A stretch of 64,000 bases of DNA from Streptomyces sp. NBC_01463. Lineage in GTDB: Bacteria > Actinomycetota > Actinomycetes > Streptomycetales > Streptomycetaceae. The notes beneath the pieces were generated by a model. The model was not told the origin of the DNA. It ran no database searches and saw nothing but the letters and a program-made list of their open reading frames with translations. Below, one piece after another: positions 1 to 64,000 of this stretch. The stretch covers positions 2,542,001-2,606,000 of the forward strand of contig CP109468.1 in the NCBI GenBank assembly GCA_036227345.1, in the 5' to 3' direction. How positions within the stretch are numbered: the stretch's first letter is position 1; every line of letters begins with the position of its first letter. The position numbers and the translations under genes are program-made.

Positions 1-69
1 CATGAACCCGGTGTTGGCGGCAGACAGCGTCGGGGCGTCTGCTGCAAGCGTCGTGATGCCTGGGGGCAT
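1..69 (-). CDS. amtB: Ammonium transporter AmtB, first 23 codons (partial)
   Basis: Only the N-terminus is inside the window: an ATG at 69 followed by an open frame reading MPPGITTLAADAPTLSAANT and running off the edge. A strong GAGGAG ribosome binding site sits 6 nt upstream. The Ala/Thr-rich start leading to an NTGFM-type sequence fits the periplasmic beginning of Streptomyces AmtB, an inner-membrane ammonium channel. The identification rests on three things: this short peptide, the GlnR operator upstream, and its place next to nsdA, where amtB lies in S. coelicolor from memory. In that organism amtB heads amtB-glnK-glnD. The length, channel residues and downstream genes cannot be seen. Confidence 0.75.
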   Translation of the reverse strand, partial: MPPGITTLAADAPTLSAANTGFM

Positions 70-184
70 CGGCGTCTCCTCGTCGTCGGTGCGGCCGCGT
101 GCGGGCGAGTGGGGGTACAACCACGTGCGGGACCACTGGGGAAAAGGTGCGGGCCGTTATGCGCCATGAGATTCGCCCAGCGCC

Positions 185-222
185 GTTTCCGCCGATGCCA
201 CACGATGTTTCGCCACAGTGAC
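185..222 (-). promoter_or_regulatory. GlnR box of the amtB promoter
   Basis: On the minus strand the sequence reads GTCAC, 6 nt, GAAAC, 6 nt, TGGCA, 6 nt, GAAAC. This is the a-b-a-b GlnR architecture (gTnAC-n6-GaAAc repeated at 11-bp steps) with exact spacing. A further GTAAC lies just upstream (238-242), slightly out of register. A possible -10 (CATAAC, 156-161) follows, so a start near 145-150 would give a leader of roughly 80 nt before the amtB ATG. GlnR activates amtB under nitrogen limitation in Streptomyces (established for S. coelicolor). The assignment here is by motif only. Confidence 0.8.
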
Positions 223-451
223 TAAGAGGACTGCCGTGTTACGTCCCCATGAACCGCCCGTGCCGTACCCGCGCTCGGGCCTACTCTGCGGCCGGAGCCG
301 CATACGGTGCGGTTGCGACGCACGGGCAGGGGAACGACCACACGAACCGGCCACGGCGACCACCCGCTGACCTGGCAATCGGGGGAGCCGAAGTCGGTCC
401 GTGCGGGGTGGCCGTCGTGGCCGGGGCAGAGGGTGCCGTCAAGCGCCCTGA

Positions 452-469
452 CCGGCGGATTTCCGCCGG
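452..469. terminator. Candidate hairpin terminator after nsdA
   Basis: A perfect 7-bp stem (CCGGCGG/CCGCCGG) with an ATTT loop lies just past the nsdA stop codon. There is no clear T-run, which is common for actinomycete terminators. The stretch from here to the GlnR box holds no convincing gene. Confidence 0.45.
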
Positions 470-477
470 ACGGGGCT

Positions 478-1953
478 CTAGACCGCTTCGGCGGTCTCGG
501 GCAGCTGCTCGGTGAGGAGATCGGTGAGCCGGGCCACCTCGGGGATGTCCCCGAAGTCCCTGGCCGCGGTGTCGACGGTCTTGCGGAGCCGGGTGTTGAC
601 GCGCTCGGAGCGGACCTTCTTGGCGACGCGCAGGGCCTTCTCGGCCAGCACGGTGGACTGCTCGGGCTCGCGCTTGAGGAGGTGCACGGTGGCGAGGCCG
701 ATGAGGTTGAGCGCGTACGAGCGCTGGTGCTCGTCGTCGTCGCCGAAGAGCTCGACCGCCTTCTGCATGACGGGTTCGGCGAGGGAGGCGTAGGTGGGGC
801 TGCGGCCGGCCACGTAGGCCAGGTCGCGGTAGGAGTGGGAGTTCTCGCCGTTGAGCTCGGCCTCGGAGAAGAAGCGGATCCAGTCGGGCTCGGGCTCGCC
901 GTCGAGACCCGCGTCGAGGAAGGTGTCCTCGGCCATCCGGACCGCCCGCTTGCACTTGCTGGGCTGGCCCATGTTGGCGTAGGCGCGGGCCTCCATCGCA
1001 TACAGCATGGCCTGGGTGCGCGGGGTGGCGCAGTCGCGGCTGCCGTACTGCGCGAGGTGGATCAGTTCGAGTGCGTCGTCGGGGCGGCCGAGGTGGATCA
1101 TCTGCCGGCTCATGCTGGACAGCACGTACGAGCCGAGCGGTTTGTCACCGGCCTCCTTGGAGGCGTGCAGGGCGAGGACGAAGTACTTCTGGGCGGTGGG
1201 CTGGAGGCCTACGTCGTAACTCATCCAGCCCGCCAGCTCGGCCAGTTCGGCCGCGCAGCGGAACAGCCGCTTGGCGGTGGCGGCCGGCTGCGGCTCCTGG
1301 AGCAGGTCGGTGACCTCGTGGAGCTGGCCGACGACGGCCTTGCGGCGCAGTCCGCCGCCGCACTGGGCGTCCCACTGGCGGAACATCGCGGTGGTGGACT
1401 CCAGCAGGTCGAGCTCGGGGCCGGAGAGCCGGGAGGGGCGGCGGGCGGCGGCGTCCGACTCCGGCTCCACCGGCCCGGCGGAGGCGACGGGCACCAGCCA
1501 GCGCTGCATGGGTTCGATGAGGGCGGGTCCGGCGGCGAGGGCGAGCGAGCTGCCGAGGAATCCGCGGCGGGCGAGCATCAGGTCGCTGCGGGAGAACTCG
1601 CTGAGCAGGGCGACCGTCTGCGGTCCGGCCCAGGGCAGGTCGACGCCGGCCACGGAGGGCGCCTGGTGGGCGGCGCGCAGCCCCAGGTCCTCGACGGCGA
1701 CGACGGAGCCGAAGCGCTCCGAGAACAGCTCGGACAGGATGCGCGGAATCGGTTCGCGCGGCTGCTCGCCGTCCAGCCAGCGCCGCACCCGGGAGGTGTC
1801 GGTGCTGATGTGGTGGGCACCCATCTGGCGCGCTCTGCGGTTCACCTGGCGGGCCAGCTCGCCCTTCGACCAGCCGCTGCGCACGAACCAGGATCCCAAT
1901 TGCCCGTTGGGGCGCTTACCGGCATGCGTATCGCCTGCGCCGCTGCCACTCAC
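478..1953 (-). CDS. nsdA: NsdA, negative regulator of sporulation and antibiotic production
   Basis: A 491-residue cytoplasmic protein. Its N-terminus is a helix-turn-helix-like segment (about residues 20-65, with WSKGELARQVNRRARQ and TSRVRRWLDGEQPRE). The rest is an Ala/Leu-rich helical region of TPR type (about 170-490). The frame stays open to an ATG at 2085, but homologues begin at the SGSGAGDTxAGKRPNGQLG segment, so the GTG at 1953 is preferred; a GGGGG tract about 6 nt before it could serve as a weak binding site. In S. coelicolor, nsdA disruption raises actinorhodin output and alters sporulation; the biochemical activity is unknown. It lies between amtB and the prim-pol-like gene, as in S. 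coelicolor. The family assignment is confident; the exact start is less so. Confidence 0.85.
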   Translation of the reverse strand: MSGSGAGDTHAGKRPNGQLGSWFVRSGWSKGELARQVNRRARQMGAHHISTDTSRVRRWLDGEQPREPIPRILSELFSERFGSVVAVEDLGLRAAHQAPSVAGVDLPWAGPQTVALLSEFSRSDLMLARRGFLGSSLALAAGPALIEPMQRWLVPVASAGPVEPESDAAARRPSRLSGPELDLLESTTAMFRQWDAQCGGGLRRKAVVGQLHEVTDLLQEPQPAATAKRLFRCAAELAELAGWMSYDVGLQPTAQKYFVLALHASKEAGDKPLGSYVLSSMSRQMIHLGRPDDALELIHLAQYGSRDCATPRTQAMLYAMEARAYANMGQPSKCKRAVRMAEDTFLDAGLDGEPEPDWIRFFSEAELNGENSHSYRDLAYVAGRSPTYASLAEPVMQKAVELFGDDDEHQRSYALNLIGLATVHLLKREPEQSTVLAEKALRVAKKVRSERVNTRLRKTVDTAARDFGDIPEVARLTDLLTEQLPETAEAV

Positions 1954-2206
1954 TGGAACGCCCCCATCCCGCCGAATACCGTCGCGCGAACCACAAGAAT
2001 GCCGTGAACCGACCCCGTCCGTATGCACGTTGCGCACCATCGAACAGAAAATCGGGTTGCCTCCGGCATACCCACGAGCGCACATACTCCCATGGTTCGT
2101 GTACCGACGGTAATCCTACGATCACCCGTCCGGCGAGGGCGATTGCGGAAACGCCACCATTCGCCACCCCTTCGAATGAACGCCACCACGGCCGGGCGCG
2201 ATTCAC

Positions 2207-2233
2207 TTGACAGACAGCGATCAGCGGTAGGCG
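2207..2233 (+). promoter_or_regulatory. Possible promoter in the nsdA / prim-pol divergent gap
   Basis: The 421-nt gap between nsdA (start 1953) and the next gene (2375) contains a consensus TTGACA at 2207-2212. It is followed, with a short 15-nt spacer, by TAGGCG (2228-2233). On the minus strand a TAGGAT box (around 2115) could serve nsdA but lacks a good -35. No gene-like open frame with a ribosome binding site was found in the gap. Confidence 0.35.
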
Positions 2234-2374
2234 CAGGGATGCATTCAGGGGCGCGCGGAGGAGCGCGCACACCCCGGGGCACGCCCGCACCCGCCCCGAC
2301 CGCAAGGAACGACGGAGCGTCACGGGAGCGCTCCGTTTCGTAACCACCGGCGAGTTGGACCCGTTGGAGGGGGC

Positions 2375-3034
2375 ATGGGCTTCACGATCGGCGGCATCCG
2401 TGAGATGCGATCCGGCTCACGGCGCCGCGGCCGTGCGGCCGAGGGCACCGCGGTGGCCGAGTACACGGGACTGTGGGGCTGGGCGGTGGCGCCGGGAGCG
2501 CGCGCCGCGGACGGCCGCTGCTCGTGCGGGGACACCCGCTGCCCCTCCCCCGGGGCTCATCCGCTGGATTTCGCGCGGGAGGTGCCCGCCGGGGCGACGC
2601 TCGACACGGCGGCGCGCGCGTGGTCCGAGGTGCCGGGCGCCTCGATGCTGCTGCCGGTGGGCCGCAGCTTCGACGTGCTCGACGTCGCCGAGCCGGCCGG
2701 ACGCCGGGCGCTGGTGCGGATGGAACGGATGGGGCTGCCGCTGGGCCCGGTGGCGGTGACCCCGGCCGGCCGGGCGCAGTTCTTCGTCGCGCCGGGCGCG
2801 GCCGCCGAACTCCCCCGGCTGCTCTACCGGATGGGCTGGGACGACGCGGACCTGGACCTGCGGGCCTTCGGCGCCGGCTGCCACATCACCGCACCGCCCT
2901 CGGACCAGGGCGGTCTCGGCCCGGTCCGCTGGCTGCTGCCGCCGGCGCTGGACACCGCGGCGGCACCCCCCGAGGCGCGTCTGCTGCTGGGCACGCTGGC
3001 GTACGTCTGCCACCGGCTGGCCCTCTGCGGCTGA
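2375..3034 (+). CDS. Prim-pol (bifunctional DNA primase/polymerase) domain-like protein
   Basis: A 219-residue protein matching the stand-alone actinobacterial family annotated as bifunctional DNA primase/polymerase N-terminal domain. Visible family features are GLWGWAVAPGAR near residue 33, a Cys-containing RCSCGDTRCPSPGAHP segment (about 47-62), GASMLLPVGRSFDVLDV (about 90-106) and RAQFFVAPGA. There is no helicase domain, unlike phage and plasmid primases, and the acidic residues needed for catalysis are not obvious, so it may not be an active polymerase. The ATG at 2375 is preceded by GGAGGGGG. It converges on ftsY with a strong hairpin between them. The fold family is likely; the function is unknown. 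Confidence 0.7.
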   Translation: MGFTIGGIREMRSGSRRRGRAAEGTAVAEYTGLWGWAVAPGARAADGRCSCGDTRCPSPGAHPLDFAREVPAGATLDTAARAWSEVPGASMLLPVGRSFDVLDVAEPAGRRALVRMERMGLPLGPVAVTPAGRAQFFVAPGAAAELPRLLYRMGWDDADLDLRAFGAGCHITAPPSDQGGLGPVRWLLPPALDTAAAPPEARLLLGTLAYVCHRLALCG

Positions 3035-3058
3035 GCGTCCCGCGGACACCCCCCGAAA

Positions 3059-3105
3059 CGGCGAGGAGCCCGGACACACCGTGGGTGCGTCCGGGCTCCT
3101 CGCCG
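3059..3105. terminator. Bidirectional terminator between the prim-pol-like gene and ftsY
   Basis: A perfect 17-bp inverted repeat (arms 3059-3075 and 3089-3105) encloses a 13-nt loop. It sits between two convergent genes, so it can end transcription from both sides. Confidence 0.85.
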
Positions 3106-3118
3106 TGGCTGCGGGGGT

Positions 3119-4330
3119 TCAGTCCCCGATCAGGGCGTCCACGAACGCCTCCGGCTCGAACGGAGCCAGATCGTCCGGCCCCTCGCCGAGCCCGATCAGC
3201 TTCACCGGTACGCCCAGCTCGCGCTGGACGGCGATGACGATGCCGCCCTTGGCGGTGCCGTCGAGCTTGGTGAGGACGATGCCGGTGATGTCGACGACCT
3301 CGGCGAACACCCGGGCCTGCACCAGGCCGTTCTGCCCGGTGGTGGCGTCGAGGACGAGCAGGATCTCGTCGAGCGGTCCGTGCTTCTCGACGACCCGCTT
3401 GACCTTGCCGAGCTCGTCCATCAGCCCGGTCTTGGTGTGCAGCCGGCCCGCCGTGTCGATGAGGACGACGTCGGCGCCCTCGGCGATGCCCTCCTTCACG
3501 GCGTCGAAGGCGATCGACGCCGGGTCGCCGCCCTCGGGTCCGCGCACGGTGCGGGCACCGACGCGCTCGCCCCAGGTCTGGAGCTGGTCGGCGGCGGCGG
3601 CGCGGAAGGTGTCGGCCGCGCCGAGCACGACGCTGCGGCCGTCGGCCACGAGCACCCGGGCCAGCTTGCCCGTGGTGGTGGTCTTGCCGGTGCCGTTGAC
3701 GCCGACGACCATCACGACGCCGGGGGTGTCGACGCCGCTCTCGGTCTTGACCGCACGGTCGAAGTCGGTGCCGAGCAGGGTGAGGAGTTCCTCGCGCAGC
3801 AGCGCGCGGAGGTCCTCGGGGGTACGGGTGCCGAGGACGCGGACGCGCTCCCGGAGCCGTTCCACCAGCTCCTGGGTGGGGGCGACGCCGACGTCGGCGG
3901 TGAGGAGGGTGTCCTCGATCTCCTCCCAGGTGTCCTCGTCGAGGTTGTCCCGGGACAGGAGCGTGAGCAGCCCCTTGCCGAGGGAGTTCTGTGAGCGGGC
4001 GAGCCGGGCCCGCAGCCGGACCAGACGGCCGGCGGTGGGCTCGGGGACGTCCAGCGCGGGGGCGGCGGGCGCCTCCGGCTCGACGGTCTCCGGGGCCTGC
4101 CCGGCGGCCTCCCCGGCGGGCGGAAGGCCGACCTCCTCGATGGTGCGGCGCGATGCGTCGCGCGGCGTCTCGGCCTCCTCGCCGACATGGGGCTCGGCGG
4201 GAGGAGTGAGGGTCGGCGTGCTCGACGGTGCCGGGGGCAGCTGCTTCTTCTTGCGGCTGCTGACCACGAGCCCGCTGATCACGCCGACCGCGACCAGGGC
4301 GATGACTACAGCAAGGATGACGAATTCCAT
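3119..4330 (-). CDS. ftsY: FtsY, signal recognition particle receptor GTPase
   Basis: A 403-residue SRP receptor that docks SRP-ribosome complexes at the membrane for cotranslational insertion. Its order is an N-terminal membrane helix (MEFVILAVVIALVAVGVISG), a basic patch (SRKKKQ), an acidic Pro/Glu-rich linker to about residue 95, then the NG GTPase domain. Visible motifs are GVNGTGKTTTT (P-loop), DTAGRLHTKTGLM (G3), TKLDGTAKGG (G4) and GLGEGPDDLAPFEPEAF at the C-terminus. The frame extends to an ATG at 4363, but the ATG at 4330 places the membrane helix at the very N-terminus, as in Streptomyces FtsY, and has GGGTGGG upstream. It is complete, with no anomalies. Confidence 0.96.
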   Translation of the reverse strand: MEFVILAVVIALVAVGVISGLVVSSRKKKQLPPAPSSTPTLTPPAEPHVGEEAETPRDASRRTIEEVGLPPAGEAAGQAPETVEPEAPAAPALDVPEPTAGRLVRLRARLARSQNSLGKGLLTLLSRDNLDEDTWEEIEDTLLTADVGVAPTQELVERLRERVRVLGTRTPEDLRALLREELLTLLGTDFDRAVKTESGVDTPGVVMVVGVNGTGKTTTTGKLARVLVADGRSVVLGAADTFRAAAADQLQTWGERVGARTVRGPEGGDPASIAFDAVKEGIAEGADVVLIDTAGRLHTKTGLMDELGKVKRVVEKHGPLDEILLVLDATTGQNGLVQARVFAEVVDITGIVLTKLDGTAKGGIVIAVQRELGVPVKLIGLGEGPDDLAPFEPEAFVDALIGD

Positions 4331-4414
4331 AACCCACCCAGTATCAGTCACGTGCGACGGCAATCGGCGAATGCGCGGGCCGCAGCGGGCTGCGTGCGCG
4401 CCCGACGGGTGGCG

Positions 4415-4705
4415 TCAGGTCACCCAGCCCCGGACGACCTCGGCCCCGGGGGCCAGCCGCAGCCCGGCCCGGGCGAGGAAGTCGTCGAGCTCGATCTCAC
4501 CGAGCAGGGTGTCGTCGTCCCATTCCGTCACGATCTGGTCCGGGTGGTCGAGCCAGGTGTCGGTGTCCGGGCCCTCCTGGCGCTCGACCGAGCCGTTGCC
4601 GTGCCGGTAGCGCAGGTACAGGTACTGGCCGTCGGTCGTCCAGGCGTCCCACTGGGAGGGGCACCCGTAGCAGGTCTGCACCACACGGGCGAGGGTCATC
4701 TCCAC
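4415..4705 (-). CDS. Conserved hypothetical protein, 96 aa
   Basis: A small soluble, acidic protein of unknown function, upstream of ftsY on the same strand. It contains TCYGCPSQWDAWT near the N-terminus (two Cys spaced CxxC) and an aromatic stretch QYLYLRYRHGNGSVE. The GTG at 4705 is chosen because GGAGGACGCC precedes it at good spacing; an in-frame ATG lies two codons later. Its strong codon bias and clean ribosome binding site support a real gene. I do not recognise a named domain. Confidence 0.7.
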   Translation of the reverse strand: MEMTLARVVQTCYGCPSQWDAWTTDGQYLYLRYRHGNGSVERQEGPDTDTWLDHPDQIVTEWDDDTLLGEIELDDFLARAGLRLAPGAEVVRGWVT

Positions 4706-4825
4706 GGCGTCCTCCGCGTCCGGTCCGGTCGGCGTCCACCGCCCGGAGCCCGGTCAGTGTGGCAGTCGGGGGTCGGTGGCGCCTCCGAATTCCGCCGGTC
4801 GTTACGCCCCGTATGCCGGGAAAGG

Positions 4826-4831
4826 TACGAT
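4826..4831 (+). promoter_or_regulatory. -10 box of a probable leaderless promoter for the NCS1 permease
   Basis: TACGAT lies 7 nt before the GTG at 4839, so transcription would begin at or next to the start codon. No Shine-Dalgarno sequence exists in the intervening bases. A weak -35 (TTACGC, 4802-4807) lies 18 nt upstream. Confidence 0.55.
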
Positions 4832-4838
4832 CCTGGCC

Positions 4839-6230
4839 GTGGAGACCCGTGGGCTTGAGCCCGTGCCCGACAGCGAGCGCACCGGCCGGGTCCGGTCCCT
4901 CTTTCCGACCTGGGTCGCGGCCAACATGACGGTGCTGCTGCTGACGATCGGCGCGGGACTCGTCGTCTTCGACCGGCTGGGTTTCTGGCAGGTGCTGGTC
5001 GTCGCGGCCGTGGCACCGGCCGTCTCGTTCGGGATGGTCGGACTGATCTCGGTCGCGGGCCGCGACGGCGGCGCCCCCGGCATGGCCCTGTCCCGCGCCG
5101 TGTTCGGCCAGCGGGGCAACCTGGCGCCCGGGGCGCTGATCTGGGTGGCCCGCTGGGGGTGGGAGACGGTGAACGCGGTCACCGGGTCGTACGCCCTGCT
5201 GGCCGTGCTCGGCCTGCTCTTCGGGGTGCGCAGCACCTCGGCCCTGATCGTGGTGACCCTGTTCGCCTTCGTCTCGGGCAGCTTCCTGCTGTCGGGCCTG
5301 GGCGCCCGGGCCCTGCGGCTGTGCTGCACCTGGTCGGCGTACCTCTTCGGGGGGTTCAGCGTCCTGGTCCTGGTGCACCTGGCCGGGACGACGGCGTGGC
5401 GGGCGGTGCTGGACCGGCCGGCCGGGCCGACGTCGCTGATGATCGCCGGGATCGGCACCCTGGCGGCCGGCGGCATCAGCTGGGCACCCACGGGGCCGGA
5501 CTTCACCCGCTATCTGCCGCGCACCGCGTCGGGCCGGGCGATGGTGGCGGCGACCGTGGGCGGCGCGGGGCTGGTGATCGTGCCGATGGTGCTGATGGGG
5601 GCCGTGATGGCGGTGGGTACGCCGGGGCTCGCCGTCACCCGTGATCCGGTCTCGTTCATCGGCGAACTGCTGCCCGACTGGATCTCCGTTCCTTATCTGG
5701 CCGTCGCCGTGCTCGGCATGGTGCTGATCAACGCGATGTCGATGTATTCGGCCGGATTCACCGCGCAGACCCTGGGATTCACGGTCCCGCGCACCTGGGC
5801 CGTCGGGGTGAATGCCGCGATCAGCCTCTTCCTGGGATCACTGCTGATGCTGGTGGCGAACAGTTTCATCGATTCGTTCATCTCCTTTCTCAATCTGCTC
5901 GCGGTGACGTTCTCGGCGTGGATCGGCGTCTTCGCCGTGGATCTGCTGCGGGGCCGCGACTACGACCCGGCGGCACTGATGGACACCACCGCGACCAGTG
6001 CGTACTGGTACCGCGGCGGATTCGCGTGGAGCGCCGTGGCGGCGTGGGCCACGGGTCTGGTGGTGGGGCTGCTGTTCACCGCCGTGGAGTGGTTCACCGG
6101 CCCGCTCGCCACAACCTGGACCGGGCGCAACGGGCTCGGCTGGGCCGCGACGGTCGTGGTCTCCGGCGGCCTGTACGCGGCGCTGCCGCGGCCCGGGGCA
6201 CGGCGGCGGTCCGCATCCCTACACTTCTGA
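4839..6230 (+). CDS. NCS1-family cytosine/purine-type permease
   Basis: A 463-residue polytopic membrane protein with about twelve hydrophobic segments, of the nucleobase:cation symporter-1 family (CodB/allantoin permease-like). Supporting landmarks are FPTWVAANMTVL in the first helix region, GGAPGMALSRAVFGQRGN in the TM2-3 loop, WGWETVNAV, ISWAPTGPDFTRYLP, and the conserved stretch SMYSAGFTAQTLGF. The substrate cannot be read from sequence; cytosine, purines, allantoin or hydantoins are family possibilities. The GTG at 4839 is chosen because a TACGAT -10 lies 7 nt upstream and the previous in-frame ATG (4776) would lie upstream of that promoter. The oxidoreductase follows 63 nt downstream, possibly cotranscribed. 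Confidence 0.85.
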   Translation: METRGLEPVPDSERTGRVRSLFPTWVAANMTVLLLTIGAGLVVFDRLGFWQVLVVAAVAPAVSFGMVGLISVAGRDGGAPGMALSRAVFGQRGNLAPGALIWVARWGWETVNAVTGSYALLAVLGLLFGVRSTSALIVVTLFAFVSGSFLLSGLGARALRLCCTWSAYLFGGFSVLVLVHLAGTTAWRAVLDRPAGPTSLMIAGIGTLAAGGISWAPTGPDFTRYLPRTASGRAMVAATVGGAGLVIVPMVLMGAVMAVGTPGLAVTRDPVSFIGELLPDWISVPYLAVAVLGMVLINAMSMYSAGFTAQTLGFTVPRTWAVGVNAAISLFLGSLLMLVANSFIDSFISFLNLLAVTFSAWIGVFAVDLLRGRDYDPAALMDTTATSAYWYRGGFAWSAVAAWATGLVVGLLFTAVEWFTGPLATTWTGRNGLGWAATVVVSGGLYAALPRPGARRRSASLHF

Positions 6231-6293
6231 CGCTGCGTCAGCTAAGGTCCGGCCTCGCCCAGCCCGCCAGACAGGACCCAGGGGGACAGCGTC

Positions 6294-7259
6294 ATGGCCT
6301 TCACCGTCGTCCGGTTCAACCTCGTCGATCCGGCAGCCACGCCGGACTCCCTCTCGGCCCGCTACCGAGCGGCGCTGGACATGGCCGCGTACGCGGACGA
6401 GCACGGCGTCGACACCGTGCAGACCGAGGAGCACCACGGGGCCGCCAACTCCTGGCTGCCGTCCCCCTTCACCTTCGCGGGGGCCGTCTTCGGGGCCACC
6501 CGCCGCATCGCGGTCACGGTCTCCGCGGTCATCGGGCCGCTGCACGATCCGCTGCGGCTGGCCGAGGACATCGCGGTGCTCGATCTGCTGAGCGCGGGCC
6601 GGCTGGTGACGGTCGCGGGGATCGGCTACCGGCCGGAGGAGTACGAACGGGCGGGCGTCGAATGGGGCAGGCGCGGACGGCTCCAGGACGAACTGCTGGA
6701 GACGCTGCTGAAGGCGTGGACCGGGGAGCCGTTCGAGTTCCGCGGCCGGACGGTCACGGTCACCCCCCGGCCGTTCACCCGGCCGCATCCGCTGATGCTG
6801 GTGGGCGGCAGCTCACGGGCGGCGGCGCGGCGGGCGGCCCGGCTGGGGCTGCCGCTGTTCCCGAGCGCGCATCTGCCGGAGCTGGAGGCGTACTACCACG
6901 AGCAGCGCGCGGTGCACGGCACGGAGGGCTTCTGCATGATGCCGTCGGCCGAGACGCCGTTGCTGCACGTGTCCGAGGACCCGGACCGGACGTGGGCGGA
7001 GCACGGGGAGCACTTCCTGCACGAGGCGCGTACGTACGCCTCCTGGCAGTCCAAGGACATCCGCTCGGCCGTCCGCTCGGCGGCGACGACGGTGGCGGAA
7101 CTGCGGGACGAGGGCGTCTACCGGATCGTCACCCCGGAGGCGTGCGCGGGCCTCGCCGGGGAGCTGGACAGCCTGGTGCTGCACCCGCTGTGCGGCGGGA
7201 TGCCGGTCGAGGAGGGGTGGCGCAGCCTGCGGTTGTTCTGCGGGGCGACCGGGGGGTGA
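6294..7259 (+). CDS. Luciferase-like (LLM class) flavin-dependent oxidoreductase
   Basis: A 321-residue TIM-barrel flavoprotein of the bacterial luciferase-like family. Landmarks are YADEHGVDTVQTEEHHG (about residues 33-49), the barrel strand AVTVSAVIGPLHDPLRLAEDIAVLD in pieces, SAGRLVTVAGIGYRPEEY (about 99-116), and LMLVGGSS (phosphate/flavin-binding strand, about 166-173). The members use FMN or F420; which one cannot be decided here, although cofC, an F420 gene, lies 25 kb away. The ATG is preceded by AGGGGGACAGCGTC. It follows the permease in the same direction, so a joint catabolic role is possible but inferred. Confidence 0.85.
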   Translation: MAFTVVRFNLVDPAATPDSLSARYRAALDMAAYADEHGVDTVQTEEHHGAANSWLPSPFTFAGAVFGATRRIAVTVSAVIGPLHDPLRLAEDIAVLDLLSAGRLVTVAGIGYRPEEYERAGVEWGRRGRLQDELLETLLKAWTGEPFEFRGRTVTVTPRPFTRPHPLMLVGGSSRAAARRAARLGLPLFPSAHLPELEAYYHEQRAVHGTEGFCMMPSAETPLLHVSEDPDRTWAEHGEHFLHEARTYASWQSKDIRSAVRSAATTVAELRDEGVYRIVTPEACAGLAGELDSLVLHPLCGGMPVEEGWRSLRLFCGATGG

Positions 7260-7265
7260 GACGCG

Positions 7266-7305
7266 CGTACGGCCCCGGTTCGCGGATGCGGGCCGGGGCC
7301 GTACG
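7266..7305. terminator. Convergent terminator, oxidoreductase / glcP
   Basis: A perfect 13-bp stem (CGTACGGCCCCGG and its complement, 7266-7278 and 7293-7305) with a 14-nt loop lies between two convergent genes. Confidence 0.8.
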
Positions 7306-7332
7306 ACGTCGAGGAGAGCGGGGCAGCGGGGG

Positions 7333-8751
7333 TCAGCCCATCTCCTCCAGCGCCTTGCCCTTGGTCTCCTTCACGAACTTGATGACGAAGGGGATCGAGA
7401 GCGTGGCGAAGCAGGCGTAGATGATGTACGTGCCCGACAGGTTCCAGTCGGCGAGGCTCGGGAAGCTCGCGGTGATCGCCCAGTTGGCGATCCACTGCGC
7501 GGACGCGGCGACGCCGAGTGCGGCGGCGCGGATCCGGTTCGGGAACATCTCGCCGAGGAAGACCCAGACCACGACGCCCCACGAGAGGGCGAAGAAGAGC
7601 ACGAAGACGTGGGCCGCGACGAGGGCGACCACGCCCTGGGTGTTGGGGAGCTTGCCGTCGACCAGGTCGGCGGAGAAGGCCCATGCCTCGAAGGCGAGGG
7701 CGACGGCCATACCGCAGGAGCCGACGAGGGCCAGCGGGCGGCGGCCCACCCGGTCGACCAGGACCATCGCGATGACCGTACCGATGATGTTGATGATCGA
7801 GGTCGTGAACGAGTAGAAGAACGAGTCGGTCGGGTCGATGCCGACGGACTGCCAGAGCGTCGCCGAGTAGTAGAACGCCACGTTGATGCCGACGAGCTGC
7901 TGGAAGACCGACAGGCCGATACCGACCCAGACGATGGGCAGGAAGCCGAAGCGGCTGCCGAGCAGGTCCTTGAAGGTCGACTTGTGCTCGCGGTGCATCG
8001 CGGTCTCGATCTCGGTGACCCGGGCGTCGAGGTCGACGCCCTTGCCCTCGACCTCTTCGAGGATCTTCCGGGCCCGGTCCTTCTTGCCGACCGAGATCAG
8101 GAACCGCGGCGACTCGGGGATCGCGAACGAGAGGAGCCCGTACAGGATCGCGGGCAGGACCATCACACCGAGCATCCACTGCCAGGCCTCGAGCCCGCCG
8201 ATCTTGCCGCGCTGGTCGCCGTCGGCGATCTGCAGGATGCCGTAGTTGACCAGCTGGGAGATGGCGATGCCGATGACGATCGCCGCCTGCTGGAAGGAGC
8301 CGAGACGGCCCCGGTAGGCGGGCGGGGAGACCTCGGCGATGTAGGCCGGGCCGATCACCGAGGCCATGCCGATGGCGAAGCCGCCGATGATGCGCCACAT
8401 CGCCAGGTCCCAGAGCGCGAACGGGAGCGCGGAGCCCACGGCGCTGACGGTGAAGAGGACCGAGGAGATCTGCATGCAGCGGATGCGGCCGATGCGGTCG
8501 GCGATCCGGCCGGCCGTGGCGGCGCCGATCGCACAGCCGATCAGGGCGATGGCGATGACCTGGGCGAGGGTTCCGGAGCCGATGTCGTACCGGTCGCGGA
8601 TGGCTTCGACGGCACCGTTGATGACGGAGCTGTCGTAGCCGAAGAGGAAGCCACCCATCGCGGCTGCAGCGGTGATGAAGATGACATGGCCGAGATGGTC
8701 CGGGTGGGCCCCTCGGGCTCCGGACTCTGGTCCCTGCGATGTGCTGGTCAC
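7333..8751 (-). CDS. glcP: GlcP, major-facilitator glucose permease
   Basis: A 472-residue sugar:H+ symporter of the MFS sugar porter family, the same length as S. coelicolor GlcP from memory. Signatures are GGFLFGYDSSVINGA in TM1, GRIADRIGR in the TM2-3 loop, RIIGGFAIGMASV, the sugar-porter PESPRFL, QQLVGINVAFYYS in TM7 (hexose-binding QQxxGxN), VDRVGRRPL and the C-terminal KETKGKALEE. The GTG at 8751 has GAGGAG at ideal spacing. Lying next to smc, it matches GlcP1, the main glucose uptake system of S. coelicolor and important for carbon catabolite control. Regulation is suggested by the repeat cluster in its promoter. Confidence 0.93.
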   Translation of the reverse strand: MTSTSQGPESGARGAHPDHLGHVIFITAAAAMGGFLFGYDSSVINGAVEAIRDRYDIGSGTLAQVIAIALIGCAIGAATAGRIADRIGRIRCMQISSVLFTVSAVGSALPFALWDLAMWRIIGGFAIGMASVIGPAYIAEVSPPAYRGRLGSFQQAAIVIGIAISQLVNYGILQIADGDQRGKIGGLEAWQWMLGVMVLPAILYGLLSFAIPESPRFLISVGKKDRARKILEEVEGKGVDLDARVTEIETAMHREHKSTFKDLLGSRFGFLPIVWVGIGLSVFQQLVGINVAFYYSATLWQSVGIDPTDSFFYSFTTSIINIIGTVIAMVLVDRVGRRPLALVGSCGMAVALAFEAWAFSADLVDGKLPNTQGVVALVAAHVFVLFFALSWGVVVWVFLGEMFPNRIRAAALGVAASAQWIANWAITASFPSLADWNLSGTYIIYACFATLSIPFVIKFVKETKGKALEEMG

Positions 8752-8815
8752 GTGAACTCCTCGGGCCTGGCCGCAACGTCAGGCGTGGGGGGCGAGCTCT
8801 TCTCAGTGGCGCACA

Positions 8816-8886
8816 ACTTCATCTCTGCCACCACTTGAAGGTAAAAACGACGTTGCAGAGACTATGCGTTCAAGTTATGAAGTCAA
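8816..8886 (-). promoter_or_regulatory. glcP promoter with interleaved inverted repeats
   Basis: On the minus strand TTGACT (8881-8886) and TAGTCT (8859-8864) form a -35/-10 pair with a 16-nt spacer. Three pairs of 7-bp inverted repeats interleave across the site: ACTTCAT/ATGAAGT (8816-8822, 8877-8883), TCTCTGC/GCAGAGA (8822-8828, 8855-8861) and ACTTGAA/TTCAAGT (8833-8839, 8869-8875). Two of the half-sites lie inside the -35/-10 spacer, as expected for repressor binding. The regulator is unknown. Confidence 0.6.
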
Positions 8887-8960
8887 TCTCGGGGTCCGGT
8901 CTGACATCTACCCAGGAACACCCAAAAGGTGCGTTGAAGCTTTGAAGATTGGGTAAAGGC

Positions 8961-11900
8961 TCAGCGCAGCCGCTGACTGATGACCTTGGAGACTCCGTCG
9001 CCCTGCATCGAGACGCCGTAGAGCGCGTCGGCGACCTCCATCGTCCGCTTCTGGTGCGTGATCACGATGAGCTGCGAGCTCTCCTGGAGCTCCTCCATGA
9101 TCCGGATCAGCCGCTGCAGATTGGTGTCGTCGAGAGCCGCCTCGACCTCGTCCATCACATAGAACGGACTCGGCCTGGCCTTGAAGATCGACACCAGCAA
9201 CGCCACGGCCGTGAGCGACCTTTCGCCGCCCGACAGCAGGGAGAGCCGCTTGACCTTCTTGCCCGGCGGCCTGGCCTCGACGTCGACGCCGGTCGCCAGC
9301 ATGTTGTCCGGATCGGTCAGGATCAGCCGTCCCTCGCCGCCCGGGAAGAGGCGCGAGAAGACGCCCTCGAACTCCCGCGCCGTGTCCCGGTACGCCTCGG
9401 TGAAGACCTGCTCGACCCGCTCGTCGACCTCCTTGATGACCTGCATCAGATCGGCCCGGGTCTTCTTCAGGTCCTCCAGCTGTTCGGAGAGGAACTTGTG
9501 CCGCTCCTCCAGCGCGGAGAACTCCTCAAGAGCGAGCGGATTCACCTTCCCGAGTTGCTGATACGCCCGTTCGGCCGACTTCAGCCGCTTCTCCTGCTCG
9601 GCCCGGACGAACGGCTTCGGCTGGTTGCGCGGATGCTCCGGATCCTCCGGCAGCTCCTCGCCCTCCGCCGCGGGCGACGGCGGCACGAGCTGGTCGGGTC
9701 CGTACTCCGCGGCCAGCCCGGCCGGCTCCACGCCGAGCTCCTCCAGCGCCTTCGCCTCCAGCTGCTCTATGCGCAGCCGCTTCTCGGCACCGAGCACCTC
9801 GCCCCGGTGGACCGAGTCCGTCAGCTTGTCGAGCTCGCCCTTGAGTTCCCGGCCCCGGTGGCGCTCGGCCGCCAGCTCCCGCTCGCGCTCGGCCTTCGAC
9901 GCCTCGGCCGCGGCCCGCTCCTCCTGTGCCCGTACGACGGACACCTCGACGTGGGCCAGCAGCTGACGGGCGCCGGACGCGACGGCCGAGGCCACCGCGG
10001 CCTCGTGACGCAGCCGGGCGCGGCGCTGCTCGACACGGGCGCGGGCCTCGCGCTCGGCGCGGGCGCCCCGGTCGAGGGAGTCGGCGCGGCCGGCGAGCGC
10101 CTTGACGCGTTCCTCGTGGGTACGGACCTGGAGCCGGGCCTCCATCTCGGTCTGGCGGGCGTTGGCCCCGTCGGCGGCGAGCCGGTCGCGCACGGCGGTG
10201 TCCGGTTCCTCGTCCGCGCCGTCCTCCGACGCCTCCTCGGCCACCAGCAGCCGCTCGGCCAGCTCCTCGGCCTCCTGGGTCGCGCGCTCCAGCGCCTCCT
10301 GGGCGCGGGCGGCGGACGCGGCCATCCGCTCGGCCTCGCCCGCGGCGCCGCGGGCCTGCCCGGCCAGCCGGCCGAGCTGCTGGGCCACCCCGGACTTCTC
10401 CCGCTCGGCGGCCCGGCGGCGCTCCCCCAGCTCCTCGACGAGCGCGGCGCAGCTCCCGCGCCGCTCCGCCGCGAGCCGCTGGGTGCCGGCCAGCTCCGTG
10501 CACCGCACGGCCAGGTCGGCCAGTTCGGCCGCCGCCTCGTCCACGGACGCCTGGACTTCGAGGAGGCTGGGCGCCCCCGCGGAACCCCCGTGCGCGAAGT
10601 GCGCCGACAGGACGTCGCCCTCGCCGGTGACGGCGGTCAGCTCCGGGTGGGCGGCGACCAGGTCCTCGGCGTCCTCCAGTGTCCCGACGACCACCATGTC
10701 CCGGACCAGCCTGCGGACGGCGGCCATCAGTTCGACGGGACCGCTGACGAGATCGGCGACGGCGGGCACCCTCCGGCCGCCGGCGAGCGCCAGGGCTGCC
10801 GGGTGCCCGGCGCTCTCGGCCCCGGTCCCGGCGGGGCCGGTTCCTGCTCCGGTCCCGGCGGGCCGCTGACCCGCGAGGGATACGGCCGGCTCCGGGCCCG
10901 TGCCGTCGTGCGCGGGCTCCGTGCTCTGTCCGGGCAGGTGTGCGACACCGGCCCCTGGCGCGGGCTGTGCCTCCGGGCCCTGCCCGGGTACGTGGCCCCG
11001 CGCATCCGGCCCCGCGGGGCCGGCGCCCCCGCGCCGGCCGCCGAGGAGCAGCGCCGCTCGTCCCGCGTCCTGCTTGCGCAGCAGCCGGATCGCCTCGGCG
11101 GCCGTGGCCGGGTCCGTCACCGCCACCGCGTCCGCCGCCGCACCCAGTGCGGCCGCCACCGCGATCTCGTGACCCGGGGCCACCGTGAGCAGTTCGGCGG
11201 CCGGCCCGAGCAGGCCCGCGAGCTGGTCCCGGGCGCCGAGCAGCGCCCCGGTCCCGTCCTTCCGGCGCAGCCCGAGGGCCAGTGCGTCATGACGGGCCGC
11301 GACCGCCGCGCGCTCGCGTTCGGCGGTGGTGGCGTCCTCCCGGGCCGCGGACAGCGCCCCCTCCGCCTCCTTCAGCTCGCGCCGTGCGGCCTCGTGCCGC
11401 TCGCCGAGCTCCGTGTCGTCGGCGTCCAGGCCGTCGACCTCGGCCTTCAGCTGCTCGTACTCCTCCTGGGCCGCGACCGCCCGCTCCTGGGCCTCGTCGC
11501 GCGATGCGGCCAGCCGGTCGATCTCCGACTGCGCCGAACCGGCCCGGCTGCGGGCCGCGTTGACCTGGCCGTTCAGCCGGGCGAGCCCTTCGCGGCGGTC
11601 CGCCAGGGCCCGGGCCGCGTCCTTGAGCCGGCGCTCCTCGGCCACCAACTCCCGCTCCAGTTCGGACCGGTGGGACGCGGTGTCCTCCAGTGCGTGCTCC
11701 GCCGCCTCCAGCGCGGCGGTCAGCTCCGCCTCCTGCTCGCGGATCCGGGCCGCCTCGCGCTCCATGTCCTCGGGGTCGCGCCCGCGCCGCTCCTCCTCGG
11801 CGGGCGCGGTGGCGCTCTTCACCCGGGCGTCGGCCAGCGAGATGGTGCCGCGCACCCGTTCGGCCAGCTGCGACAGCTCGTACCAGGTCTGCTGGGCCCG

Positions 11901-12752
11901 CTGGAGCCTCGGGGTCAGCCGTCGTACCTCGTCCTCCAGTTCGGCCTCGCGGGCCAGGGCCGCCTTCAGTTCCGTCTCGGCCGCCTCGCGGCGCTGCTTC
12001 AGGGCCGCCTCGTCCGCGATCTCGCCGCGCAGCGCGGTGTGCAGCCGGACCAGGTCGTCGGCCAGGAGCCGCAGCCGGGCGTCACGCAGGTCGGCCTGGA
12101 TGACAGCGGCGCGGCGGGCCACGGCCGCCTGCCGGCCGAGCGGTTTCAGCTGCCGCCGCAGTTCGTCGGTGAGGTCCTGCACCCGGGCCAGATTGGCCCC
12201 CATCGCGTCCAGCTTCCGCAGCGCCTTCTCCTTGCGCTTGCGGTGCTTGAGGACGCCCGCGGCCTCCTCGATGAAGGCGCGGCGCCCCATCGGGTCCGCG
12301 TGGAGCACGGAATCCAGCTGGCCCTGGCCGACGATGACGTGCATCTCCCGGCCGATACCGGAGTCCGAGAGGAGTTCCTGGATGTCCAGCAGCCGGCAGG
12401 TGTCACCATTGATCTGGTATTCGCTGCCGCCGTTGCGGAACATGATCCGAGTGATCGTCACTTCGGCGTACTCGATGGGCAGTGCACCGTCGGAATTGTC
12501 GATGGTCAGCGACACCTCCGCCCGGCCGAGCGGCGGACGCCCGGTCGTACCGGCGAAGATGACGTCCTCCATCTTGCCGCCGCGCAGGGATTTGGCGCCC
12601 TGCTCCCCCATGACCCAGGAGAGCGCGTCCACCACATTGGACTTGCCCGATCCATTGGGACCGACCACGCAGGTGATCCCGGGTTCGAACCGCAGGGTCG
12701 TGGCGGAGGCGAACGATTTGAAACCACGCAGGGTCAGGGCCTTGAGGTGCAC
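8961..12752 (-). CDS. smc: SMC chromosome-partition ATPase with an enlarged hinge
   Basis: A 1263-residue structural-maintenance-of-chromosomes protein, the core of condensin with ScpA/ScpB. The Walker A motif is GPNGSGKSN (31-39); two long coiled coils (about 165-500 and 690-1010) flank a hinge; the signature LSLLSGGERSLTA and Walker B FYVMDEVEAALDD lie near the C-terminus (about 1168-1205). S. coelicolor SMC is about 1190 residues by memory. The excess here is explained by a Gly/Pro/Ala-rich insert of about 75-80 residues in the hinge (DNA about 10790-11030), which reads in frame. The start is GTG at 12752 with only a weak ribosome binding site, and homologues begin with the same MHLKALTLRGFKSFA. 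Its long antisense open frame is a composition effect. Confidence 0.97.
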   Translation of the reverse strand: MHLKALTLRGFKSFASATTLRFEPGITCVVGPNGSGKSNVVDALSWVMGEQGAKSLRGGKMEDVIFAGTTGRPPLGRAEVSLTIDNSDGALPIEYAEVTITRIMFRNGGSEYQINGDTCRLLDIQELLSDSGIGREMHVIVGQGQLDSVLHADPMGRRAFIEEAAGVLKHRKRKEKALRKLDAMGANLARVQDLTDELRRQLKPLGRQAAVARRAAVIQADLRDARLRLLADDLVRLHTALRGEIADEAALKQRREAAETELKAALAREAELEDEVRRLTPRLQRAQQTWYELSQLAERVRGTISLADARVKSATAPAEEERRGRDPEDMEREAARIREQEAELTAALEAAEHALEDTASHRSELERELVAEERRLKDAARALADRREGLARLNGQVNAARSRAGSAQSEIDRLAASRDEAQERAVAAQEEYEQLKAEVDGLDADDTELGERHEAARRELKEAEGALSAAREDATTAERERAAVAARHDALALGLRRKDGTGALLGARDQLAGLLGPAAELLTVAPGHEIAVAAALGAAADAVAVTDPATAAEAIRLLRKQDAGRAALLLGGRRGGAGPAGPDARGHVPGQGPEAQPAPGAGVAHLPGQSTEPAHDGTGPEPAVSLAGQRPAGTGAGTGPAGTGAESAGHPAALALAGGRRVPAVADLVSGPVELMAAVRRLVRDMVVVGTLEDAEDLVAAHPELTAVTGEGDVLSAHFAHGGSAGAPSLLEVQASVDEAAAELADLAVRCTELAGTQRLAAERRGSCAALVEELGERRRAAEREKSGVAQQLGRLAGQARGAAGEAERMAASAARAQEALERATQEAEELAERLLVAEEASEDGADEEPDTAVRDRLAADGANARQTEMEARLQVRTHEERVKALAGRADSLDRGARAEREARARVEQRRARLRHEAAVASAVASGARQLLAHVEVSVVRAQEERAAAEASKAERERELAAERHRGRELKGELDKLTDSVHRGEVLGAEKRLRIEQLEAKALEELGVEPAGLAAEYGPDQLVPPSPAAEGEELPEDPEHPRNQPKPFVRAEQEKRLKSAERAYQQLGKVNPLALEEFSALEERHKFLSEQLEDLKKTRADLMQVIKEVDERVEQVFTEAYRDTAREFEGVFSRLFPGGEGRLILTDPDNMLATGVDVEARPPGKKVKRLSLLSGGERSLTAVALLVSIFKARPSPFYVMDEVEAALDDTNLQRLIRIMEELQESSQLIVITHQKRTMEVADALYGVSMQGDGVSKVISQRLR

Positions 12753-12874
12753 GCCGCCGGACTCTACCTTTCGCTCTCGGTTTCGCTGATGAAGGTGCAG
12801 GGCACATCAGACGGTAAGGGAAGGGGTGCATGTCCGGGGCGGGACCTGCGCAGGCCGGAGGGGAAAAGAAAGAA

Positions 12875-12892
12875 GGGACGCCGAAGCGTCCC
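12875..12892 (-). terminator. UUCG-loop terminator upstream of smc
   Basis: On the minus strand a perfect 7-bp stem GGGACGC/GCGTCCC closes a TTCG tetraloop and is followed by TTCTTTCTTTTCC, a classic intrinsic terminator. It would end the transcript of the 70-aa gene (13101-13313). The remaining 348-nt gap to that gene shows no other gene; the smc promoter should lie between about 12770 and 12870, but no good -35/-10 pair is visible there. Confidence 0.8.
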
Positions 12893-13100
12893 CTGCAAAT
12901 CTTGTGGCATGCCGACAAAACGTGTGCGGTGCTGTGTCTGCGGATCCGCGGCCTCCATGAAGGCGCGCGTGCCGGATCAGTGACAAGGCAGATGGAGAAG
13001 CAGACCAAGAGTGAATTGATCTTCAATGATCCGGTGACGATCCGGCGATGATCCCGTGCGGCTGACGCGTGCAGCCCGACCGGCCCCATGGGGCCATCGG

Positions 13101-13313
13101 TCAGGTCAGCGCCGGCTCCGCCTGAGGTACGTCGATGTCGATGCTGTCGAGCAGCGACTCTTGGTGCTGGGCGGCGGCGTTGAGCGCGTCGTTCTCGTCC
13201 TGAATCCGTACGAGCTCGGACTCAAGATCCTGGACGCGCTGCTGAAGCCGTCGCATCTCGGCGAGGAGTCGCGGGTCGGAACCGCCGACGTAACCGAGAA
13301 GCGCCTTTGCCAT
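13101..13313 (-). CDS. Small coiled-coil protein, 70 aa
   Basis: The sequence starts MAKALLGYVGGSDPRLLAEM and continues with a heptad-like helix (RRLQQRVQDLESELVRIQDEND) and an acidic tail. It is soluble, with no Cys and no membrane segment. GGAGGACC precedes the ATG by 7 nt. It sits between acylphosphatase and smc on the same strand and ends at its own terminator. I do not recognise a named family. The coiled coil and position invite, but do not prove, a role in chromosome or cell-pole biology. Confidence 0.75.
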   Translation of the reverse strand: MAKALLGYVGGSDPRLLAEMRRLQQRVQDLESELVRIQDENDALNAAAQHQESLLDSIDIDVPQAEPALT

Positions 13314-13752
13314 GATGGATGGTCCTCCACACTGAGTGACCGACCGATGCGGTGTGGGTCGTGAGGGAATCGCACCCGCGGTGCTCGGCAGTGCTCTGTG
13401 TTCACTGCTGTTCTGCTGCCAAACAGCTCTGCCGAACAGCTAAGGTGCGCGGGGTTTTCAGCGTCTCACCAAAAAGTTTGACGGTCAACACGATCACACC
13501 CTGTAGAGGCGGGCGTCCCGGGGGCGCGCGGCTTGACGATCATGCGGCGCGACTCTCCAGCGGGGCCCTCAGGGGCACGGAGATCATCCTTACTGCCGCA
13601 GCCTGGCATGGCAACCGAATCTTGGCAACCACCGGGTCCCTCCGCAGGTCATTTCATGTGTAGGCATGACCGCACCCCTCGCCGTCACCCCGCGCCGCGC
13701 CTCGAACACATTCCGAACACGGGCTGTGTTTCCACCCCGCCCGGGAGCCGGA
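13314..13752. other. 439-nt gap between the 70-aa gene and acylphosphatase
   Basis: No convincing gene. A TTGACC at about 13480 on the minus strand followed by an AT-rich spacer is the best promoter-like piece and could drive the 70-aa gene with a leader of about 140 nt. Short plus-strand open frames here lack ribosome binding sites and family features. Confidence 0.4.
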
Positions 13753-14034
13753 TCAGCGGATCGCGAATCCCTCATATCCGCCTCGCGGCGTGTCCCAGAT
13801 CTCAGTGACGCCGTCAACGCGGCCGGGTGTGTCGTCCGAACGCAGCCAATCCAGCAGACGGTGGCAATTGTCACGCCGCCCCTCGGCCACGACCTGCACC
13901 CGGCCGTCGTCGAGATTGAGGGCGAATCCGGTGAGACCACCGATCTCCAAAGCGTTTGCCCTGGTGAACCAGCGGAACCCTACTTGCTGTACTCGGCCGC
14001 GTACCCAAGCGGTGAGTCGCACATCTTCGTTCAT
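13753..14034 (-). CDS. acyP: Acylphosphatase
   Basis: A 93-residue enzyme hydrolysing acyl phosphates. The family signature [14 protein letters not shown] (about residues 11-24) carries the phosphate-binding loop and catalytic Arg (FRW). [20 protein letters not shown] (about 33-52) supplies the conserved Asn and the beta strand. The length is typical. The ATG at 14034 has no Shine-Dalgarno but has TAGCGT (14041-14046) 6 nt upstream, so a leaderless transcript is likely. It lies close to smc, as in S. coelicolor. Confidence 0.93.
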
Positions 14035-14178
14035 GCCCGAACGCTAACCGGCCAATTGCTCTCTGAGCACTTCTCGCCGATTCGCGATGGCGTACAGTCC
14101 CCTCGCAATAGCTTCACTCGATCGGGTGAGCAAAGGTGCGCCGACAACGGCGTCCAGATCGTCAGAAGGGCACAGCAG

Positions 14179-15135
14179 ATGGGACGCCATCGACGCTCCG
14201 CCGCAGCTCCCGCCGCTGAACCGTACGCGGAGGGGACCGACGGCCGGGACCAGGGTTCGCGCCGCAGGAAGCGGTCGCGCATACCGGTACGCACGGGACT
14301 GCTCGGCGTCTCCGCCGCCATGGCCGTCGGCGCCGTCGCCGTCGCCTCCGGTCTGCTGCCCGGCGGCGACAACTACAACGTGGGCGGCGGTCCGGCCGCC
14401 GACCAGGTGCGCTCGGAGGCGGCCCCGGACCTGCTGACGCAGGGCGGTTCCACCACCCCGCCGCCCGACCGCGCATCCGCGTCGGCCCAGGCCAGCCGGG
14501 GTACCGAGCGCGCGAAGGCGCCCACGAAGTCGCACTCCCCCAAGACCGGTTCCCCTTCCGCGTCGGCGTCCCCGTCGAAGACCTCCGCGCCGTCGAAGAG
14601 CCCCGCGAAGGAGCGGACGAAGCCGTCCGCCTCCGCCAAGGCACCGACGGCGGAGGCCACGAAGAGCTCCTCGGCCCCGGTGAAGACGTCGAGCCCGGCC
14701 TCCACCAAGGCCTCGGCCTCTGCCCCGGCCGCCCGCAAGTCCACCGCGCCGGCCGCGCCCGCCTCGACCCAGGCCGCCGTGCTCGCCCTGGTCAACCAGG
14801 AGCGCGCCAAGGTCGGCTGCAGCCCGGTCACGACCAGTTCCTCGCTGACCTCGCTCGCCCAGAACTTCAGCGACGACATGGCGGCCCGCGGGTTCTTCGA
14901 CCACACGGACCCGGACGGGAAGTCCCCGTGGGACCGTGCCGCCGCGGCCGGTGTCTCCGGACTCGGCGGGGAGAACATCGCCCGCGGCCAGGCCGACGCC
15001 GAGGCCGTGATGGAGGCCTGGATGAACAGCGAAGGCCACCGAGCAAACATTCTCAACTGCGACTACAAGACGCTCGGCGTGGGTGTCCACCTCGGGGCCG
15101 GCGGCCCCTGGTGGACCCAGGACTTCGGCTTCTGA
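14179..15135 (+). CDS. Exported CAP/SCP-domain (allergen V5/Tpx-1-like) protein
   Basis: A 318-residue protein. After a basic N-terminus (MGRHRRSAAAP, RRRKRSRIPVR) comes one hydrophobic segment (about 41-57), acting as signal anchor or signal peptide. A long Ser/Ala/Thr/Lys/Pro low-complexity linker of cell-wall-spanning type follows (about 75-195), then a C-terminal CAP domain (about 197-318). The domain has the family residues FFDHTDPDGKSPWDRA (His), GENIARG (Glu) and EGHRANILN (Glu-His). Cysteines near CSPV and ILNCDY may form a disulphide. The ATG at 14179 has AGAAGGG at 8 nt; earlier in-frame starts lack a ribosome binding site and would begin upstream within the divergent acylphosphatase gene. 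The function of bacterial CAP proteins is mostly unknown. Confidence 0.88.
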   Translation: MGRHRRSAAAPAAEPYAEGTDGRDQGSRRRKRSRIPVRTGLLGVSAAMAVGAVAVASGLLPGGDNYNVGGGPAADQVRSEAAPDLLTQGGSTTPPPDRASASAQASRGTERAKAPTKSHSPKTGSPSASASPSKTSAPSKSPAKERTKPSASAKAPTAEATKSSSAPVKTSSPASTKASASAPAARKSTAPAAPASTQAAVLALVNQERAKVGCSPVTTSSSLTSLAQNFSDDMAARGFFDHTDPDGKSPWDRAAAAGVSGLGGENIARGQADAEAVMEAWMNSEGHRANILNCDYKTLGVGVHLGAGGPWWTQDFGF

Positions 15136-15216
15136 GGTCCACGGGGCTCCTGCTGAGCCCCGCCCGTCCCGCATCACCACCCGCTCCATCCCCGTACGCC
15201 CCACACGCTCACTCAC

Positions 15217-15258
15217 GGATTGCGCAATCCCGTGGAGGGCGCTGTGCGGGCGTACGCT
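15217..15258 (+). promoter_or_regulatory. HxlR-gene promoter with a 14-bp palindrome
   Basis: GGATTGCGCAATCC (15217-15230) is a perfect palindrome. A -10-like TACGCT (15253-15258) follows, 7 nt before the ATG at 15266. The palindrome lies at the upstream edge of the -35 region, the expected place for an autoregulatory operator of the adjacent winged-helix regulator. Confidence 0.55.
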
Positions 15259-15265
15259 GGTTTTC

Positions 15266-15706
15266 ATGGACGAGACCGGCGGCAATGGACACCTCGACGG
15301 CAACGCTGCGGACGGCGGCTGTCCGAACGGCGACCTGCCCTTCGACGTGTTCTCCAAGCAGTGCCCCTCGCGCGGCACCCTGGAACACGTCACCGGCCGC
15401 TGGGGCAGCCTGACACTCGGCGCCCTGTACGAGGAGAGCCTCCGGTTCAACGCGCTGCGCCGCCGGGTCGACGGGGTGAGCGAGAAGATGCTCTCGCAGA
15501 CGCTGCACGCGCTGGAGCGGGACGGACTGGTGCACCGCGAGGCCCAGCCGACCAATCCGCCGCGCGTCGACTACGAACTCACACCCCTCGGGCGGCAGGT
15601 CGCCGAACAGCTGCTCGGTCTGATCCACCTCGTCGAGGGCCGGATGTCCGAGGTCCTGGTGGCCCGGGGGCGTTACGACGAGTCCCACGCGGTCCGCGGG
15701 GTCTGA
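15266..15706 (+). CDS. HxlR-family winged-helix transcription regulator
   Basis: A 146-residue DNA-binding protein. The HxlR landmarks are CPSRGTLEHVTGRWGSLTLGALYE (Cys plus the first helices, about 31-54 counting from the ATG), LRFNALRRRVDGVSEKMLSQTL (recognition helix), LERDGLVHREA and YELTPLGRQV (wing). The single upstream Cys resembles that of redox- or electrophile-sensing members, but sensing is inferred. The start is the ATG at 15266 with TACGCT 7 nt upstream and no ribosome binding site. The stop codon is one base from that of mutM, which converges on it. The target genes are unknown; no obvious partner is divergently placed. Confidence 0.88.
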   Translation: MDETGGNGHLDGNAADGGCPNGDLPFDVFSKQCPSRGTLEHVTGRWGSLTLGALYEESLRFNALRRRVDGVSEKMLSQTLHALERDGLVHREAQPTNPPRVDYELTPLGRQVAEQLLGLIHLVEGRMSEVLVARGRYDESHAVRGV

Positions 15707-15707
15707 G

Positions 15708-16562
15708 TCAGACGCGGGGCGGGCGCTGGCAGCGCGGGCAGAAATAGCTGGACCGGTTCATCCAGGCGCGGCGCCGCATCGGCGTACCGCAGCGGTGGCA
15801 CGGCTCGTCCTCGCGCCCGTAGGCGTCGAGCGAGCGGTCGAAGTAGCCGGACTCGCCGTTGACGTTCACGTAGAGACTGTCGAAGCTCGTGCCGCCCTGC
15901 GCCAGCGCCGCGTTCATGACGTCGCGGACATGGCCGAGCAGCTCGGCCGACTTGGGGCGGGTCAGGGTCGCGGTCGGACGGTCGTAGTGCAGTTTCGCCC
16001 GCCAGAGCGCCTCGTCCGCGTAGATGTTGCCGACGCCGCTGATCAGGGACTGGTCGAGCAGGGCGCGCTTGACCGTCGTACGGCGCAGGCGCAGCGCGGT
16101 GTGGAACACCGCGTCGTCGAAGGCCGGGTCCAGTGGGTCGCGGGCGATGTGCGCGATGGTGTCGGGCAGTCCCTCGGCGGTGTTCTCGTGGAGGGAGAGG
16201 CCGCCGAAGGTGCGCTGGTCGACGAAGCGCAGCTCGGTGCCGGTGGAGTCGTCGAACCGGATCCTGATCCGCAGGTGCTTCTCGTCGGGTGCGTCCTCGG
16301 GCTGTACGAGGAGCTGGCCGCTCATCCCGAGGTGGCCCAGGAGCGAGGTGGCCTCCTCGTCGAGCGGCACCCACAGGTACTTGCCGCGGCGCATCGCCGT
16401 GCCCAGGCGGACGCCGCCAAGCCGGGCAGCGAAGTCCGCACCGCCCGCGAGGTGCCGGCGGACCGCCCGCGGATGCAGGACCTCGACCTCGCCGACCGTG
16501 CGCCCGGTGACCCAGCGTTCGAGACCGCGCCGGACGACTTCGACCTCGGGCAGCTCGGGCAC
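15708..16562 (-). CDS. mutM: Formamidopyrimidine-DNA glycosylase (Fpg/MutM)
   Basis: A 284-residue bifunctional base-excision repair enzyme that removes 8-oxoguanine and nicks the strand. The mature N-terminus [14 protein letters not shown] supplies catalytic Pro2 and Glu3. A conserved Lys sits in MRRGKYLW. The H2TH region includes [20 protein letters not shown], and a C-terminal zinc finger carries [11 protein letters not shown] and YFCPRC. The GTG at 16562 is fixed by the required Pro2, with CCAGGAG upstream. It follows rnc, separated by a hairpin. A short (GGATCT)n-like triplication lies in its leader. Confidence 0.96.
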
Positions 16563-16610
16563 GGTGTCGCTCCTGGATCTGGATCTGGATGTGATGGCGG
16601 TTCCGGACAG

Positions 16611-16647
16611 GGAAAACCCCCCGGTGCCAGGGCACCGAGGGGTTTCC
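16611..16647 (-). terminator. Hairpin between rnc and mutM
   Basis: A nearly perfect stem of about 16 bp (GGAAAACCCC... pairing with ...GGGGTTTCC) followed on the minus strand by TTTTCCC. It probably attenuates or ends the yceD-rpmF-rnc transcript before mutM. Confidence 0.7.
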
Positions 16648-16650
16648 GGG

Positions 16651-17475
16651 TCAGGCCGGAGCGACGTCCGTGGACGACGACGGGTCGGCAGGGGTGTCGG
16701 CGGCCCCTCCGTCGGCAGCGGCCTTCGCCGCAGCCTCCCGCGCCTCCGCGGCGGCGCTGATCTCACGCCAGGCGGATTCAGCCGCCTGCTGCTCCGCTTC
16801 CTTCTTGCTACGGCCGGTGCCGGTGCCGTACGAGACACCACCGACGCGAGCGGCAGCAGTAAAGGTCTTCTCGTGGTCCGGGCCGGTCTCCGTGACGAGG
16901 TACTCGGGGACTCCGAGGCTCTCGCTCGCGGTGAGTTCCTGGAGACTGGTCTTCCAGTCCAGGCCGGCGCCGAGGTTCGAGGACCGGTCGATCAGCGGGT
17001 CGAAGAGCCGGTGAACCAGCTCCGAGGCCGCGCTGAGGCCCTGATCGAGATAGACCGCACCGAGCACCGCTTCCAGGGTGTCGGCGAGGATGGACGCCTT
17101 GTCCCGGCCACCCGTGCCCTCTTCACCGCGGCCGAGCCGGATGAAGGAGCCGAGTTCGAGGCCGCGGCCCACTTCCGCAAGCGCACGCGAGTTGACCACC
17201 GCGGCCCGCAATTTGGCCAGCTGGCCTTCAGGCAGGTCGGGGTGAGTGCGGTACAGCGTGTCCGTGACCACCAGGCCGAGCACCGAATCCCCGAGGAATT
17301 CGAGCCGCTCGTTGGTGGGCAGACCGCCGTTCTCGTACGCGTACGAACGATGGGTCAGCGCACGCACCAGAAGGGCGGACTCGAGGTGGTACCCGAGCCG
17401 CCCTTCCAGAAGCGTGTGGGACGAGGCTGTGTTGACGTTGTCTGCCTGCTTCTTGGCGTGGGACAACTCAGACAT
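16651..17475 (-). CDS. rnc: Ribonuclease III (AbsB)
   Basis: A 274-residue double-strand RNA endonuclease. The catalytic domain (about 20-150) contains the signature [21 protein letters not shown] and the second acidic cluster [15 protein letters not shown]. The dsRNA-binding domain (about 175-245) has [28 protein letters not shown] variable Ala-rich, Asp/Pro/Ser tail follows. In S. coelicolor this gene is absB and acts as a global regulator of antibiotic production. The ATG at 17475 has GAGAGG 4 nt upstream; the longer open frame upstream overlaps rpmF. It is the last gene of the yceD-rpmF-rnc operon. Confidence 0.97.
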
Positions 17476-17494
17476 CGGGCCTCTCACCAGCCGC

Positions 17495-17668
17495 TCAGAC
17501 CTCGAGGACCTGGCGCTTGTTGTACGTGCCGCAGCTGGGGCACGCGATGTGCTGCAGCTTCGGCTCCTGGCAACGCTCACACGAAACCAGGGTGGGGACC
17601 GCAGCCTTCCACTGCGACCGGCGGTGGCGCGTGTTGCTGCGCGACATCTTCCGCTTCGGAACAGCCAC
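17495..17668 (-). CDS. rpmF: Ribosomal protein bL32, zinc-ribbon form
   Basis: A 57-residue large-subunit protein: [20 protein letters not shown], then CERCQEP and CPSCGTY, the two CxxC pairs of the zinc-binding form. The GTG start at 17668 has GGAGAAG at 5 nt. It begins 2 nt after the yceD stop codon, the standard actinobacterial arrangement. Confidence 0.97.
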
Positions 17669-17670
17669 GG

Positions 17671-18312
17671 CTACTTCTCCTGCTTCTCGTCGACGCCGGG
17701 ACCGGCGCCGCCCATGTTGTCCTTCTCGCCGTCCTGAACGGTCTCGGCGAGTCCTTGCAATGCCGCCCAACGAGCATCGACGACATCGTGGTGGTGGCCC
17801 GGATTCTCGTCCAGCCTGATTCCGCATTCGGAACACAGACCGGCACAGGTCTCCTTGCACACCGGCTGCATCGGCAGTGCGAGCACCACCGCATCACGCA
17901 GCACCGACTCGAGGTCGAACAAGCCGTCCTCGAGGAAGAACCTGTCCTCGTCGTCCTCGGCGTCGTCGACCGGATCCGCCGTCTTGCTGCGGTTCCGGTC
18001 ATCGGCGTCAGGGTACGAGAACATTTCCTGGAAGTCCGCCTCGACCTGGAGGTCGACCGGCTCCAGACACCTTACGCACTCCCCCTCGGCGGATGCACGG
18101 GCGGTGCCTGTGACGAGCACACCTTCCATGACCGATTCGAGGCGGACGTCCAGCTCCACGGGTGCGCCTTCCGGCACACCGATGACCCCGTCGATACCGA
18201 GGTCCTTGGGAGCTTCCGCGGAGCGGGTCAGCCGCTTCAGGGCACCGGGACGCCGACCCAGCTCGTGCGTATCGAACACGAGAGGGTTTCGGTGGTCGAG
18301 GTGGCCGTTCAG
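17671..18312 (-). CDS. YceD (DUF177) protein, probably starting at CTG
   Basis: A 213-residue member of the DUF177/YceD family, linked to rRNA and L32 metabolism and nearly always cotranscribed with rpmF. Landmarks are [19 protein letters not shown] at the N-terminus, [10 protein letters not shown] (CxxC), acidic low-complexity DDAEDDED, and [13 protein letters not shown] with DPRW-like [10 protein letters not shown] at the end. Homologues begin about one or two residues before LDHRNPL. The codon at that place is CTG (18312), with AGGA 6 nt upstream. The in-frame ATG at 18453 coincides with the -35 of the predicted promoter and the next (18405) gives an unmatched extension, so CTG is preferred. 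Cytoplasmic. Confidence 0.85.
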
Positions 18313-18423
18313 GGCTTTTCCTGCTTTCGAATCATGCGCATCACGCGTGGTGGGGAGTGGGCCGACCGGTTCGGAGCCGAAGCGGGCAGCCGGGATCGCG
18401 GACATACGCGCGACCGAAGAGCC

Positions 18424-18453
18424 AGGATACTGGACACATCGCCCAGCTCCCAA
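18424..18453 (-). promoter_or_regulatory. Promoter of the yceD-rpmF-rnc operon
   Basis: TTGGGA (18448-18453) and TATCCT (18424-18429) on the minus strand, spaced 18 nt, predict a start near 18417 and a leader of about 105 nt. Confidence 0.55.
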
Positions 18454-18493
18454 TCCGCCCCTGATCCGCCCCGGGGCAGGGCCCCGGGACCGG

Positions 18494-19579
18494 TCAGCGC
18501 TCCTGTTCGTACCGGCGGAGCTGATCCAGGTCGATCATGCCGGTGTCGAACAGGCTGGTCTCGTCCAGGGCGCCCTCGCCGTGCTGCGGATAGGGCTCCT
18601 GCTGGGGCTGCGCGGGCTGCTGCTGCCAGGCGTCGTAACCCTGCGCGGGCATCGGGACCTGGCCCTGGTTCGGGTCGTAGCCCTGCTGCTGGTACGCCGC
18701 GTAGGGGTCGGGCTGCTGCTGGTAGCCGTACACGTCCTGCTGCGGCTGGTCCTGGTACCCGTACGTCTGCGCGTACTGCGGCTCCGTCTGGACGGGGTAC
18801 TGCGGTTCCGTCTGCTGCTGGGGCACCTGGAGCGGTTCCGGGGTGGCGATCTCGGCCAGTCCCGCCCAGTGGTCCTCGTCGCTGGTGTGGCCCTGGCTGC
18901 CCGCGGCGTCCTGCGCGGCCATGTGTGCGCCGAGGTCGTCGGTGGCGACCCGGCCGTGCAGCTTCTGCCGGCCCCGGCCGACCGCTTCCAGGGTCTTGGC
19001 GAGCACCGCCTCGAAGGCGCCGAGCTTGGTGTCCACGTACTCGTCGGCCCGGCGCTGGAGCGTGGCCGGGTCGGCGCTGCGCTCGGGGGCCTCGGCGAAG
19101 TCCGGGTCCTCGTAGCCCTGCTCGTCGAAGCCCTGGCCGCGGCCGAGGAGCTTCTCGCGGCCCCGGTCGACGGAGCCGATGGTCTTGGTGAGGACGACCT
19201 CGAAGTTCGCGAGCTTGCTGTCGACGTACTCGTCGGCCTCGGCGCGGATCTCGTCGGCGTCCTTGCGGGCCTCGCCGAGGACCCGGTCGGCCTCGGCCTG
19301 GGAGCGCCGGACGATCTCCGTCTCGGAGATGAGGGTGCCTCGCTCGGCGTGGGCGGTCTCGATGATCCGCCCCGCCTCCTGGCGGGCCTGCTCGACGAGC
19401 TGCTCGTGGCCGCCGATGACCTGCGCGGCCTGGGCGAGCGAGCCGGGCAGGGCCTCGCGCACCTCTTCCAGCATGGAGAGGAGTTCGGCGCGGTTGACCA
19501 CGCAGGATGCCGACATGGGCATGGACCGGGCGTTCCCGACCGCTTCGACGATCTCGTCGAGCTTCTTCTGCACGTCCAC
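18494..19579 (-). CDS. DivIVA-like coiled-coil cell-division protein with Gln-rich tail
   Basis: A 361-residue cytoplasmic protein. The N-terminal two thirds are charged helices (about 30-210) of the kind annotated as cell division initiation protein. The C-terminal third is Gln/Pro/Tyr-rich low complexity (about 245-335), ending in the acidic LDQLRRYEQER. An internal duplication is visible: ADEYVDSKLANFEVVLTKTI (115-134) recurs as ADEYVDTKLGAFEAVLAKTL (178-197), both followed by RGREKL/RGRQKL. The start is taken at the GTG at 19579; a second GTG lies two codons on and the ribosome binding site is weak. It lies downstream of coaD on the same strand. Its polar-growth role is inferred from the family. 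Confidence 0.8.
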   Translation of the reverse strand: MDVQKKLDEIVEAVGNARSMPMSASCVVNRAELLSMLEEVREALPGSLAQAAQVIGGHEQLVEQARQEAGRIIETAHAERGTLISETEIVRRSQAEADRVLGEARKDADEIRAEADEYVDSKLANFEVVLTKTIGSVDRGREKLLGRGQGFDEQGYEDPDFAEAPERSADPATLQRRADEYVDTKLGAFEAVLAKTLEAVGRGRQKLHGRVATDDLGAHMAAQDAAGSQGHTSDEDHWAGLAEIATPEPLQVPQQQTEPQYPVQTEPQYAQTYGYQDQPQQDVYGYQQQPDPYAAYQQQGYDPNQGQVPMPAQGYDAWQQQPAQPQQEPYPQHGEGALDETSLFDTGMIDLDQLRRYEQER

Positions 19580-19677
19580 CGTGTGCTCGCCACTCTCTAC
19601 TGCCGATTGGAGACGGACGGGACGACTGTACGGCCAGTCGGCGCCCGCCCGACACCTGGTGACGGACTGTCAGCGCC

Positions 19678-20187
19678 TCACTGCTGAGCGAGGCGTTCGG
19701 TCAGGGCCTCGTGGACCAGCGGGGGCAGCAGGTGCGAGACGTCTCCGCCCCACGTCGCCACCTCCTTGACCAGCGAGGACGACAGGAAACTGTAGGTCGG
19801 GTTGGTCGGCACGAAGAGCGTCTCGACGCCGGAGAGCCCGTTGTTCATCTGGGCCATCTGGAGCTCGTAGTCGAAGTCGCTGACGGCCCGCAGGCCCTTC
19901 ACGATCGCCGGGATGTCGCGCTGCTTGCAGAAGTCGACCAGCAGGCCGTGGAAGGCCTCGACCTGGACGTTGCCGAAGTCCGCGGTGACCTGGCGGATCA
20001 GTTCGATCCGCTCGTCGACCGTGAACAGGCCCTTCTTCGACTGGTTGATCATGACCGCGACATGTACGACGTCGTACAGCTTCGAGGCACGGCCGATGAT
20101 GTCGAGATGTCCGTTGGTGATGGGGTCGAACGACCCCGGGCAGACGGCGCGGCGCAACTTGTTTCCCTCGCTCTCCGGTCCGGTCAT
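19678..20187 (-). CDS. coaD: Phosphopantetheine adenylyltransferase
   Basis: A 169-residue enzyme for the penultimate step of coenzyme A synthesis (4'-phosphopantetheine + ATP to dephospho-CoA). The nucleotidyltransferase motif is [16 protein letters not shown] (TxGH with GH). Further landmarks are [19 protein letters not shown] and the ISSxxKE-like [12 protein letters not shown]. The start ATG at 20187 overlaps the rsmD stop codon (ATGA), so the two are translationally coupled. Confidence 0.97.
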
Positions 20188-20768
20188 CGTGCGTCTTCGC
20201 ACGTAGCGGCGGCGCGACCGTACCAAAGCGTTCCCTCGCCGTAGCGACGGGCCCGCAATGGCTCGAAACCCTTGGGCCAGCTGAATTCTCCGCCTCTGGT
20301 GCTGCGTTCCACCGTGACGAGCGCATCGCCCGTGAGCCACCCCTGGGTACGGAGTGTGAGCAGGATCTCGCCAAGATCGTCGTCGGTGACGGCGTACGGC
20401 GGGTCCAGGAAGACCACGTCGTACGGATCCTCGGGCGCCGGTCCTGTCACGATCTGCTCCGCTTTGCCGGCCCGGACCTCGGCGCCGGGCAGGCCCAGGG
20501 TCCGGACGTTGTCCCGGACGGTGCGGACGGCCTTCGCGTCGGCCTCGACGAGCAGGGCGTGGACCGCGCCGCGGGAGAGCGCCTCGAGGCCGACGGCCCC
20601 GGAGCCCGCGTACAGGTCGGCGATCCGGATGCCGTCGAGGGTGCCCAGGAGCGCCTGCCAGGTGGAGAACAGGCCCTCGCGCGCGCGGTCGGAGGTGGGG
20701 CGGGTGCCGGTGCCGGGCGGGACGGCCAGGCGGCGTCCGCCGGCCGAGCCGGCGATCACGCGGGTCAT
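20184..20768 (-). CDS. rsmD: 16S rRNA m2G966 methyltransferase
   Basis: A 194-residue SAM-dependent RNA methyltransferase. Features are [13 protein letters not shown] at the N-terminus, [15 protein letters not shown], the SAM-binding [20 protein letters not shown] and the catalytic FLDPPY. The ATG at 20768 is chosen over the upstream extension because it matches the family start and has GAGGACC upstream. Its ATGA overlap with coaD is a widespread bacterial arrangement. Confidence 0.95.
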
Positions 20769-20892
20769 GGGTGTCTGGTCCTCGGGTCGGGGCGGCGCGC
20801 AGGGTGCTGCGGGCGCCGTGCCTCCCACGATATGGCGTCGGGGCGGCCGGGGCGCCCGCGGCGGTCCCCCGCCGTCTCCCGTGCCCCGCGGG

Positions 20893-23109
20893 TCATCCCT
20901 TGTCGAGGTACTCCTCGCGGTCCTTGTCGAGCAGGGCGTCCAGGGCGATGCGCAGCTCGGGCAGGTGCTCCAGGTCCGGGTCGGCGGCCACCACCGTGAC
21001 GGCCTCCTCGCGGGCGGCGGCGATGACCTCCTCGTCGTCGATGACGCTCAGCACCCGGAGCGAGGAGCGGACGCCGGACTGGGCCTGGCCGAGGACATCG
21101 CCCTCGCGGCGCTGTTCGAGGTCGATCCGGGACAGCTCGAAGCCGTCGAGGGTGGCGGCGACGGCGGAGAGCCGGGCGCGGGCGGGGCTCGCCTCGTGGG
21201 CCTCGCTGACCAGCAGGCAGAGTCCGGGCGCGGCGCCGCGGCCCACCCGGCCGCGGAGCTGGTGGAGCTGGGAGACGCCGAACCGGTCGGCGTCCATGAT
21301 CACCATCGCGGTGGCGTTGGGGACGTTGACCCCGACCTCGATGACGGTGGTGGCCACCAGGACGTCCACCTGGCCCGCGGCGAAGCGGCGCATCACGTCG
21401 TCCTTGTCGTCGGGGTGCATCCTGCCGTGCAGCACCTCGATGCGGAGTCCCGCGAGCGGCCCCTTGGCGAGCTGCTCGGCGATCTCCAGGACGGCGAGCG
21501 GCGGGCGCTTGTCCCCCTCCTCGTCGGCGGCCTTCTTCTTCCCGCTCCCCTTCTTCTTCGCGTCGTCCTCGTCGTCACCGATGCGGGGGCAGACCACGTA
21601 CGCCTGGTGGCCGTTCTCCACTTCCTCGCGGACCCGTTCCCAGGCGCGGCTGAGGAAGTGGGGCTTGTCCTTGGCGGGGACGACATGGCTGGCGATCGGC
21701 GAACGGCCGGCCGGCAGCTGGTCCAGGACGGAGGTCTCCAGGTCGCCGAAGACGGTCATGGCGACCGTGCGCGGGATGGGGGTGGCGGTCATGACGAGGA
21801 GGTGCGGCGGCTGCTTCCCCTTGGAGCGCAGGGCGTCGCGCTGTTCCACGCCGAAGCGGTGCTGTTCGTCGACGACGACGAGTCCCAGGTCGTGGAACTG
21901 CACCTTGTCCTCGATCAGGGCGTGCGTCCCGATGACGATCCCGGCCTCGCCTGTGACCAGGTCGAGCAGCGCCTGACGGCGGCCGGCCATACCCATGGAG
22001 CCGGTCAGCACGACGACCTTCGTGCCCTGGTCGGAGCCACCGAGCATGCCTCCCTCCGCGAGCTCGCCCATCATCTCGGTGATGGACCGGTGGTGCTGCT
22101 GGGCGAGGACCTCGGTGGGCGCGAGCATGGCGGCCTGCCCGCCCGCGTCGACGACGGCGAGCATCGCGCGCAGAGCGACCATGGTCTTGCCCGAGCCGAC
22201 CTCGCCCTGGAGCAGCCGGTGCATCGGGTGCTCGGTGGCCAGGTCGTCGAAGATCTCCTTGGAGACCTTGAGCTGGCCGTCGGTGAGGGTGAAGGGCAGC
22301 TTGGCGTCGAAGGCGTCCAGCAGCCCGCCGGGGACGGGCCGCCGCGCCACCGCGGGGAGCTGGGTGTCCGCGTACCGGCGGCGGGCCAGGGCGACCTGGA
22401 GGACGAAGGCCTCGTCCCACTTCAGCCGGTCCCTGGCCGCCGCGACATCGGCCTTGGTCTGTGGCCGGTGGATCTTCAGCAGCGCCTCGGGGAGCGAGGT
22501 GAACCCCCGGCCCTCGCGCAGCGCGGCCGGCAGCGGATCGACGGCCTCCTGGGCGCTCGGCAGCACCGTGTCGACCGCCTTGGCGATCCGCCAGGAGTCG
22601 AGCTGCTTGCAGGCCGGGTAGATCGGGAGCAGCTTGCCGGCGAACGCGTCCACGGCCTCGGTCGCCCCGGCCTCGTCGTCGGCCCCGGCGTCGAGCAGCT
22701 GGTACGTGGGGTGGGCGAGCTGCATCTTCCGGTTGAAGACGGAGACCTTGCCGGCGAACATGGCGCGCCGGCCCGGCAGCAGCTCCTTGTGCGGCTTGTG
22801 CACGCCGTGGCCGAAGAAGACCAGCTGGAGGCGGCCGTGGCCGTCGCCGAGGGTCACTTCGAGGCGCTTGCCCCGGCCGCCGTTGAACATCATCACGCGG
22901 GCGTCCTCGACCTGGGCGACGACCGTCACGTGCTCGTCCAGCGGGAGGTCGGTCAGTGCCGTGAGACGGCCGCGCTCCTCGTACCGCCGCGGGTAGTGAT
23001 GGAGGAGATCACCGACGGTGTGCAGGTCGAGGTGCTCGGCCATCACCTTCGCGGTGGGGCCGCCGAGCAGCTTCTTGAGGGGTTCGTCGAACGCAGACAC
23101 GCGGTCCAT
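20893..23109 (-). CDS. recG: ATP-dependent DNA helicase RecG
   Basis: A 738-residue helicase that remodels stalled forks and Holliday junctions. An N-terminal wedge/OB domain carries LLHHYPRRYEERG and the strand HVTVVAQVED. The helicase core follows: GEVGSGKTMVALRA (Walker A), VVDEQHRFGVEQR (DExH), MTATPIPRT (motif III), TTVIEVGVNVPNA and QLRGRVGRG (motif VI). A charged Lys-rich insert (DDAKKKGSGKKKAADEEGDK) lies between motifs III and IV, longer than in E. coli RecG. The ATG at 23109 is the likely start, without a strong ribosome binding site. It lies 63 nt after the FakA-like gene, an arrangement common in Gram-positive bacteria. Confidence 0.96.
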   Translation of the reverse strand: MDRVSAFDEPLKKLLGGPTAKVMAEHLDLHTVGDLLHHYPRRYEERGRLTALTDLPLDEHVTVVAQVEDARVMMFNGGRGKRLEVTLGDGHGRLQLVFFGHGVHKPHKELLPGRRAMFAGKVSVFNRKMQLAHPTYQLLDAGADDEAGATEAVDAFAGKLLPIYPACKQLDSWRIAKAVDTVLPSAQEAVDPLPAALREGRGFTSLPEALLKIHRPQTKADVAAARDRLKWDEAFVLQVALARRRYADTQLPAVARRPVPGGLLDAFDAKLPFTLTDGQLKVSKEIFDDLATEHPMHRLLQGEVGSGKTMVALRAMLAVVDAGGQAAMLAPTEVLAQQHHRSITEMMGELAEGGMLGGSDQGTKVVVLTGSMGMAGRRQALLDLVTGEAGIVIGTHALIEDKVQFHDLGLVVVDEQHRFGVEQRDALRSKGKQPPHLLVMTATPIPRTVAMTVFGDLETSVLDQLPAGRSPIASHVVPAKDKPHFLSRAWERVREEVENGHQAYVVCPRIGDDEDDAKKKGSGKKKAADEEGDKRPPLAVLEIAEQLAKGPLAGLRIEVLHGRMHPDDKDDVMRRFAAGQVDVLVATTVIEVGVNVPNATAMVIMDADRFGVSQLHQLRGRVGRGAAPGLCLLVSEAHEASPARARLSAVAATLDGFELSRIDLEQRREGDVLGQAQSGVRSSLRVLSVIDDEEVIAAAREEAVTVVAADPDLEHLPELRIALDALLDKDREEYLDKG

Positions 23110-23172
23110 TGCACACCACGGCACTGACAGTTGTCCGGCGGGCGCCACCGGAGCGCCCGAAGTCCGCGGGCG

Positions 23173-24795
23173 CTACTCCACCCCGATGAGCAGCGGAGCG
23201 CACTGGTGGCCGCCGCGGTACACCACCGTGTCCACGGCCAGGTAGCCCTCGCGGACGTGTTCCTCCAGGGCGTCGGCGAGGGTGTCCGGGACGTCCTCGC
23301 CGAGGACCAGCGTGACCAGTTCGCCGCCCGCCGAGAGCATGCGGTCCAGCACCTTGCGGGCGGTCTCGGGGACGTCCTCGCCGATGACGGCCACATCGCC
23401 GTCGATCAGGCCCAGGATGTCGCCGGCCTGGCAGATGCCCGCCATGGTCCAGGACTGCCGTTCGGCGACGGCCAGTTCGGCGTACCGGGTGGCGCCGGCC
23501 GCCGCGGTCATCGCGACCACGTCCTCGTCGAAGCTGCGGTCCGGTTCGTGTACGGCCAGGGCGGCTATGCCCTGGACGGCGGCGCGGGTCGGGATCAGGG
23601 CGACCCGGACGCCCTCGGTCCTGGCCTGCTCGGCGGCGGCCGCGGCGGTGTGGCGCAGGTCCCCGTCGTTGGGCAGGAGCACCACCTCGCGGGCGTGGGC
23701 GCGGCGGATCGCGTCGACGAGTTCGCCGCTGGCGGGCGGCTCCCCGGGCCGCGCGAGCACGGTCGTCGCGCCGGCCTCCGTGCACAGGCCGCCGAGGCCG
23801 TCGCCCGGGACGACCACGACGACGGCGCGCTGGGCGGGTTCGGGGCGGGCGTGGAGCCGGTCAGCGGCGAAGTGGGTGATGCGGATGCGGTACGGCCGTC
23901 CGGCCTCGACCCCGGCCTCCACCGCCGCTCCCGCGTCGTCGACGTGCACATGGACGTTCCACAGCCCGTCGCCGCCGACCACCACGAGGGAGTCGCCCAG
24001 GGTGTCGAGGCGGGCCCGCAGCCGTTCGACGGCCGGGTCCTCGGCCTCCAGCAGGTAGATGACCTCGAAGGCCGGACCGTCCTGGGGGGCGTCGGACGCG
24101 GGGCAGTCCACGACGGCGGACGGGGCGGCGGACGGTGCGGGCGCGCGTTCCGGGGCCCGGCCCGAGACGGCCTCGACCAGGGCGCCGAGCACGGCCACCA
24201 GTCCCTGTCCGCCGGCGTCGACGACTCCGGCCCGGCCGAGGACGGCGAGCTGTCCCGGGGTCGCGTCCAGGGCCGTCCGCGCCCCCTCGTACGCCGCCCG
24301 TACCACCGTGGACGCTCCGGCGCCCTCCGCCACCCGTCCGGCGGCTGCGGCGGCCTCGGCGGCCACCGTGAGGACGGTGCCCTCCACCGGACGGGCGACC
24401 GCCTCACGGGCCGATGCCGCGGCGAAGGCCAGGGCCGGGGCCAGCCGGCCGGGGCCGGCTCCCTCCGCCAGCACCCCGGCCATGCCGCGCAGCAGCTGGG
24501 CCAGGATCGTGCCGGAGTTGCCGCGGGCCCCGATGAGCGCGCCGTGCGCCATGGCGCGTACCGCGTCGGCGGTGGAGGGCGCGGAGGTGCCGGTCTCATG
24601 GGCGGCGAAGACGGCTTCGACGGCCGCGGCCGCGGATTCCACGGTCAGGTAGAGATTGGTCCCGGTGTCGCCGTCGGCGACGGGGTACACGTTGATCGCG
24701 TCGATGGCCTCGCGCTCCCGGCCCAGTGCGTCCAGCGCCAGTGAGCACCAGGTACGCACCGCGACGGCGTCCAGGTCGTCGGCGGTCTGCGGCAC
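23173..24795 (-). CDS. DAK2/FakA-family (fatty acid kinase-like) protein
   Basis: A 540-residue protein. The N-terminal Dak2 ATP-binding domain (about 1-200) has INVYPVADGDTGTNLYLT, with the metal-binding DGDTG, and GARGNSGTILAQLLRGMAG. Middle and C-terminal parts match the FakA architecture: YLLEAEDP, the His-rich WNVHVHVDD, LLPNDGDLRHTA, and a C-terminal LVTLVLGEDVP. In Firmicutes FakA works with FakB (DegV family) to phosphorylate fatty acids; no fakB is in this window. The GTG at 24795 has GGAGG at 8 nt. It is upstream of recG, a conserved neighbourhood. Confidence 0.88.
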   Translation of the reverse strand: MPQTADDLDAVAVRTWCSLALDALGREREAIDAINVYPVADGDTGTNLYLTVESAAAAVEAVFAAHETGTSAPSTADAVRAMAHGALIGARGNSGTILAQLLRGMAGVLAEGAGPGRLAPALAFAAASAREAVARPVEGTVLTVAAEAAAAAGRVAEGAGASTVVRAAYEGARTALDATPGQLAVLGRAGVVDAGGQGLVAVLGALVEAVSGRAPERAPAPSAAPSAVVDCPASDAPQDGPAFEVIYLLEAEDPAVERLRARLDTLGDSLVVVGGDGLWNVHVHVDDAGAAVEAGVEAGRPYRIRITHFAADRLHARPEPAQRAVVVVVPGDGLGGLCTEAGATTVLARPGEPPASGELVDAIRRAHAREVVLLPNDGDLRHTAAAAAEQARTEGVRVALIPTRAAVQGIAALAVHEPDRSFDEDVVAMTAAAGATRYAELAVAERQSWTMAGICQAGDILGLIDGDVAVIGEDVPETARKVLDRMLSAGGELVTLVLGEDVPDTLADALEEHVREGYLAVDTVVYRGGHQCAPLLIGVE

Positions 24796-24935
24796 CTGAT
24801 GGTCCTCCTCGAAACGCGTACCGGGGCGGCGGGCTGCCCCGCAGAGTAGCCCCGGCCGGCCGGTGGGACGGGCCCCGGGGCGGGGCGGGCGGCTGTGGAA
24901 CCCATGGTAGTTTCGTATCTCCGACGCAGCCGTTG

Positions 24936-24967
24936 TATGCTGCTTCGGTTGCCCGACGAGAGTCGGG
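24936..24967 (+). promoter_or_regulatory. rpmB promoter and leader hairpin
   Basis: TATGCT (24936-24941) is a plausible -10 and implies a leader of about 105 nt. The leader contains a 6-bp stem CCCGAC/GTCGGG closed by a GAGA tetraloop (24952-24967). No -35 of quality is seen. The remaining 257-nt gap to the divergent kinase gene holds nothing else. Confidence 0.4.
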
Positions 24968-25052
24968 ACATTCCCCCGGTACCGCCACTTCAGTCAATGA
25001 TTCCGGCGTGCCGGAATTCACTGTAAGTGCATCTGAAGTTTTGGAGTGACCC

Positions 25053-25238
25053 GTGGCTGCCAACTGCGACGTTTGCGGCAAGGGGCCGAGCTTCGGCAAC
25101 AGCATTTCGCACTCGCACCGCCGTACGTCCCGTCGCTGGAATCCCAACATCCAGCGCGTGCGTGCCGTGGTCGGGCGGACGCCGAAGCGGCTCAACGTCT
25201 GCACCTCGTGCATCAAGGCCGGCAAGGTCGCGCGCTGA
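25053..25238 (+). CDS. rpmB: Ribosomal protein bL28, zinc-binding form
   Basis: A 61-residue large-subunit protein: [20 protein letters not shown], then [13 protein letters not shown] and [10 protein letters not shown]. The two CxxC pairs mark the zinc-binding paralogue class; many Streptomyces also carry a Cys-free, zinc-repressed copy elsewhere. The GTG start at 25053 has TTGGAG at 6 nt. A strong terminator follows. Confidence 0.97.
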
Positions 25239-25272
25239 CGTTCCCGTCGTAGCGCAGCCTTACCGGTTGCCC

Positions 25273-25306
25273 AAAAAGCCGGTCCACCTCGGTGGACCGG
25301 CTTTTT
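25273..25306. terminator. rpmB / thiD bidirectional intrinsic terminator
   Basis: AAAAAGCCGGTCCACC pairs with GGTGGACCGGCTTTTT. A long GC stem flanked by A5 and T5 on opposite sides makes it effective in both directions between the convergent rpmB and thiD. Confidence 0.92.
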
Positions 25307-25334
25307 GCTGTGCCCGGACAGGGCGCCGGGCGGC

Positions 25335-26144
25335 TCAGCGGGCGTCCCGCAGCCGCCACCCGTGGTCGACCGGGCCGATCCCCGCGCCCAGCGCGAAGCC
25401 GGCCGCGATGGCCCCGGTGACGTAGGTCTTCGCGGCCCGGACCGCCGTGGGCACGTCCTGGCCCAGCGCCAGTCCGCAGGCGATCGCCGAGGCCAGGGTG
25501 CAGCCCGTGCCGTGCGTGTGGCGGTTGTCGTGGCGGGGGGCGCGCAGCCAGTGTTCCTCGGTGCCGTCCGTCAGCAGGTCGACGGGTTCGCCCGGCAGGT
25601 GCCCGCCCTTGACGACGACCCAGCGGGGTCCGAAGCCGAGCAGTTCGGCCGCAGCCCGGCGCATTCCGGTCTCGTCGGTGACGGTGATGCCGGTGAGCTG
25701 CGCCACTTCGTCGAGGTTCGGGGTCGCCACGGTCGCGACGGGCAGCAGCTTCGTACGGACCGAGTCGAGCGCCTCGGCGGCCAGCAGTGGGTCTCCGTGC
25801 TTGGAGACGCCGACCGGGTCGACGACGACGGGGGCGTCCGTCCCGGCGAGGAGCGCGGCAACGGTCTCGACGAGCAGCGCGGACGACAGCATGCCGGTCT
25901 TGACGGCGCTCACGCCGATGTCGTCGACGACGCTGCGGTACTGGGCGCGCACGGCCTCGGCGGGCAGTTCCCAGGCACCCTGCACGCCCAGCGAGTTCTG
26001 GGCGGTCACGGCGGTCAGCACGCTCATGCCGTGAGTGCCGAGGGCCAGCATCGTCTTCAGGTCGGCCTGGATGCCCGCACCGCCGCCGGAATCGGATCCG
26101 GCGACGGTGAGCACTCGGGGCGGTACGGCGGAAGGTATGGGCAT
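25335..26144 (-). CDS. thiD: Hydroxymethylpyrimidine (phosphate) kinase
   Basis: A 269-residue ribokinase-fold enzyme phosphorylating HMP and HMP-P for thiamine synthesis. Landmarks are [19 protein letters not shown] near the N-terminus, [15 protein letters not shown] in the middle, [15 protein letters not shown], and the anion hole/catalytic [17 protein letters not shown] (Asp of the usual GTGD replaced by Cys, as in many ThiD). The ATG at 26144 is preferred to the TTG three codons earlier. It starts 10 nt after the thiL stop codon, so thiL-thiD form one operon. Confidence 0.95.
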
Positions 26145-26154
26145 ACGCCGCAAT

Positions 26155-27126
26155 CTACTGGGCGTCCTCGATGTCGCCGAAGTGGTCCCACCCGCTCTTG
26201 GCGGTCCAGGGCGCCCCGTCGACCGTCACCTGGGGCAGCGCCGAGGGGTTGAGGACCTCGCCGATCACCTTCCAGCGGGCCGGCAGCTTCACGTCGGGCG
26301 GGAACGTCGCGACGATCGCGTGGTCCTCGCCCCCGGTGAGCACCCACTGCAGCGGGTCCACGCCGACGGCCTGCCCGATGTCGGACATCTGGGAGGGGAT
26401 GTCGATGAGCCCGGAGCGCAGGTCGATCCGGACCTTGCTGGCCTCGGCGATGTGGCCGAGGTCGGCGACGAGCCCGTCGCTGACGTCGGTCATCGCGGTG
26501 GCGCCGAGACCGGCCGCCGCGGGGCCCGCGTGGTACGGCGGTTCGGGACGCCGGTGGGCCTCGACGAAGGCGCGCGGCGAGCGGAAGCCCCGGGAGAGGA
26601 CGGCGTACCCGGCGGCGGACCAGCCGAGCCAGCCGGTGACGGCGACGACGTCGCCGGGCTGGGCGCCCGCCCTGGTGACGGGTTCGTGGTTGCGCAGATC
26701 GCCGAGCGCGGTGATCGCGACGGTGATGGTGTCGCCGCGCACGACGTCGCCGCCGACGACGGCCGCCCCCGCGACCTGGCACTCGTCACGGATGCCGTCC
26801 ATCAGTTCCCCGGCCCAGGTGACCGGGAGTTCGGCGGGGACGACGAGGCCGAGGAGCAGCGCGGTGGGCACGGCGCCCATGGCGGCGATGTCGGCGAGGT
26901 TCTGCGCGGCTGCCTTGCGGCCGACGTCGTACGCCGTCGACCAGTCACGCCGGAAGTGCCGCCCCTCCAGCAGGATGTCCGTGCTGGCCACGACCCTGCG
27001 GTCGGGGGCGGTCACGACCGCGGCGTCGTCGCCGGGCCCCAGCCGTACCGCCGGAGTGGTGGTGAGCCGGGACGTCAGTTCCCTGATGAGCCCGAACTCC
27101 CCCAACTCGCCCACGGTTCCCTTCAC
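26155..27126 (-). CDS. thiL: Thiamine-monophosphate kinase
   Basis: A 323-residue enzyme converting TMP to TPP. It begins [15 protein letters not shown]. Metal/ATP-site residues appear in [45 protein letters not shown], and [15 protein letters not shown] (acidic substrate site), with LTGGEDHA near the end. The GTG at 27126 has GAGGTGAG upstream. It is the first gene of thiL-thiD. No TPP riboswitch was recognised in the leader. Confidence 0.95.
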
Positions 27127-27434
27127 CGAGTCTCACCTCTCATCTATGGGGCCGGACGGGCGTCCGGCCTGCTTCAGCGGCCGGGCGCCCGGACCGTGCG
27201 CCGCCCTGGTGGTCACGGGCACGCCCGCACCGCCTGTCCCCCGTCCGCGCCACCGAGCTTGCGGTCGCGGGCCGTCACTGCTGTCGGTACTGTCAAGAGA
27301 TACGTCAACTTGTGCGTTCTGTACGCCACGCTGTGGGCGTCATCCGGCCCACAGGTCTCCCCGCGGCCCGCGGCAACGCGATACCGTGGCGTCCCTTTCC
27401 CCCACATGATCCTCGTGGCCGCCCTGGAGGTTCC

Positions 27435-27668
27435 GTGGTACAGGCGTACATCCTTATTCAGACCGAGGTGGGCAAGGCGTCGACCGTCGCCGAGACCATC
27501 GCCAAGATTCCGGGAGTGATCCAGGCAGAGGACGTCACCGGTCCCTACGACGTGATCGTGCGTGCTCAGGCCGACACGGTCGACGAGCTCGGACGCATGG
27601 TGGTCGCCAAGGTCCAGCAAGTGGACGGCATCACCCGAACCCTGACCTGCCCGGTCGTTCACCTGTAG
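27435..27668 (+). CDS. Stand-alone Lrp/AsnC ligand-binding (RAM) domain protein
   Basis: A 77-residue protein consisting only of the alpha/beta sandwich sensor domain of Lrp/AsnC regulators: AYILIQTEVGKASTVAETIA, VIQAEDVTGPYDVIVRAQAD and ITRTLTCPVVHL. The helix-turn-helix is absent. Such SIRV-like proteins form octamers and may bind amino acids or modulate full-length Lrp proteins. The GTG at 27435 is preceded by GGAGG. Confidence 0.9.
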   Translation: MVQAYILIQTEVGKASTVAETIAKIPGVIQAEDVTGPYDVIVRAQADTVDELGRMVVAKVQQVDGITRTLTCPVVHL

Positions 27669-27688
27669 CCCCCGTCTACGCTGGGCCG

Positions 27689-28177
27689 GTGACGTCTTCC
27701 CGCCGCCGGCTCCCCCACCCCGTGCTCCTCGGTCCGTCCGCAGCCCTGGTGCTCATGGCCGCGGCGGGCTGCACCTCCACGGACGCGTCGGCATCGGTCA
27801 CGGTGCCCACTCCGTCCTCGGAAGCCGCAGCCTACTGCCGTGCGTTGCACAGGGAACTGCCGAGTTCCGTCGCCGGTCTGGAGCGCGGTGATCCCGCGCC
27901 CCGTTCGGACCTGACCGCCGGGTGGGGTGACGGGGCGATCGTACTGCGCTGCGGTGTTCCGCGCCCCGCGAAGATGGACGACTCCCAGGCGAAGGCCGCC
28001 GAGGCGAACGGCGTCAACTGGATGCTGGAGCAGCGGGACGGCGACGGGCCGCGCTTCACGACGACCCTGCGCAAGGCGTATGTCGAGGTCACGCTCTCGA
28101 AGGCGTACGAGCACGACGCGACCCCGCTGGCGGCGTTCGCCCCGGCGGTGAAGAAGACGGTTCCCAGCAGCCTGTAG
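27689..28177 (+). CDS. DUF3515 putative lipoprotein
   Basis: A 162-residue exported protein. A basic start (MTSSRRRLPHP) and hydrophobic core VLLGPSAALVLMAAAGC end in a lipobox-like AAGC (Cys28), followed by a Ser/Thr-rich linker. The mature part contains YCRALHRELPSSVAGLER, VLRCGVPRP and the conserved VNWMLEQRDGDGPRFTTTL, typical of DUF3515. The function is unknown. The GTG at 27689 lacks a Shine-Dalgarno; TACGCT (27677-27682) lies 6 nt upstream, suggesting a leaderless mRNA. It converges on ddl. Confidence 0.85.
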   Translation: MTSSRRRLPHPVLLGPSAALVLMAAAGCTSTDASASVTVPTPSSEAAAYCRALHRELPSSVAGLERGDPAPRSDLTAGWGDGAIVLRCGVPRPAKMDDSQAKAAEANGVNWMLEQRDGDGPRFTTTLRKAYVEVTLSKAYEHDATPLAAFAPAVKKTVPSSL

Positions 28178-28204
28178 GCGTGCGCTCCGGTGCGGAGCGC
28201 ACGC
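28178..28204. terminator. DUF3515 / ddl convergent terminator
   Basis: A perfect 12-bp stem GCGTGCGCTCCG with a GTG loop, starting at the base after the stop codon of the DUF3515 gene. Confidence 0.82.
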
Positions 28205-28226
28205 CCTCGGCCGCGTCGGCGGGGTG

Positions 28227-29384
28227 TCAGCGCAGACCGGTCGGCCGGTCGAGCGCCGCCTGGATCAGCCGGTCCACCAACTGCTGGTAGCTGACGCCGC
28301 TCTCCTGCCACATCCGCGGGTACATGGAGATCGGGGTGAAGCCCGGCAGGGTGTTGATCTCGTTGATGACGAAGCCGCCGTCCTCCGTGAGGAAGAAGTC
28401 GGCGCGCACCAGGCCCTCGCAGGAGGCGGCCTCGAAGGCGTCGACCGCGAGCCGCTGGACCTCGGCGGTCTGCTCGTCGGTGAGCGGCGCGGGCACGATC
28501 CCGGACGCCGCGTCGATGTACTTGGCCTCGAAGTCGTAGAAGTCGTGCGAGGTGACCGGCGGGATCTCGGCCGGCACGCTGGCACGCGGTCCGTCCTCGA
28601 ACTCCAGTACCCCGCACTCGATCTCGCGGCCCCGCAGCAGTGACTCCACGAGGAACTTGGGGTCGTGGCGGCGGGCCTCCTCGATCGCCTCGTCGAGTCC
28701 GGCGGGGTCCTCGACCTTGGTGATGCCGATGGACGAGCCGGCCCGGGCGGGCTTGACGAAGAGCGGCCAGCCGTGGTCTCCGGCGAAGTCCACGATCCGC
28801 TTGCGGGCGCCCTGCGGGTCGTTGTCCCACTCGCGGGGGCGCACGACGACGTACGGGCCGACCGGGAGTCCGAAGGAGGTGAAGACCCGCTTCATGTACT
28901 CCTTGTCCTGGCCGACCGCCGAGGCGAGCACACCGGCGCCGACGTACGGCACACCGGAGAGCTCCAGGAGGCCCTGGAGCGTGCCGTCCTCACCGTAGGG
29001 GCCGTGCAGGACGGGGAAGACGACGTCGACGTCGCCGAGCACCTTGGGGACCGATCCGGGCTCGCTGTAGACCACTTCACGGCTGCCGGGATCGACGGAC
29101 AGCACCACGCCGCCCTCGTCGGACTCGGCCAGCTGCGCCACGTCCGGCATCTTCCGGTCCGTGATGGCCATGCGTTCGGGTGCGTCGGCGGTGAGCGCCC
29201 AGCGGCCGTCCGTCGTGATGCCGATCGGCAGGACGTCGTACTTCGTCCGGTCGATCGCGTTCAGGACCGCACCGGCCGTGACCACCGAAATGCCGTGTTC
29301 GGAGCTGCGGCCGCCGAACACGACGGCCACACGCGGCTTGCGGAGCTGCTGCTCCGTGCTCTGGGGGAGGTTCTCGCTGCTCAT
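28227..29384 (-). CDS. ddl: D-alanine--D-alanine ligase
   Basis: A 385-residue ATP-grasp enzyme making D-Ala-D-Ala for peptidoglycan. The N-terminal domain has VAVVFGGRSSEHGISVVTAG and VFPVLHGPYGEDGT. The ATP-grasp part has FVKPARAGSSIGITKV, VESLLRGREIECGVLE, and the active-site end FVINEINTLPGFTPISMYPR. The YDFEAKYIDA loop contains the Tyr/Phe position that separates D-Ala from D-Lac ligases, but I did not resolve which class it favours. The ATG at 29384 has no ribosome binding site; TACGCT (29393-29398) lies 8 nt upstream, with CTGACG 17 nt before it as a -35. Confidence 0.95.
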   Translation of the reverse strand: MSSENLPQSTEQQLRKPRVAVVFGGRSSEHGISVVTAGAVLNAIDRTKYDVLPIGITTDGRWALTADAPERMAITDRKMPDVAQLAESDEGGVVLSVDPGSREVVYSEPGSVPKVLGDVDVVFPVLHGPYGEDGTLQGLLELSGVPYVGAGVLASAVGQDKEYMKRVFTSFGLPVGPYVVVRPREWDNDPQGARKRIVDFAGDHGWPLFVKPARAGSSIGITKVEDPAGLDEAIEEARRHDPKFLVESLLRGREIECGVLEFEDGPRASVPAEIPPVTSHDFYDFEAKYIDAASGIVPAPLTDEQTAEVQRLAVDAFEAASCEGLVRADFFLTEDGGFVINEINTLPGFTPISMYPRMWQESGVSYQQLVDRLIQAALDRPTGLR

Positions 29385-29453
29385 ATCGCGATGAGCGTAC
29401 CTGCTGGTACGGGTGACGTCAGCGCGGCCGGGGCCGCCCGGGGCCGAACGGGG

Positions 29454-30464
29454 TCAGTGCCGCTCGGCCTTGGCGCTGCGCGACATGAGCTCCTTGAGCG
29501 CGACCATCGGCGGCTTGCCCTCGTGAACGATGCCGACGACCGTCTCGGTGAGGGGCATGTCGACGCCGTGCCGGCGGGCCAGGTCGAGCACCGACTCGCA
29601 CGACTTGACGCCCTCGGCGGTCTGCTTGGTGACCGCGATGGTCTCCTGGAGCGTCATGCCGCGGCCGAGGTTGGTGCCGAAGGTGTGGTTGCGCGAGAGC
29701 GGCGACGAGCAGGTCGCCACCAGGTCGCCGAGACCGGCGAGTCCGGAGAAGGTCAGCGGGTCCGCGCCCATGGCGACGCCCAGCCGGATGGTCTCGGCGA
29801 GGCCCCGGGTGATGAGCGAGCCCTTGGTGTTGTCGCCGAGTCCCATGCCGTCGGCGATGCCCACGGCCAGCCCGATGACGTTCTTGACGGCGCCGCCGAG
29901 TTCGCAGCCGACCACGTCGGTGCTGGTGTACGGGCGGAAGTAGGGGGTGTGGCAGGCGGCCTGGAGGCGGCGCGCGACGGCCTCGTCCCGGCAGGCGACG
30001 ACGGCCGCGGCGGGGCGGCGTTCGGCGATCTCCTTGGCGAGGTTGGGCCCGGTGACGACGGCGATGCGGTCGGCGGAGACCGAGGTGGCGTCCTCGATGA
30101 CCTCGCTCATCCGCTTCGCGGTACCGAGTTCGACGCCCTTCATGAGCGAGACCAGCACCGTCTGCGGCTCCAGGTGCGGGGCCCAGTCGGCGAGGTTGGC
30201 GCGCAGGGTCTGCGACGGTACGACGAGCACCGCGAAGTCGGCGCCGCGCAGGGCGTCGGCGGCGTCCGTGGTGGCCCGGACCGATGCGGGGAGCTCGATG
30301 CCCGGCAGGTAGCCGGGGTTGGTCCGGGTGGTGTTGATGGCCTCGGTGACCTCGGCCCGGCGCCCCCAGAGGGTGACCTCGCAGCCCGCGTCGGCGAGGA
30401 CCATGGCGAAGGCCGTACCCCAGGAGCCGGTTCCGAAGACGGCTGCCTTCACGGGGTGTGTCAC
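29454..30464 (-). CDS. gpsA: NAD(P)-dependent glycerol-3-phosphate dehydrogenase
   Basis: A 336-residue cytoplasmic enzyme supplying sn-glycerol-3-phosphate for phospholipids. The Rossmann motif is AAVFGTGSWGTAFAMVLADAG, followed by NPGYLPGIELP, VSLMKGVE, VTGPNLAKEIAER, and the catalytic-Lys region GGAVKNVIGLAVGIADG. The GTG at 30464 overlaps the plsC stop (GTGA) and has AAGGAGAGG upstream, so it is coupled to plsC: a phospholipid-precursor operon. Confidence 0.96.
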   Translation of the reverse strand: MTHPVKAAVFGTGSWGTAFAMVLADAGCEVTLWGRRAEVTEAINTTRTNPGYLPGIELPASVRATTDAADALRGADFAVLVVPSQTLRANLADWAPHLEPQTVLVSLMKGVELGTAKRMSEVIEDATSVSADRIAVVTGPNLAKEIAERRPAAAVVACRDEAVARRLQAACHTPYFRPYTSTDVVGCELGGAVKNVIGLAVGIADGMGLGDNTKGSLITRGLAETIRLGVAMGADPLTFSGLAGLGDLVATCSSPLSRNHTFGTNLGRGMTLQETIAVTKQTAEGVKSCESVLDLARRHGVDMPLTETVVGIVHEGKPPMVALKELMSRSAKAERH

Positions 30465-31216
30465 TTGGGTCCCTCTCCTTCGGCAGCCTTGCGCCGTTGT
30501 TCGGCACGGGCCTTGCGGTGGTCGTAGAGCTCGGCGGGCGCCTTCTCGCCGCGCACCTCCTCCAGCTGCGCGGTGACCGCGAGCATGATGACCTCGGTCG
30601 CCTCGCGCAGCACCTCGGGCGTCGGCTCCCGGTCGTAGAAGCGGGTGAGGTCGACCGGCGGTCCTGCCTGGACCTGGAGGGTCTTGCGGGGGAAGAGCCG
30701 TACCTTCTTCTCCGTGGCGTAGGGCGGCACCGCCAGGTTGGCGCCCCACTGGGCGACGGGGATGACGGGAGCGCGGGTCATCAACGCGACGCGGGCGGCA
30801 CCGGTCTTGCCGGCCATCGGCCACATCGCGGGGTCGCGGGTGAGCGTGCCCTCCGGGTAGAAGGCCACGCACTCGCCGCGCTCGATGGCGTCGACGGCGG
30901 CCCGGAAGGCGTCCAGCGCGTTGGTGGTCTCGCGGTACACGGGGATCTGGCCGGTGCCGCGCAGCATCATGCCGACGAAGGGGGTCTTGAAGAGTCCCGC
31001 CTTGGCCAGGAGCCGCGGCACCCGTCCGGTGTTGTACTGGAAGTGCCCGTACGAAAGCGGGTCCAGATACGAGTTGTGATTGACCGCGGTGATGAATCCG
31101 CCGTCGGCCGGAATGTGTTCCATTCCCCGCCAGTCGCGCTTGAACAGAACCACCAGCGGCGGTTTTGCGATGACCGCCGCCAGGCGGTACCAGAAGCCGA
31201 TTCTGCGGCGGGACAC
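30461..31216 (-). CDS. plsC: 1-acyl-sn-glycerol-3-phosphate acyltransferase (PlsC family)
   Basis: A 251-residue membrane-associated acyltransferase. The HX4D motif is NHNSYLDPLSYG, block II GMMLRGTGQIPVYR, block III FYPEGTLTRD (EGT), and block IV VIPVAQWG. A hydrophobic patch near the N-terminus likely binds the membrane. A Lys/Arg-rich tail (HRKARAEQRRKAAEG) follows the fold. The GTG at 31216 has AGGAAGG upstream. It overlaps gpsA by 4 nt. Confidence 0.93.
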   Translation of the reverse strand: MSRRRIGFWYRLAAVIAKPPLVVLFKRDWRGMEHIPADGGFITAVNHNSYLDPLSYGHFQYNTGRVPRLLAKAGLFKTPFVGMMLRGTGQIPVYRETTNALDAFRAAVDAIERGECVAFYPEGTLTRDPAMWPMAGKTGAARVALMTRAPVIPVAQWGANLAVPPYATEKKVRLFPRKTLQVQAGPPVDLTRFYDREPTPEVLREATEVIMLAVTAQLEEVRGEKAPAELYDHRKARAEQRRKAAEGEGPK

Positions 31217-31376
31217 TCGGACACCTTCCTCTAGGACCTGACTGCGGAGCCGACTGCTGACTGACTACCGACGGTCAAGTCTCGCCCCAGGCCCCTGCTC
31301 TGTCGAGAACACCGTACGCCTCGCCTTCGGGACCGACCCTCCGGGTTGTCGCACCGGCAGGCGAGAATAGGCGGCC

Positions 31377-32060
31377 ATGCGCATCGAGGGGGAGACCGCC
31401 ACGAACACCGACCCGACCGGCCCCTGGTCGCTGGTCGTCCCGTTGAAGCCCCTGGCGCGGGCCAAGAGCAGGCTGATGCCCGCGTCGGGCGCCCTGCTGC
31501 GGCCCCGGCTGGCCCTGGCGTTCGCCCGGGACACCGTGTCCGCCGCACTGGCCTGCCCGGAGGTGGCCGGTGTGGTGGTCGTCACGGACGACACGGCGGC
31601 CGGTGCCGCACTGGCGGCGCTCGGGGCCCGGGTCGTGGCCGACGCCCCGGCCGCCGGGCTCAACGCGGCCCTCGCCCACGGTGAGCATGCCGTGCGGTCG
31701 GTCCGGCCCCGGGCCGCCGTCGCCGCGCTCAACGCCGACCTGCCCGCGCTGCGTCCGGCGGAATTGTCCCGCGTACTCGAATTTTCTGCCGCTTTTCCGC
31801 GGGCTTTTGTGGCCGACGCCGCGGGAATCGGAACAACATTTCTGTCCGCTGGGCCGGGAGTGGAATTGCGGCCCGCTTTCGGCGGTCCGTCCAGGGCCCG
31901 GCATCTCGCTTCGGGCGCGGCGGAGATCACCCTGTCCGGTATCGATTCGGTGCGCCGGGACGTGGACACCGGAGCGGACCTGCGGGCGGCGCTGGCCCTG
32001 GGCGTGGGCCCGTACACGGCGGGGCGCTGGGCCGCGGGCGTCCCCGCGATGGACCGATAG
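31377..32060 (+). CDS. cofC: CofC/FbiD-type guanylyltransferase of coenzyme F420 synthesis
   Basis: A 227-residue nucleotidyltransferase. WSLVVPLKPLARAKSRL is the nucleotide-binding start, then VVVVTDD, AAVAALNADLPALRP (metal-binding Asp) and GIGTTFLSA. The family joins GTP with 2-phospholactate or, in actinobacteria, phosphoenolpyruvate to start F420 synthesis. The ATG at 31377 has only a weak AGGCGG upstream. It is divergent from plsC. No other F420 gene is in the window. Confidence 0.9.
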   Translation: MRIEGETATNTDPTGPWSLVVPLKPLARAKSRLMPASGALLRPRLALAFARDTVSAALACPEVAGVVVVTDDTAAGAALAALGARVVADAPAAGLNAALAHGEHAVRSVRPRAAVAALNADLPALRPAELSRVLEFSAAFPRAFVADAAGIGTTFLSAGPGVELRPAFGGPSRARHLASGAAEITLSGIDSVRRDVDTGADLRAALALGVGPYTAGRWAAGVPAMDR

Positions 32061-32070
32061 GCTGCCGTTC

Positions 32071-32274
32071 ATGCAGGCGACCTCGTACACGTACGACCCC
32101 GAGACCCGGACCGGCAGCGTGCTGCTCGACGACGGCACCCCGGTGGACTTCGACGCCCCGGCCTTCGACGCCGGCGGGCTGCGGCTGCTGCGTCCGGGGC
32201 AACGGGTGCGGATCGAGGGCGAGGGCGAGGGCGGCGGACTGCGCATCACCCTGGTGACGCTGCAGACCTTCTGA
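32071..32274 (+). CDS. Small conserved hypothetical protein, 67 aa
   Basis: The sequence MQATSYTYDPETRTGSVLLD continues as DGTPVDFDAPAFDAGGLRLLRPGQRVRIE: a compact, beta-rich, acidic protein resembling a small OB/cold-shock-like barrel, which is an impression only. The ATG at 32071 lies 7 nt after TAGGCT (32058-32063), whose first three bases are the cofC stop codon, and there is no ribosome binding site, so a leaderless promoter inside the end of cofC is likely. Confidence 0.75.
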   Translation: MQATSYTYDPETRTGSVLLDDGTPVDFDAPAFDAGGLRLLRPGQRVRIEGEGEGGGLRITLVTLQTF

Positions 32275-32352
32275 ACCCGGCGGCCGCCGACCCGGAACGG
32301 CCCCGCAAGCCCTCCCCGGGACAGCCCGGCCGCCACTCCCCCGGACAGCCCG

Positions 32353-32385
32353 CGGGCCGGGCTCCCCCGAGGGGAGCCCGGCCCG
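32353..32385. terminator. Convergent terminator before hupS
   Basis: A perfect 15-bp stem (CGGGCCGGGCTCCCC and its complement) with a 3-nt loop, between the 67-aa gene and hupS. Confidence 0.85.
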
Positions 32386-32415
32386 GCGCGTGTGAGGAGC
32401 CTGTGCGGCCCGGTC

Positions 32416-33087
32416 TCACTTCTTGCGTGCAGTGGCCTTCTTGGCCGTGGTCTTGCGCGCCGTGGTCTTCTTCGCGGGCGCCTTCTTCGCCGTGGTCTTC
32501 TTGGCGGGCGCGGTCTTGCTGGCGACGGCCTTCTTGGCGGTCGTCGTCTTCTTCGCCGCGGGGGTCGCCTTCTTCGCGGCCGCCGTGGTCTTCTTCGCCG
32601 CCGCGGACGTCTTCTTCGCGGTGGTCTTCTTGGCGGTGGCGGTGGTCTTCTTCGCCGCTGCCACGGTCTTCTTGGCGGTGGCCTTCTTCGCCACGGCCTT
32701 CTTCGCGGTGGCCTTCTTGGCGGCGGCCTTGGCCGTCGTCCGGGTGGAAGAACCTCCCGAGAGGCTGCCCTTGGGGGCCTTCTTCACGGCCACGTCGTTC
32801 TTGGGGAGCTTCTTCGAGCCGCTCACCAGGTCCTTGAAGCCCTGTCCCGCACGGAAGCGGGGCACCGAGGTCTTCTTGACCCGTACGCGCTCACCCGTCT
32901 GCGGGTTGCGGGCGTAACGGGCCGGGCGGTCGACCTTCTCGAACGAGCCGAAGCCGGTGACCGAAACCCGGTCACCTGCGACAACCGCACGAACGATCGC
33001 GTCGAGCACCGCATCGACGGCGTCCGCGGCCTGCTGACGGCCGCCGACCTTGTCGGCAATCGCTTCTACGAGCTGCGCCTTGTTCAC
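32416..33087 (-). CDS. hupS: HupS, HU with histone H1-like Lys/Ala tail
   Basis: A 223-residue nucleoid protein. Residues 1-92 are a full HU fold (MNKAQLVEAIADKVGGRQQA; VTGFGSFEKVDRPARYARNP, the DNA-binding arm). From about residue 100 a tail of repeated KKTTA/AKKA units follows, reminiscent of eukaryotic H1. This two-part design is characteristic of Streptomyces HupS, which is expressed late and compacts spore chromosomes. The GTG at 33087 has AAGGGGAAGAC upstream. Confidence 0.96.
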   Translation of the reverse strand: MNKAQLVEAIADKVGGRQQAADAVDAVLDAIVRAVVAGDRVSVTGFGSFEKVDRPARYARNPQTGERVRVKKTSVPRFRAGQGFKDLVSGSKKLPKNDVAVKKAPKGSLSGGSSTRTTAKAAAKKATAKKAVAKKATAKKTVAAAKKTTATAKKTTAKKTSAAAKKTTAAAKKATPAAKKTTTAKKAVASKTAPAKKTTAKKAPAKKTTARKTTAKKATARKK

Positions 33088-33138
33088 GTCTTCCCCTTCG
33101 GAGACATTGCCAGAACGAAACTGTTCAGGCTTTTTCGC

Positions 33139-33167
33139 ACGTTAGGCAGATATATACCGCAAATCAA
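33139..33167 (-). promoter_or_regulatory. hupS promoter
   Basis: TTGATT (33162-33167) and TAACGT (33139-33144) on the minus strand with a 17-nt AT-rich spacer (TATATATC) predict a start near 33132 and a leader of about 45 nt. Confidence 0.65.
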
Positions 33168-33230
33168 ACACGAAACGGGCTAATCACCCTAGTGCCGCAA
33201 CGAAGTCGACCGCTGCGCAGTTCCGCAGAG

Positions 33231-33458
33231 TCAGTCACCTTCGGGGAATCGGCCCTCATCGAGGTCCTTCATCAACCGGTCCAGACGCCTTGCTGCATCT
33301 GGGAGATCGTGCTTCGCCGCGGCCGTGACGACCAACAGCTTCCGGTTCAGCGCCATCCGTACGCCCTCCGGGACTTGCAGTGCACGCACTTGTGAGTGCG
33401 CTTCCTTCAATCGGTCGGCGACTTGGCCGTAAAGCTTGAGTTGGCTGTCGCGTTCCAT
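33231..33458 (-). CDS. Small conserved hypothetical protein, 75 aa
   Basis: The sequence MERDSQLKLYGQVADRLKEA continues as HSQVRALQVPEGVRMALNRKLLVVTAAAKHDLPDAARRLDRLMKDLDEG. It is all-helical and soluble, a family common in Streptomyces between hupS and leuD and of unknown function. The ATG at 33458 fits the start of the conserved part; a longer in-frame ATG (33509) adds only a basic, unlikely extension. Confidence 0.75.
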   Translation of the reverse strand: MERDSQLKLYGQVADRLKEAHSQVRALQVPEGVRMALNRKLLVVTAAAKHDLPDAARRLDRLMKDLDEGRFPEGD

Positions 33459-33514
33459 GCACCGATTGTGCCATCTGGGGCGAGTTGTCGCCCGACGGGG
33501 GCTCAACAAGCGAC

Positions 33515-33544
33515 TGCGCCCCCTACCAGATGGCAGGGGGCGCA
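33515..33544 (-). terminator. leuCD terminator
   Basis: A perfect 10-bp stem TGCGCCCCCT/AGGGGGCGCA with a 10-nt loop, 18 nt past the leuD stop codon. Confidence 0.75.
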
Positions 33545-33562
33545 GTACTGGAAAAGCGCTGC

Positions 33563-34156
33563 TCAGGCGTTAATTGTACGGGGCTTGTGGGCCGGCCTGG
33601 CCGCCTCGTAGGCCGCGATGTCCGCTTCGTTCTGAAGGGTGAGGCTGATGTCGTCCAGACCGTTCAGCAGCCGCCAGCGGGCGTTCTCGTCGAGCTCGAA
33701 GTCGGCGGTGATGCCCTCGGCGAGGACCTGCCGCTTCTCCAGGTCGACGGTGACCTCGGCCGTGGGGTCGGCCTCGGTCAGGTCCCACAGCGCGTCGACG
33801 GTCTGCTGGTCCAGAACCACGGTCAGCAGACCGTTCTTCAGCGAGTTGCCGCGGAAGATGTCGGCGAACCGGGAGGAGATGACGGTCTTGAAGCCGTAGT
33901 TCTGCAGGGCCCAGACGGCGTGCTCGCGGGACGAGCCGGTGCCGAAGTCGGGGCCGGCCACCAGGACCGAGGCACCCTTGCGCTCCGGGCGGTTGAGGAC
34001 GAATTTCTCGTCCTTGCGCCAGGCCTCGAAGAGCCCGTCCTCGAAGCCGTCCCGGGTGACCTTCTTCAGCCAGTGGGCGGGGATGATCTGGTCGGTGTCG
34101 ACGTTGCTGCGGCGCAGCGGGACGGCCCGGCCGGTGTGTGCGGTGAAAGCTTCCAT
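33563..34156 (-). CDS. leuD: 3-isopropylmalate dehydratase small subunit
   Basis: A 197-residue subunit of isopropylmalate isomerase. Key features are [20 protein letters not shown] at the N-terminus and [21 protein letters not shown], the substrate-specifying loop (GSSREHA). It begins 5 nt after leuC and is translated with it. Confidence 0.97.
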
Positions 34157-34161
34157 GATTC

Positions 34162-35586
34162 TCAGACTCCGGCGGGCGTGCGGTCGTCGGACAGGTCGGC
34201 CGGCGAGGCCAGATGGCCCAGCACGGCGGTGGCGGCGGCGACCTGCGGGGAGACCAGGTGCGTACGGCCGCCCTTGCCCTGCCGGCCCTCGAAGTTACGG
34301 TTCGAGGTCGAGGCGGAGCGCTCGCCGGGGGCCAGCTGGTCGGGGTTCATGCCGAGACACATCGAGCAGCCCGCGTGCCGCCATTCGGCGCCGGCGGCGG
34401 TGAAGACCTTGTCCAGGCCCTCCTCGACGGCCTGCAGGGCGACCCGGACGGAGCCCGGGACGACCAGCATCCGTACGCCGTCGGCGACTTTGCGGCCGTC
34501 CAGGATCGCGGCCGCGTTGCGCAGGTCCTCGATCCGGCCGTTGGTGCAGGAGCCTACGAAGACGGTGTCGACATTGATGTCGCGCAGCGGCTGGCCGGCG
34601 GTCAACCCCATGTACTCCAGGGCCTTTTCGGCGGCGTTGCGCTCCGAGGCGTCCTCGTACGAAGCAGGATCGGGGACGTTGGCCGACAGCGGCGCGCCCT
34701 GGCCGGGGTTGGTGCCCCAGGTGACGAACGGCGCCAGCTCGGCGGCCTCGATGACCACCTCGGCGTCGAAGACCGCGTCGTCGTCCGAGCGCAGGGTCTT
34801 CCAGTACGCCACGGCGGCGTCCCAGTCCGCGCCCTGCGGGGCGTGGTCGCGGCCCTGCAGGTAGTCGAAGGTGGCCTGGTCGGGGGCGATCATCCCGGCC
34901 CGCGCCCCGGCCTCGATCGACATGTTGCAGATGGTCATCCGGGCCTCCATCGAGAGCTTCTCGATGGCGGAGCCGCGGTATTCGAGGATGTAGCCCTGGC
35001 CGCCGCCGGTGCCGATCCGGGCGATGATCGCGAGGATCAGGTCCTTGGCGGTGACGCTGTCGGGCAGTTCGCCCTCGACGGTGATCGCCATCGTCTTCGG
35101 ACGGGCCAGCGGCAGCGTCTGGGTGGCCAGCACGTGTTCGACCTGGCTGGTCCCGATGCCGAACGCGAGGGCGCCGAACGCGCCGTGCGTGGACGTGTGG
35201 GAGTCGCCGCAGACGACGGTGGTGCCCGGCTGGGTCAGCCCCAGCTGCGGGCCGACCACGTGCACGACGCCCTGCTCGACGTCACCCAGCGAGTGCAGCC
35301 GGACGCCGAACTCCGCGCAGTTCTTGCGCAGGGTCTCCAGCTGGGCGCGGGAGACCGGGTCGGCGATCGGCTTGTCGATGTCGAGGGTCGGGGTGTTGTG
35401 GTCCTCGGTGGCGATGGTGAGGTCGAGGCGCCGCACCGGGCGTCCGGCCTGCCGCAGACCGTCGAAGGCCTGCGGGCTGGTCACCTCGTGCAGCAGGTGC
35501 AGATCGATGAAGAGGAGGTCGGGCTCACCTTCGGCGCGCCGGACGACATGGTCGTCCCAAACCTTCTCCGCGAGTGTCCTACCCAT
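34162..35586 (-). CDS. leuC: 3-isopropylmalate dehydratase large subunit
   Basis: A 474-residue 4Fe-4S isomerase of leucine synthesis. Landmarks are [19 protein letters not shown], the cluster ligands in [13 protein letters not shown] (first Cys) and [11 protein letters not shown] (Cys-x-x-Cys), and [16 protein letters not shown]. The ATG at 35586 has GGAGGGAAAGCG upstream; the frame remains open further upstream only because of base composition antisense to ndgR. It is divergent from ndgR, its probable regulator. Confidence 0.97.
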
Positions 35587-35727
35587 CGCTTTCCCTCCGG
35601 CCGGCGTCTTCGCCGGCCCAACTAGAGATTCGGTGCGCCCCCGTCCGGACCCCCGTACGGGGCGGTGGCTACGGGCCGTTGTGCGGCCGCCCCTACAGGT
35701 TCGCAACTTCCCCGGAAAATTGAACTT

Positions 35728-35748
35728 GCGTTTCACAGAGTGAGACGC
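35728..35748. promoter_or_regulatory. Inverted repeat between leuC and ndgR (candidate NdgR operator)
   Basis: GCGTTTCAC-AGA-GTGAGACGC: 9-bp arms with one mismatch around a 3-bp centre, 13 bp before the ndgR ATG and directly after TTGAAC (35720-35725), a -35 candidate. NdgR is known to bind the leuC upstream region in S. coelicolor; that it binds this particular dyad is inferred. Confidence 0.6.
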
Positions 35749-35760
35749 GAGTATCGTCGT

Positions 35761-36477
35761 ATGGACAACTCTAGCGGCGTCGGCGTTCTCGACAAGGCAG
35801 CTCTGGTATTGAGCGCCCTGGAGTCCGGGCCTGCCACCCTCGCCGGGCTGGTAGCGGCGACCGGGCTCGCACGACCCACGGCCCATCGACTGGCCGTGGC
35901 ACTGGAACACCACCGCATGGTGGCGAGGGACATGCAGGGCCGTTTCATTCTCGGCCCCCGCCTGTCGGAGCTCGCCGCGGCGGCGGGCGAGGACCGGCTG
36001 CTCGCCACGGCGGGACCGGTGCTCACCCACCTCCGCGACATCACCGGCGAGAGCGCCCAGCTCTACCGCCGGCAGGGCGACATGCGGATCTGCGTGGCGG
36101 CGGCGGAGCGGCTGTCCGGACTGCGGGACACCGTGCCGGTCGGCTCCACGCTCACCATGAAGGCGGGATCCTCCGCCCAGATCCTGATGGCCTGGGAGGA
36201 GCCGGAGCGTCTGCACCGCGGCCTCCAGGGCGCCCGCTTCACGGCGACGGCGCTCTCCGGCGTACGGCGTCGGGGCTGGGCCCAGTCGATCGGTGAGCGC
36301 GAACCGGGCGTGGCCTCGGTCTCCGCTCCGGTGCGCGGCCCCTCGAACCGGGTCGTCGCGGCGGTCTCGGTCTCCGGGCCGATCGAGCGGCTGACCCGCC
36401 ACCCGGGCCGGATGCACGCCCAGGCGATCATCGACTCGGCCGCCCGGCTGAGCGAGGCGCTGCGCCGCACGGGCTGA
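35761..36477 (+). CDS. ndgR: NdgR, IclR-family regulator of branched-chain amino-acid genes
   Basis: A 238-residue regulator, the same length as S. coelicolor NdgR from memory. The winged helix (about 8-70) includes [20 protein letters not shown] and [16 protein letters not shown] (recognition helix). The IclR effector domain (about 85-238) has [37 protein letters not shown] and [21 protein letters not shown]. NdgR controls leuCD and other amino-acid genes and influences antibiotic production. The ATG at 35761 has no Shine-Dalgarno; TATCGT lies only 3 nt upstream, so the start of transcription is unclear. Confidence 0.94.
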
Positions 36478-36570
36478 ACCGGCGCCCGTCCCGCTTCCCC
36501 CAGCAGCCGCCCCAGCGTCGTGGCGGCCCCTTCTCCTTCTCCGGCCCCTCCGCGCCCGCCCCTCAGGGCC

Positions 36571-37068
36571 TCAACCGGCCGACGAGCGATGTGCGAAACG
36601 GTCCGCCGCACGGCGGCCCCGCCCCTCGATCGGCAGCGAACCGGTCGCCGCGGCCAGTCCGTACAACGGCATGTCGGCGTAGATGGACTCGTAGCCGCCC
36701 TCGGGCACCACATAGGTCTCGTGCCACAGCCCCACGTGCTGCCGGGACTTCTTCTCCTTGCGGTTGATCATCGCCCACGCCCTGCGGTGGAACATGTCGG
36801 GCGCGGCGGCGTACGCGTACAGCTTCTCCTTCGACTCCCAGTACTGGACGACGTAGTAGGTCCTGGGCGACCCGGACAGCAGGGTGCAGCCGAGCAGGCC
36901 CCTGCTCCTGTCCCGCCTCAACTCCCGGAGCATGCGCGGCATCGCGAGAAGCACGGGAAGCCAGTGGTGCACTCCCCGGAAGTGGTTGATGCGCATGCCG
37001 ATCAGCAGGACCACCACATCACCCTCGGCCGCGGCGGTCGTCCGTCCCGGAATCGGTTTCGCAAACAT
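36571..37068 (-). CDS. DUF4188 family protein
   Basis: A 165-residue protein of the DUF4188 family (relatives are labelled phenylacetaldoxime dehydratase-like without proof). Landmarks are VLLIGMRINHFRGVHHWLPV, GLLGCTLLSGSPRTYYVVQY, WESKEKLYAYA and HVGLWHETYVVPEGGYESIY. The dimeric ferredoxin-like monooxygenase fold with conserved His is inferred. It is divergent from a MerR regulator with a dyad between them, so it is probably that regulator's target. The 93-nt gap after it is featureless. Confidence 0.82.
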   Translation of the reverse strand: MFAKPIPGRTTAAAEGDVVVLLIGMRINHFRGVHHWLPVLLAMPRMLRELRRDRSRGLLGCTLLSGSPRTYYVVQYWESKEKLYAYAAAPDMFHRRAWAMINRKEKKSRQHVGLWHETYVVPEGGYESIYADMPLYGLAAATGSLPIEGRGRRAADRFAHRSSAG

Positions 37069-37103
37069 GCGGGCCCCCTGGCACCTTGTTGGAGAGTGGA
37101 ACT

Positions 37104-37118
37104 ATCCAATGGTTGGAT
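37104..37118. promoter_or_regulatory. 15-bp dyad in the DUF4188/MerR divergent promoter
   Basis: ATCCAA-TGG-TTGGAT is a perfect dyad midway between two divergent genes. MerR proteins bind such dyads inside long-spaced promoters. TTGGAG (37089-37094) is a possible -35 for the plus-strand promoter. Confidence 0.5.
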
Positions 37119-37158
37119 CGTGGCACCGCCCGGCGGGCGGCGCAAGGGAAGGGGCGGA

Positions 37159-37800
37159 ATGCGACTCTCGGAACTGAGCGAGCAGAGCGGCGTCAGCACG
37201 GCGACGATCAAGTACTACCTGCGCGAGGGGCTGTTGGCGCCGGGGCAGCGGGTGAGCGCGACGCAGGCCGAGTACGACGAGAGCCATGTGCGCCGGCTGC
37301 GACTGGTCCGGGCCCTGCTCCAGGTGGGCCGGCTCCCGGTGGCCACGGCCCGGGAGGTGCTGAGCCACGCCGACGACGAGTCCCTCGGCCGGACGATCCG
37401 GCTGGGCGCGGCCCTCTGGTCGCTGCCGCACGGCCCGGACGCGGACCCGGAGGCCCCGGAGACGGCGGCCGCCACCGCGGAGGTGGACCGCCTGCTGGAC
37501 CGGCTGGGCTGGACGACCGCCCGGGAGATCGGCCCCCTCTCCCCCTCCCACCGGTCGCTGGTGGCGTCCCTGGCGACCCTGATCCGGCTCGGCTACCCGT
37601 TCCGGGACGACTATCTGGCGGACCACGCCCGCCTCATGCACGAGGCGGCGGCCCGCGACCTGGACATGATGGAGACGTACCCCACACAGTCGGAACAGGT
37701 GGAGATGGCGGTCGCCTCCGCGGTGCTGTACGAACCGGTGCTCACCGCCCTGCGACGGCTGGCCCAGGAGGAGGAGTCGGCCAGGCGGTACGGCCTGTGA
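37159..37800 (+). CDS. MerR-family transcription regulator
   Basis: A 213-residue regulator. The N-terminal MerR winged helix (1-70) reads MRLSELSEQSGVSTATIKYY, LREGLLAPGQRVSATQAEYD and HVRRLRLVRALLQVGRLPVA. The C-terminal part (about 105-213) is a helical effector domain without metal-binding Cys, so it is not a metal sensor. The ATG at 37159 has GGAAGGGGCGG upstream. It is divergent from the DUF4188 gene, the usual MerR-target layout. Confidence 0.9.
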   Translation: MRLSELSEQSGVSTATIKYYLREGLLAPGQRVSATQAEYDESHVRRLRLVRALLQVGRLPVATAREVLSHADDESLGRTIRLGAALWSLPHGPDADPEAPETAAATAEVDRLLDRLGWTTAREIGPLSPSHRSLVASLATLIRLGYPFRDDYLADHARLMHEAAARDLDMMETYPTQSEQVEMAVASAVLYEPVLTALRRLAQEEESARRYGL

Positions 37801-37858
37801 GCGCGGCGCGCGGACTCAGGCGGCCACCCGGGTCCCAACGCCCCGCGCACACACAGCA

Positions 37859-37888
37859 GAAGGCCCCTCACCGGAGTGAAGGGCCTTC
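37859..37888. terminator. Terminator between MerR gene and tRNA array
   Basis: A stem GAAGGCCC(c)TCAC/GTGA(a)GGGCCTTC with a CGGA loop and a single mismatch, convergent between the MerR gene and the minus-strand tRNA array. Confidence 0.8.
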
Positions 37889-37904
37889 GCCTGATGCTCT
37901 GTTG

Positions 37905-37977
37905 TACCCCCGACCGGATTTGAACCGGCGCTACTGCCGTGAGAGGGCAGCGTGCTAGGCCGCTACACAACGGGGGC
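37905..37977 (-). tRNA. tRNA-Glu (CTC), copy 1
   Basis: A 73-nt cloverleaf on the minus strand: acceptor GCCCCCG with CGGGGGT A, anticodon loop CTCTCAC (anticodon CTC), no encoded CCA. The first pair is G1-U72. It differs from the other two copies by TTCAAATC instead of TTCGAATC in the T loop, which changes a normally conserved loop purine (G to A). Confidence 0.96.
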
Positions 37978-38005
37978 TTGGATACTGCGACTTGCTGGTC
38001 TTGCG

Positions 38006-38077
38006 CTGGGCTACCAGGACTCGAACCTAGAATGACGGTACCAGAAACCGTAGTGTTGCCAATTACACCATAGCCCA
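38006..38077 (-). tRNA. tRNA-Gln (CTG), copy 1
   Basis: A 72-nt cloverleaf on the minus strand, acceptor TGGGCTA/TAGCCCA with G73, anticodon loop TTCTGGT (anticodon CTG). The U1-A72 first pair is the known recognition element for the GatCAB amidotransferase, fitting the indirect Glu-tRNA-Gln route. Confidence 0.96.
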
Positions 38078-38089
38078 TGGTGTTACAAG

Positions 38090-38162
38090 TACCCCCGACC
38101 GGATTCGAACCGGCGCTACTGCCGTGAGAGGGCAGCGTGCTAGGCCGCTACACAACGGGGGC
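38090..38162 (-). tRNA. tRNA-Glu (CTC), copy 2
   Basis: Identical to copy 3 and one base different from copy 1. Only 12 nt separate it from tRNA-Gln copy 1, so they are cotranscribed. Confidence 0.96.
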
Positions 38163-38222
38163 CCTAGCGATCCTGCATCAAGAACGTGGGTGCGACCCAG
38201 ATGTTCTCGCGGGAAGGATCTG

Positions 38223-38295
38223 TACCCCCGACCGGATTCGAACCGGCGCTACTGCCGTGAGAGGGCAGCGTGCTAGGCCGCTACACAACGGGGGC
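38223..38295 (-). tRNA. tRNA-Glu (CTC), copy 3
   Basis: Identical in sequence to copy 2. It is preceded on the minus strand by tRNA-Gln copy 2 with a spacer (CTTGCTGGTCTTG-like) resembling that before copy 1, pointing to duplication of a Gln-Glu unit. Confidence 0.96.
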
Positions 38296-38330
38296 TTGTT
38301 CCTGCAACTTGCTGGTCTTGCTGTCTTGCG

Positions 38331-38402
38331 CTGGGCTACCAGGACTCGAACCTAGAATGACGGTACCAGAAACCGTAGTGTTGCCAATTACACCATAGCC
38401 CA
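38331..38402 (-). tRNA. tRNA-Gln (CTG), copy 2
   Basis: Identical to tRNA-Gln copy 1; first gene of the minus-strand array Gln-Glu-Glu-Gln-Glu. No clear promoter was found upstream (38403-38487). Confidence 0.96.
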
Positions 38403-38487
38403 CTGAAACGCAACCCCTTGGGGCCTTGTCCCTGTCTGCGCTTCCCGTCCGGATCTTTCGTCCCGCTCGGGCGGCGCAGGAAGAACA

Positions 38488-39207
38488 TTACCTGAAGGTG
38501 TCCGGCGCTCCAAAACGGGTATTGCCCGCCAGCAGGCCGGGAAGCTGGTCGAGGGCCGTGATCCGGACGAGTTCGGGCCGTCCGCCCCGGCCGCGGCGGT
38601 CGAGCCAGACACCCGCGAGACCGGCGGACACCGCACCCCGGGCGTCGATGTCGGGTTCGTCCCCCACGTACACGACCTCCGCGGGCGGCAGGTCCAGCGC
38701 CTCGCAGGCGGCGTGGAAGGCCTCGGGGGCGGGCTTGGAGATGCCCAGCTCCGCAGCGCACAGGAGGGTCTCGAAGCGGTCGCGCACACCGAGCACGGTC
38801 AGTTTGTGGTGCTGCTGTTCGAGGGCGGAATTGGACAGCACGCCGTGCCGGTGGGTCCCGGCCAGGGCGTCGAGCACGGGAACGGTGTCCGGGAAGAGTG
38901 CCCAGGACGCTTCGTAGTGGGCGATGTGCCGGTCGAACCAGGCATCCGCCTCGGCGTCGTCCAGCGGGCGGCCGAGGAAGTCCCTGGCCCGGTCCCGGCG
39001 CTGGCCCTGCCAGTCGGTCTCACCGGCGGCGAACCGCGCCCAGTGCTCCCGGGTGAGCCGCTGCCAGGCGTCGAGGGCCTCGTCCGCCGATGCGTACCCC
39101 CCGGGCAGGCCCTCCGCCGCGAGGTGCCGGGTCATTCCGGCGGCGGCGGCGCTCGTGTAGTCGAAGAGCGTGTCGTCGATGTCCCAGAGGACGGCCCTGA
39201 TCGGCAT
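38488..39207 (-). CDS. HAD-superfamily hydrolase
   Basis: A 239-residue phosphatase-like enzyme. Motif I is LWDIDDTLFDY (Asp nucleophile and Asp+2), motif II GVLSNSA, motif III GISKPAPEAF (Lys), motif IV VYVGDEPDIDARGA. A helical cap lies between residues 15 and 95. The substrate is unknown; it resembles YjjG/phosphoglycolate-type members. The ATG at 39207 has TAGAGT 6 nt upstream and no ribosome binding site, suggesting a leaderless mRNA. It follows gltX after a strong terminator. Confidence 0.92.
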   Translation of the reverse strand: MPIRAVLWDIDDTLFDYTSAAAAGMTRHLAAEGLPGGYASADEALDAWQRLTREHWARFAAGETDWQGQRRDRARDFLGRPLDDAEADAWFDRHIAHYEASWALFPDTVPVLDALAGTHRHGVLSNSALEQQHHKLTVLGVRDRFETLLCAAELGISKPAPEAFHAACEALDLPPAEVVYVGDEPDIDARGAVSAGLAGVWLDRRGRGGRPELVRITALDQLPGLLAGNTRFGAPDTFR

Positions 39208-39235
39208 GATCCGACTCTACCCGCGCCCCACCCCA

Positions 39236-39284
39236 CGCGGAGGGGCCCGGCAGCCGCTGTGTGCGGCTGCCGGGCCCCTCCGCG
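39236..39284 (-). terminator. gltX terminator, perfect 22-bp stem
   Basis: Arms 39236-39257 and 39263-39284 are perfectly complementary over 22 bp with a TGTGT loop, 12 nt after the gltX stop codon. Confidence 0.88.
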
Positions 39285-39296
39285 CGTGTACGGCGG

Positions 39297-40778
39297 TTAC
39301 GACCGCTGCGCCGCCAGCTTCGCCAGTGCCGCGTCCACCCGGGCCAGCGTCTTCTCGCGGCCGAGGATCTCCAGGGACTCGAAGAGCGGCAGGCCGATCG
39401 TGCGGCCGGTGACGGCGACGCGGACCGGGGCCTGGGCCTTGCCGAGCTTGAGGCCGTGCTCCTCACCGGCGGTGAGGATGGCGGTCTTCAGGGCGTCCGC
39501 GTTCCACTCGGCGTCGGCCAGCTTGGCGCGGGCCGTGACGAGCAGGGCGTCGGAGCCCTCCTTCATGGCCTTGGCCCAGGACGCCTCGTCGGTCGCCGGC
39601 TCGTCGAGGAAGAGGAAGTCGACGTTGGCCGTGATCTCGGAGAGGACCGTGACGCGCGTCTGGGCGTGCGGGGCGATCGCCGCGAACAGGTCCGCGTCGA
39701 AGGCCTCCGGGGCCCAGGGGGCGAACGGCGCCTTCAGCCACGGGCCGCAGGCCTCGGTGAAGGTCTTCACGTCGAGCCGGCGGATGTGCTCGGCGTTGAC
39801 GTGCTCACACTTCTTGAGGTCGAAGCGGGCCGGGTTGGCGTTGACGTCCTTGATGTCGAACGCGGCGACCATCTCGTCGATGTCGAAGATGTCGCGGTCC
39901 TCGGCGATCGACCAGCCGAGCAGCGAGAGGTAGTTGAGCAGCCCCTCCGGCAGGAAGCCGCGCTCGCGGTAGAGGTTGAGCGAGGCCTGCGGGTCGCGCT
40001 TGGAGAGCTTCTTGTTGCCCTCGCCCATGACGTACGGCAGGTGGCCGAACGCGGGGGTCTGCTTGGCGATGCCCAGCTCGATCAGCGCCCGGTACAGCGC
40101 GATCTGGCGCGGGGTGGAGGAGAGCAGGTCCTCGCCGCGCAGGACGTGGGTGATCTCCATCAGCGCGTCGTCGACCGGGTTGACCAGCGTGTAGAGCGGG
40201 GCGCCGTTGGCGCGGACGATGCCGTAGTCCGGCACGTTCTCCGGCTGGACGGTGATGTCGCCGCGGACCAGGTCGGTGAAGGTGATGGCCTCGTCGGGCA
40301 TCCGGAAGCGGACGATGGAGGTGCGGCCCTCGGCCTCGTACGCCGCCTTCTGCTCCGCGCTCAGGTCGCGGCAGTGGCCGTCGTACCCGGACGCCTTGCC
40401 TGCGGCGCGGGCGGCGTCGCGGCGGGCGTCGAGCTCCTCGGTGGTGCAGTAGCAGGGGTACGCGTGGCCGGCGGCGAGGAGCTTCTCGGCGACGTCCTTG
40501 TAGAGGTCCATGCGCTGCGACTGGCGGTACGGGGCGTGCGGGCCGCCGGTCTCGGGGCCCTCGTCCCAGTCGAGGCCGAGCCAGCGCATCGCGCCGAGGA
40601 GCTGCTCGTACGACTCCTCGGAGTCGCGCGCCGCGTCGGTGTCCTCGATGCGGAAGACCAGGGTGCCCTGGTGGTGTCGGGCGAAGGCCCAGTTGAAGAG
40701 GGCTGTCCGGACCAGGCCCACGTGGGGGTTGCCGGTCGGGGAGGGACAGAAACGTACGCGTACGTCGGTGTTAGCCAC
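39297..40778 (-). CDS. gltX: Glutamyl-tRNA synthetase
   Basis: A 493-residue class I synthetase. Landmarks are [20 protein letters not shown] (HIGH region as PHVG), [31 protein letters not shown] and NKKLSKRDP (KMSKS region). The window contains no glnS, and the tRNA-Gln genes carry the U1-A72 pair, so this is expected to be a non-discriminating enzyme also charging tRNA-Gln with Glu, as in other actinobacteria. The GTG at 40778 lies inside the end of the FAH-family gene (8-nt overlap), so the two are coupled. Confidence 0.96.
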
Positions 40779-41547
40779 GCTTGATCACCTTGTTGGTGAG
40801 AGTGCCGATGCCTTCGATGGTGACGGCGACCTCGTCGCCGACATGGAGGGGTCCGACCCCTGCGGGAGTACCGGTGAGGATCACATCGCCCGGGAGCAGC
40901 GTCATGGCTTCCGTGATGTGGACGACCAGGTCCTCGATCGAGCGGATCATTTCGCTCGTCCGGCCGAGTTGCCGTTGCTCGCCATTGACCGTGGCCTGGA
41001 TGGCGAGGTCGGCGGGGTCGAGGTCGGTCTCCACCCAGGGGCCGAGCGGGCACGAGGTGTCGAAGCCCTTGGCCCGGGCCCACTGCTTCTCGCGCTTCTG
41101 GGCGTCGCGGGCGGTCACGTCGTTGGCGCAGGTGTAGCCGAAGATGACGTCCTTGACCCGCTCCCGCGGCACTTCGCGGCACATCCGGCCGATGACCACG
41201 GCCAGCTCGGCCTCGTGGTGCACCTCTTCGGAGAAGGAGGGGTACTCGATGGCGTCGCCGGAGCCGATCACCGAGGTGGTGGGCTTGAAGAAGGCGACCG
41301 GGACGTCGGGGACCTCGTTGCCGAGTTCCGCGGCGTGCTCCGCGTAGTTGCGGCCGATGGCCACGACCTTGTTGGGGAGCACGGGCGGCAGCAGCCGGAC
41401 CTTGCTCAGCGGGACCTTGGTCCCGGAGAGCTCGAAGTCGGCGTACGGGATGCCCTTGATGATGTCGAGGACGAGACCATCGGGCCCGTCGCCCTCGACG
41501 GCGCCGAAGGCGACATTGCCGTCGATGGAGAACCTGGCGATGCGCAC
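40771..41547 (-). CDS. Fumarylacetoacetate hydrolase-family protein
   Basis: A 258-residue enzyme of the FAH/HpcE/YcgM fold. Metal-site motifs are [12 protein letters not shown] (Glu-x-Glu type) and a distal Asp in [23 protein letters not shown] and [12 protein letters not shown] are family hallmarks. Members hydrolyse or decarboxylate acylpyruvates, including oxaloacetate. Placement directly before and overlapping gltX is a recurrent Streptomyces arrangement; the functional link is unknown. The GTG at 41547 has only a distant GAGGGGCG as binding site. A TAGCCT -10 candidate (41596-41601, minus) touches the edge of the inverted-repeat element upstream. Confidence 0.9.
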
Positions 41548-41600
41548 GGGAAGCTGTCGCCCCTCACTTGCTGGGTGGCTGAAGACTGATGCTCCAGGCT

Positions 41601-41764
41601 AGCGCCTCGCCCGGCGAGGTTTGCCCCGTTAGGAGCGCCGTCCGGTGCGTGCGATCGCAAGGCGCCGGAGCGTCCTCGTGGCGGAGCCACGTGGGCGTTT
41701 CGGCAACGCCGCGAGCGCGTGTGCCGGGCGGCGCGACGGGGCAAACCTCGCCGGGCGAGGCGCT
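41601..41764. repeat. 164-bp element with 29-bp perfect terminal inverted repeats
   Basis: Arms 41601-41629 and 41736-41764 are perfectly complementary over 29 bp (beginning AGCGCCTCGCCCGGCGAGG). The 106-bp interior carries its own stems, such as CGTGGC-GGA-GCCACG, and the palindrome GCGATCGC. There is no coding capacity. It could be a MITE-like non-autonomous element or a large folded RNA or terminator. No clear target-site duplication was found. It separates the two tiny ORFs from the FAH-gltX operon. Confidence 0.75.
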
Positions 41765-41793
41765 GGCGCGGGTGAGGGGTGACGCTGCGCGGA

Positions 41794-41985
41794 TTACTCC
41801 GCGGCGGCGGTGACGGCCGCGGGGGCCGTCATGAGGATGGTGCGGCGCGGGTTGGCCGTCTGCGTCGGCAGGGCGACTGCGTGCTCCGGCTGCTCCGGCG
41901 TCCGCAGCGCTTCGGCGTCCTTGAGGTGCGCCAGCGTGGTGCGCCGGGGGTTGGCAATGTTGCGGAACATCATCGTCGTCTTCAT
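41794..41985 (-). CDS. Unrecognised 63-aa peptide with a duplicated ANPRRT motif
   Basis: A short basic-then-Ala-rich peptide beginning MKTTMMFRNIANPRRTTLAH and ending TILMTAPAAVTAAAE. The motif ANPRRT-x-L occurs twice (residues 11-18 and 44-51). There are no Cys, no membrane helix and no signal peptide. The ATG at 41985 has no good Shine-Dalgarno of its own but overlaps, as ATGA, the stop of a 30-codon ORF that does, so coupled translation is likely. I do not recognise the family. It could be a regulatory or precursor peptide, or an unconserved frame; moderate confidence. Confidence 0.5.
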   Translation of the reverse strand: MKTTMMFRNIANPRRTTLAHLKDAEALRTPEQPEHAVALPTQTANPRRTILMTAPAAVTAAAE

Positions 41986-42074
41986 CTGCCGTACGGACCC
42001 TGTCGGTAGGGGCGCCACTCACGGGGGCGCCGGTTGTCGGTTCTGCCATCCCTGTAAAGCGTCAGGCTAAACAT
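41982..42074 (-). CDS. 30-aa upstream ORF coupled to the 63-aa peptide
   Basis: ATG at 42074, preceded by CGGAGGG at 6 nt, encodes MFSLTLYRDGRTDNRRPREW and ten more residues, then TGA overlapping the next ATG. The peptide is very basic and Arg-rich. It may be a leader that delivers ribosomes to the 63-aa ORF or a peptide in its own right. It is too short for a statistical coding argument; the evidence is the ribosome binding site plus the ATGA junction. Confidence 0.45.
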   Translation of the reverse strand: MFSLTLYRDGRTDNRRPREWRPYRQGPYGR

Positions 42075-42351
42075 CCAATTCCCTCCGAAGGTCGTGAAGA
42101 GACGGCGATCATCATGTGAGTTTGCTCACGAAGCAGCCGACAATTACTCCAATTCGGGCGGCTCGCGTGGGTGGACGAAACGGTCATTGCATCCCTGAAT
42201 CCACCATTCCGCTCCTGATCATGTCGACTGGGACACCCTCCACCCCCATCTGATTCACCCGTGATCGTCCGTTATGTCAGGGAAGGGTCTCCACGGCTTG
42301 TTACCCCTCCATCACAACGTGTCACGCAGGTCACAGCCCGGTACCTGGCCC

Positions 42352-42380
42352 TTGTTGGAGATCCGCCACTGTGCTGGAAT
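42352..42380 (+). promoter_or_regulatory. Promoter candidate for the first conservon
   Basis: TTGTTG (42352-42357), a 17-nt spacer and TGGAAT (42375-42380) predict a start near 42387 and a leader of about 175 nt before the GTG at 42563. Apart from a small GTGAG/CTCAC stem (42116-42129), the rest of the gap 42075-42562 shows no gene. Confidence 0.5.
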
Positions 42381-42562
42381 TCCACGCACCGCCGCGGGTT
42401 TCAAGCCGGCGCGCAGGGGCGCAACGCAGCGCCGAGTGGCGGCGGGAAGGGGAAGAGCGCCGGTCACTCACGACCACCATGGGGCGGTACAACGCCCCAC
42501 GACGCCGACACCGTTCATCCGTCCATGACGGAAGAACGCCTGGTCCAGAGGTTGCGACGCTA

Positions 42563-45500
42563 GTGCAGGGACGTTTCAAGAGGGATGGCAGCGCTGCGGC
42601 GGAACAGGAGCCGCGCGGCGGGACCGACCGCGGTTCCTCGCCCCAGCACGCCCAGAACCCCGGACCGGCCGCGGCCGGCGACAACAGCGACCGCGAGCGG
42701 CGGCCCGGCCCGGCGACGGGCGGTGGGTCCGATCCGGTGTCCGCGCTCAAGCCACGGGGCCCGGTCAACACCGGCTCCCGGGTAGCTCTCCGCAACTGGC
42801 GCATCAGCACGCGCCTGGTCTCCCTGCTCGCCCTCCCCGTGGTCGCCGCGACCACGCTGGGTGGTCTCCGTATCAATGACTCCATGAACGACATCCAGCA
42901 GCTGGAGCACATGCAGCTGCTGACCCGGATGACGAAGCAGGCGACCTCGCTGGCCCAGGCGCTCCAGGAGGAGCGCGACCGGTCGGCGGGACCGCTGTCC
43001 AACGGCGTGCCGGCGGACGACTTCAAGGTCACGGAGCCGCGGAAGAAGACCGACCGTGCGAAGAAGGCGTTCTTCAACGCGACGAACGACATCGGTGACA
43101 CCACCGGTGACGAGGCGCTGGAGAGCATCCACTCCAGCATCCAGCAGATCGCCTCGCAGCTCGGCTCCATCCGCGACATCCGCAAGCAGGCGTACGCGAA
43201 GGACAGTCCGAGTCTCCAGACCGTCGACGCCTACAGCCAGCTGATCACCTCGCTGCTGAGCCTCTCCCAGGACATGGCGCAGGCGACCAGCAGCCCGGAG
43301 ATGATCAAGCGGACCCGTGCCCTGGCGGCCTTCTCCTCCGCCAAGGAGTACGCCTCGGTCCAGCGCGCGATCATCGCCGCCGCGCTGCCGGGCGGCAACG
43401 ACAAGCAGCCCCACCTCGACCGCAACGACCAGCAGTTCGGTCTGGCGGCCCAGCGCAAGGAGGACGCGGCCCGCCGCTCCTTCGAGGCGATCTACACCAC
43501 CACGGGCAAGAGCGCCGACGAGCTGACCTCCACGCTCGACGAGGGCCAGCCCGAGATCAAGGCCGCCGACACCTACGCCAAGAAGGTGCTCGACAACGCG
43601 AACGGCATGGCCGGTCCCGGCGCCCGCCGTTCGTACATGGACTGGTACGACCAGGACTCCACCAAGATCCAGGCCATGAAGCAGATCGAGGAGACGCTCC
43701 TCAGCGACATGGAGGGCAAGGCGCGCGAACTGCGCGACGAGTCCCAGCGCGAGGCGATCATCTCCGGTGCGCTGATCCTGCTCGTGCTCGGTGTCTCGCT
43801 GGTCGGCGCCTTCGTCGTCGCCCGGTCCATGATCCGCTCGCTGCGCCGGCTGCAGGACACGGCCACGCGCGTCGCCCAGGACCGGCTGCCCGAGCTCGTC
43901 AAGCAGCTGTCCGAGGCCGACCCGCAGGATGTGGACACCTCCGTCGAGTCGGTCGGTGTGCACTCCCGTGACGAGATCGGCAAGGTGGCCGCGGCCTTCG
44001 ACGACGTGCACCGCGAGGCCGTCCGTCTCGCCGCCGAGCAGGCCCTCCTCCGGGGCAACGTCAACGCGATGTTCACCAACCTCTCGCGCCGTTCGCAGGG
44101 CCTCATCCAGCGTCAGCTCTCACTCATCTCCGAGCTGGAGTCGCGCGAGGCCGACCCGGACCAGCTGTCCTCGCTCTTCAAGCTCGACCACCTCGCGACC
44201 CGTATGCGCCGTAACGGCGAGAACCTCCTCGTCCTCGCGGGCGAGGAGCCGGGCCGCCGGTGGACCCGTCCGGTGCCGCTGGTCGACGTGCTCCGTGCCG
44301 CCGCGTCCGAGGTGGAGCAGTACGAGCGCATCGAACTGGCCGCGGTGCCCGCGACCGAGGTCGCCGGCCGGGTCGTCAACGACCTCGTGCACCTCCTCGC
44401 CGAGCTGCTGGAGAACGCCACGTCGTTCTCCTCGCCGCAGACGAAGGTCCGGGTCACCGGTCACGCGCTGCCCGACGGCCGGGTGCTGGTCGAGATCCAC
44501 GACACCGGCATCGGCCTCTCCCCCGAGGACCTCGCGGCGATCAACGAGCGGCTCGCCTCGCCGCCCACCGTGGACGTCTCGGTCTCCCGCCGCATGGGTC
44601 TGTTCGTGGTCGGCCGGCTGTCCCTGCGTCACGGCATCCGCATCCAGCTGCGCCCGTCCGACTCCGGTGGCACGACCGCGCTGGTCATGCTCCCGGTCGA
44701 CGTCGCGCACGGCGGCAAGCAGCCGATCCCCAAGCAGGCCCCGGGTCAGCAGACCCCCGCCCCCGGCGGGCTCCTGGCCGGCGGCAACGCGCCCCGTCCC
44801 GGTCTCGACAGCGCGTCCTCGGCCCCGGCCGGGCGGCTCGCCGCCGGTCCCGGTGCCACGCGTGGCCAGGTCGGTGCGGGTTCCGGTCCGCGGGCGGCCC
44901 TGCCGGCCCGCGACGGCGGCGCCGGCCGGCCCCAGAACCAGCAGGGCCAGCCCGGTCAGCCGGGTCAGCAGAACGGCCAGCAGAACTCCGCGTTCCAGAG
45001 CCCCGGGTTCCCGGCCGACGGTCCGCAGGGCCGGCAGCCGGACGCCTCGCGCCCCGAGCCGCCGCGTCAGGGCGGCGGCCTCTCCGGCGCCTTCGGCGGC
45101 GGTGCCCGGCTGGGTGCCCGCGGCCAGGGTGACGGCGGGCGTACGGACTCGGGTCAGCCGAGCCTGTTCGACCAGAAGCGCCCGGAGCAGAACGGTCCCG
45201 GACGGCAGGCCCCGCAGCCCCAGCAGCAGAACCAGAACCAGGGTGGCCAGGGCGGTTTCCAGCAGCCCGGCCAGGGCGGTTTCCAGCAGCCCGGCCAGGG
45301 CGGTTTCCAGCAGCCCGGCCAGGGCGGTTTCCAGCAGCCCGGCCAGAACAGCCGGCAGCTGCCTCCGGTCGGCGGTCCGCGTGCGGAGCTTCCCGGTGGC
45401 AACCCCCAGCCGCAGCGCCCGCAGACCACCAGCTGGGGTTCGAACGAGGAGCCGCCCGCACCGCGGCGCTCCCCGCTCGACGCGCCCCGCGGTCACGAGG

Positions 45501-46351
45501 AGCCCGAGTCCACCGGACAGTTCCAGCGTCCGCTGAACCCGCCGCCGCTCAGCCCGCGTCAGCCGATGGACAACCAGCAGGGGCCCGGCTCCACCGCCGA
45601 GTTCGCCCGCCCGGACTTCTCGGGGCCGCCGCCGCAGCAGCGGCCGGTGCCGCAGCAGCAGGCGCCGGACCCGGCGAGCACCGCGCAGTTCGCCCGCCCG
45701 GACTTCGGTCAGCCCGCGCAGGGGCAGCCCGCCCCGCGCCAGCGCGACCGTGAGAACGGGGACTTCGGTGCTCCGCGTCCGCCCGTCGCGCCGGCCCCCG
45801 GCGGGGAGTACCGCCCCGCCCTGCCGCAGCAGCCGCAGCAGCCGCAGTCCGAGCTGCCGCCGGCCGGTCCGGGTGACGGCCGCACCCCGCTGTACGACAC
45901 GCTGGAGACGAACTGGTTCCACGGACCGCAGCAGGGTGGCCAGCAGCCGCCCGCCGCACCGCAGGCACCTGCCTTCCCCCAGCAGCCCGCCGAGGAGCGT
46001 CCCGCTCCCGCCGCACCGCAGCGCGGTGCCGGTGACACCAACGGCGTCACGAGCTCCTGGCGCGCCTCGCCGAACGACGAACTCGTCCGGCAGGCGGAGC
46101 GGGTGAAGAAGCCCGCAGCAGGCGGAATAACCACGTCCGGTCTGCCTCGCCGGGTCCCGCGTGCCAATCTGGTGCCGGGCACCGCCCAGCAGCAGAACCA
46201 CCAGTCCGGTCCCCAGGTGTCGCGTGCGCCCGATGATGTGCGCGGGCGACTGACCAATCTCCGCCGGGGCATCCAGCAGGGACGTCAGGCCAACAACGGC
46301 CCGTCGACCGGCAGTTTCCCTATCGGCCCCACTCACCAGCAGGAGCGTTAG
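42563..46351 (+). CDS. cvnA: CvnA of conservon 1: membrane sensor-kinase-like protein
   Basis: A 1262-residue integral membrane protein. In order: a Gln/Pro-rich cytoplasmic N-terminus; TM1 (about 84-102); an extracytoplasmic nitrate/nitrite-sensor-like helical domain (about 105-395, with EERDRSAGPLSNG); TM2 (about 399-420); HAMP; a helix LFKLDHLATRMRRNGENLL holding the H-box-like His; then a histidine-kinase-type ATPase domain with LLAELLENATSFSSP (N box) and IHDTGIGLSPED (G1). A Pro/Gln/Gly-rich tail of about 540 residues follows, with four 8-residue repeats. In Streptomyces, CvnA proteins assemble with CvnB, C and D into a membrane complex likened to GPCR-G-protein systems. The GTG at 42563 is preferred because the upstream ATG (42371) lies in the predicted promoter. 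Confidence 0.92.
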   Translation: MQGRFKRDGSAAAEQEPRGGTDRGSSPQHAQNPGPAAAGDNSDRERRPGPATGGGSDPVSALKPRGPVNTGSRVALRNWRISTRLVSLLALPVVAATTLGGLRINDSMNDIQQLEHMQLLTRMTKQATSLAQALQEERDRSAGPLSNGVPADDFKVTEPRKKTDRAKKAFFNATNDIGDTTGDEALESIHSSIQQIASQLGSIRDIRKQAYAKDSPSLQTVDAYSQLITSLLSLSQDMAQATSSPEMIKRTRALAAFSSAKEYASVQRAIIAAALPGGNDKQPHLDRNDQQFGLAAQRKEDAARRSFEAIYTTTGKSADELTSTLDEGQPEIKAADTYAKKVLDNANGMAGPGARRSYMDWYDQDSTKIQAMKQIEETLLSDMEGKARELRDESQREAIISGALILLVLGVSLVGAFVVARSMIRSLRRLQDTATRVAQDRLPELVKQLSEADPQDVDTSVESVGVHSRDEIGKVAAAFDDVHREAVRLAAEQALLRGNVNAMFTNLSRRSQGLIQRQLSLISELESREADPDQLSSLFKLDHLATRMRRNGENLLVLAGEEPGRRWTRPVPLVDVLRAAASEVEQYERIELAAVPATEVAGRVVNDLVHLLAELLENATSFSSPQTKVRVTGHALPDGRVLVEIHDTGIGLSPEDLAAINERLASPPTVDVSVSRRMGLFVVGRLSLRHGIRIQLRPSDSGGTTALVMLPVDVAHGGKQPIPKQAPGQQTPAPGGLLAGGNAPRPGLDSASSAPAGRLAAGPGATRGQVGAGSGPRAALPARDGGAGRPQNQQGQPGQPGQQNGQQNSAFQSPGFPADGPQGRQPDASRPEPPRQGGGLSGAFGGGARLGARGQGDGGRTDSGQPSLFDQKRPEQNGPGRQAPQPQQQNQNQGGQGGFQQPGQGGFQQPGQGGFQQPGQGGFQQPGQNSRQLPPVGGPRAELPGGNPQPQRPQTTSWGSNEEPPAPRRSPLDAPRGHEEPESTGQFQRPLNPPPLSPRQPMDNQQGPGSTAEFARPDFSGPPPQQRPVPQQQAPDPASTAQFARPDFGQPAQGQPAPRQRDRENGDFGAPRPPVAPAPGGEYRPALPQQPQQPQSELPPAGPGDGRTPLYDTLETNWFHGPQQGGQQPPAAPQAPAFPQQPAEERPAPAAPQRGAGDTNGVTSSWRASPNDELVRQAERVKKPAAGGITTSGLPRRVPRANLVPGTAQQQNHQSGPQVSRAPDDVRGRLTNLRRGIQQGRQANNGPSTGSFPIGPTHQQER
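45251..45346 (+). repeat. Four perfect 24-bp tandem repeats inside cvnA
   Basis: The unit GGCGGTTTCCAGCAGCCCGG plus CCAG occurs four times without a mismatch and encodes GGFQQPGQ each time. Perfect identity at synonymous sites implies recent slippage or unequal exchange. Confidence 0.95.
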
Positions 46352-46774
46352 TTGAGCCCGATGAGTCAGGCCGCGCAGAATCTGAACTGGTTGATCACCA
46401 ACTTCGTGGACAACACCCCCGGGGTGTCGCACACGGTGGTGGTCTCCGCAGACGGCCTGCTGCTGGCGATGTCCGAAGGTTTCCCGCGCGACCGCGCCGA
46501 CCAGCTGGCGGCCGTCGCCTCCGGTCTGACCTCGCTGACCGCGGGTGCCTCCCGGATCTTCGAGGGCGGCGCCGTCAGCCAGACCGTGGTGGAGATGGAA
46601 CGCGGGTTCCTCTTCCTGATGTCCATCTCGGACGGCTCCTCGCTGGCCGTGCTGGCCCATCCGGACGCCGACATCGGTCTGGTCGGGTACGAAATGGCGC
46701 TGCTGGTGGACCGGGCGGGAACCGTCCTCACCCCGGACCTCCGCGCCGAGCTCCAGGGCAGCCTGCTCCATTAG
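46352..46774 (+). CDS. cvnB: CvnB of conservon 1: roadblock/LC7 protein
   Basis: A 140-residue roadblock-fold protein (NLNWLITNFVDNTPGVSHTV, VSADGLLLAMSEGFPRDRAD, GASRIFEGGAV, HPDADIGLVGYEM). CvnB binds CvnA and the GTPase CvnD in S. coelicolor conservons. The start is taken as TTG at 46352, immediately after the cvnA stop and 6 nt after AGGAG; an ATG three codons on is the alternative. The second conservon has GTG at the same position. Confidence 0.93.
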   Translation: MSPMSQAAQNLNWLITNFVDNTPGVSHTVVVSADGLLLAMSEGFPRDRADQLAAVASGLTSLTAGASRIFEGGAVSQTVVEMERGFLFLMSISDGSSLAVLAHPDADIGLVGYEMALLVDRAGTVLTPDLRAELQGSLLH

Positions 46775-46904
46775 GCGGCCGTGAACCGGTGACACAGACG
46801 ATTAGCAAGACCGCACTCATCACTCGCCCGTCCGGCCGCTTACAGCCCCCCACCGGCCCCTTCAGACGGCAAGCCGACACCCTGCTGTCACGCCCGGAGG
46901 ATTC

Positions 46905-47312
46905 ATGACCCCGCCACCCGCCTCACCCGATCCGTACGGCGCGTTGAACCACGCGTCGTACGAAGGTGAAGGCGACCAGCCGCTGGTCCGTCCGTACGCC
47001 ATGACCGGCGGCCGGACCCGACCGCGCTACCAACTAGCGATAGAGGCGCTGGTCAGCACCACGGCCGACCCCGCGCACCTGGGGACCCTGCTCCCCGAGC
47101 ACCAGCGGATCTGCCACCTCTGCCGTGAGGTCAAGTCGGTGGCGGAGGTGTCGGCCCTGCTGTCGATGCCGCTCGGTGTGGCCCGGATCCTCGTCGCGGA
47201 CCTGGCGGAAGCCGGCATGGTGGCCATCCACCAGCCGGGCAATGGAGAGGCCGGCGGCGCGCCGGATGTGACACTGCTCGAAAGGGTGCTCAGTGGACTT
47301 CGCAAGCTCTAG
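46905..47312 (+). CDS. cvnC: CvnC of conservon 1: DUF742 protein
   Basis: A 135-residue DUF742 protein: LVRPYAMTGGRTRPRYQLAI, then EHQRICHLCREVKSVAEVSA, LLSMPLGVARILVADLAEAG and VTLLERVLSGLRKL, a winged-helix-like fold. The ATG at 46905 has GGAGGATTC upstream. It overlaps cvnD by 20 nt. Confidence 0.93.
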   Translation: MTPPPASPDPYGALNHASYEGEGDQPLVRPYAMTGGRTRPRYQLAIEALVSTTADPAHLGTLLPEHQRICHLCREVKSVAEVSALLSMPLGVARILVADLAEAGMVAIHQPGNGEAGGAPDVTLLERVLSGLRKL

Positions 47313-47874
47313 TGGCGGTGCGGCCCGGGCCACCACGTCGGCGAAGATCGTGGTGGCGGGCGGATTCGGCGTGGGCAAGACCACGTTTGTCGGTGCCGTT
47401 TCGGAGATCAATCCGCTGCGTACCGAAGCCGTGATGACGTCCGCCTCCGCGGGCATCGACGACCTGACGCACACCGGCGGCAAGACCACCACGACGGTGG
47501 CCATGGACTTCGGCCGCATCACCCTGGACCAGGACCTGATCCTGTACCTCTTCGGTACACCCGGACAGGACCGCTTCTGGTTCATGTGGGACGACCTCGT
47601 ACGCGGCGCCATCGGCGCCGTCGTCCTGGTCGACACCCGGCGCCTCGCCGACTGCTTCCCCGCCGTCGACTACTTCGAGAACAGCGGACTGCCGTTCGTC
47701 ATCGCCCTCAACGGCTTCGACGGACACCAGCCCTACACCCCCGACGAAGTCCGCGAAGCCCTCCAGATCGGACCCGACACCCCGATCATCACCACCGATG
47801 CCCGGCATCGCGGTGACGCCAAGAGCGGCCTGATCACGCTGGTGGAGCACGCGTTGATGGCGCGGCTCAAGTAG
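47293..47874 (+). CDS. cvnD: CvnD of conservon 1: Ras-like GTPase
   Basis: A 193-residue small GTPase. The P-loop is GGFGVGKTTFVGAVSEI, switch II YLFGTPGQDRFWFMW (G3 as TPGQ), and the base-specificity position lies in IALNGFDG (N-G-F-D in place of NKxD). MglA/Ras-like members cycle GTP with CvnB as partner. The GTG at 47293 lies within cvnC. Most of the gene is nearly identical in DNA to cvnD of conservon 2. Confidence 0.94.
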   Translation: MDFASSSGGAARATTSAKIVVAGGFGVGKTTFVGAVSEINPLRTEAVMTSASAGIDDLTHTGGKTTTTVAMDFGRITLDQDLILYLFGTPGQDRFWFMWDDLVRGAIGAVVLVDTRRLADCFPAVDYFENSGLPFVIALNGFDGHQPYTPDEVREALQIGPDTPIITTDARHRGDAKSGLITLVEHALMARLK

Positions 47875-47914
47875 GCACAAGTCGGTATTGCCATACGGCA
47901 ATTACAGTAGTCAC

Positions 47915-47954
47915 ACGGGGGTGGACTGTGTCCTTTGACACGATCCACCCCCGT
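47915..47954 (+). terminator. Long hairpin after conservon 1
   Basis: Outer stem ACGGGGGTGGA/TCCACCCCCGT (11 bp) and inner stem GTGTC/GACAC with a CTTT loop. It is the first of two hairpins downstream of cvnD. Confidence 0.75.
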
Positions 47955-48029
47955 ATTCATAACGTTTCGAAAGAGAATTGCCCCACGGTCAGCACCCGAT
48001 GCACACGATCGGTACCACTGTGCTCACAT

Positions 48030-48053
48030 GAGCCCCGCCTTTTGGCGGGGCTC
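48030..48053 (+). terminator. Intrinsic terminator before conservon 2
   Basis: A perfect 10-bp stem GAGCCCCGCC/GGCGGGGCTC with a TTTT loop and T-rich tail GTTCTTTAT. With the hairpin at 47915 it insulates conservon 2. The rest of the 346-nt gap (to 48220) should contain the cvnA2 promoter, but no clear -35/-10 was found. Confidence 0.85.
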
Positions 48054-48220
48054 GTTCTTTATGCCCGTTTTATCTGAGGTCTGCGCCACTCGGAATCGCC
48101 CATTCCGACTGTTTGGAAGGCGGCCGGTAGCCGTGCTGCAATTCGACGAACTCCCGAGTAGTACGGCCCTGAACAAACACGGCACAACGTAGGTGCCGAC
48201 GCCGAGAGGTTGTTGGTCGA

Positions 48221-51200
48221 GTGAGGCGTAACAGCGAGGGCTCCACGGGGCAGACGGAGCGGGGCAACTTCACCCCGCCGCCGCGCACCGCGGCGCCGTC
48301 CGCCGAGGTGTCCGAAGGGATACCGGCCGGTGGCAGTACCAGCCGGCTGTCCCCGCGCAACTGGCGGGTGGCCACCCGGCTGAACGCGATCCTCCTGATC
48401 CCGGTGCTCGTCGGCCTGGTCATGGGCGGATTCCAGGTGAAGGGTTCCGTCGACACCTGGCAGGAAGCCCAGAGCGCCGAGAAGACCGCGCTGATCGTGC
48501 GTGCGGCCGCCGAGTACGGACAGGCACTGCTCAACGAGCGCGACCTCAGCGCCCAGCCGCTGCTGTCCAACAAGCGCGACGACGAGGTCGTCACGCAGGT
48601 CCGGGCGACCACCGACGCGGCGGCGAAGAAGTTCGACGCGGCCGTGCAGGACATGCCGTCCAAGCAGGGCCTGGAGCGCCGCCTCAAGCTGTTCAAGCTG
48701 GAGGAGCCCAAGCTCCCGCAGCTGCGCAAGGCCGCCTACACCGCCGCTATGGACCCGGTGAAGACCGAAGAGGGCTACACCCAGGTCCAGCACTCCCTCA
48801 TGGAGTTCTGCAACGAACTCGGCCTCGGCACCGGGAACATCACCAGCTACGGCCGTACCGTCTACGCGATCGAGCTGGCCAAGGCTGCAGAATCGCTTCA
48901 GCGCTCCATCGGCATGCACCTCCTGGTGCGGCCCAGCCAGGAGAACGGCAAGTTCAACGACCAGGTCAAGGCCTTCGGCTCGTACAACTACCTGGAGCAG
49001 ATCGCCCTCGGTGAGTTCGTCTCCGGTGGCACCGAGGCCGACGCCGCCCGGCTGAAGCAGGTCATGGCCGGCAAGGCCGCCGAGGGCGCCGCCAAGCTCA
49101 AGACCGCCAAGGAGCAGGCCGACGCGGCCGGTGTGCCGTTCGTGACGCCGCCCACCGTCGACGGCTCCGTCTACGACGGCATGGCCCAGGAGATCGGCCA
49201 GGGCCAGAACCCCAGTGCGCTGAAGGCGAAGGGGATCACCCCCGAGACCTGGACGGCCGCCGCCACCGCGAAGTTCGACGGTTACACCACGGTCGAGGAC
49301 GAGCTCGTCGACAAGGCGGTGACCGAGGCCGCGGAGATCTCCTCCAGCGCCCGGACCGACGCCATCGTCAACGCGGCGATCGTGATCATCGCCCTGCTGG
49401 CCGCCTTCGTGCTGGCCGGTCTGGTGGCCCGCCAGATGAGCCGCTCGATGCGCCGGCTCCGTACGGCCGCCTTCTCCATCGCCGAGCAGCGGCTGCCCTC
49501 GCTCGTCGACCAGCTCTCGCGGACCGACCCGGGCCGGGTCGACACCCGCGTCCAGCCGATCCCGATCAACAGCCAGGACGAGATCGGCGAGGTCGCCCGC
49601 GCCTTCGACCAGGTGCACCGCGAGGCGGTCCGGCTCGCGGCCGAGCAGGCCATGCTGCGGGGCAACGTCAACGCGATCTTCACCAACCTCTCGCGCCGCA
49701 ACCAGTCGCTCATCGAGGGCCAGCTGACCCTCATCACCGACCTGGAGAACAACGAGGCCGACCCGGACCAGCTGGAGAGCCTCTTCCGGCTGGACCACCT
49801 GGCGACGCGTATGCGCCGCAACGGCGAGAACCTCCTGGTCCTCGCCGGCGAGGAGCCCGGCCGCCGCTGGAACCAGCCGGTGCCGCTGGTGGACGTGCTG
49901 CGGGCCGCCTCCTCCGAGGTGGAGTCCTACGAGCGCATCGAGCTCTCCGGTGTCCCGGAGACCGAGATCCACGGCCAGTCCGTCACCGACCTCGTGCACC
50001 TGCTGGCCGAGCTGCTGGAGAACGCCACCACGTTCTCCTCGCCGCAGACCAAGGTGCGGGTCACCGCGACCCGGCTGCCCGACAGCCGCGTGATGATCGA
50101 GATCCACGACAAGGGCATCGGCCTCACCGCCGAGGACTTCGCCGACATCAACCACAAGCTGGCCAACCCGCCGACGGTGGACGCCGCGGTCTCGCAGCGC
50201 ATGGGCCTGTTCGTGGTCGGCCGCCTCGCCGACCGGCACGGCATCCGGGTCCAGCTGCGCCCCTCGGGCGAGCAGGCCGGGACCACCTCCCTGGTCATGC
50301 TGCCGGACGCGATCACCCACGGCGGTGGCGGCGACGCCCCCGCCCAGGACGACTTCACCGTCTCCTCGATCATTCCGCAGCAGCAGCAGGCCTTCGAGCC
50401 GGTGCCGCAGCAGCCGCAGCTGCGTACGGCGGCGGAGCTCGGCTTCGACGACTCCCGCTACGAGGACCCGTCCGCGGACGGCCCGCAGCTGGACCCGGTG
50501 GGCCGCTCGCTGATGCGTGAGGAGCGCCGGGCCGCGCTGGAGGCGCAGACCGGCGGCGAGCGCCCGCCGTTCCCGCAGCAGCAGGAGCAGCAGCCCTACG
50601 CCGAGGCCGGGTACGGCGAGACGTCCTACGCTCCGGAGCAGTACGCCCAGGAACCGCAGCAGGGTGCCCCGCAGGAGCAGACGTACGAGCAGCCCTCGTA
50701 CGAAGGCACCTACGACCCGTACCGCGGTGACACCGGCTATGCCGGGCAGACCGGCTACGACAACGGCCAGAACGGTTATCCGGAGGCGGCTTACGGGACG
50801 CCCGAGGCGTCCGGGCCGGCCTATGACGAGCAGTACGCCGCCCAGCCCCAGCAGGCAGAGTGGGCTGATCAGGGCACGTACCAGGGCGCGTTCGAACCGG
50901 TGGCGCAGGCCGAACCGGAATCTCGTCCGAGCGCACCCGCGGAACCCCGCGAACGCGTAGGCTTCGACCATTCGGGACCCGTCCCGAACTCCGGCCACGA
51001 GCTGACCAACGCCGGTCTGCCCCGCCGCGGCGGCCAGCAGCACTGGCAGCCCACCGGCCGCGGGAACGAGCGGCCCGCGGCCCCGCAGCAGCAGGAGCAG
51101 CAGGAACCGCCGCAGCAGCCGACGCCCGCGCAGCGGGACGCCGACGGCACCGGCGGAACCGAGGGCACCGAGGACTGGCGCTCGGCGAACGACGAGCGCT

Positions 51201-51442
51201 GGGAGCGGGCCGAGAAGCTCCGGGAGCCGAAGGCGGGCGGGGTCACCCCCTCCGGTCTTCCCCGGCGCGTGCCCAAGGCCAACCTGGTCGAGGGCACGGC
51301 CGAACAGACCCAGCAGGGCGGCCCCCAGGTCTCCCGCGCCCCGGAGGACGTGCGTGGCAGGTTGAGCAACCTGCGACGTGGCGTGCTGCGGGGACGTAAC
51401 GCGGGTTCGGACACCAGTAATACCTACAACCAGGAGCGTTAG
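48221..51442 (+). CDS. cvnA: CvnA of conservon 2: membrane sensor-kinase-like protein
   Basis: A 1073-residue paralogue of the upstream CvnA. TM1 is about 53-71 (LNAILLIPVLVGLVMGGF), the sensor domain about 75-375, TM2 about 382-405, then HAMP, LFRLDHLATRMRRNGENLL, LLAELLENATTFSSP and IHDKGIGLTAED. The cytoplasmic tail is Gln/Tyr/Glu-rich rather than Gly/Gln-rich and lacks the octapeptide repeats. The sensor domains of the two CvnA proteins are clearly divergent while the kinase cores are close, so they probably sense different things. The start is the GTG at 48221 with GAGAGG 12 nt upstream. Confidence 0.92.
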   Translation: MRRNSEGSTGQTERGNFTPPPRTAAPSAEVSEGIPAGGSTSRLSPRNWRVATRLNAILLIPVLVGLVMGGFQVKGSVDTWQEAQSAEKTALIVRAAAEYGQALLNERDLSAQPLLSNKRDDEVVTQVRATTDAAAKKFDAAVQDMPSKQGLERRLKLFKLEEPKLPQLRKAAYTAAMDPVKTEEGYTQVQHSLMEFCNELGLGTGNITSYGRTVYAIELAKAAESLQRSIGMHLLVRPSQENGKFNDQVKAFGSYNYLEQIALGEFVSGGTEADAARLKQVMAGKAAEGAAKLKTAKEQADAAGVPFVTPPTVDGSVYDGMAQEIGQGQNPSALKAKGITPETWTAAATAKFDGYTTVEDELVDKAVTEAAEISSSARTDAIVNAAIVIIALLAAFVLAGLVARQMSRSMRRLRTAAFSIAEQRLPSLVDQLSRTDPGRVDTRVQPIPINSQDEIGEVARAFDQVHREAVRLAAEQAMLRGNVNAIFTNLSRRNQSLIEGQLTLITDLENNEADPDQLESLFRLDHLATRMRRNGENLLVLAGEEPGRRWNQPVPLVDVLRAASSEVESYERIELSGVPETEIHGQSVTDLVHLLAELLENATTFSSPQTKVRVTATRLPDSRVMIEIHDKGIGLTAEDFADINHKLANPPTVDAAVSQRMGLFVVGRLADRHGIRVQLRPSGEQAGTTSLVMLPDAITHGGGGDAPAQDDFTVSSIIPQQQQAFEPVPQQPQLRTAAELGFDDSRYEDPSADGPQLDPVGRSLMREERRAALEAQTGGERPPFPQQQEQQPYAEAGYGETSYAPEQYAQEPQQGAPQEQTYEQPSYEGTYDPYRGDTGYAGQTGYDNGQNGYPEAAYGTPEASGPAYDEQYAAQPQQAEWADQGTYQGAFEPVAQAEPESRPSAPAEPRERVGFDHSGPVPNSGHELTNAGLPRRGGQQHWQPTGRGNERPAAPQQQEQQEPPQQPTPAQRDADGTGGTEGTEDWRSANDERWERAEKLREPKAGGVTPSGLPRRVPKANLVEGTAEQTQQGGPQVSRAPEDVRGRLSNLRRGVLRGRNAGSDTSNTYNQER

Positions 51443-51443
51443 T

Positions 51444-51866
51444 GTGAGCCCGATGAGCCAGGCGGCGCAGAATCTGAACTGGTTGATCACCAACTTCGTG
51501 GACAACACCCCTGGGGTGTCGCACACGGTGGTGGTCTCCGCCGACGGACTCCTGCTGGCGATGTCCGAGGGATTTCCGCGTGACCGCGCCGACCAGCTGG
51601 CGGCTGTCGCCTCCGGTCTGACCTCGCTGACCGCGGGTGCCTCGCGGATCTTCGAGGGCGGCGCCGTTAATCAGACGGTTGTGGAGATGGAGCGAGGATT
51701 CCTCTTCATCATGTCCGTTTCCGATGGATCTTCGTTGGCCGTTCTCGCACACCCGGACGCCGATATCGGTCTGGTTGGGTACGAAATGGCCCTTCTTGTC
51801 GACCGTGCCGGCAGTGTCCTCACCCCGGACCTCCGTGCCGAGCTTCAGGGAAGTCTTCTTAACTAG
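51444..51866 (+). CDS. cvnB: CvnB of conservon 2: roadblock/LC7 protein
   Basis: A 140-residue protein differing from CvnB of conservon 1 at only a handful of residues (for example Ser to Asn in GGAVNQTV). The GTG at 51444 follows the cvnA stop by one base, with AGGAG at 8 nt. The 3' half uses unusually many A/T-ending codons for this genome (GTTTCCGATGGATCTTCG, CTTCTTAAC), unlike the 5' half. Confidence 0.93.
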   Translation: MSPMSQAAQNLNWLITNFVDNTPGVSHTVVVSADGLLLAMSEGFPRDRADQLAAVASGLTSLTAGASRIFEGGAVNQTVVEMERGFLFIMSVSDGSSLAVLAHPDADIGLVGYEMALLVDRAGSVLTPDLRAELQGSLLN

Positions 51867-51955
51867 TAGACAGACAGTGCGTTTCGCGTCACCGCGCCAT
51901 AAGGTGCGGTGGCGCGGACCCACTGGGATCGGGACCGGCAGGCGGAGGAGGAATC

Positions 51956-52600
51956 GTGGGTACACCCCCAGGCGGGCACCAGTTCAACGGTGGTCAGCAG
52001 GTACCGGGTGAGCACGGGGACCATGGTTACGGGTTCCCCTCCACACCCGGCAGACAGGGCGCGCAGCAGCCTTACCAGCCGTATCGGCAGCCACAGCAGC
52101 CGCAGCCGCCGCAGCACGTCCGGGGCTCGGACTGGCCGCAGCAGCCGCAGCAGCCGAACCGGCCGCAGCGCCCGCACCGGTACGACTCCCCGCAGCAGCC
52201 GCCCCGCATTCAGCCGGTGCAGCCGCGGCGGGCCCCCGAGCCGGCCGCGCCCGCCGCTCACAATCCGCTGGTCCGTCCGTACGCCATGACAGGTGGACGG
52301 ACCCGACCGCGCTACCAACTCGCCATTGAGGCGTTGGTCAGTACGACGGCCGATCCGTCCCGGCTGCAAGGGCAGTTGCCCGAGCACCAGCGGATCTGCC
52401 GGCTGTGCATCGAGATCAAGTCGGTGGCCGAGATCTCGGCCCTGCTCTCGATCCCCCTCGGCGTTGCCCGGATCCTCGTAGCCGACCTGGCTGAGGCCGG
52501 ACTCGTCGCTATCCACCAGCCCGGCGGCGACGAGTCCGCCGGCGGCCAGCCAGATGTGACACTGCTCGAAAGGGTGCTCAGTGGACTTCGCAAGCTCTAG
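51956..52600 (+). CDS. cvnC: CvnC of conservon 2: DUF742 protein with a long Gln/Pro-rich N-terminus
   Basis: A 214-residue protein, about 80 residues longer than its paralogue because of an N-terminal Gly/Gln/Pro/Arg-rich extension (QQPYQPYRQPQQPQPPQHVR). The DUF742 domain (about 100-214) carries the same landmarks. The GTG at 51956 has GGAGGAGG upstream. It overlaps cvnD by 20 nt, as in conservon 1. Confidence 0.92.
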   Translation: MGTPPGGHQFNGGQQVPGEHGDHGYGFPSTPGRQGAQQPYQPYRQPQQPQPPQHVRGSDWPQQPQQPNRPQRPHRYDSPQQPPRIQPVQPRRAPEPAAPAAHNPLVRPYAMTGGRTRPRYQLAIEALVSTTADPSRLQGQLPEHQRICRLCIEIKSVAEISALLSIPLGVARILVADLAEAGLVAIHQPGGDESAGGQPDVTLLERVLSGLRKL

Positions 52601-53162
52601 CGGCGGAGCGGCCCGCTCCACTACCTCGGCGAAGATCGTGGTGGCAGGGGGCTTCGGCGTGGGTAAGACCACGTTTGTCGGTGCCGTTTCGGAGATCAAT
52701 CCGCTGCGTACCGAAGCCGTGATGACGTCCGCCTCCGCGGGCATCGACGACCTGACGCACACCGGGGACAAGACCACCACGACGGTGGCCATGGACTTCG
52801 GCCGCATCACCCTGGACCAGGACCTGATCCTGTACCTCTTCGGTACACCCGGACAGGACCGCTTCTGGTTCATGTGGGACGACCTCGTACGCGGCGCCAT
52901 CGGCGCCGTCGTCCTGGTCGACACCCGGCGCCTCGCCGACTGCTTCCCCGCCGTCGACTACTTCGAGAACAGCGGACTGCCGTTCGTCATCGCCCTCAAC
53001 GGCTTCGACGGACACCAGCCCTACACCCCCGACGAAGTCCGCGAAGCCCTCCAGATCGGACCCGACACCCCGATCCTGACGACGGACGCGCGGCACCGGG
53101 CGGATGCGAAGAGTGCGCTGATCACGTTGGTGGAGCACGCGCTGATGGCCCGCCTGCGGTAG
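52581..53162 (+). CDS. cvnD: CvnD of conservon 2: Ras-like GTPase
   Basis: A 193-residue GTPase with six residue differences from the conservon 1 copy (A13S, G63D and four near the C-terminus). All GTP-site motifs are intact. It shares a 411-bp DNA tract, 52665-53075, with the paralogue (two mismatches), flanked by clearly divergent sequence. Confidence 0.94.
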   Translation: MDFASSSGGAARSTTSAKIVVAGGFGVGKTTFVGAVSEINPLRTEAVMTSASAGIDDLTHTGDKTTTTVAMDFGRITLDQDLILYLFGTPGQDRFWFMWDDLVRGAIGAVVLVDTRRLADCFPAVDYFENSGLPFVIALNGFDGHQPYTPDEVREALQIGPDTPILTTDARHRADAKSALITLVEHALMARLR

Positions 53163-53168
53163 GGCCCT

Positions 53169-53240
53169 GCCGGGCGCCCCAGACGAAAGGCCCCGCACTC
53201 CCTGTTGGGAGTGCGGGGCCTTTCGTCTGGGGCGCCCGGC
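53169..53240. terminator. Perfect 34-bp stem terminator after conservon 2
   Basis: Arms 53169-53202 and 53207-53240 are perfectly complementary over 34 bp with a TGTT loop. It lies between convergent cvnD and accE and should stop transcription both ways. Confidence 0.93.
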
Positions 53241-53256
53241 CTTCGGCCGTGCTTCG

Positions 53257-53283
53257 TCCTCAATCGCCGGACGGGCTCGATTT
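53257..53283. repeat. Streptomyces-type dispersed intergenic sequence
   Basis: TCCTCAATCGCCGGACGGGC followed by TCGATTT resembles a sequence that recurs between genes in many Streptomyces genomes, usually as one arm of a hairpin. Here only one arm is present. Identification is by recall. Confidence 0.4.
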
Positions 53284-53329
53284 CGGCCGGCGCAGGCCTT
53301 GATCGAAGTGGCTGGGCCTGCAACAGCAC

Positions 53330-53362
53330 GATGCGGCCACACCGCATCGGTGTGGCCGCATC
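53330..53362 (-). terminator. accE terminator
   Basis: A perfect 14-bp stem GATGCGGCCACACC with a GCATC loop, 15 nt past the accE stop codon. Confidence 0.85.
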
Positions 53363-53377
53363 TGTGGGGCTTGGACG

Positions 53378-53581
53378 TCAGCCCTGCCAGCTGTGGGGGG
53401 CACGGAAGCCCGGGGTGCGCTCCAGGCGTCGCCAGCCGGCGGTGTCGCGGCCTCGGTGGGCGGGGGCGTCGGTCGGCTGGGCGGCGGCGCGGGCGAGCAG
53501 GACCGCGGTTATGGCGGCCAGCTCCTCGGGGTCGGCAAGACCCTTCTCGACGCGCAGCACGGACTCGGCGGCAGTGCTCAT
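53378..53581 (-). CDS. accE: Acyl-CoA carboxylase epsilon subunit
   Basis: A 67-residue small subunit (S. coelicolor AccE/PccE-like) that stabilises and stimulates the acyl-CoA carboxylase complex. The sequence VLRVEKGLADPEELAAITAV continues through an Ala-rich helix to GWRRLERTPGFRAPHSWQG, the conserved C-terminal Trp-containing stretch. The ATG at 53581 has GGAGAGACACCC upstream. It lies 66 nt after pccB in the same operon. Confidence 0.92.
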   Translation of the reverse strand: MSTAAESVLRVEKGLADPEELAAITAVLLARAAAQPTDAPAHRGRDTAGWRRLERTPGFRAPHSWQG

Positions 53582-53647
53582 GGGTGTCTCTCCGTCTTCT
53601 CGGCAGGTCTTCGCGGGGGCCTTGCAGGGTTGCTGCGGGGCCGCGGA

Positions 53648-55231
53648 CTACTGCGGGGGGTTGCCGTGCTTGCGGGACGGCAGGTCGGCGTGCTTGGAGC
53701 GGAGCATCGCCAGCGAGGCGATCAGGACCTCGCGGGTCTCGGCAGGGTCGATGACGTCGTCGACCAGGCCGCGCTCGGCGGCGTAGTACGGGTGCATCAG
53801 TTCGGCCTTGTACTCCTTGACCATGCGGGTCCGCATGGCCTCCGGGTCCTCGGCGTCGGCGATCTGCCGGCGGAAGATGACGTTGGCGGCACCTTCGGCG
53901 CCCATCACCGCGATCTCGTTCGTCGGCCAGGCGTAGGTGAGGTCCGCACCGATGGACTGGCTGTCCATGACGATGTAGGCGCCGCCGTAGGCCTTGCGCA
54001 GGATCAGGGAGATCCTCGGGACCGTCGCGTTGCAGTAGGCGTAGAGCAGCTTCGCTCCGTGCCGGATGATTCCACCGTGCTCCTGATCGACGCCGGGCAG
54101 GAAGCCGGGTACGTCCAGAAGAGTGACGATGGGAATGTTGAACGCGTCACACATCTGGACGAAGCGGGCGGCCTTCTCGCTCGCCTCGATGTCCAGGACG
54201 CCCGCCAGGGCCTGCGGCTGGTTGGCCACGATGCCGACGACCTGGCCGTCCAGGCGGGCCAGCGCGCAGATGATGTTGCGGGCCCAGCGCTCGTGGATCT
54301 CCAGGAAGTCGCCGTCGTCGACGAGCTCCTCGATGACCTTGTGCATGTCGTACGGACGGTTGCCGTCGGCGGGGACCAGGTCCAGCAGGACGTCGCCGCG
54401 GCGGTCGGCCGGGTCGTCGCTCGCCACGGTGGGCGGGTTCTCCCGGTTGTTCGAGGGCAGCATCCCGATCAGGTAGCGGACCTCGGCGATGCAGGTCTCC
54501 TCGTCGTCGTACGCGAAGTGCGCGACGCCCGAGGTCTCGGCGTGCACATCGGCGCCGCCGAGGCCGTTCTGCGTGATCTCCTCGCCGGTGACCGCCTTGA
54601 CGACGTCCGGTCCGGTGATGAACATCTGCGAGGTCTCACGGACCATGAAGACGAAGTCGGTGAGCGCCGGGCTGTAGGCGGCGCCGCCCGCGCACGGGCC
54701 GAGCATCACGCTGATCTGCGGGATGACACCGGAGGCGCGGGTGTTGCGCTGGAAGATGCCGCCGTAGCCGGCGAGCGCCGAGACGCCCTCCTGGATACGG
54801 GCGCCGGCGCCGTCGTTCAGCGAGACCAGCGGGGCACCGGCCGAGATGGCCATGTCCATGATCTTGTGGATCTTCGTGGCGTGGGCCTCGCCCAGCGCGC
54901 CGCCGAAGATCCGGAAGTCGTGTGCGTAGACGAAGACCGTCCGGCCCTCGACGGTGCCCCAGCCGGTGATGACACCGTCGGTGTAGGGCTTCTTCTCCTC
55001 CAGGCCGAAGCCCGTGGCGCGGTGCCTGCGGAGCTGCTCGACCTCCTTGAACGAACCCTCGTCCAGGAGCAGCTCGATGCGCTCGCGCGCCGTCAGCTTG
55101 CCCTTGGCGTGCTGCGCCTCGGTCGCCCGGTCACTCGGCCCGCGCCGGGCCTGCTCGCGCAGTGCCAGCAGTTCCGCCACACGGCCACGGGTGTCGCTCG
55201 GCTCGCCCTGGGTTTCGTCCACAACGGTCAT
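53648..55231 (-). CDS. pccB: Propionyl-CoA/acyl-CoA carboxylase beta subunit
   Basis: A 527-residue biotin-dependent carboxyltransferase producing methylmalonyl-CoA (and malonyl-CoA), key extender units for lipids and polyketides. Landmarks are KGKLTARERIELLLDEGSF, SLNDGAGARIQEGVSALAGY, IPQISVMLGPCAGGAAYSPA (N-terminal oxyanion loop), DVPGFLPGVDQEHGGIIRHG and LRKAYGGAYIVMDS (C-terminal loop). The specificity residue that separates AccB from PccB sits near YSPALTDF, with Asp favouring propionyl-CoA. The ATG at 55231 is 6 nt after TAGGGT, which may be a -10 (leaderless) or act as a weak ribosome binding site. Confidence 0.93.
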   Translation of the reverse strand: MTVVDETQGEPSDTRGRVAELLALREQARRGPSDRATEAQHAKGKLTARERIELLLDEGSFKEVEQLRRHRATGFGLEEKKPYTDGVITGWGTVEGRTVFVYAHDFRIFGGALGEAHATKIHKIMDMAISAGAPLVSLNDGAGARIQEGVSALAGYGGIFQRNTRASGVIPQISVMLGPCAGGAAYSPALTDFVFMVRETSQMFITGPDVVKAVTGEEITQNGLGGADVHAETSGVAHFAYDDEETCIAEVRYLIGMLPSNNRENPPTVASDDPADRRGDVLLDLVPADGNRPYDMHKVIEELVDDGDFLEIHERWARNIICALARLDGQVVGIVANQPQALAGVLDIEASEKAARFVQMCDAFNIPIVTLLDVPGFLPGVDQEHGGIIRHGAKLLYAYCNATVPRISLILRKAYGGAYIVMDSQSIGADLTYAWPTNEIAVMGAEGAANVIFRRQIADAEDPEAMRTRMVKEYKAELMHPYYAAERGLVDDVIDPAETREVLIASLAMLRSKHADLPSRKHGNPPQ

Positions 55232-55384
55232 GTATCGACCCTACGAACCCGACCAAGAAAATCCTGCCGTCGACTCTGTACAGTCTCCTGCCCGGTTTCC
55301 TGGTGGAGCCTGACAGAACCCTGGGTCCATGCAGGCGAAGTACCAGCGCTTACCCGCATTCGTTTGTGGGGGTTCCACAAGGGT

Positions 55385-56623
55385 TCACTGTGGTCTGCCG
55401 CACACCCCCCTCAGCCGGGGGGTCTCCGAGCGCTGGGTGTCCTGGACCTTCTGGACGTCCGCCAGCCGGTCCCGTACCGGATCGGAGGGGTGCGCCACGG
55501 TCAGCAGCACGGCCTCGTAGAAAGCATCCCGCACCGCCGCCGGCATGACGTCCGACGCGTCCAGGCAGAGCGGCACCTGCTGGCCCGTGAGCCGCCGGCT
55601 CACCTCCTTGTCGACCGGGCCCGTCTTGGGCGGGACCGCGGCGTTCGGCGAGAACACCCCGCCCTTGCGGCCCCAGTCCTCCTGGGCGTCCAGGGAGGCC
55701 AGCCGCCGGATCAGGCCGCGGGCAGCGCCACTACCGCCGAACAGCGCGGCGAAGTCGGCCGACACCTCGTGGGCCCTCACCCGGTAGGGACCGCCGGGCA
55801 GCAGGCGTGCGGAGTCCTCGAAGACCGCCCGGCCGCCGCGGTCCCCGTAGAAGGCGCGGGCGAAGGAGCCCTGGTGTTCCAGGTCGCAGCCGCCGCCGAA
55901 GAGCAGCCCGTGGCCCCCGGCCGGGCCGCGGTGGTCGGCCATCAGCATGTCCTCGGCCGTCCCCTTGTCCTGGGCGAGCATCCCGGCCCAGGCGGTCCAG
56001 GCGGCGACCACCCGGTCGTCGGTCCACGCCAGGTCGCCGGTCGCCCAGCGCTCGTACAGCCCGGGGCCGGCGCGCTGGAGGATGAGGTCCTCGATCCAGT
56101 CGCTGCCGGGCCAGCCCGACGCGCCGTCGTCGACCATGCCGATGCACCAGGAGGCCAGCGGTGCCGGGCCGCGTGCCGGGGACGTGCCCTCGCGGTACCA
56201 GACGATGGACTTGAGGTCGGCCTTGAGCGGAAACCACAGATCGCCGGGGATGCCGTCCGCCCGGGGCCGCCAGGGGTTGCCGTACTGCTGCGGCTCGTAC
56301 AGCCCCTCCAGCGAGCGCAGCCGTCTCTCGTCCGCGTACTCCACGAGTTCGCCGACGCCCGGCAGGATCGCGATGTCGGGCGGGTCGCCGGCCTGCACCT
56401 CGGCGAGCAGCACCTCGCGGGTGGCGGCGGTGCCCTGGTAGGTGTACGGGATCCCGAACCCGTCCAGAACGTCCTTGAACTGCCGCTCCTGTTCGTCGGT
56501 CCACGGGCCGAGGATGGTCACCTTCGGTTCGGCGTCGCTGCCGCCGGGGGCCGCGAGTCCGCAGCCGGCCGCGGTCATCAGCAGGGCCAGGACGAGCAGA
56601 GTTGCGCGGGTGTGCCGGGTCAT
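55385..56623 (-). CDS. Solute-binding lipoprotein without a transporter
   Basis: A 412-residue exported protein. A signal peptide with a lipobox-like end (LLVLALLMTAAGC, Cys21) is followed by an extracellular solute-binding fold of the family-1 type: VTILGPWTDEQERQFKDVLD, EVQAGDPPDIAILPGVGELV, WFPLKADLKSIVWYREG, and WPGSDWIEDLILQRAGPGLY. No ABC permease or ATPase gene adjoins it. It is the last gene of the operon, overlapping the membrane-protein gene by ATGA, which suggests a ligand-sensing rather than transport role, by analogy with GlnH of the mycobacterial PknG system (inferred). The ligand is unknown. Confidence 0.85.
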   Translation of the reverse strand: MTRHTRATLLVLALLMTAAGCGLAAPGGSDAEPKVTILGPWTDEQERQFKDVLDGFGIPYTYQGTAATREVLLAEVQAGDPPDIAILPGVGELVEYADERRLRSLEGLYEPQQYGNPWRPRADGIPGDLWFPLKADLKSIVWYREGTSPARGPAPLASWCIGMVDDGASGWPGSDWIEDLILQRAGPGLYERWATGDLAWTDDRVVAAWTAWAGMLAQDKGTAEDMLMADHRGPAGGHGLLFGGGCDLEHQGSFARAFYGDRGGRAVFEDSARLLPGGPYRVRAHEVSADFAALFGGSGAARGLIRRLASLDAQEDWGRKGGVFSPNAAVPPKTGPVDKEVSRRLTGQQVPLCLDASDVMPAAVRDAFYEAVLLTVAHPSDPVRDRLADVQKVQDTQRSETPRLRGVCGRPQ

Positions 56624-57648
56624 CCGGCCCTCCAGTAGTCGGCGTTGAGGCGCCGGACGATGCCGACGGCCGGCAGCAGGACGATCAGCACGGCCCCGCC
56701 CAGCGCCCCGTAGTACGTGCCGCTCTGCCAGCGGTGGGCGGCCAGTACGCCGCGCAGGTCGGTGGACTTGTCGGTGACGTCCCGCTGGGACTCCGCCAGG
56801 TCGGTTTCGTCGTGGGCCCGTTCCTCGATCGCGACCAGCCGGTGGCGGGCGGTGTCCAGCCGTTCCTGGGTGTGGACGGTGGCCCACAGCGGGACGACCG
56901 CCAGGGCGAGTGTGACCAGCAGCGCCGCCAGCAGCCAGGGGTCGCGGCTGCGGCCGCAGCGGGTGCGCAGCACCCACAGCGCGCTGAGCGCGGTCACCGC
57001 CAGGACGAGCAGGCCCAGTTCGGCTACGGCCCAGCCGCTCTGCTGGAGCGTGCCCAGGGAGCTGACCCGGTCCATGCGCCGCATCTGGTGGTCCTGGAGG
57101 ACGTCCAGGCGGGGCACCACGCCGGTGCCCGGCCGGACGAGGAGGGTCTCGGCCTCCGTGAACTTCTCCTTCTGCATCAGGTCGTCCTCGTCGCGCACGT
57201 ACTTCACCGCGCCGGGTGTGATGGAGCTGCTGTACGAGGTCAGCAGGGCGCTGGCCGTATTGAGGACGCCCCGGCCGCGTTCCCCGTCGATCTGTACGTC
57301 GGAGAGCCGGGACAGGCCCTGGTCGGCGGCGGACAGCTGGTTCTCGTACCGCGCGCCCGCGCCCACCACCTGGTCGATCCGCCGGTCGGCCGAGAGCTCT
57401 GCCTCCTCGTGGGCGCGCAGCAGCGCCAGCTGGGTGGAGGCGACGAGCTGGACGGCGGGCGCGGCACGGGTGCGCATCTCGCCCGCGGCGGTCTGCACAC
57501 TCCAGTACGAGACGAGCAGCGCGGTCATCGAGACGACCGCGGTCACCGCCATGACGGCCAGGTGCCGTTCGAGCAGCCGTCGGGTGTGCGAACCGGGCGG
57601 CCGGCGGGTCAGGAGGGGGCGGGTCCATCGGGTCGGCCGGGTCATCAC
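56620..57648 (-). CDS. Four-helix membrane receptor-like protein (GlnX-like)
   Basis: A 342-residue protein: basic N-terminus, TM1 (about 30-50), an extracytoplasmic helical domain of about 155 residues (charged, EEAELSADRRIDQVV...), TM2 (208-227), TM3 (238-257), a second charged segment (260-310) and TM4 (312-332). The topology resembles mycobacterial GlnX, which relays signals from the binding lipoprotein GlnH to the kinase PknG. I see no kinase, HAMP or enzymatic motif. The GTG at 57648 overlaps the VWA gene's stop (GTGA); ATG at 57645 is an alternative, and GGAGGAG is upstream. Confidence 0.75.
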   Translation of the reverse strand: MMTRPTRWTRPLLTRRPPGSHTRRLLERHLAVMAVTAVVSMTALLVSYWSVQTAAGEMRTRAAPAVQLVASTQLALLRAHEEAELSADRRIDQVVGAGARYENQLSAADQGLSRLSDVQIDGERGRGVLNTASALLTSYSSSITPGAVKYVRDEDDLMQKEKFTEAETLLVRPGTGVVPRLDVLQDHQMRRMDRVSSLGTLQQSGWAVAELGLLVLAVTALSALWVLRTRCGRSRDPWLLAALLVTLALAVVPLWATVHTQERLDTARHRLVAIEERAHDETDLAESQRDVTDKSTDLRGVLAAHRWQSGTYYGALGGAVLIVLLPAVGIVRRLNADYWRAG

Positions 57649-59078
57649 AGGCTCCTCCCGCAGGCGATGCAGAACCGGGCGTGCGGTCCGGCGAGATGGC
57701 GGCAGTGCGGGCAGGTGACCGGCTTCCCGGCGGCGTGCTCGGGCAGTTCGAGCCGGTGGCCCGAGGCGATGTGCAGCCGGCCCCGGCGCACGGTCCCCCG
57801 GTCGACGGTCGGGCCGACCCGGACCAGTCCGCGCGGGCCGTCGACGATGTCGGCGACCTGGCGCACGTCCTGGAGGACCCAGCCGGCGCCGATCTCGGTG
57901 GCGAGCCGGACCGCCAGGCCGAACTGCTGCTCGGCCTCCTCGCGGCTCATCGGGTCGAGTGCGGCGTAGCCGCGGTTGAGGGCGGTGCGCATCTGGGTGG
58001 CGACGTTCATCGCCTGGAGCGTGCCGCCCCCGTCACCGGTCGCGCCCGCGCCCACGGCGACGCCGGGGGGCAGCCAGCGCGTCAGCAGCGGGGCGGTGGT
58101 GTCGCCGACGGAGACGGTGGCCAGTTGCAGCAGCACGCCGAGCGGGTCGGTGCTCGCGTCGACGTGGAGGGTGAGGAGGTAGTCACGGGTGCCCGGCTCC
58201 CACTGGTGGGTGGGGAAGCCGATCCGGTGCGGCTCCCGCGGCCGCAGTTCGGGGGCGAGGCGTTGCTGGCGGGGTGCGGTCTCGGTCAGTTCGACGGCGT
58301 GCACGGCCGGGCGGGCGGCGACCACGACGGGCAGTTCGGGGCTGCGGACCCGGCGCTGGCGCCGCAGCGCCTCGGTGACGGCGGGGCCGAAGCGGTCGGG
58401 GGCGTGCTCGGCGGCGCCGTGCAGGGTCTCGACGACGGTGAGCAGGGGGGCGGGGTCCCAGTCCGCGCCGAACGCGATCACGTCCGCGGTGAACGCGCCC
58501 GCGCAGTCGGCGAGTTCCGCCCGCAGCGCGCCGCCGTCCGTACCGGTGGCGTCCGCATCGTCGGCGTCCGCCGGGTCGTGGCCGCTGCCGTCGGTGATCA
58601 GCAGCAGGTGACGCAGTGGCAGCGGGCGTTCCGCGAAGAGGGCGCGGGCGGCGGCGAGCCAGGCCGGGTAGCCGGGCGGCGGGTGCTCGTCCGTGGCGGG
58701 GGCGACCCGGCCCGCGCTGAACGCGGCCCGGCGCTTCTCCATGGTGTCGGCCAGCGCCCAGCGTCCGCGCAGCGGGTAGCAGCGGGTCGGCTCCCCGCTC
58801 GCGCCGGCGCCGCCCAGGACGGCGAAGGAGATCCCGTCGGGCAGGGCGCGCAGCGCGGCGGCGAGGGCGGCAGCCGCACTCTCCCGGCGGGCCGCGGCGA
58901 CGTCCAGGGCGATGACGACGGCGAGTTCGACGGCGGGCACCTGGTCGCGGGGGCCGATGCCGGTGGCCTTGACCCGCAGATGGGCGTCGATCCGGGCGTC
59001 GTGGTGCGGCTGCTGGTCGCGCCGGACGTCGACGGACACCTTGAACTCCAGCCCGGACGACGGGGCGGTAGCGCCCAT
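57645..59078 (-). CDS. VWA-domain protein with C-terminal zinc ribbon
   Basis: A 477-residue cytoplasmic protein. The N-terminal VWA domain (about 10-230) starts VPAVELAVVIALDVAAARRE; the metal site DxSxS is degenerate (D-V-A-A-A). LRHLLLITDGSG is the second conserved strand. A beta-rich middle part follows (RDYLLTLHVDAST). The end carries VTCPHCRHLAGPHARFCIAC, a zinc ribbon like that at the start of the adjacent kinase. The ATG at 59078 has GGAGGCAGTCCC upstream. It sits between the PknG-like kinase and the membrane receptor, so it may be an adaptor or kinase substrate (inferred). Confidence 0.82.
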   Translation of the reverse strand: MGATAPSSGLEFKVSVDVRRDQQPHHDARIDAHLRVKATGIGPRDQVPAVELAVVIALDVAAARRESAAAALAAALRALPDGISFAVLGGAGASGEPTRCYPLRGRWALADTMEKRRAAFSAGRVAPATDEHPPPGYPAWLAAARALFAERPLPLRHLLLITDGSGHDPADADDADATGTDGGALRAELADCAGAFTADVIAFGADWDPAPLLTVVETLHGAAEHAPDRFGPAVTEALRRQRRVRSPELPVVVAARPAVHAVELTETAPRQQRLAPELRPREPHRIGFPTHQWEPGTRDYLLTLHVDASTDPLGVLLQLATVSVGDTTAPLLTRWLPPGVAVGAGATGDGGGTLQAMNVATQMRTALNRGYAALDPMSREEAEQQFGLAVRLATEIGAGWVLQDVRQVADIVDGPRGLVRVGPTVDRGTVRRGRLHIASGHRLELPEHAAGKPVTCPHCRHLAGPHARFCIACGRSL

Positions 59079-59179
59079 GGGACTGCCTCCAGCGGTTACG
59101 GGCGGGGGTGCGGGTGGGACACGGCCCCGGTCTCCCGGGTCTCGTCGGACTCGTCCGTCACGGACCGGCCGGGGGCCGG

Positions 59180-61477
59180 TCAGAAGCCGGTCTGCGGGCG
59201 GACCGCGTGGGAGAGGTCGATCAGCCGTTCGTACTCGGCCTGTCTCTGCCGCTGCCGGGCCAGCCAGCGGTAGCACCGCTCCAGCTCCGCCCGCACGGCC
59301 CGCTCACCGGGCACGGCCGGGGGCGGCAGCCCGATCCGCAGCCGGCCGCCGCGGGGCCGCGGGACCGGGTGCGCGTCCCGGACGGCGTCGAGCTTCCACT
59401 CGTACAGCTCGGTCCGCAGCAGCCAGGCGGGTTCGTCCCCCGTGACCACCGGACCCGGCGCGCCCCGCACGGGTGCGAGCGCGGCGAGGCAGGCGTCGAT
59501 CTCCGTCTCGTCGGGCAGCGGCCGCTCCCCCGTCGCGAGCCGGGCCGCCCGGATGCGGAGGGCGGCGATCCGGGCGACGGTGTGGTCCCGCGACTCGTCC
59601 GGCACCTGGTCCAGGACCTCGGTCGCCGCGGCCCGGTCGCCGCGCGCGAGAGCGAGCCTGGCCAGTCCGAGTGCCGCGCCGACGTGCGAGGGGTTGCGGG
59701 CGTGCACGGCCCGGAAGAGTTCGTACGCGGAGGGGCCCGCGGTGTCCGGCCGGTCCTCGCCGAGCTGCTCGGCGCAGTAGGCCAGCGCCAGTTTGGCCGC
59801 GTACTCGCCGGGCAGCGCCCGGTGCACGGCGGAGAAGTGCTCCAGGGCCGCTTCGAGCATCGGCTGCCGGTCGTCCAGCACATCGGCGCTGCGCAGCGCG
59901 ACGAGTCCCCAGTGCCAGCTGAGCCGCCACTGCCGGACCGGACCGGGGCCGGGTATGGCGGCGGCGGCCTGGACCTGCTCCCTGGCCGCCGACAGCGCCT
60001 CGTCCCCGTCCTGGCCGAGCAGCAGCCGGGCGTTGTGCAGACAGATCTCCACCGACGGCTCCCCCTCGGCGGGCTGGGTCAGCGGCTGCGCCGGGTCGTA
60101 GCTGCTGACCCCGAACCGGGCGGCCTGCGGGTCCCGCGGATAGGGGCGGGGCACCGGCAGCCTGCGGGCGATCTCGGTCGGGGTGGGCCGTCCGGTGTCG
60201 AGCGCGGGTGCCTGGGGCGTCGCCCGGCGTCCGTGCAGCGGGCGGCTCAGCCAGTGCGCGTAGCCGGGCACCGAGCCCAGCCGCGCGCCCAGCAGTTCGG
60301 TGGACGGGGTGAAGTAGTCGGAAGGTTCGGGCTGGTCGCGCTTGCCGCGCAGGGCCCGGATCTCGCGGAGCACGCCGCGCAATTGGCCGGCCATGTCCTC
60401 GGCCGAGCCGAATCTGCGCTCCGGGTCGTGGGCCGTGGCCCGCTCCACGACCAGCCGGAAGGAGCTGGTGCCGAGCCCCGGCACGTCGTCGCCGACCGCC
60501 CAGCCGGCCAGTTCGGCCAGGGTGACCCCGACCGTGTGGACGTCGTGGGCGACGGTGAGGGGTTTGCTGCCGTCCATCTCGGGGGCGGCGAACCACGGGG
60601 TGATGACGGGCGGCGGGTCGGTGGCCCCCGCCTTGCGGACCCCGCCGAGGTCGATGACCTTGATGCCGTCGAGGTGGTGGATCACGTTGGACGGCTTCAT
60701 GTCGCCGTACAGGAAGCCCATGCCGTGCAGATGGGCGAGGGCCTCCAGGATCTGGCAGCCGTAGGTGATGACGTGCTCGATGTCGAGGACGAAGGCGCCC
60801 TGCCGGGTCGACTCCACGACGGCGGACAGCGTCCGGTCGCCGACGTCCTCCATCACGATGTAGCCGCCGGAGACGGTGCCGTCCGTGTTGCGGGTGCTGA
60901 CGAAGTCGCGGATCTGGACGATGCGTTCGTGCCGGATGGCGACCAGGCTGCGGCGTTCCTCGCCGGCCTGGGCGGCGCCGCGTTCCGCGTAGCGGTTGAG
61001 GAGTCCCTTGACCGCGACGAAGTCCTCCAGGTGGGTGTCCTCGGCCAGGTAGACCCAGCCCTGGCCGCCGTGGGCGATCGGGCCGCGGATGCGGTACTGG
61101 TCCTGGAGCGGCGGCCCGTCCTTCGTCAGCTCCGGGCGGTAGGAGTACGGGGCGCCGCACTGCGGGCAGTACCCCGCGTCCGGGGGCGGGGCGGCCGTGT
61201 GGGGCGGGACGAACGCGGTGTCGCACGCCTCGGCCGAACACGTCATCACGATGCGCACCGGGCGTTCGGCGGCGGCGAGCCGCTCGGCGGGGGTGCCGGG
61301 GTCCAGCAGCGGCAGTTCGAGCAGTCCCGCGGGGCCCTGGCGTTCGGGTTCGGCGGGCAGCGGCGGAAGTCCGCGGGCCGTCTCGTCCCGGCCGCAGGTG
61401 TCGCAGTACCCGGTGGTGAGTACGCCGCCGCCGCAGGGGGCGCCGGTGAAGCGCCGGTGCGGGCAGGGAATCCTCAT
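59180..61477 (-). CDS. PknG-like serine/threonine protein kinase
   Basis: A 765-residue soluble kinase with PknG architecture. An N-terminal pair of Cys sites (C5/C15/C25/C28, and C80/C85/C104/C107 as a rubredoxin-like knuckle) precedes the kinase domain (about 125-400): AHGGQGWVYLAED (Gly loop), VAVKG (Lys157), YGDMKPSNVI (catalytic Asp259; PknG-style lacking the HRD Arg) and IDLGGVRK (DLG for DFG). A TPR-like helical region (about 480-760) completes it. Mycobacterial PknG phosphorylates the FHA protein GarA and controls glutamate metabolism. The ATG at 61477 overlaps the protease gene's stop (ATGA), with GGCGGAGC upstream. Confidence 0.92.
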   Translation of the reverse strand: MRIPCPHRRFTGAPCGGGVLTTGYCDTCGRDETARGLPPLPAEPERQGPAGLLELPLLDPGTPAERLAAAERPVRIVMTCSAEACDTAFVPPHTAAPPPDAGYCPQCGAPYSYRPELTKDGPPLQDQYRIRGPIAHGGQGWVYLAEDTHLEDFVAVKGLLNRYAERGAAQAGEERRSLVAIRHERIVQIRDFVSTRNTDGTVSGGYIVMEDVGDRTLSAVVESTRQGAFVLDIEHVITYGCQILEALAHLHGMGFLYGDMKPSNVIHHLDGIKVIDLGGVRKAGATDPPPVITPWFAAPEMDGSKPLTVAHDVHTVGVTLAELAGWAVGDDVPGLGTSSFRLVVERATAHDPERRFGSAEDMAGQLRGVLREIRALRGKRDQPEPSDYFTPSTELLGARLGSVPGYAHWLSRPLHGRRATPQAPALDTGRPTPTEIARRLPVPRPYPRDPQAARFGVSSYDPAQPLTQPAEGEPSVEICLHNARLLLGQDGDEALSAAREQVQAAAAIPGPGPVRQWRLSWHWGLVALRSADVLDDRQPMLEAALEHFSAVHRALPGEYAAKLALAYCAEQLGEDRPDTAGPSAYELFRAVHARNPSHVGAALGLARLALARGDRAAATEVLDQVPDESRDHTVARIAALRIRAARLATGERPLPDETEIDACLAALAPVRGAPGPVVTGDEPAWLLRTELYEWKLDAVRDAHPVPRPRGGRLRIGLPPPAVPGERAVRAELERCYRWLARQRQRQAEYERLIDLSHAVRPQTGF

Positions 61478-62865
61478 CGGCGCTCCGCCGGGCCGGGTCC
61501 GCCGCGCTGGCCCGGCAGATCCGGCTGCCCGGACCGGTGCGACCGGTCGAGGTCGTCGCCTAACTCGCGCAGCAGCTGCTTCAGTTCGGTCAGCTGGTCC
61601 TGCGGGTCGGCCAGCAGACTCAGTTCGTGCAGCCGGTGGCGGCGGACCGATGCCTCGACCGCGGGCCGCGGGACGAGGGAGGCCGACTCCACCATGCCGC
61701 GCAGTCCGGTCCACTCCCGTTCGATGCGCTCGACCCGGCGCACCAGCACGTCCGCGCGCTCCTGGAGGGCGGGCACCAGGAGCTGCCGCGCCACCTCGGT
61801 GAGCCCTTCGCCGTCGCTGCGGCGGAAGATGACGAGCAGCCGGAATCCGAGGGTGCGCACCCGGGCCAGGAGCGGCACCAGGGCGGCCGGGTCGGGGTCC
61901 TCGTCCAGGCCGATCACGGCGAGCACCGGACCGGATCCGGCGGGCCGGCCGCCGTCCGAGCGGTCCGGTGCCCTGCCGCCCTCCAGCAGCCAGTCGCGGT
62001 AGGCGTTGCGCTGGTAGCGGGGCGGGCGCAGCTGCGCGACCAGGGTGTCGACGAGTTCCTCGGGCCGGGTGCTGCCGCCCCGGCAGACGAGGTGGGCCCG
62101 GTGGAGCTGGTGCTGCAGGGCGCGGTCGCGGCCGCTGCCGCGGGCGACGACGCCGAACCGCACGCCGGGCTCCTCGCCGCCCGCGAACCACTGCCGCAGC
62201 CGCCGCTCCAGGCCGCGGTCCCAGCCGTCCGGCCCGCTGAGCTCGGCGACGAGCGGCACGAGGGCGGCGATGCGGTCGACGGGGATCATGTACGAGATCG
62301 CCAGGCCGTGCCCGCCGGGCGGCGCCGGGTCCGTACCGGGCCGGTAGCTGACGACGAGGCCGACGACCTCCTCCGTCCCCGGCAGCTCGCCGCGGGTCTG
62401 GACGGCGGCGCCGCTGAACCCGGGGCGCACCGCCTCGGCTTCGGACCCGGAGGCGATTTGCACCCAGTCACCGTGCAGTCCGCTGATCCGGCCGCTGAGC
62501 CACATCCCGTCGTCGTAGGCCTGGGCGTAGCCGCCGATCCACACCTCCCGGCCGCGCTCCAGCCGGCGGGCCAGCGGTGCGGGCGCGGCCTGCGGGCGTG
62601 GGCTGTCCAGGGCGAGCACGGCGATGTCCTCGCCGGTGGCCCCGTCGAGGCCCGGCAGCCAGCCGTCCGGGGCGACCCGGGCGCCGACCGGCGGGATGCC
62701 GGGGCTCTCGGCGAACTCGACCCACATCCGGACGCCCGGTTCACCGAGGACATGGGCGCAGGTCAGCGCCCGGTCCTGGGTGAGGAGCACACCGGCCCCG
62801 CACACGGGTCCGTCCGCTCCGCCGCGGCGCAACCGGAGCCGCCAGTCCGCTCTCAACTCCCCCAT
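61474..62865 (-). CDS. Trypsin-like serine protease with a novel C-terminal domain
   Basis: A 463-residue protein with no signal peptide, so presumably cytoplasmic. The trypsin-like domain (about 5-215) has the full triad: LTCAHVLGE (His38), GEDIAVLAL (Asp80) and VRPGFSGAAV (Ser151). The C-terminal half (about 220-463) has a QWFAGGEEPG segment, an alpha/beta part (VLAVIGLDEDPDP, RLLVIFRRSDGEG) and a final helical region with no family I recognise. Such protease-plus-unknown-domain proteins occur in bacterial signalling and conflict systems. The ATG at 62865 has TACTCT 8 nt upstream (leaderless?); an ATG ten codons earlier is the alternative. It is the first gene of the operon. Confidence 0.82.
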   Translation of the reverse strand: MGELRADWRLRLRRGGADGPVCGAGVLLTQDRALTCAHVLGEPGVRMWVEFAESPGIPPVGARVAPDGWLPGLDGATGEDIAVLALDSPRPQAAPAPLARRLERGREVWIGGYAQAYDDGMWLSGRISGLHGDWVQIASGSEAEAVRPGFSGAAVQTRGELPGTEEVVGLVVSYRPGTDPAPPGGHGLAISYMIPVDRIAALVPLVAELSGPDGWDRGLERRLRQWFAGGEEPGVRFGVVARGSGRDRALQHQLHRAHLVCRGGSTRPEELVDTLVAQLRPPRYQRNAYRDWLLEGGRAPDRSDGGRPAGSGPVLAVIGLDEDPDPAALVPLLARVRTLGFRLLVIFRRSDGEGLTEVARQLLVPALQERADVLVRRVERIEREWTGLRGMVESASLVPRPAVEASVRRHRLHELSLLADPQDQLTELKQLLRELGDDLDRSHRSGQPDLPGQRGGPGPAERR

Positions 62866-62930
62866 AGCTACCGAGAGTACGCGTGCACCACGCATGGTTC
62901 CCAGACCGCGCGCACAGTCCGTCCAACGGG

Positions 62931-64000
62931 CTACCGGACGTCACACCGCAGGGTGGCGCCGGCCGTTCCCGGGTCGACGCGGAGCACGAGGCGGCGGCCG
63001 GTGGCGCGGACCTCGATGCCCGGGTCCGCCGGGAGGGCCTCGCGCACCGGACGGTCCCAGACCACGTCGAACGGGGTGCCGCTGCGGTCGGGCCCGCTGA
63101 TCCGGACCGTCGTGGCGCCCCGGCCCTCCCGTACGAGCACACTGGCCGGACCGGTCGAGGAGAGCCGTCCGGCGGTGCCGGGCTGCCAGAAGTTGGCGGC
63201 GGTCAGCCCGAGCGAGCGCACGGCGACGCCCTGGACGGCGGCGGTGTTGGCGAGCACGGTCAGCCAGTGCCGGTCGGCGGCGCGGGCTGCGACGGTGCGC
63301 CGGGACGCGCCCGGCATCAGGAGGTAGAGGTAGCCGTCGTCGGCGGGGTCGGTGCCGTGGTCGAGCCAGAGGGTCTGCCAGTGGCGGGTCTGCTGTTCGG
63401 TGGAGCTGGTGGTGTTGATGTCGGACCAGGCGCCGGTCCTGGCCTCGCGCAGGGTGTGCAGCTCGGCGCCGCCGGGGAGCACCCAGCCGCCGTGGCCCTC
63501 CAGATGGGCCCAGCGGGGGCGTTCGCGGTCGTCGACGGTGAGGGCCTGGCTGTCGTCCGGGCCGAGGTTGCGGTTGTCGACGACGGTCTCGACGGGGACC
63601 CCGTCGGCCGCGGTGATGCCCGCCCCGAGGCAGATGACCGTGTCGGCGGCGCAGAACCAGGACTTGCGGGCCTCCAGGGTGGAGCCGAGGCCCTTCACGT
63701 GCTGTCCGACCGCGGCGAACTCGCCGTCGTGGGCACCGCCGACCCACTGCACGGCCGGGCGGGGTTCGCCCCATTCGCCGCCGGCCCGGTCGGCGAGGCG
63801 CTTGGTGGAGACGGTGGTGCCGGGCAGCCGGTACCAGTCGACGGTGGGCCAGAACCAGTCGGTGTACTGGCCGCCGCCGGCCGGTCCGGCCCACCAGTAG
63901 AGCATTCCGGCCCCGGTGTGCCAGCCGCGCGGGTTCTCGCCGTTGCCGCACTCGTAGGCGCTGATCCGCTCCGAGGCCATGGACACGTTCGCGACCCAGC
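62931..64000 (-). CDS. PL8-family polysaccharide lyase (hyaluronate/xanthan lyase-like), partial
   Basis: The C-terminal 350-odd residues of a secreted polysaccharide lyase; the frame is open at the window edge, so the N-terminus and signal peptide lie outside. The block MASERISAYECGNGENPRGW continuing HTGAGMLYWW is the conserved PL8 active-site neighbourhood, followed by DWFWPTVDWYRLPGTTV. Beta-sandwich domains follow (WVLPGGAELHTLREA, GYLYLLMPG). The family eliminates across uronic-acid linkages in hyaluronan, chondroitin or xanthan; the substrate cannot be chosen. It ends 66 nt before the protease start on the same strand and is probably a separate unit. Confidence 0.88.
   Translation of the reverse strand, partial: WVANVSMASERISAYECGNGENPRGWHTGAGMLYWWAGPAGGGQYTDWFWPTVDWYRLPGTTVSTKRLADRAGGEWGEPRPAVQWVGGAHDGEFAAVGQHVKGLGSTLEARKSWFCAADTVICLGAGITAADGVPVETVVDNRNLGPDDSQALTVDDRERPRWAHLEGHGGWVLPGGAELHTLREARTGAWSDINTTSSTEQQTRHWQTLWLDHGTDPADDGYLYLLMPGASRRTVAARAADRHWLTVLANTAAVQGVAVRSLGLTAANFWQPGTAGRLSSTGPASVLVREGRGATTVRISGPDRSGTPFDVVWDRPVREALPADPGIEVRATGRRLVLRVDPGTAGATLRCDVR

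Follow-up and report, generated by a model that had tools for sequence, protein, structure and literature searches.

A five-gene operon in Streptomyces sp. NBC_01463 is a paralogue of the GlnX/GlnH/PknG system, and not the genome's own pknG operon. It lies in a stretch of 64,000 nt (hereafter, the window), and its assignment as a paralogue follows from the intact canonical locus (GlnX-GlnH-CC-PknG-PP2C-VWA-FHA) that is kept elsewhere in the same genome. The changes relative to that locus are a sugar-type solute-binding protein (SBP), the gain of a protease and the loss of PP2C and FHA. Thus, the original prediction of an expanded version of the PknG/GlnX/GlnH set has to be recast as a second system copy, in which a sugar-type sensor appears to have replaced the one for amino acids and a protease to have been gained. 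We consider it likely that the five genes form a sensory system of the GlnX/GlnH/PknG type, with the signal running from ligand to SBP, receptor and kinase complex. As had been supposed, we found no description of this five-gene form in the open-licence full-text literature.

Organization of the operon

The five genes are arranged head to tail on the minus strand (62865-55385). They encode a trypsin-like protease (62865-61474, 463 aa), a PknG-type Ser/Thr kinase (61477-59180, 765 aa), a VWA protein (59078-57645, 477 aa), a GlnX-like membrane protein (57645-56620, 341 aa from the ATG, with an alternative GTG at 57648) and a solute-binding lipoprotein (56623-55385, 412 aa). The overlap is 4 nt at the protease/kinase and membrane protein/SBP junctions, and 4 nt (GTG start) or 1 nt (ATG start) at the VWA/membrane protein junction; 101 nt separate the kinase and VWA genes. 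The coordinates and junctions bear out the operon as first read, with its overlaps and single gap. The operon is flanked by genes for an acyl-CoA carboxylase beta subunit and for a polysaccharide lyase 8, neither of which is a permease (Pfam), in line with the earlier reading of an SBP that lacks one. In NCBIfam and PADLOC searches the kinase had kinase-type matches only, and none of the other four proteins had a significant match.

Two small GTPase-like genes are also present in the window (47293-47874 and 52581-53162, plus strand), identical at 188 of 194 residues. The pair suggests two neighbouring clusters, presumably of the conservon type (cvn).

The kinase

The kinase carries Pkinase (PF00069, 2.8e-25) and PknG_TPR domains (PF16918, 3.2e-33, 115 bits vs a cut-off of 27; residues 431-763) in Pfam, and its best relative in the PDB is PknG (2pzi, 1.1e-63). 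The catalytic residues K157, D259, N264 and D276 (YGD and DLG motifs) are all present. The same K, D, N and D are retained in 44 of 45 aligned kinases, canonical PknG among them; the sole exception (L036) was shortened by the chosen start, and a Pkinase domain is present in its full-length ORF. These results confirm the PknG features noted at the outset (Cys pairs, DLG and TPR). The Cys pairs are located at the N-terminus, where PknG_rubred scores 18.2 bits, under its cut-off of 28.5, and the type-B kinase of L024 exceeds that cut-off (40.3 bits). A passage of PMC6069109 gives the rubredoxin domain of PknG as absent in Corynebacteriaceae. A FastTree phylogeny built from 59 kinases groups the 50 from the operons into a single clade (local support 1.0 without L072) and the five Streptomyces canonical PknGs into another (local support 1.0), with support of 0.0 for the placement of L072 and for the root.

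The protease and the VWA protein

The protease has the features of a trypsin-like S1 peptidase, with a Trypsin_2 domain (PF13365, 1.2e-9) and, by alignment, a complete catalytic triad (H38, 62752-62754; D80, 62626-62628; S151, 62413-62415; minus strand). Its N-terminus is without a hydrophobic stretch, and the protein is predicted from its sequence to be cytoplasmic. The initial description of a trypsin-like protein with intact triad and no signal peptide therefore holds. The triad is retained in 36 of 39 aligned proteases (the window protease counted). The orthologues at L025, L026 and L028 keep the domain and have lost the triad; thus, protease catalysis is not always needed. No Pfam domain recurs in the C-terminal half among 22 orthologues, and a degenerate NTPase, raised for this half from a look at the sequence, is not supported.

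At their C-terminus, type-B proteases tend to carry a domain with homology to the CC protein, which is encoded just before canonical pknG. Of 41 protease sequences, 11 match this protein at E < 1e-3, the best at 42% over 84 residues (3.8e-11), and a profile of 16 protease sequences matches it at E 2.6e-10. In addition, one 1434-aa ORF at L037 (10269-14573, minus strand) contains Trypsin_2 (1.8e-9), Pkinase (2.7e-14) and PknG_TPR (4.4e-37). The shared domain and this fusion tie the protease to the kinase's complex, and imply no particular role for it there.

The VWA protein was identified by VWA_3 (PF13768, 2.3e-12), and has a C-terminal CxxC...CxxC zinc ribbon (57660..57713, minus strand; Pfam matches under cut-off). 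Alignment places a degenerate MIDAS at 58890..58904 (minus strand), where DVAAA replaces DxSxS. Among 45 aligned VWA proteins, the DxSxS metal motif is lost in 23 (window-type), kept in 21 (20 type-B proteins and the canonical one) and uncovered in one fragment. Judged by these residues, the metal site is lost in the window's clade. The canonical pknG locus encodes a VWA protein that relatives of the window protein match at 25-31%. The VWA gene had been counted as an expansion of the PknG system, a view that fails because canonical Streptomyces pknG loci already carry one.

The membrane receptor and the lipoprotein

The receptor has four hydrophobic segments, consistent with four TM helices, as well as a short TM2-TM3 linker and a short C-tail. 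In the predicted structure, ectodomain 1 is a 4-helix bundle and ectodomain 2 is a short hairpin; the model does not match the two tandem 4-helix ectodomains of GlnX. The best structural match of ectodomain 1 is LytS. This LytS-like ectodomain emerged at a second look, a Foldseek search with the entire receptor having given a best E of only 0.021. The cytoplasmic C-terminal tail RRLNADYWR (56629..56655, minus strand) is related to the GlnX tail RLxE[YF]R. Homology to GlnX was detected through family profiles and intermediate sequences, and was not recovered by direct comparison with one single GlnX. Neither the receptor nor the SBP has a Pfam match above cut-off, and many relatives of the receptor in the large protein database carry the PF28326 tag. 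Profile bridges, topology, ectodomain fold and tail together identify the membrane protein as a distant relative of GlnX. This kinship, on which the original prediction had staked itself beforehand, is upheld.

At L029, L031, L032, L069 and L070, a GlnX-like receptor is paired with an SBP and no neighbouring kinase was detected; three of these pairs link the window receptor to GlnX.

Residues 17-21 of the SBP read as a lipobox-like sequence (TAAGC, with Cys21). SBP_bac_3 is absent from the protein (Pfam), whereas the canonical GlnH of the same genome does match it. A sequence profile of the SBP found no match in the PDB. In structure comparison the fold resembles sugar receptors, unlike GlnH. 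The early guess that the ligand is perhaps not an amino acid is strengthened by this fold, which, as modelled, suggests a sugar or glycan fragment as the likeliest ligand.

Conservation of the five-gene unit

We fetched 71 loci: 14 named loci with a receptor match, 37 from receptor matches in genomes (17 of 21 and 20 of 60 of the genomes matched besides the window's own) and 20 from stronger SBP matches. Among the kinase, receptor and SBP ends compared, no two of the 71 are identical. Homologues of all five genes (E 1e-4) are present at 43 loci. The order protease-kinase-VWA-receptor-SBP is found at 42 of these, 40 directly and two (L044 and L045) once the adjoining canonical VWA gene is excluded; the 43rd (L048) is a broken copy. 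All five genes are present at L066, which is from another family of the class.

Several other loci are truncated. L006, L011, L015 and L027 start at contig ends, L071 terminates at one, and the missing protease of L010 coincides with a 100-N scaffold gap. L018 is a broken copy in a draft assembly, with split frames. Only the receptor was undetected at L075 and L077. Shorter sets are kinase-receptor-SBP at L036, L067 and L068 (kinase domains in Pfam), the fused protease-kinase locus L037 without VWA, kinase, VWA and SBP at L072, and receptor and SBP only at L029, L031, L032, L069, L070 and the truncated L071. The SBP is alone at 9 of the 71 loci, which are among the weaker SBP matches. The acyl-CoA carboxylase gene accompanies the operon at L038, L039 and L047 as well as at the 14 named loci. 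It was not found at the other G-genome loci examined, and thus we judge the adjacency to be positional.

The receptor was found in at least 61 of 199 sampled genomes of the genus (E 1e-3), and a separate search placed the protease in at least 66 (E 1e-8, 76 places); these are lower bounds because only 8-10 candidates per genome were scored initially. For at least 38 of 61 receptor places (25 of the 28 best), the same contig has a protease place at a distance of 4.8-6.4 kb. Across 30 operons, the ten pairwise-identity correlations among the five genes have r of 0.956-0.977, part of which is common descent, and none of 500 permutations reached any of them. The arrangement is beyond chance, as these operons keep it even where the minimum pairwise identities fall to 20-34%, and it is present at 42 of 71 loci. 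The five-gene unit is conserved but patchy. Co-conservation had been singled out beforehand as a decisive point, and is found in gene order, in correlated divergence and in receptor-protease proximity.

Relationship to the canonical pknG locus

The window genome (9.07 Mb) has two PknG_TPR places, one in the window (116.6 bits) and a second, stronger one elsewhere (291.8 bits), and a single place for the receptor match. The second is the canonical locus (L004, 5362-16493, minus strand), which encodes a GlnX-like protein, GlnH (SBP_bac_3, 3e-25), a coiled-coil-like protein (CC), PknG (rubredoxin 2.7e-33, TPR 4.7e-86), a PP2C with a zinc ribbon, a VWA protein and an FHA protein. Homologues of all seven genes were also identified at L089, L090 and L091. 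At L086-L088, from three other members of the class, only GlnX, GlnH and PknG homologues were found. The five-gene operon adjoins the canonical VWA-FHA genes at L044 and L045, and the broken copy of L048 lies at the same site. Among the 71 fetched loci, PP2C and FHA homologues were not found beyond these three, where the canonical locus is adjacent. PP2C is likewise absent from the five genes and two flanking genes (Pfam), whereas the canonical locus has one.

Proposed mechanism and alternative explanations

The demonstrated base of the model is homology, co-inheritance of the genes, predicted folds and intact kinase and protease residues. The ligand class, the direction of the signal, the contact between tail and TPR domain and the part of the protease, as a member of the output complex or as its scaffold, are the steps that we infer. 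The lipoprotein would bind an extracellular ligand, for which a sugar or a piece of glycan is the likeliest candidate, and would then dock on the receptor's 4-helix ectodomain. The resulting change may travel along the TM helices to the short cytoplasmic tail (RRLNADYWR), and this tail would engage the TPR domain of the kinase. A passage of PMC8546545 proposes that the TPR domain of PknG binds GlnX, coupling the signal to substrate choice. The conserved receptor tail may be regarded as the natural candidate for such a contact. The kinase would act on a regulated cytoplasmic complex, to which the protease and VWA protein probably belong, each as a putative substrate, switch or scaffold.

The same receptor-kinase architecture could respond to a ligand other than a sugar (a glycan-decorated lipid, peptide, metal chelate or protein), with the sugar-receptor fold reflecting ancestry only. 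This reading agrees with the preferred one in all but the ligand, and we regard it as somewhat unlikely. Less probable still is a vWA/trypsin-type system for conflict or self-killing, with the SBP and receptor as detectors of an invader or of damage and the protease as toxic effector. The systems described in passages of PMC7159879 repeatedly include trypsin-like peptidases, vWA proteins and kinases, and the patchy spread of the receptor and the mostly intact protease triad would fit. However, no MoxR (AAA+ ATPase), VMAP or STAND (iSTAND) domain was identified beside the VWA gene in the five genes and two flanking genes (Pfam), PADLOC matched the kinase only, and with kinase models, and the SBP has a nutrient-receptor fold. 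Furthermore, the kinases of vWA systems are mostly catalytically disrupted in those passages, whereas the operon kinases are intact.

It is highly improbable that the SBP is an ordinary orphan of an ABC transporter beside an unrelated regulatory cluster. There are known SBPs that have no permease of their own and use shared ones, and the SBPs of relatives are named as ABC transporter proteins. However, 10 of 10 same-genus SBP matches (E up to 1.3e-50, the window counted) adjoin a gene resembling those for PknG-type kinases, and SBP distances follow those of the other four genes.

The preferred reading, a PknG-type sensory system, may extend further, and tentatively we suggest that PknG-type kinases are a radiated receptor superfamily in Streptomycetaceae. 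Fitted with a sugar-type SBP, a GlnX-like chassis might place a cytoplasmic kinase-protease complex under the control of an extracellular glycan, and act as a phospho-proteolytic switch across the membrane. In this view, one lineage has fused its protease to the kinase, and another has a protease without catalytic activity.

Comparison with known systems

In passages of PMC6069109, PMC9769921 and PMC8546545, the GlnX-GlnH-PknG system of Mycobacterium and Corynebacterium has in common with the window operon a PknG-type kinase with TPR, a lipoprotein SBP, gene adjacency and a four-TM receptor with a LytS-like 4-helix ectodomain and short C-tail. The window operon differs from the system so described in its sugar-receptor-fold SBP (rather than SBP_bac_3), reduced ectodomain 2 and additional protease and VWA genes. 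The canonical Streptomyces pknG locus (L004, L089-L091) has homologues of the kinase, receptor and VWA genes, a functional counterpart of the SBP and the domain common to CC and type-B proteases; it has PP2C, FHA and an SBP_bac_3 protein and no protease, the opposite of the window operon. XylFII-LytS (PDB 5XSJ, as cited in PMC9769921) likewise has a 4-helix ectodomain read by a sugar-binding SBP, but its output is a histidine kinase. The kinase-PP2C-vWA modules and vWA-MoxR ternary systems in the PMC7159879 passages also combine a kinase or trypsin with vWA, with PP2C, MoxR and STAND partners that were not found in the five genes and two flanking genes (Pfam).

PMC6069109 predicts amino-acid sensing by PknG-linked binding proteins, and names SGR_4432 and SCO1468 as SBP-linked kinases; we found no tie of these two to the window operon family in the open-licence literature. 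A sugar-type SBP on a PknG chassis suggests that the kinase family can be wired to more signals than thought, which bears on a possible general role of PknG-type kinases as nutrient receptors. The operon offers a natural experiment, in which a receptor-kinase chassis is inherited as a unit, with a sugar-type sensor, in a sizeable minority of the sampled Streptomyces genomes (by the lower bounds above). The L037 fusion and the CC-like domain suggest that PknG has a partner, proteolytic or scaffolding, that has gone unrecognised.

The canonical Streptomyces pknG locus has seven genes, PP2C, VWA and FHA included, compared with three in the mycobacterial form. In Streptomyces sp. ITFR-16, one protein (P0245) joins the N-terminal part of the protease to the SBP, apparently by a deletion within the operon.
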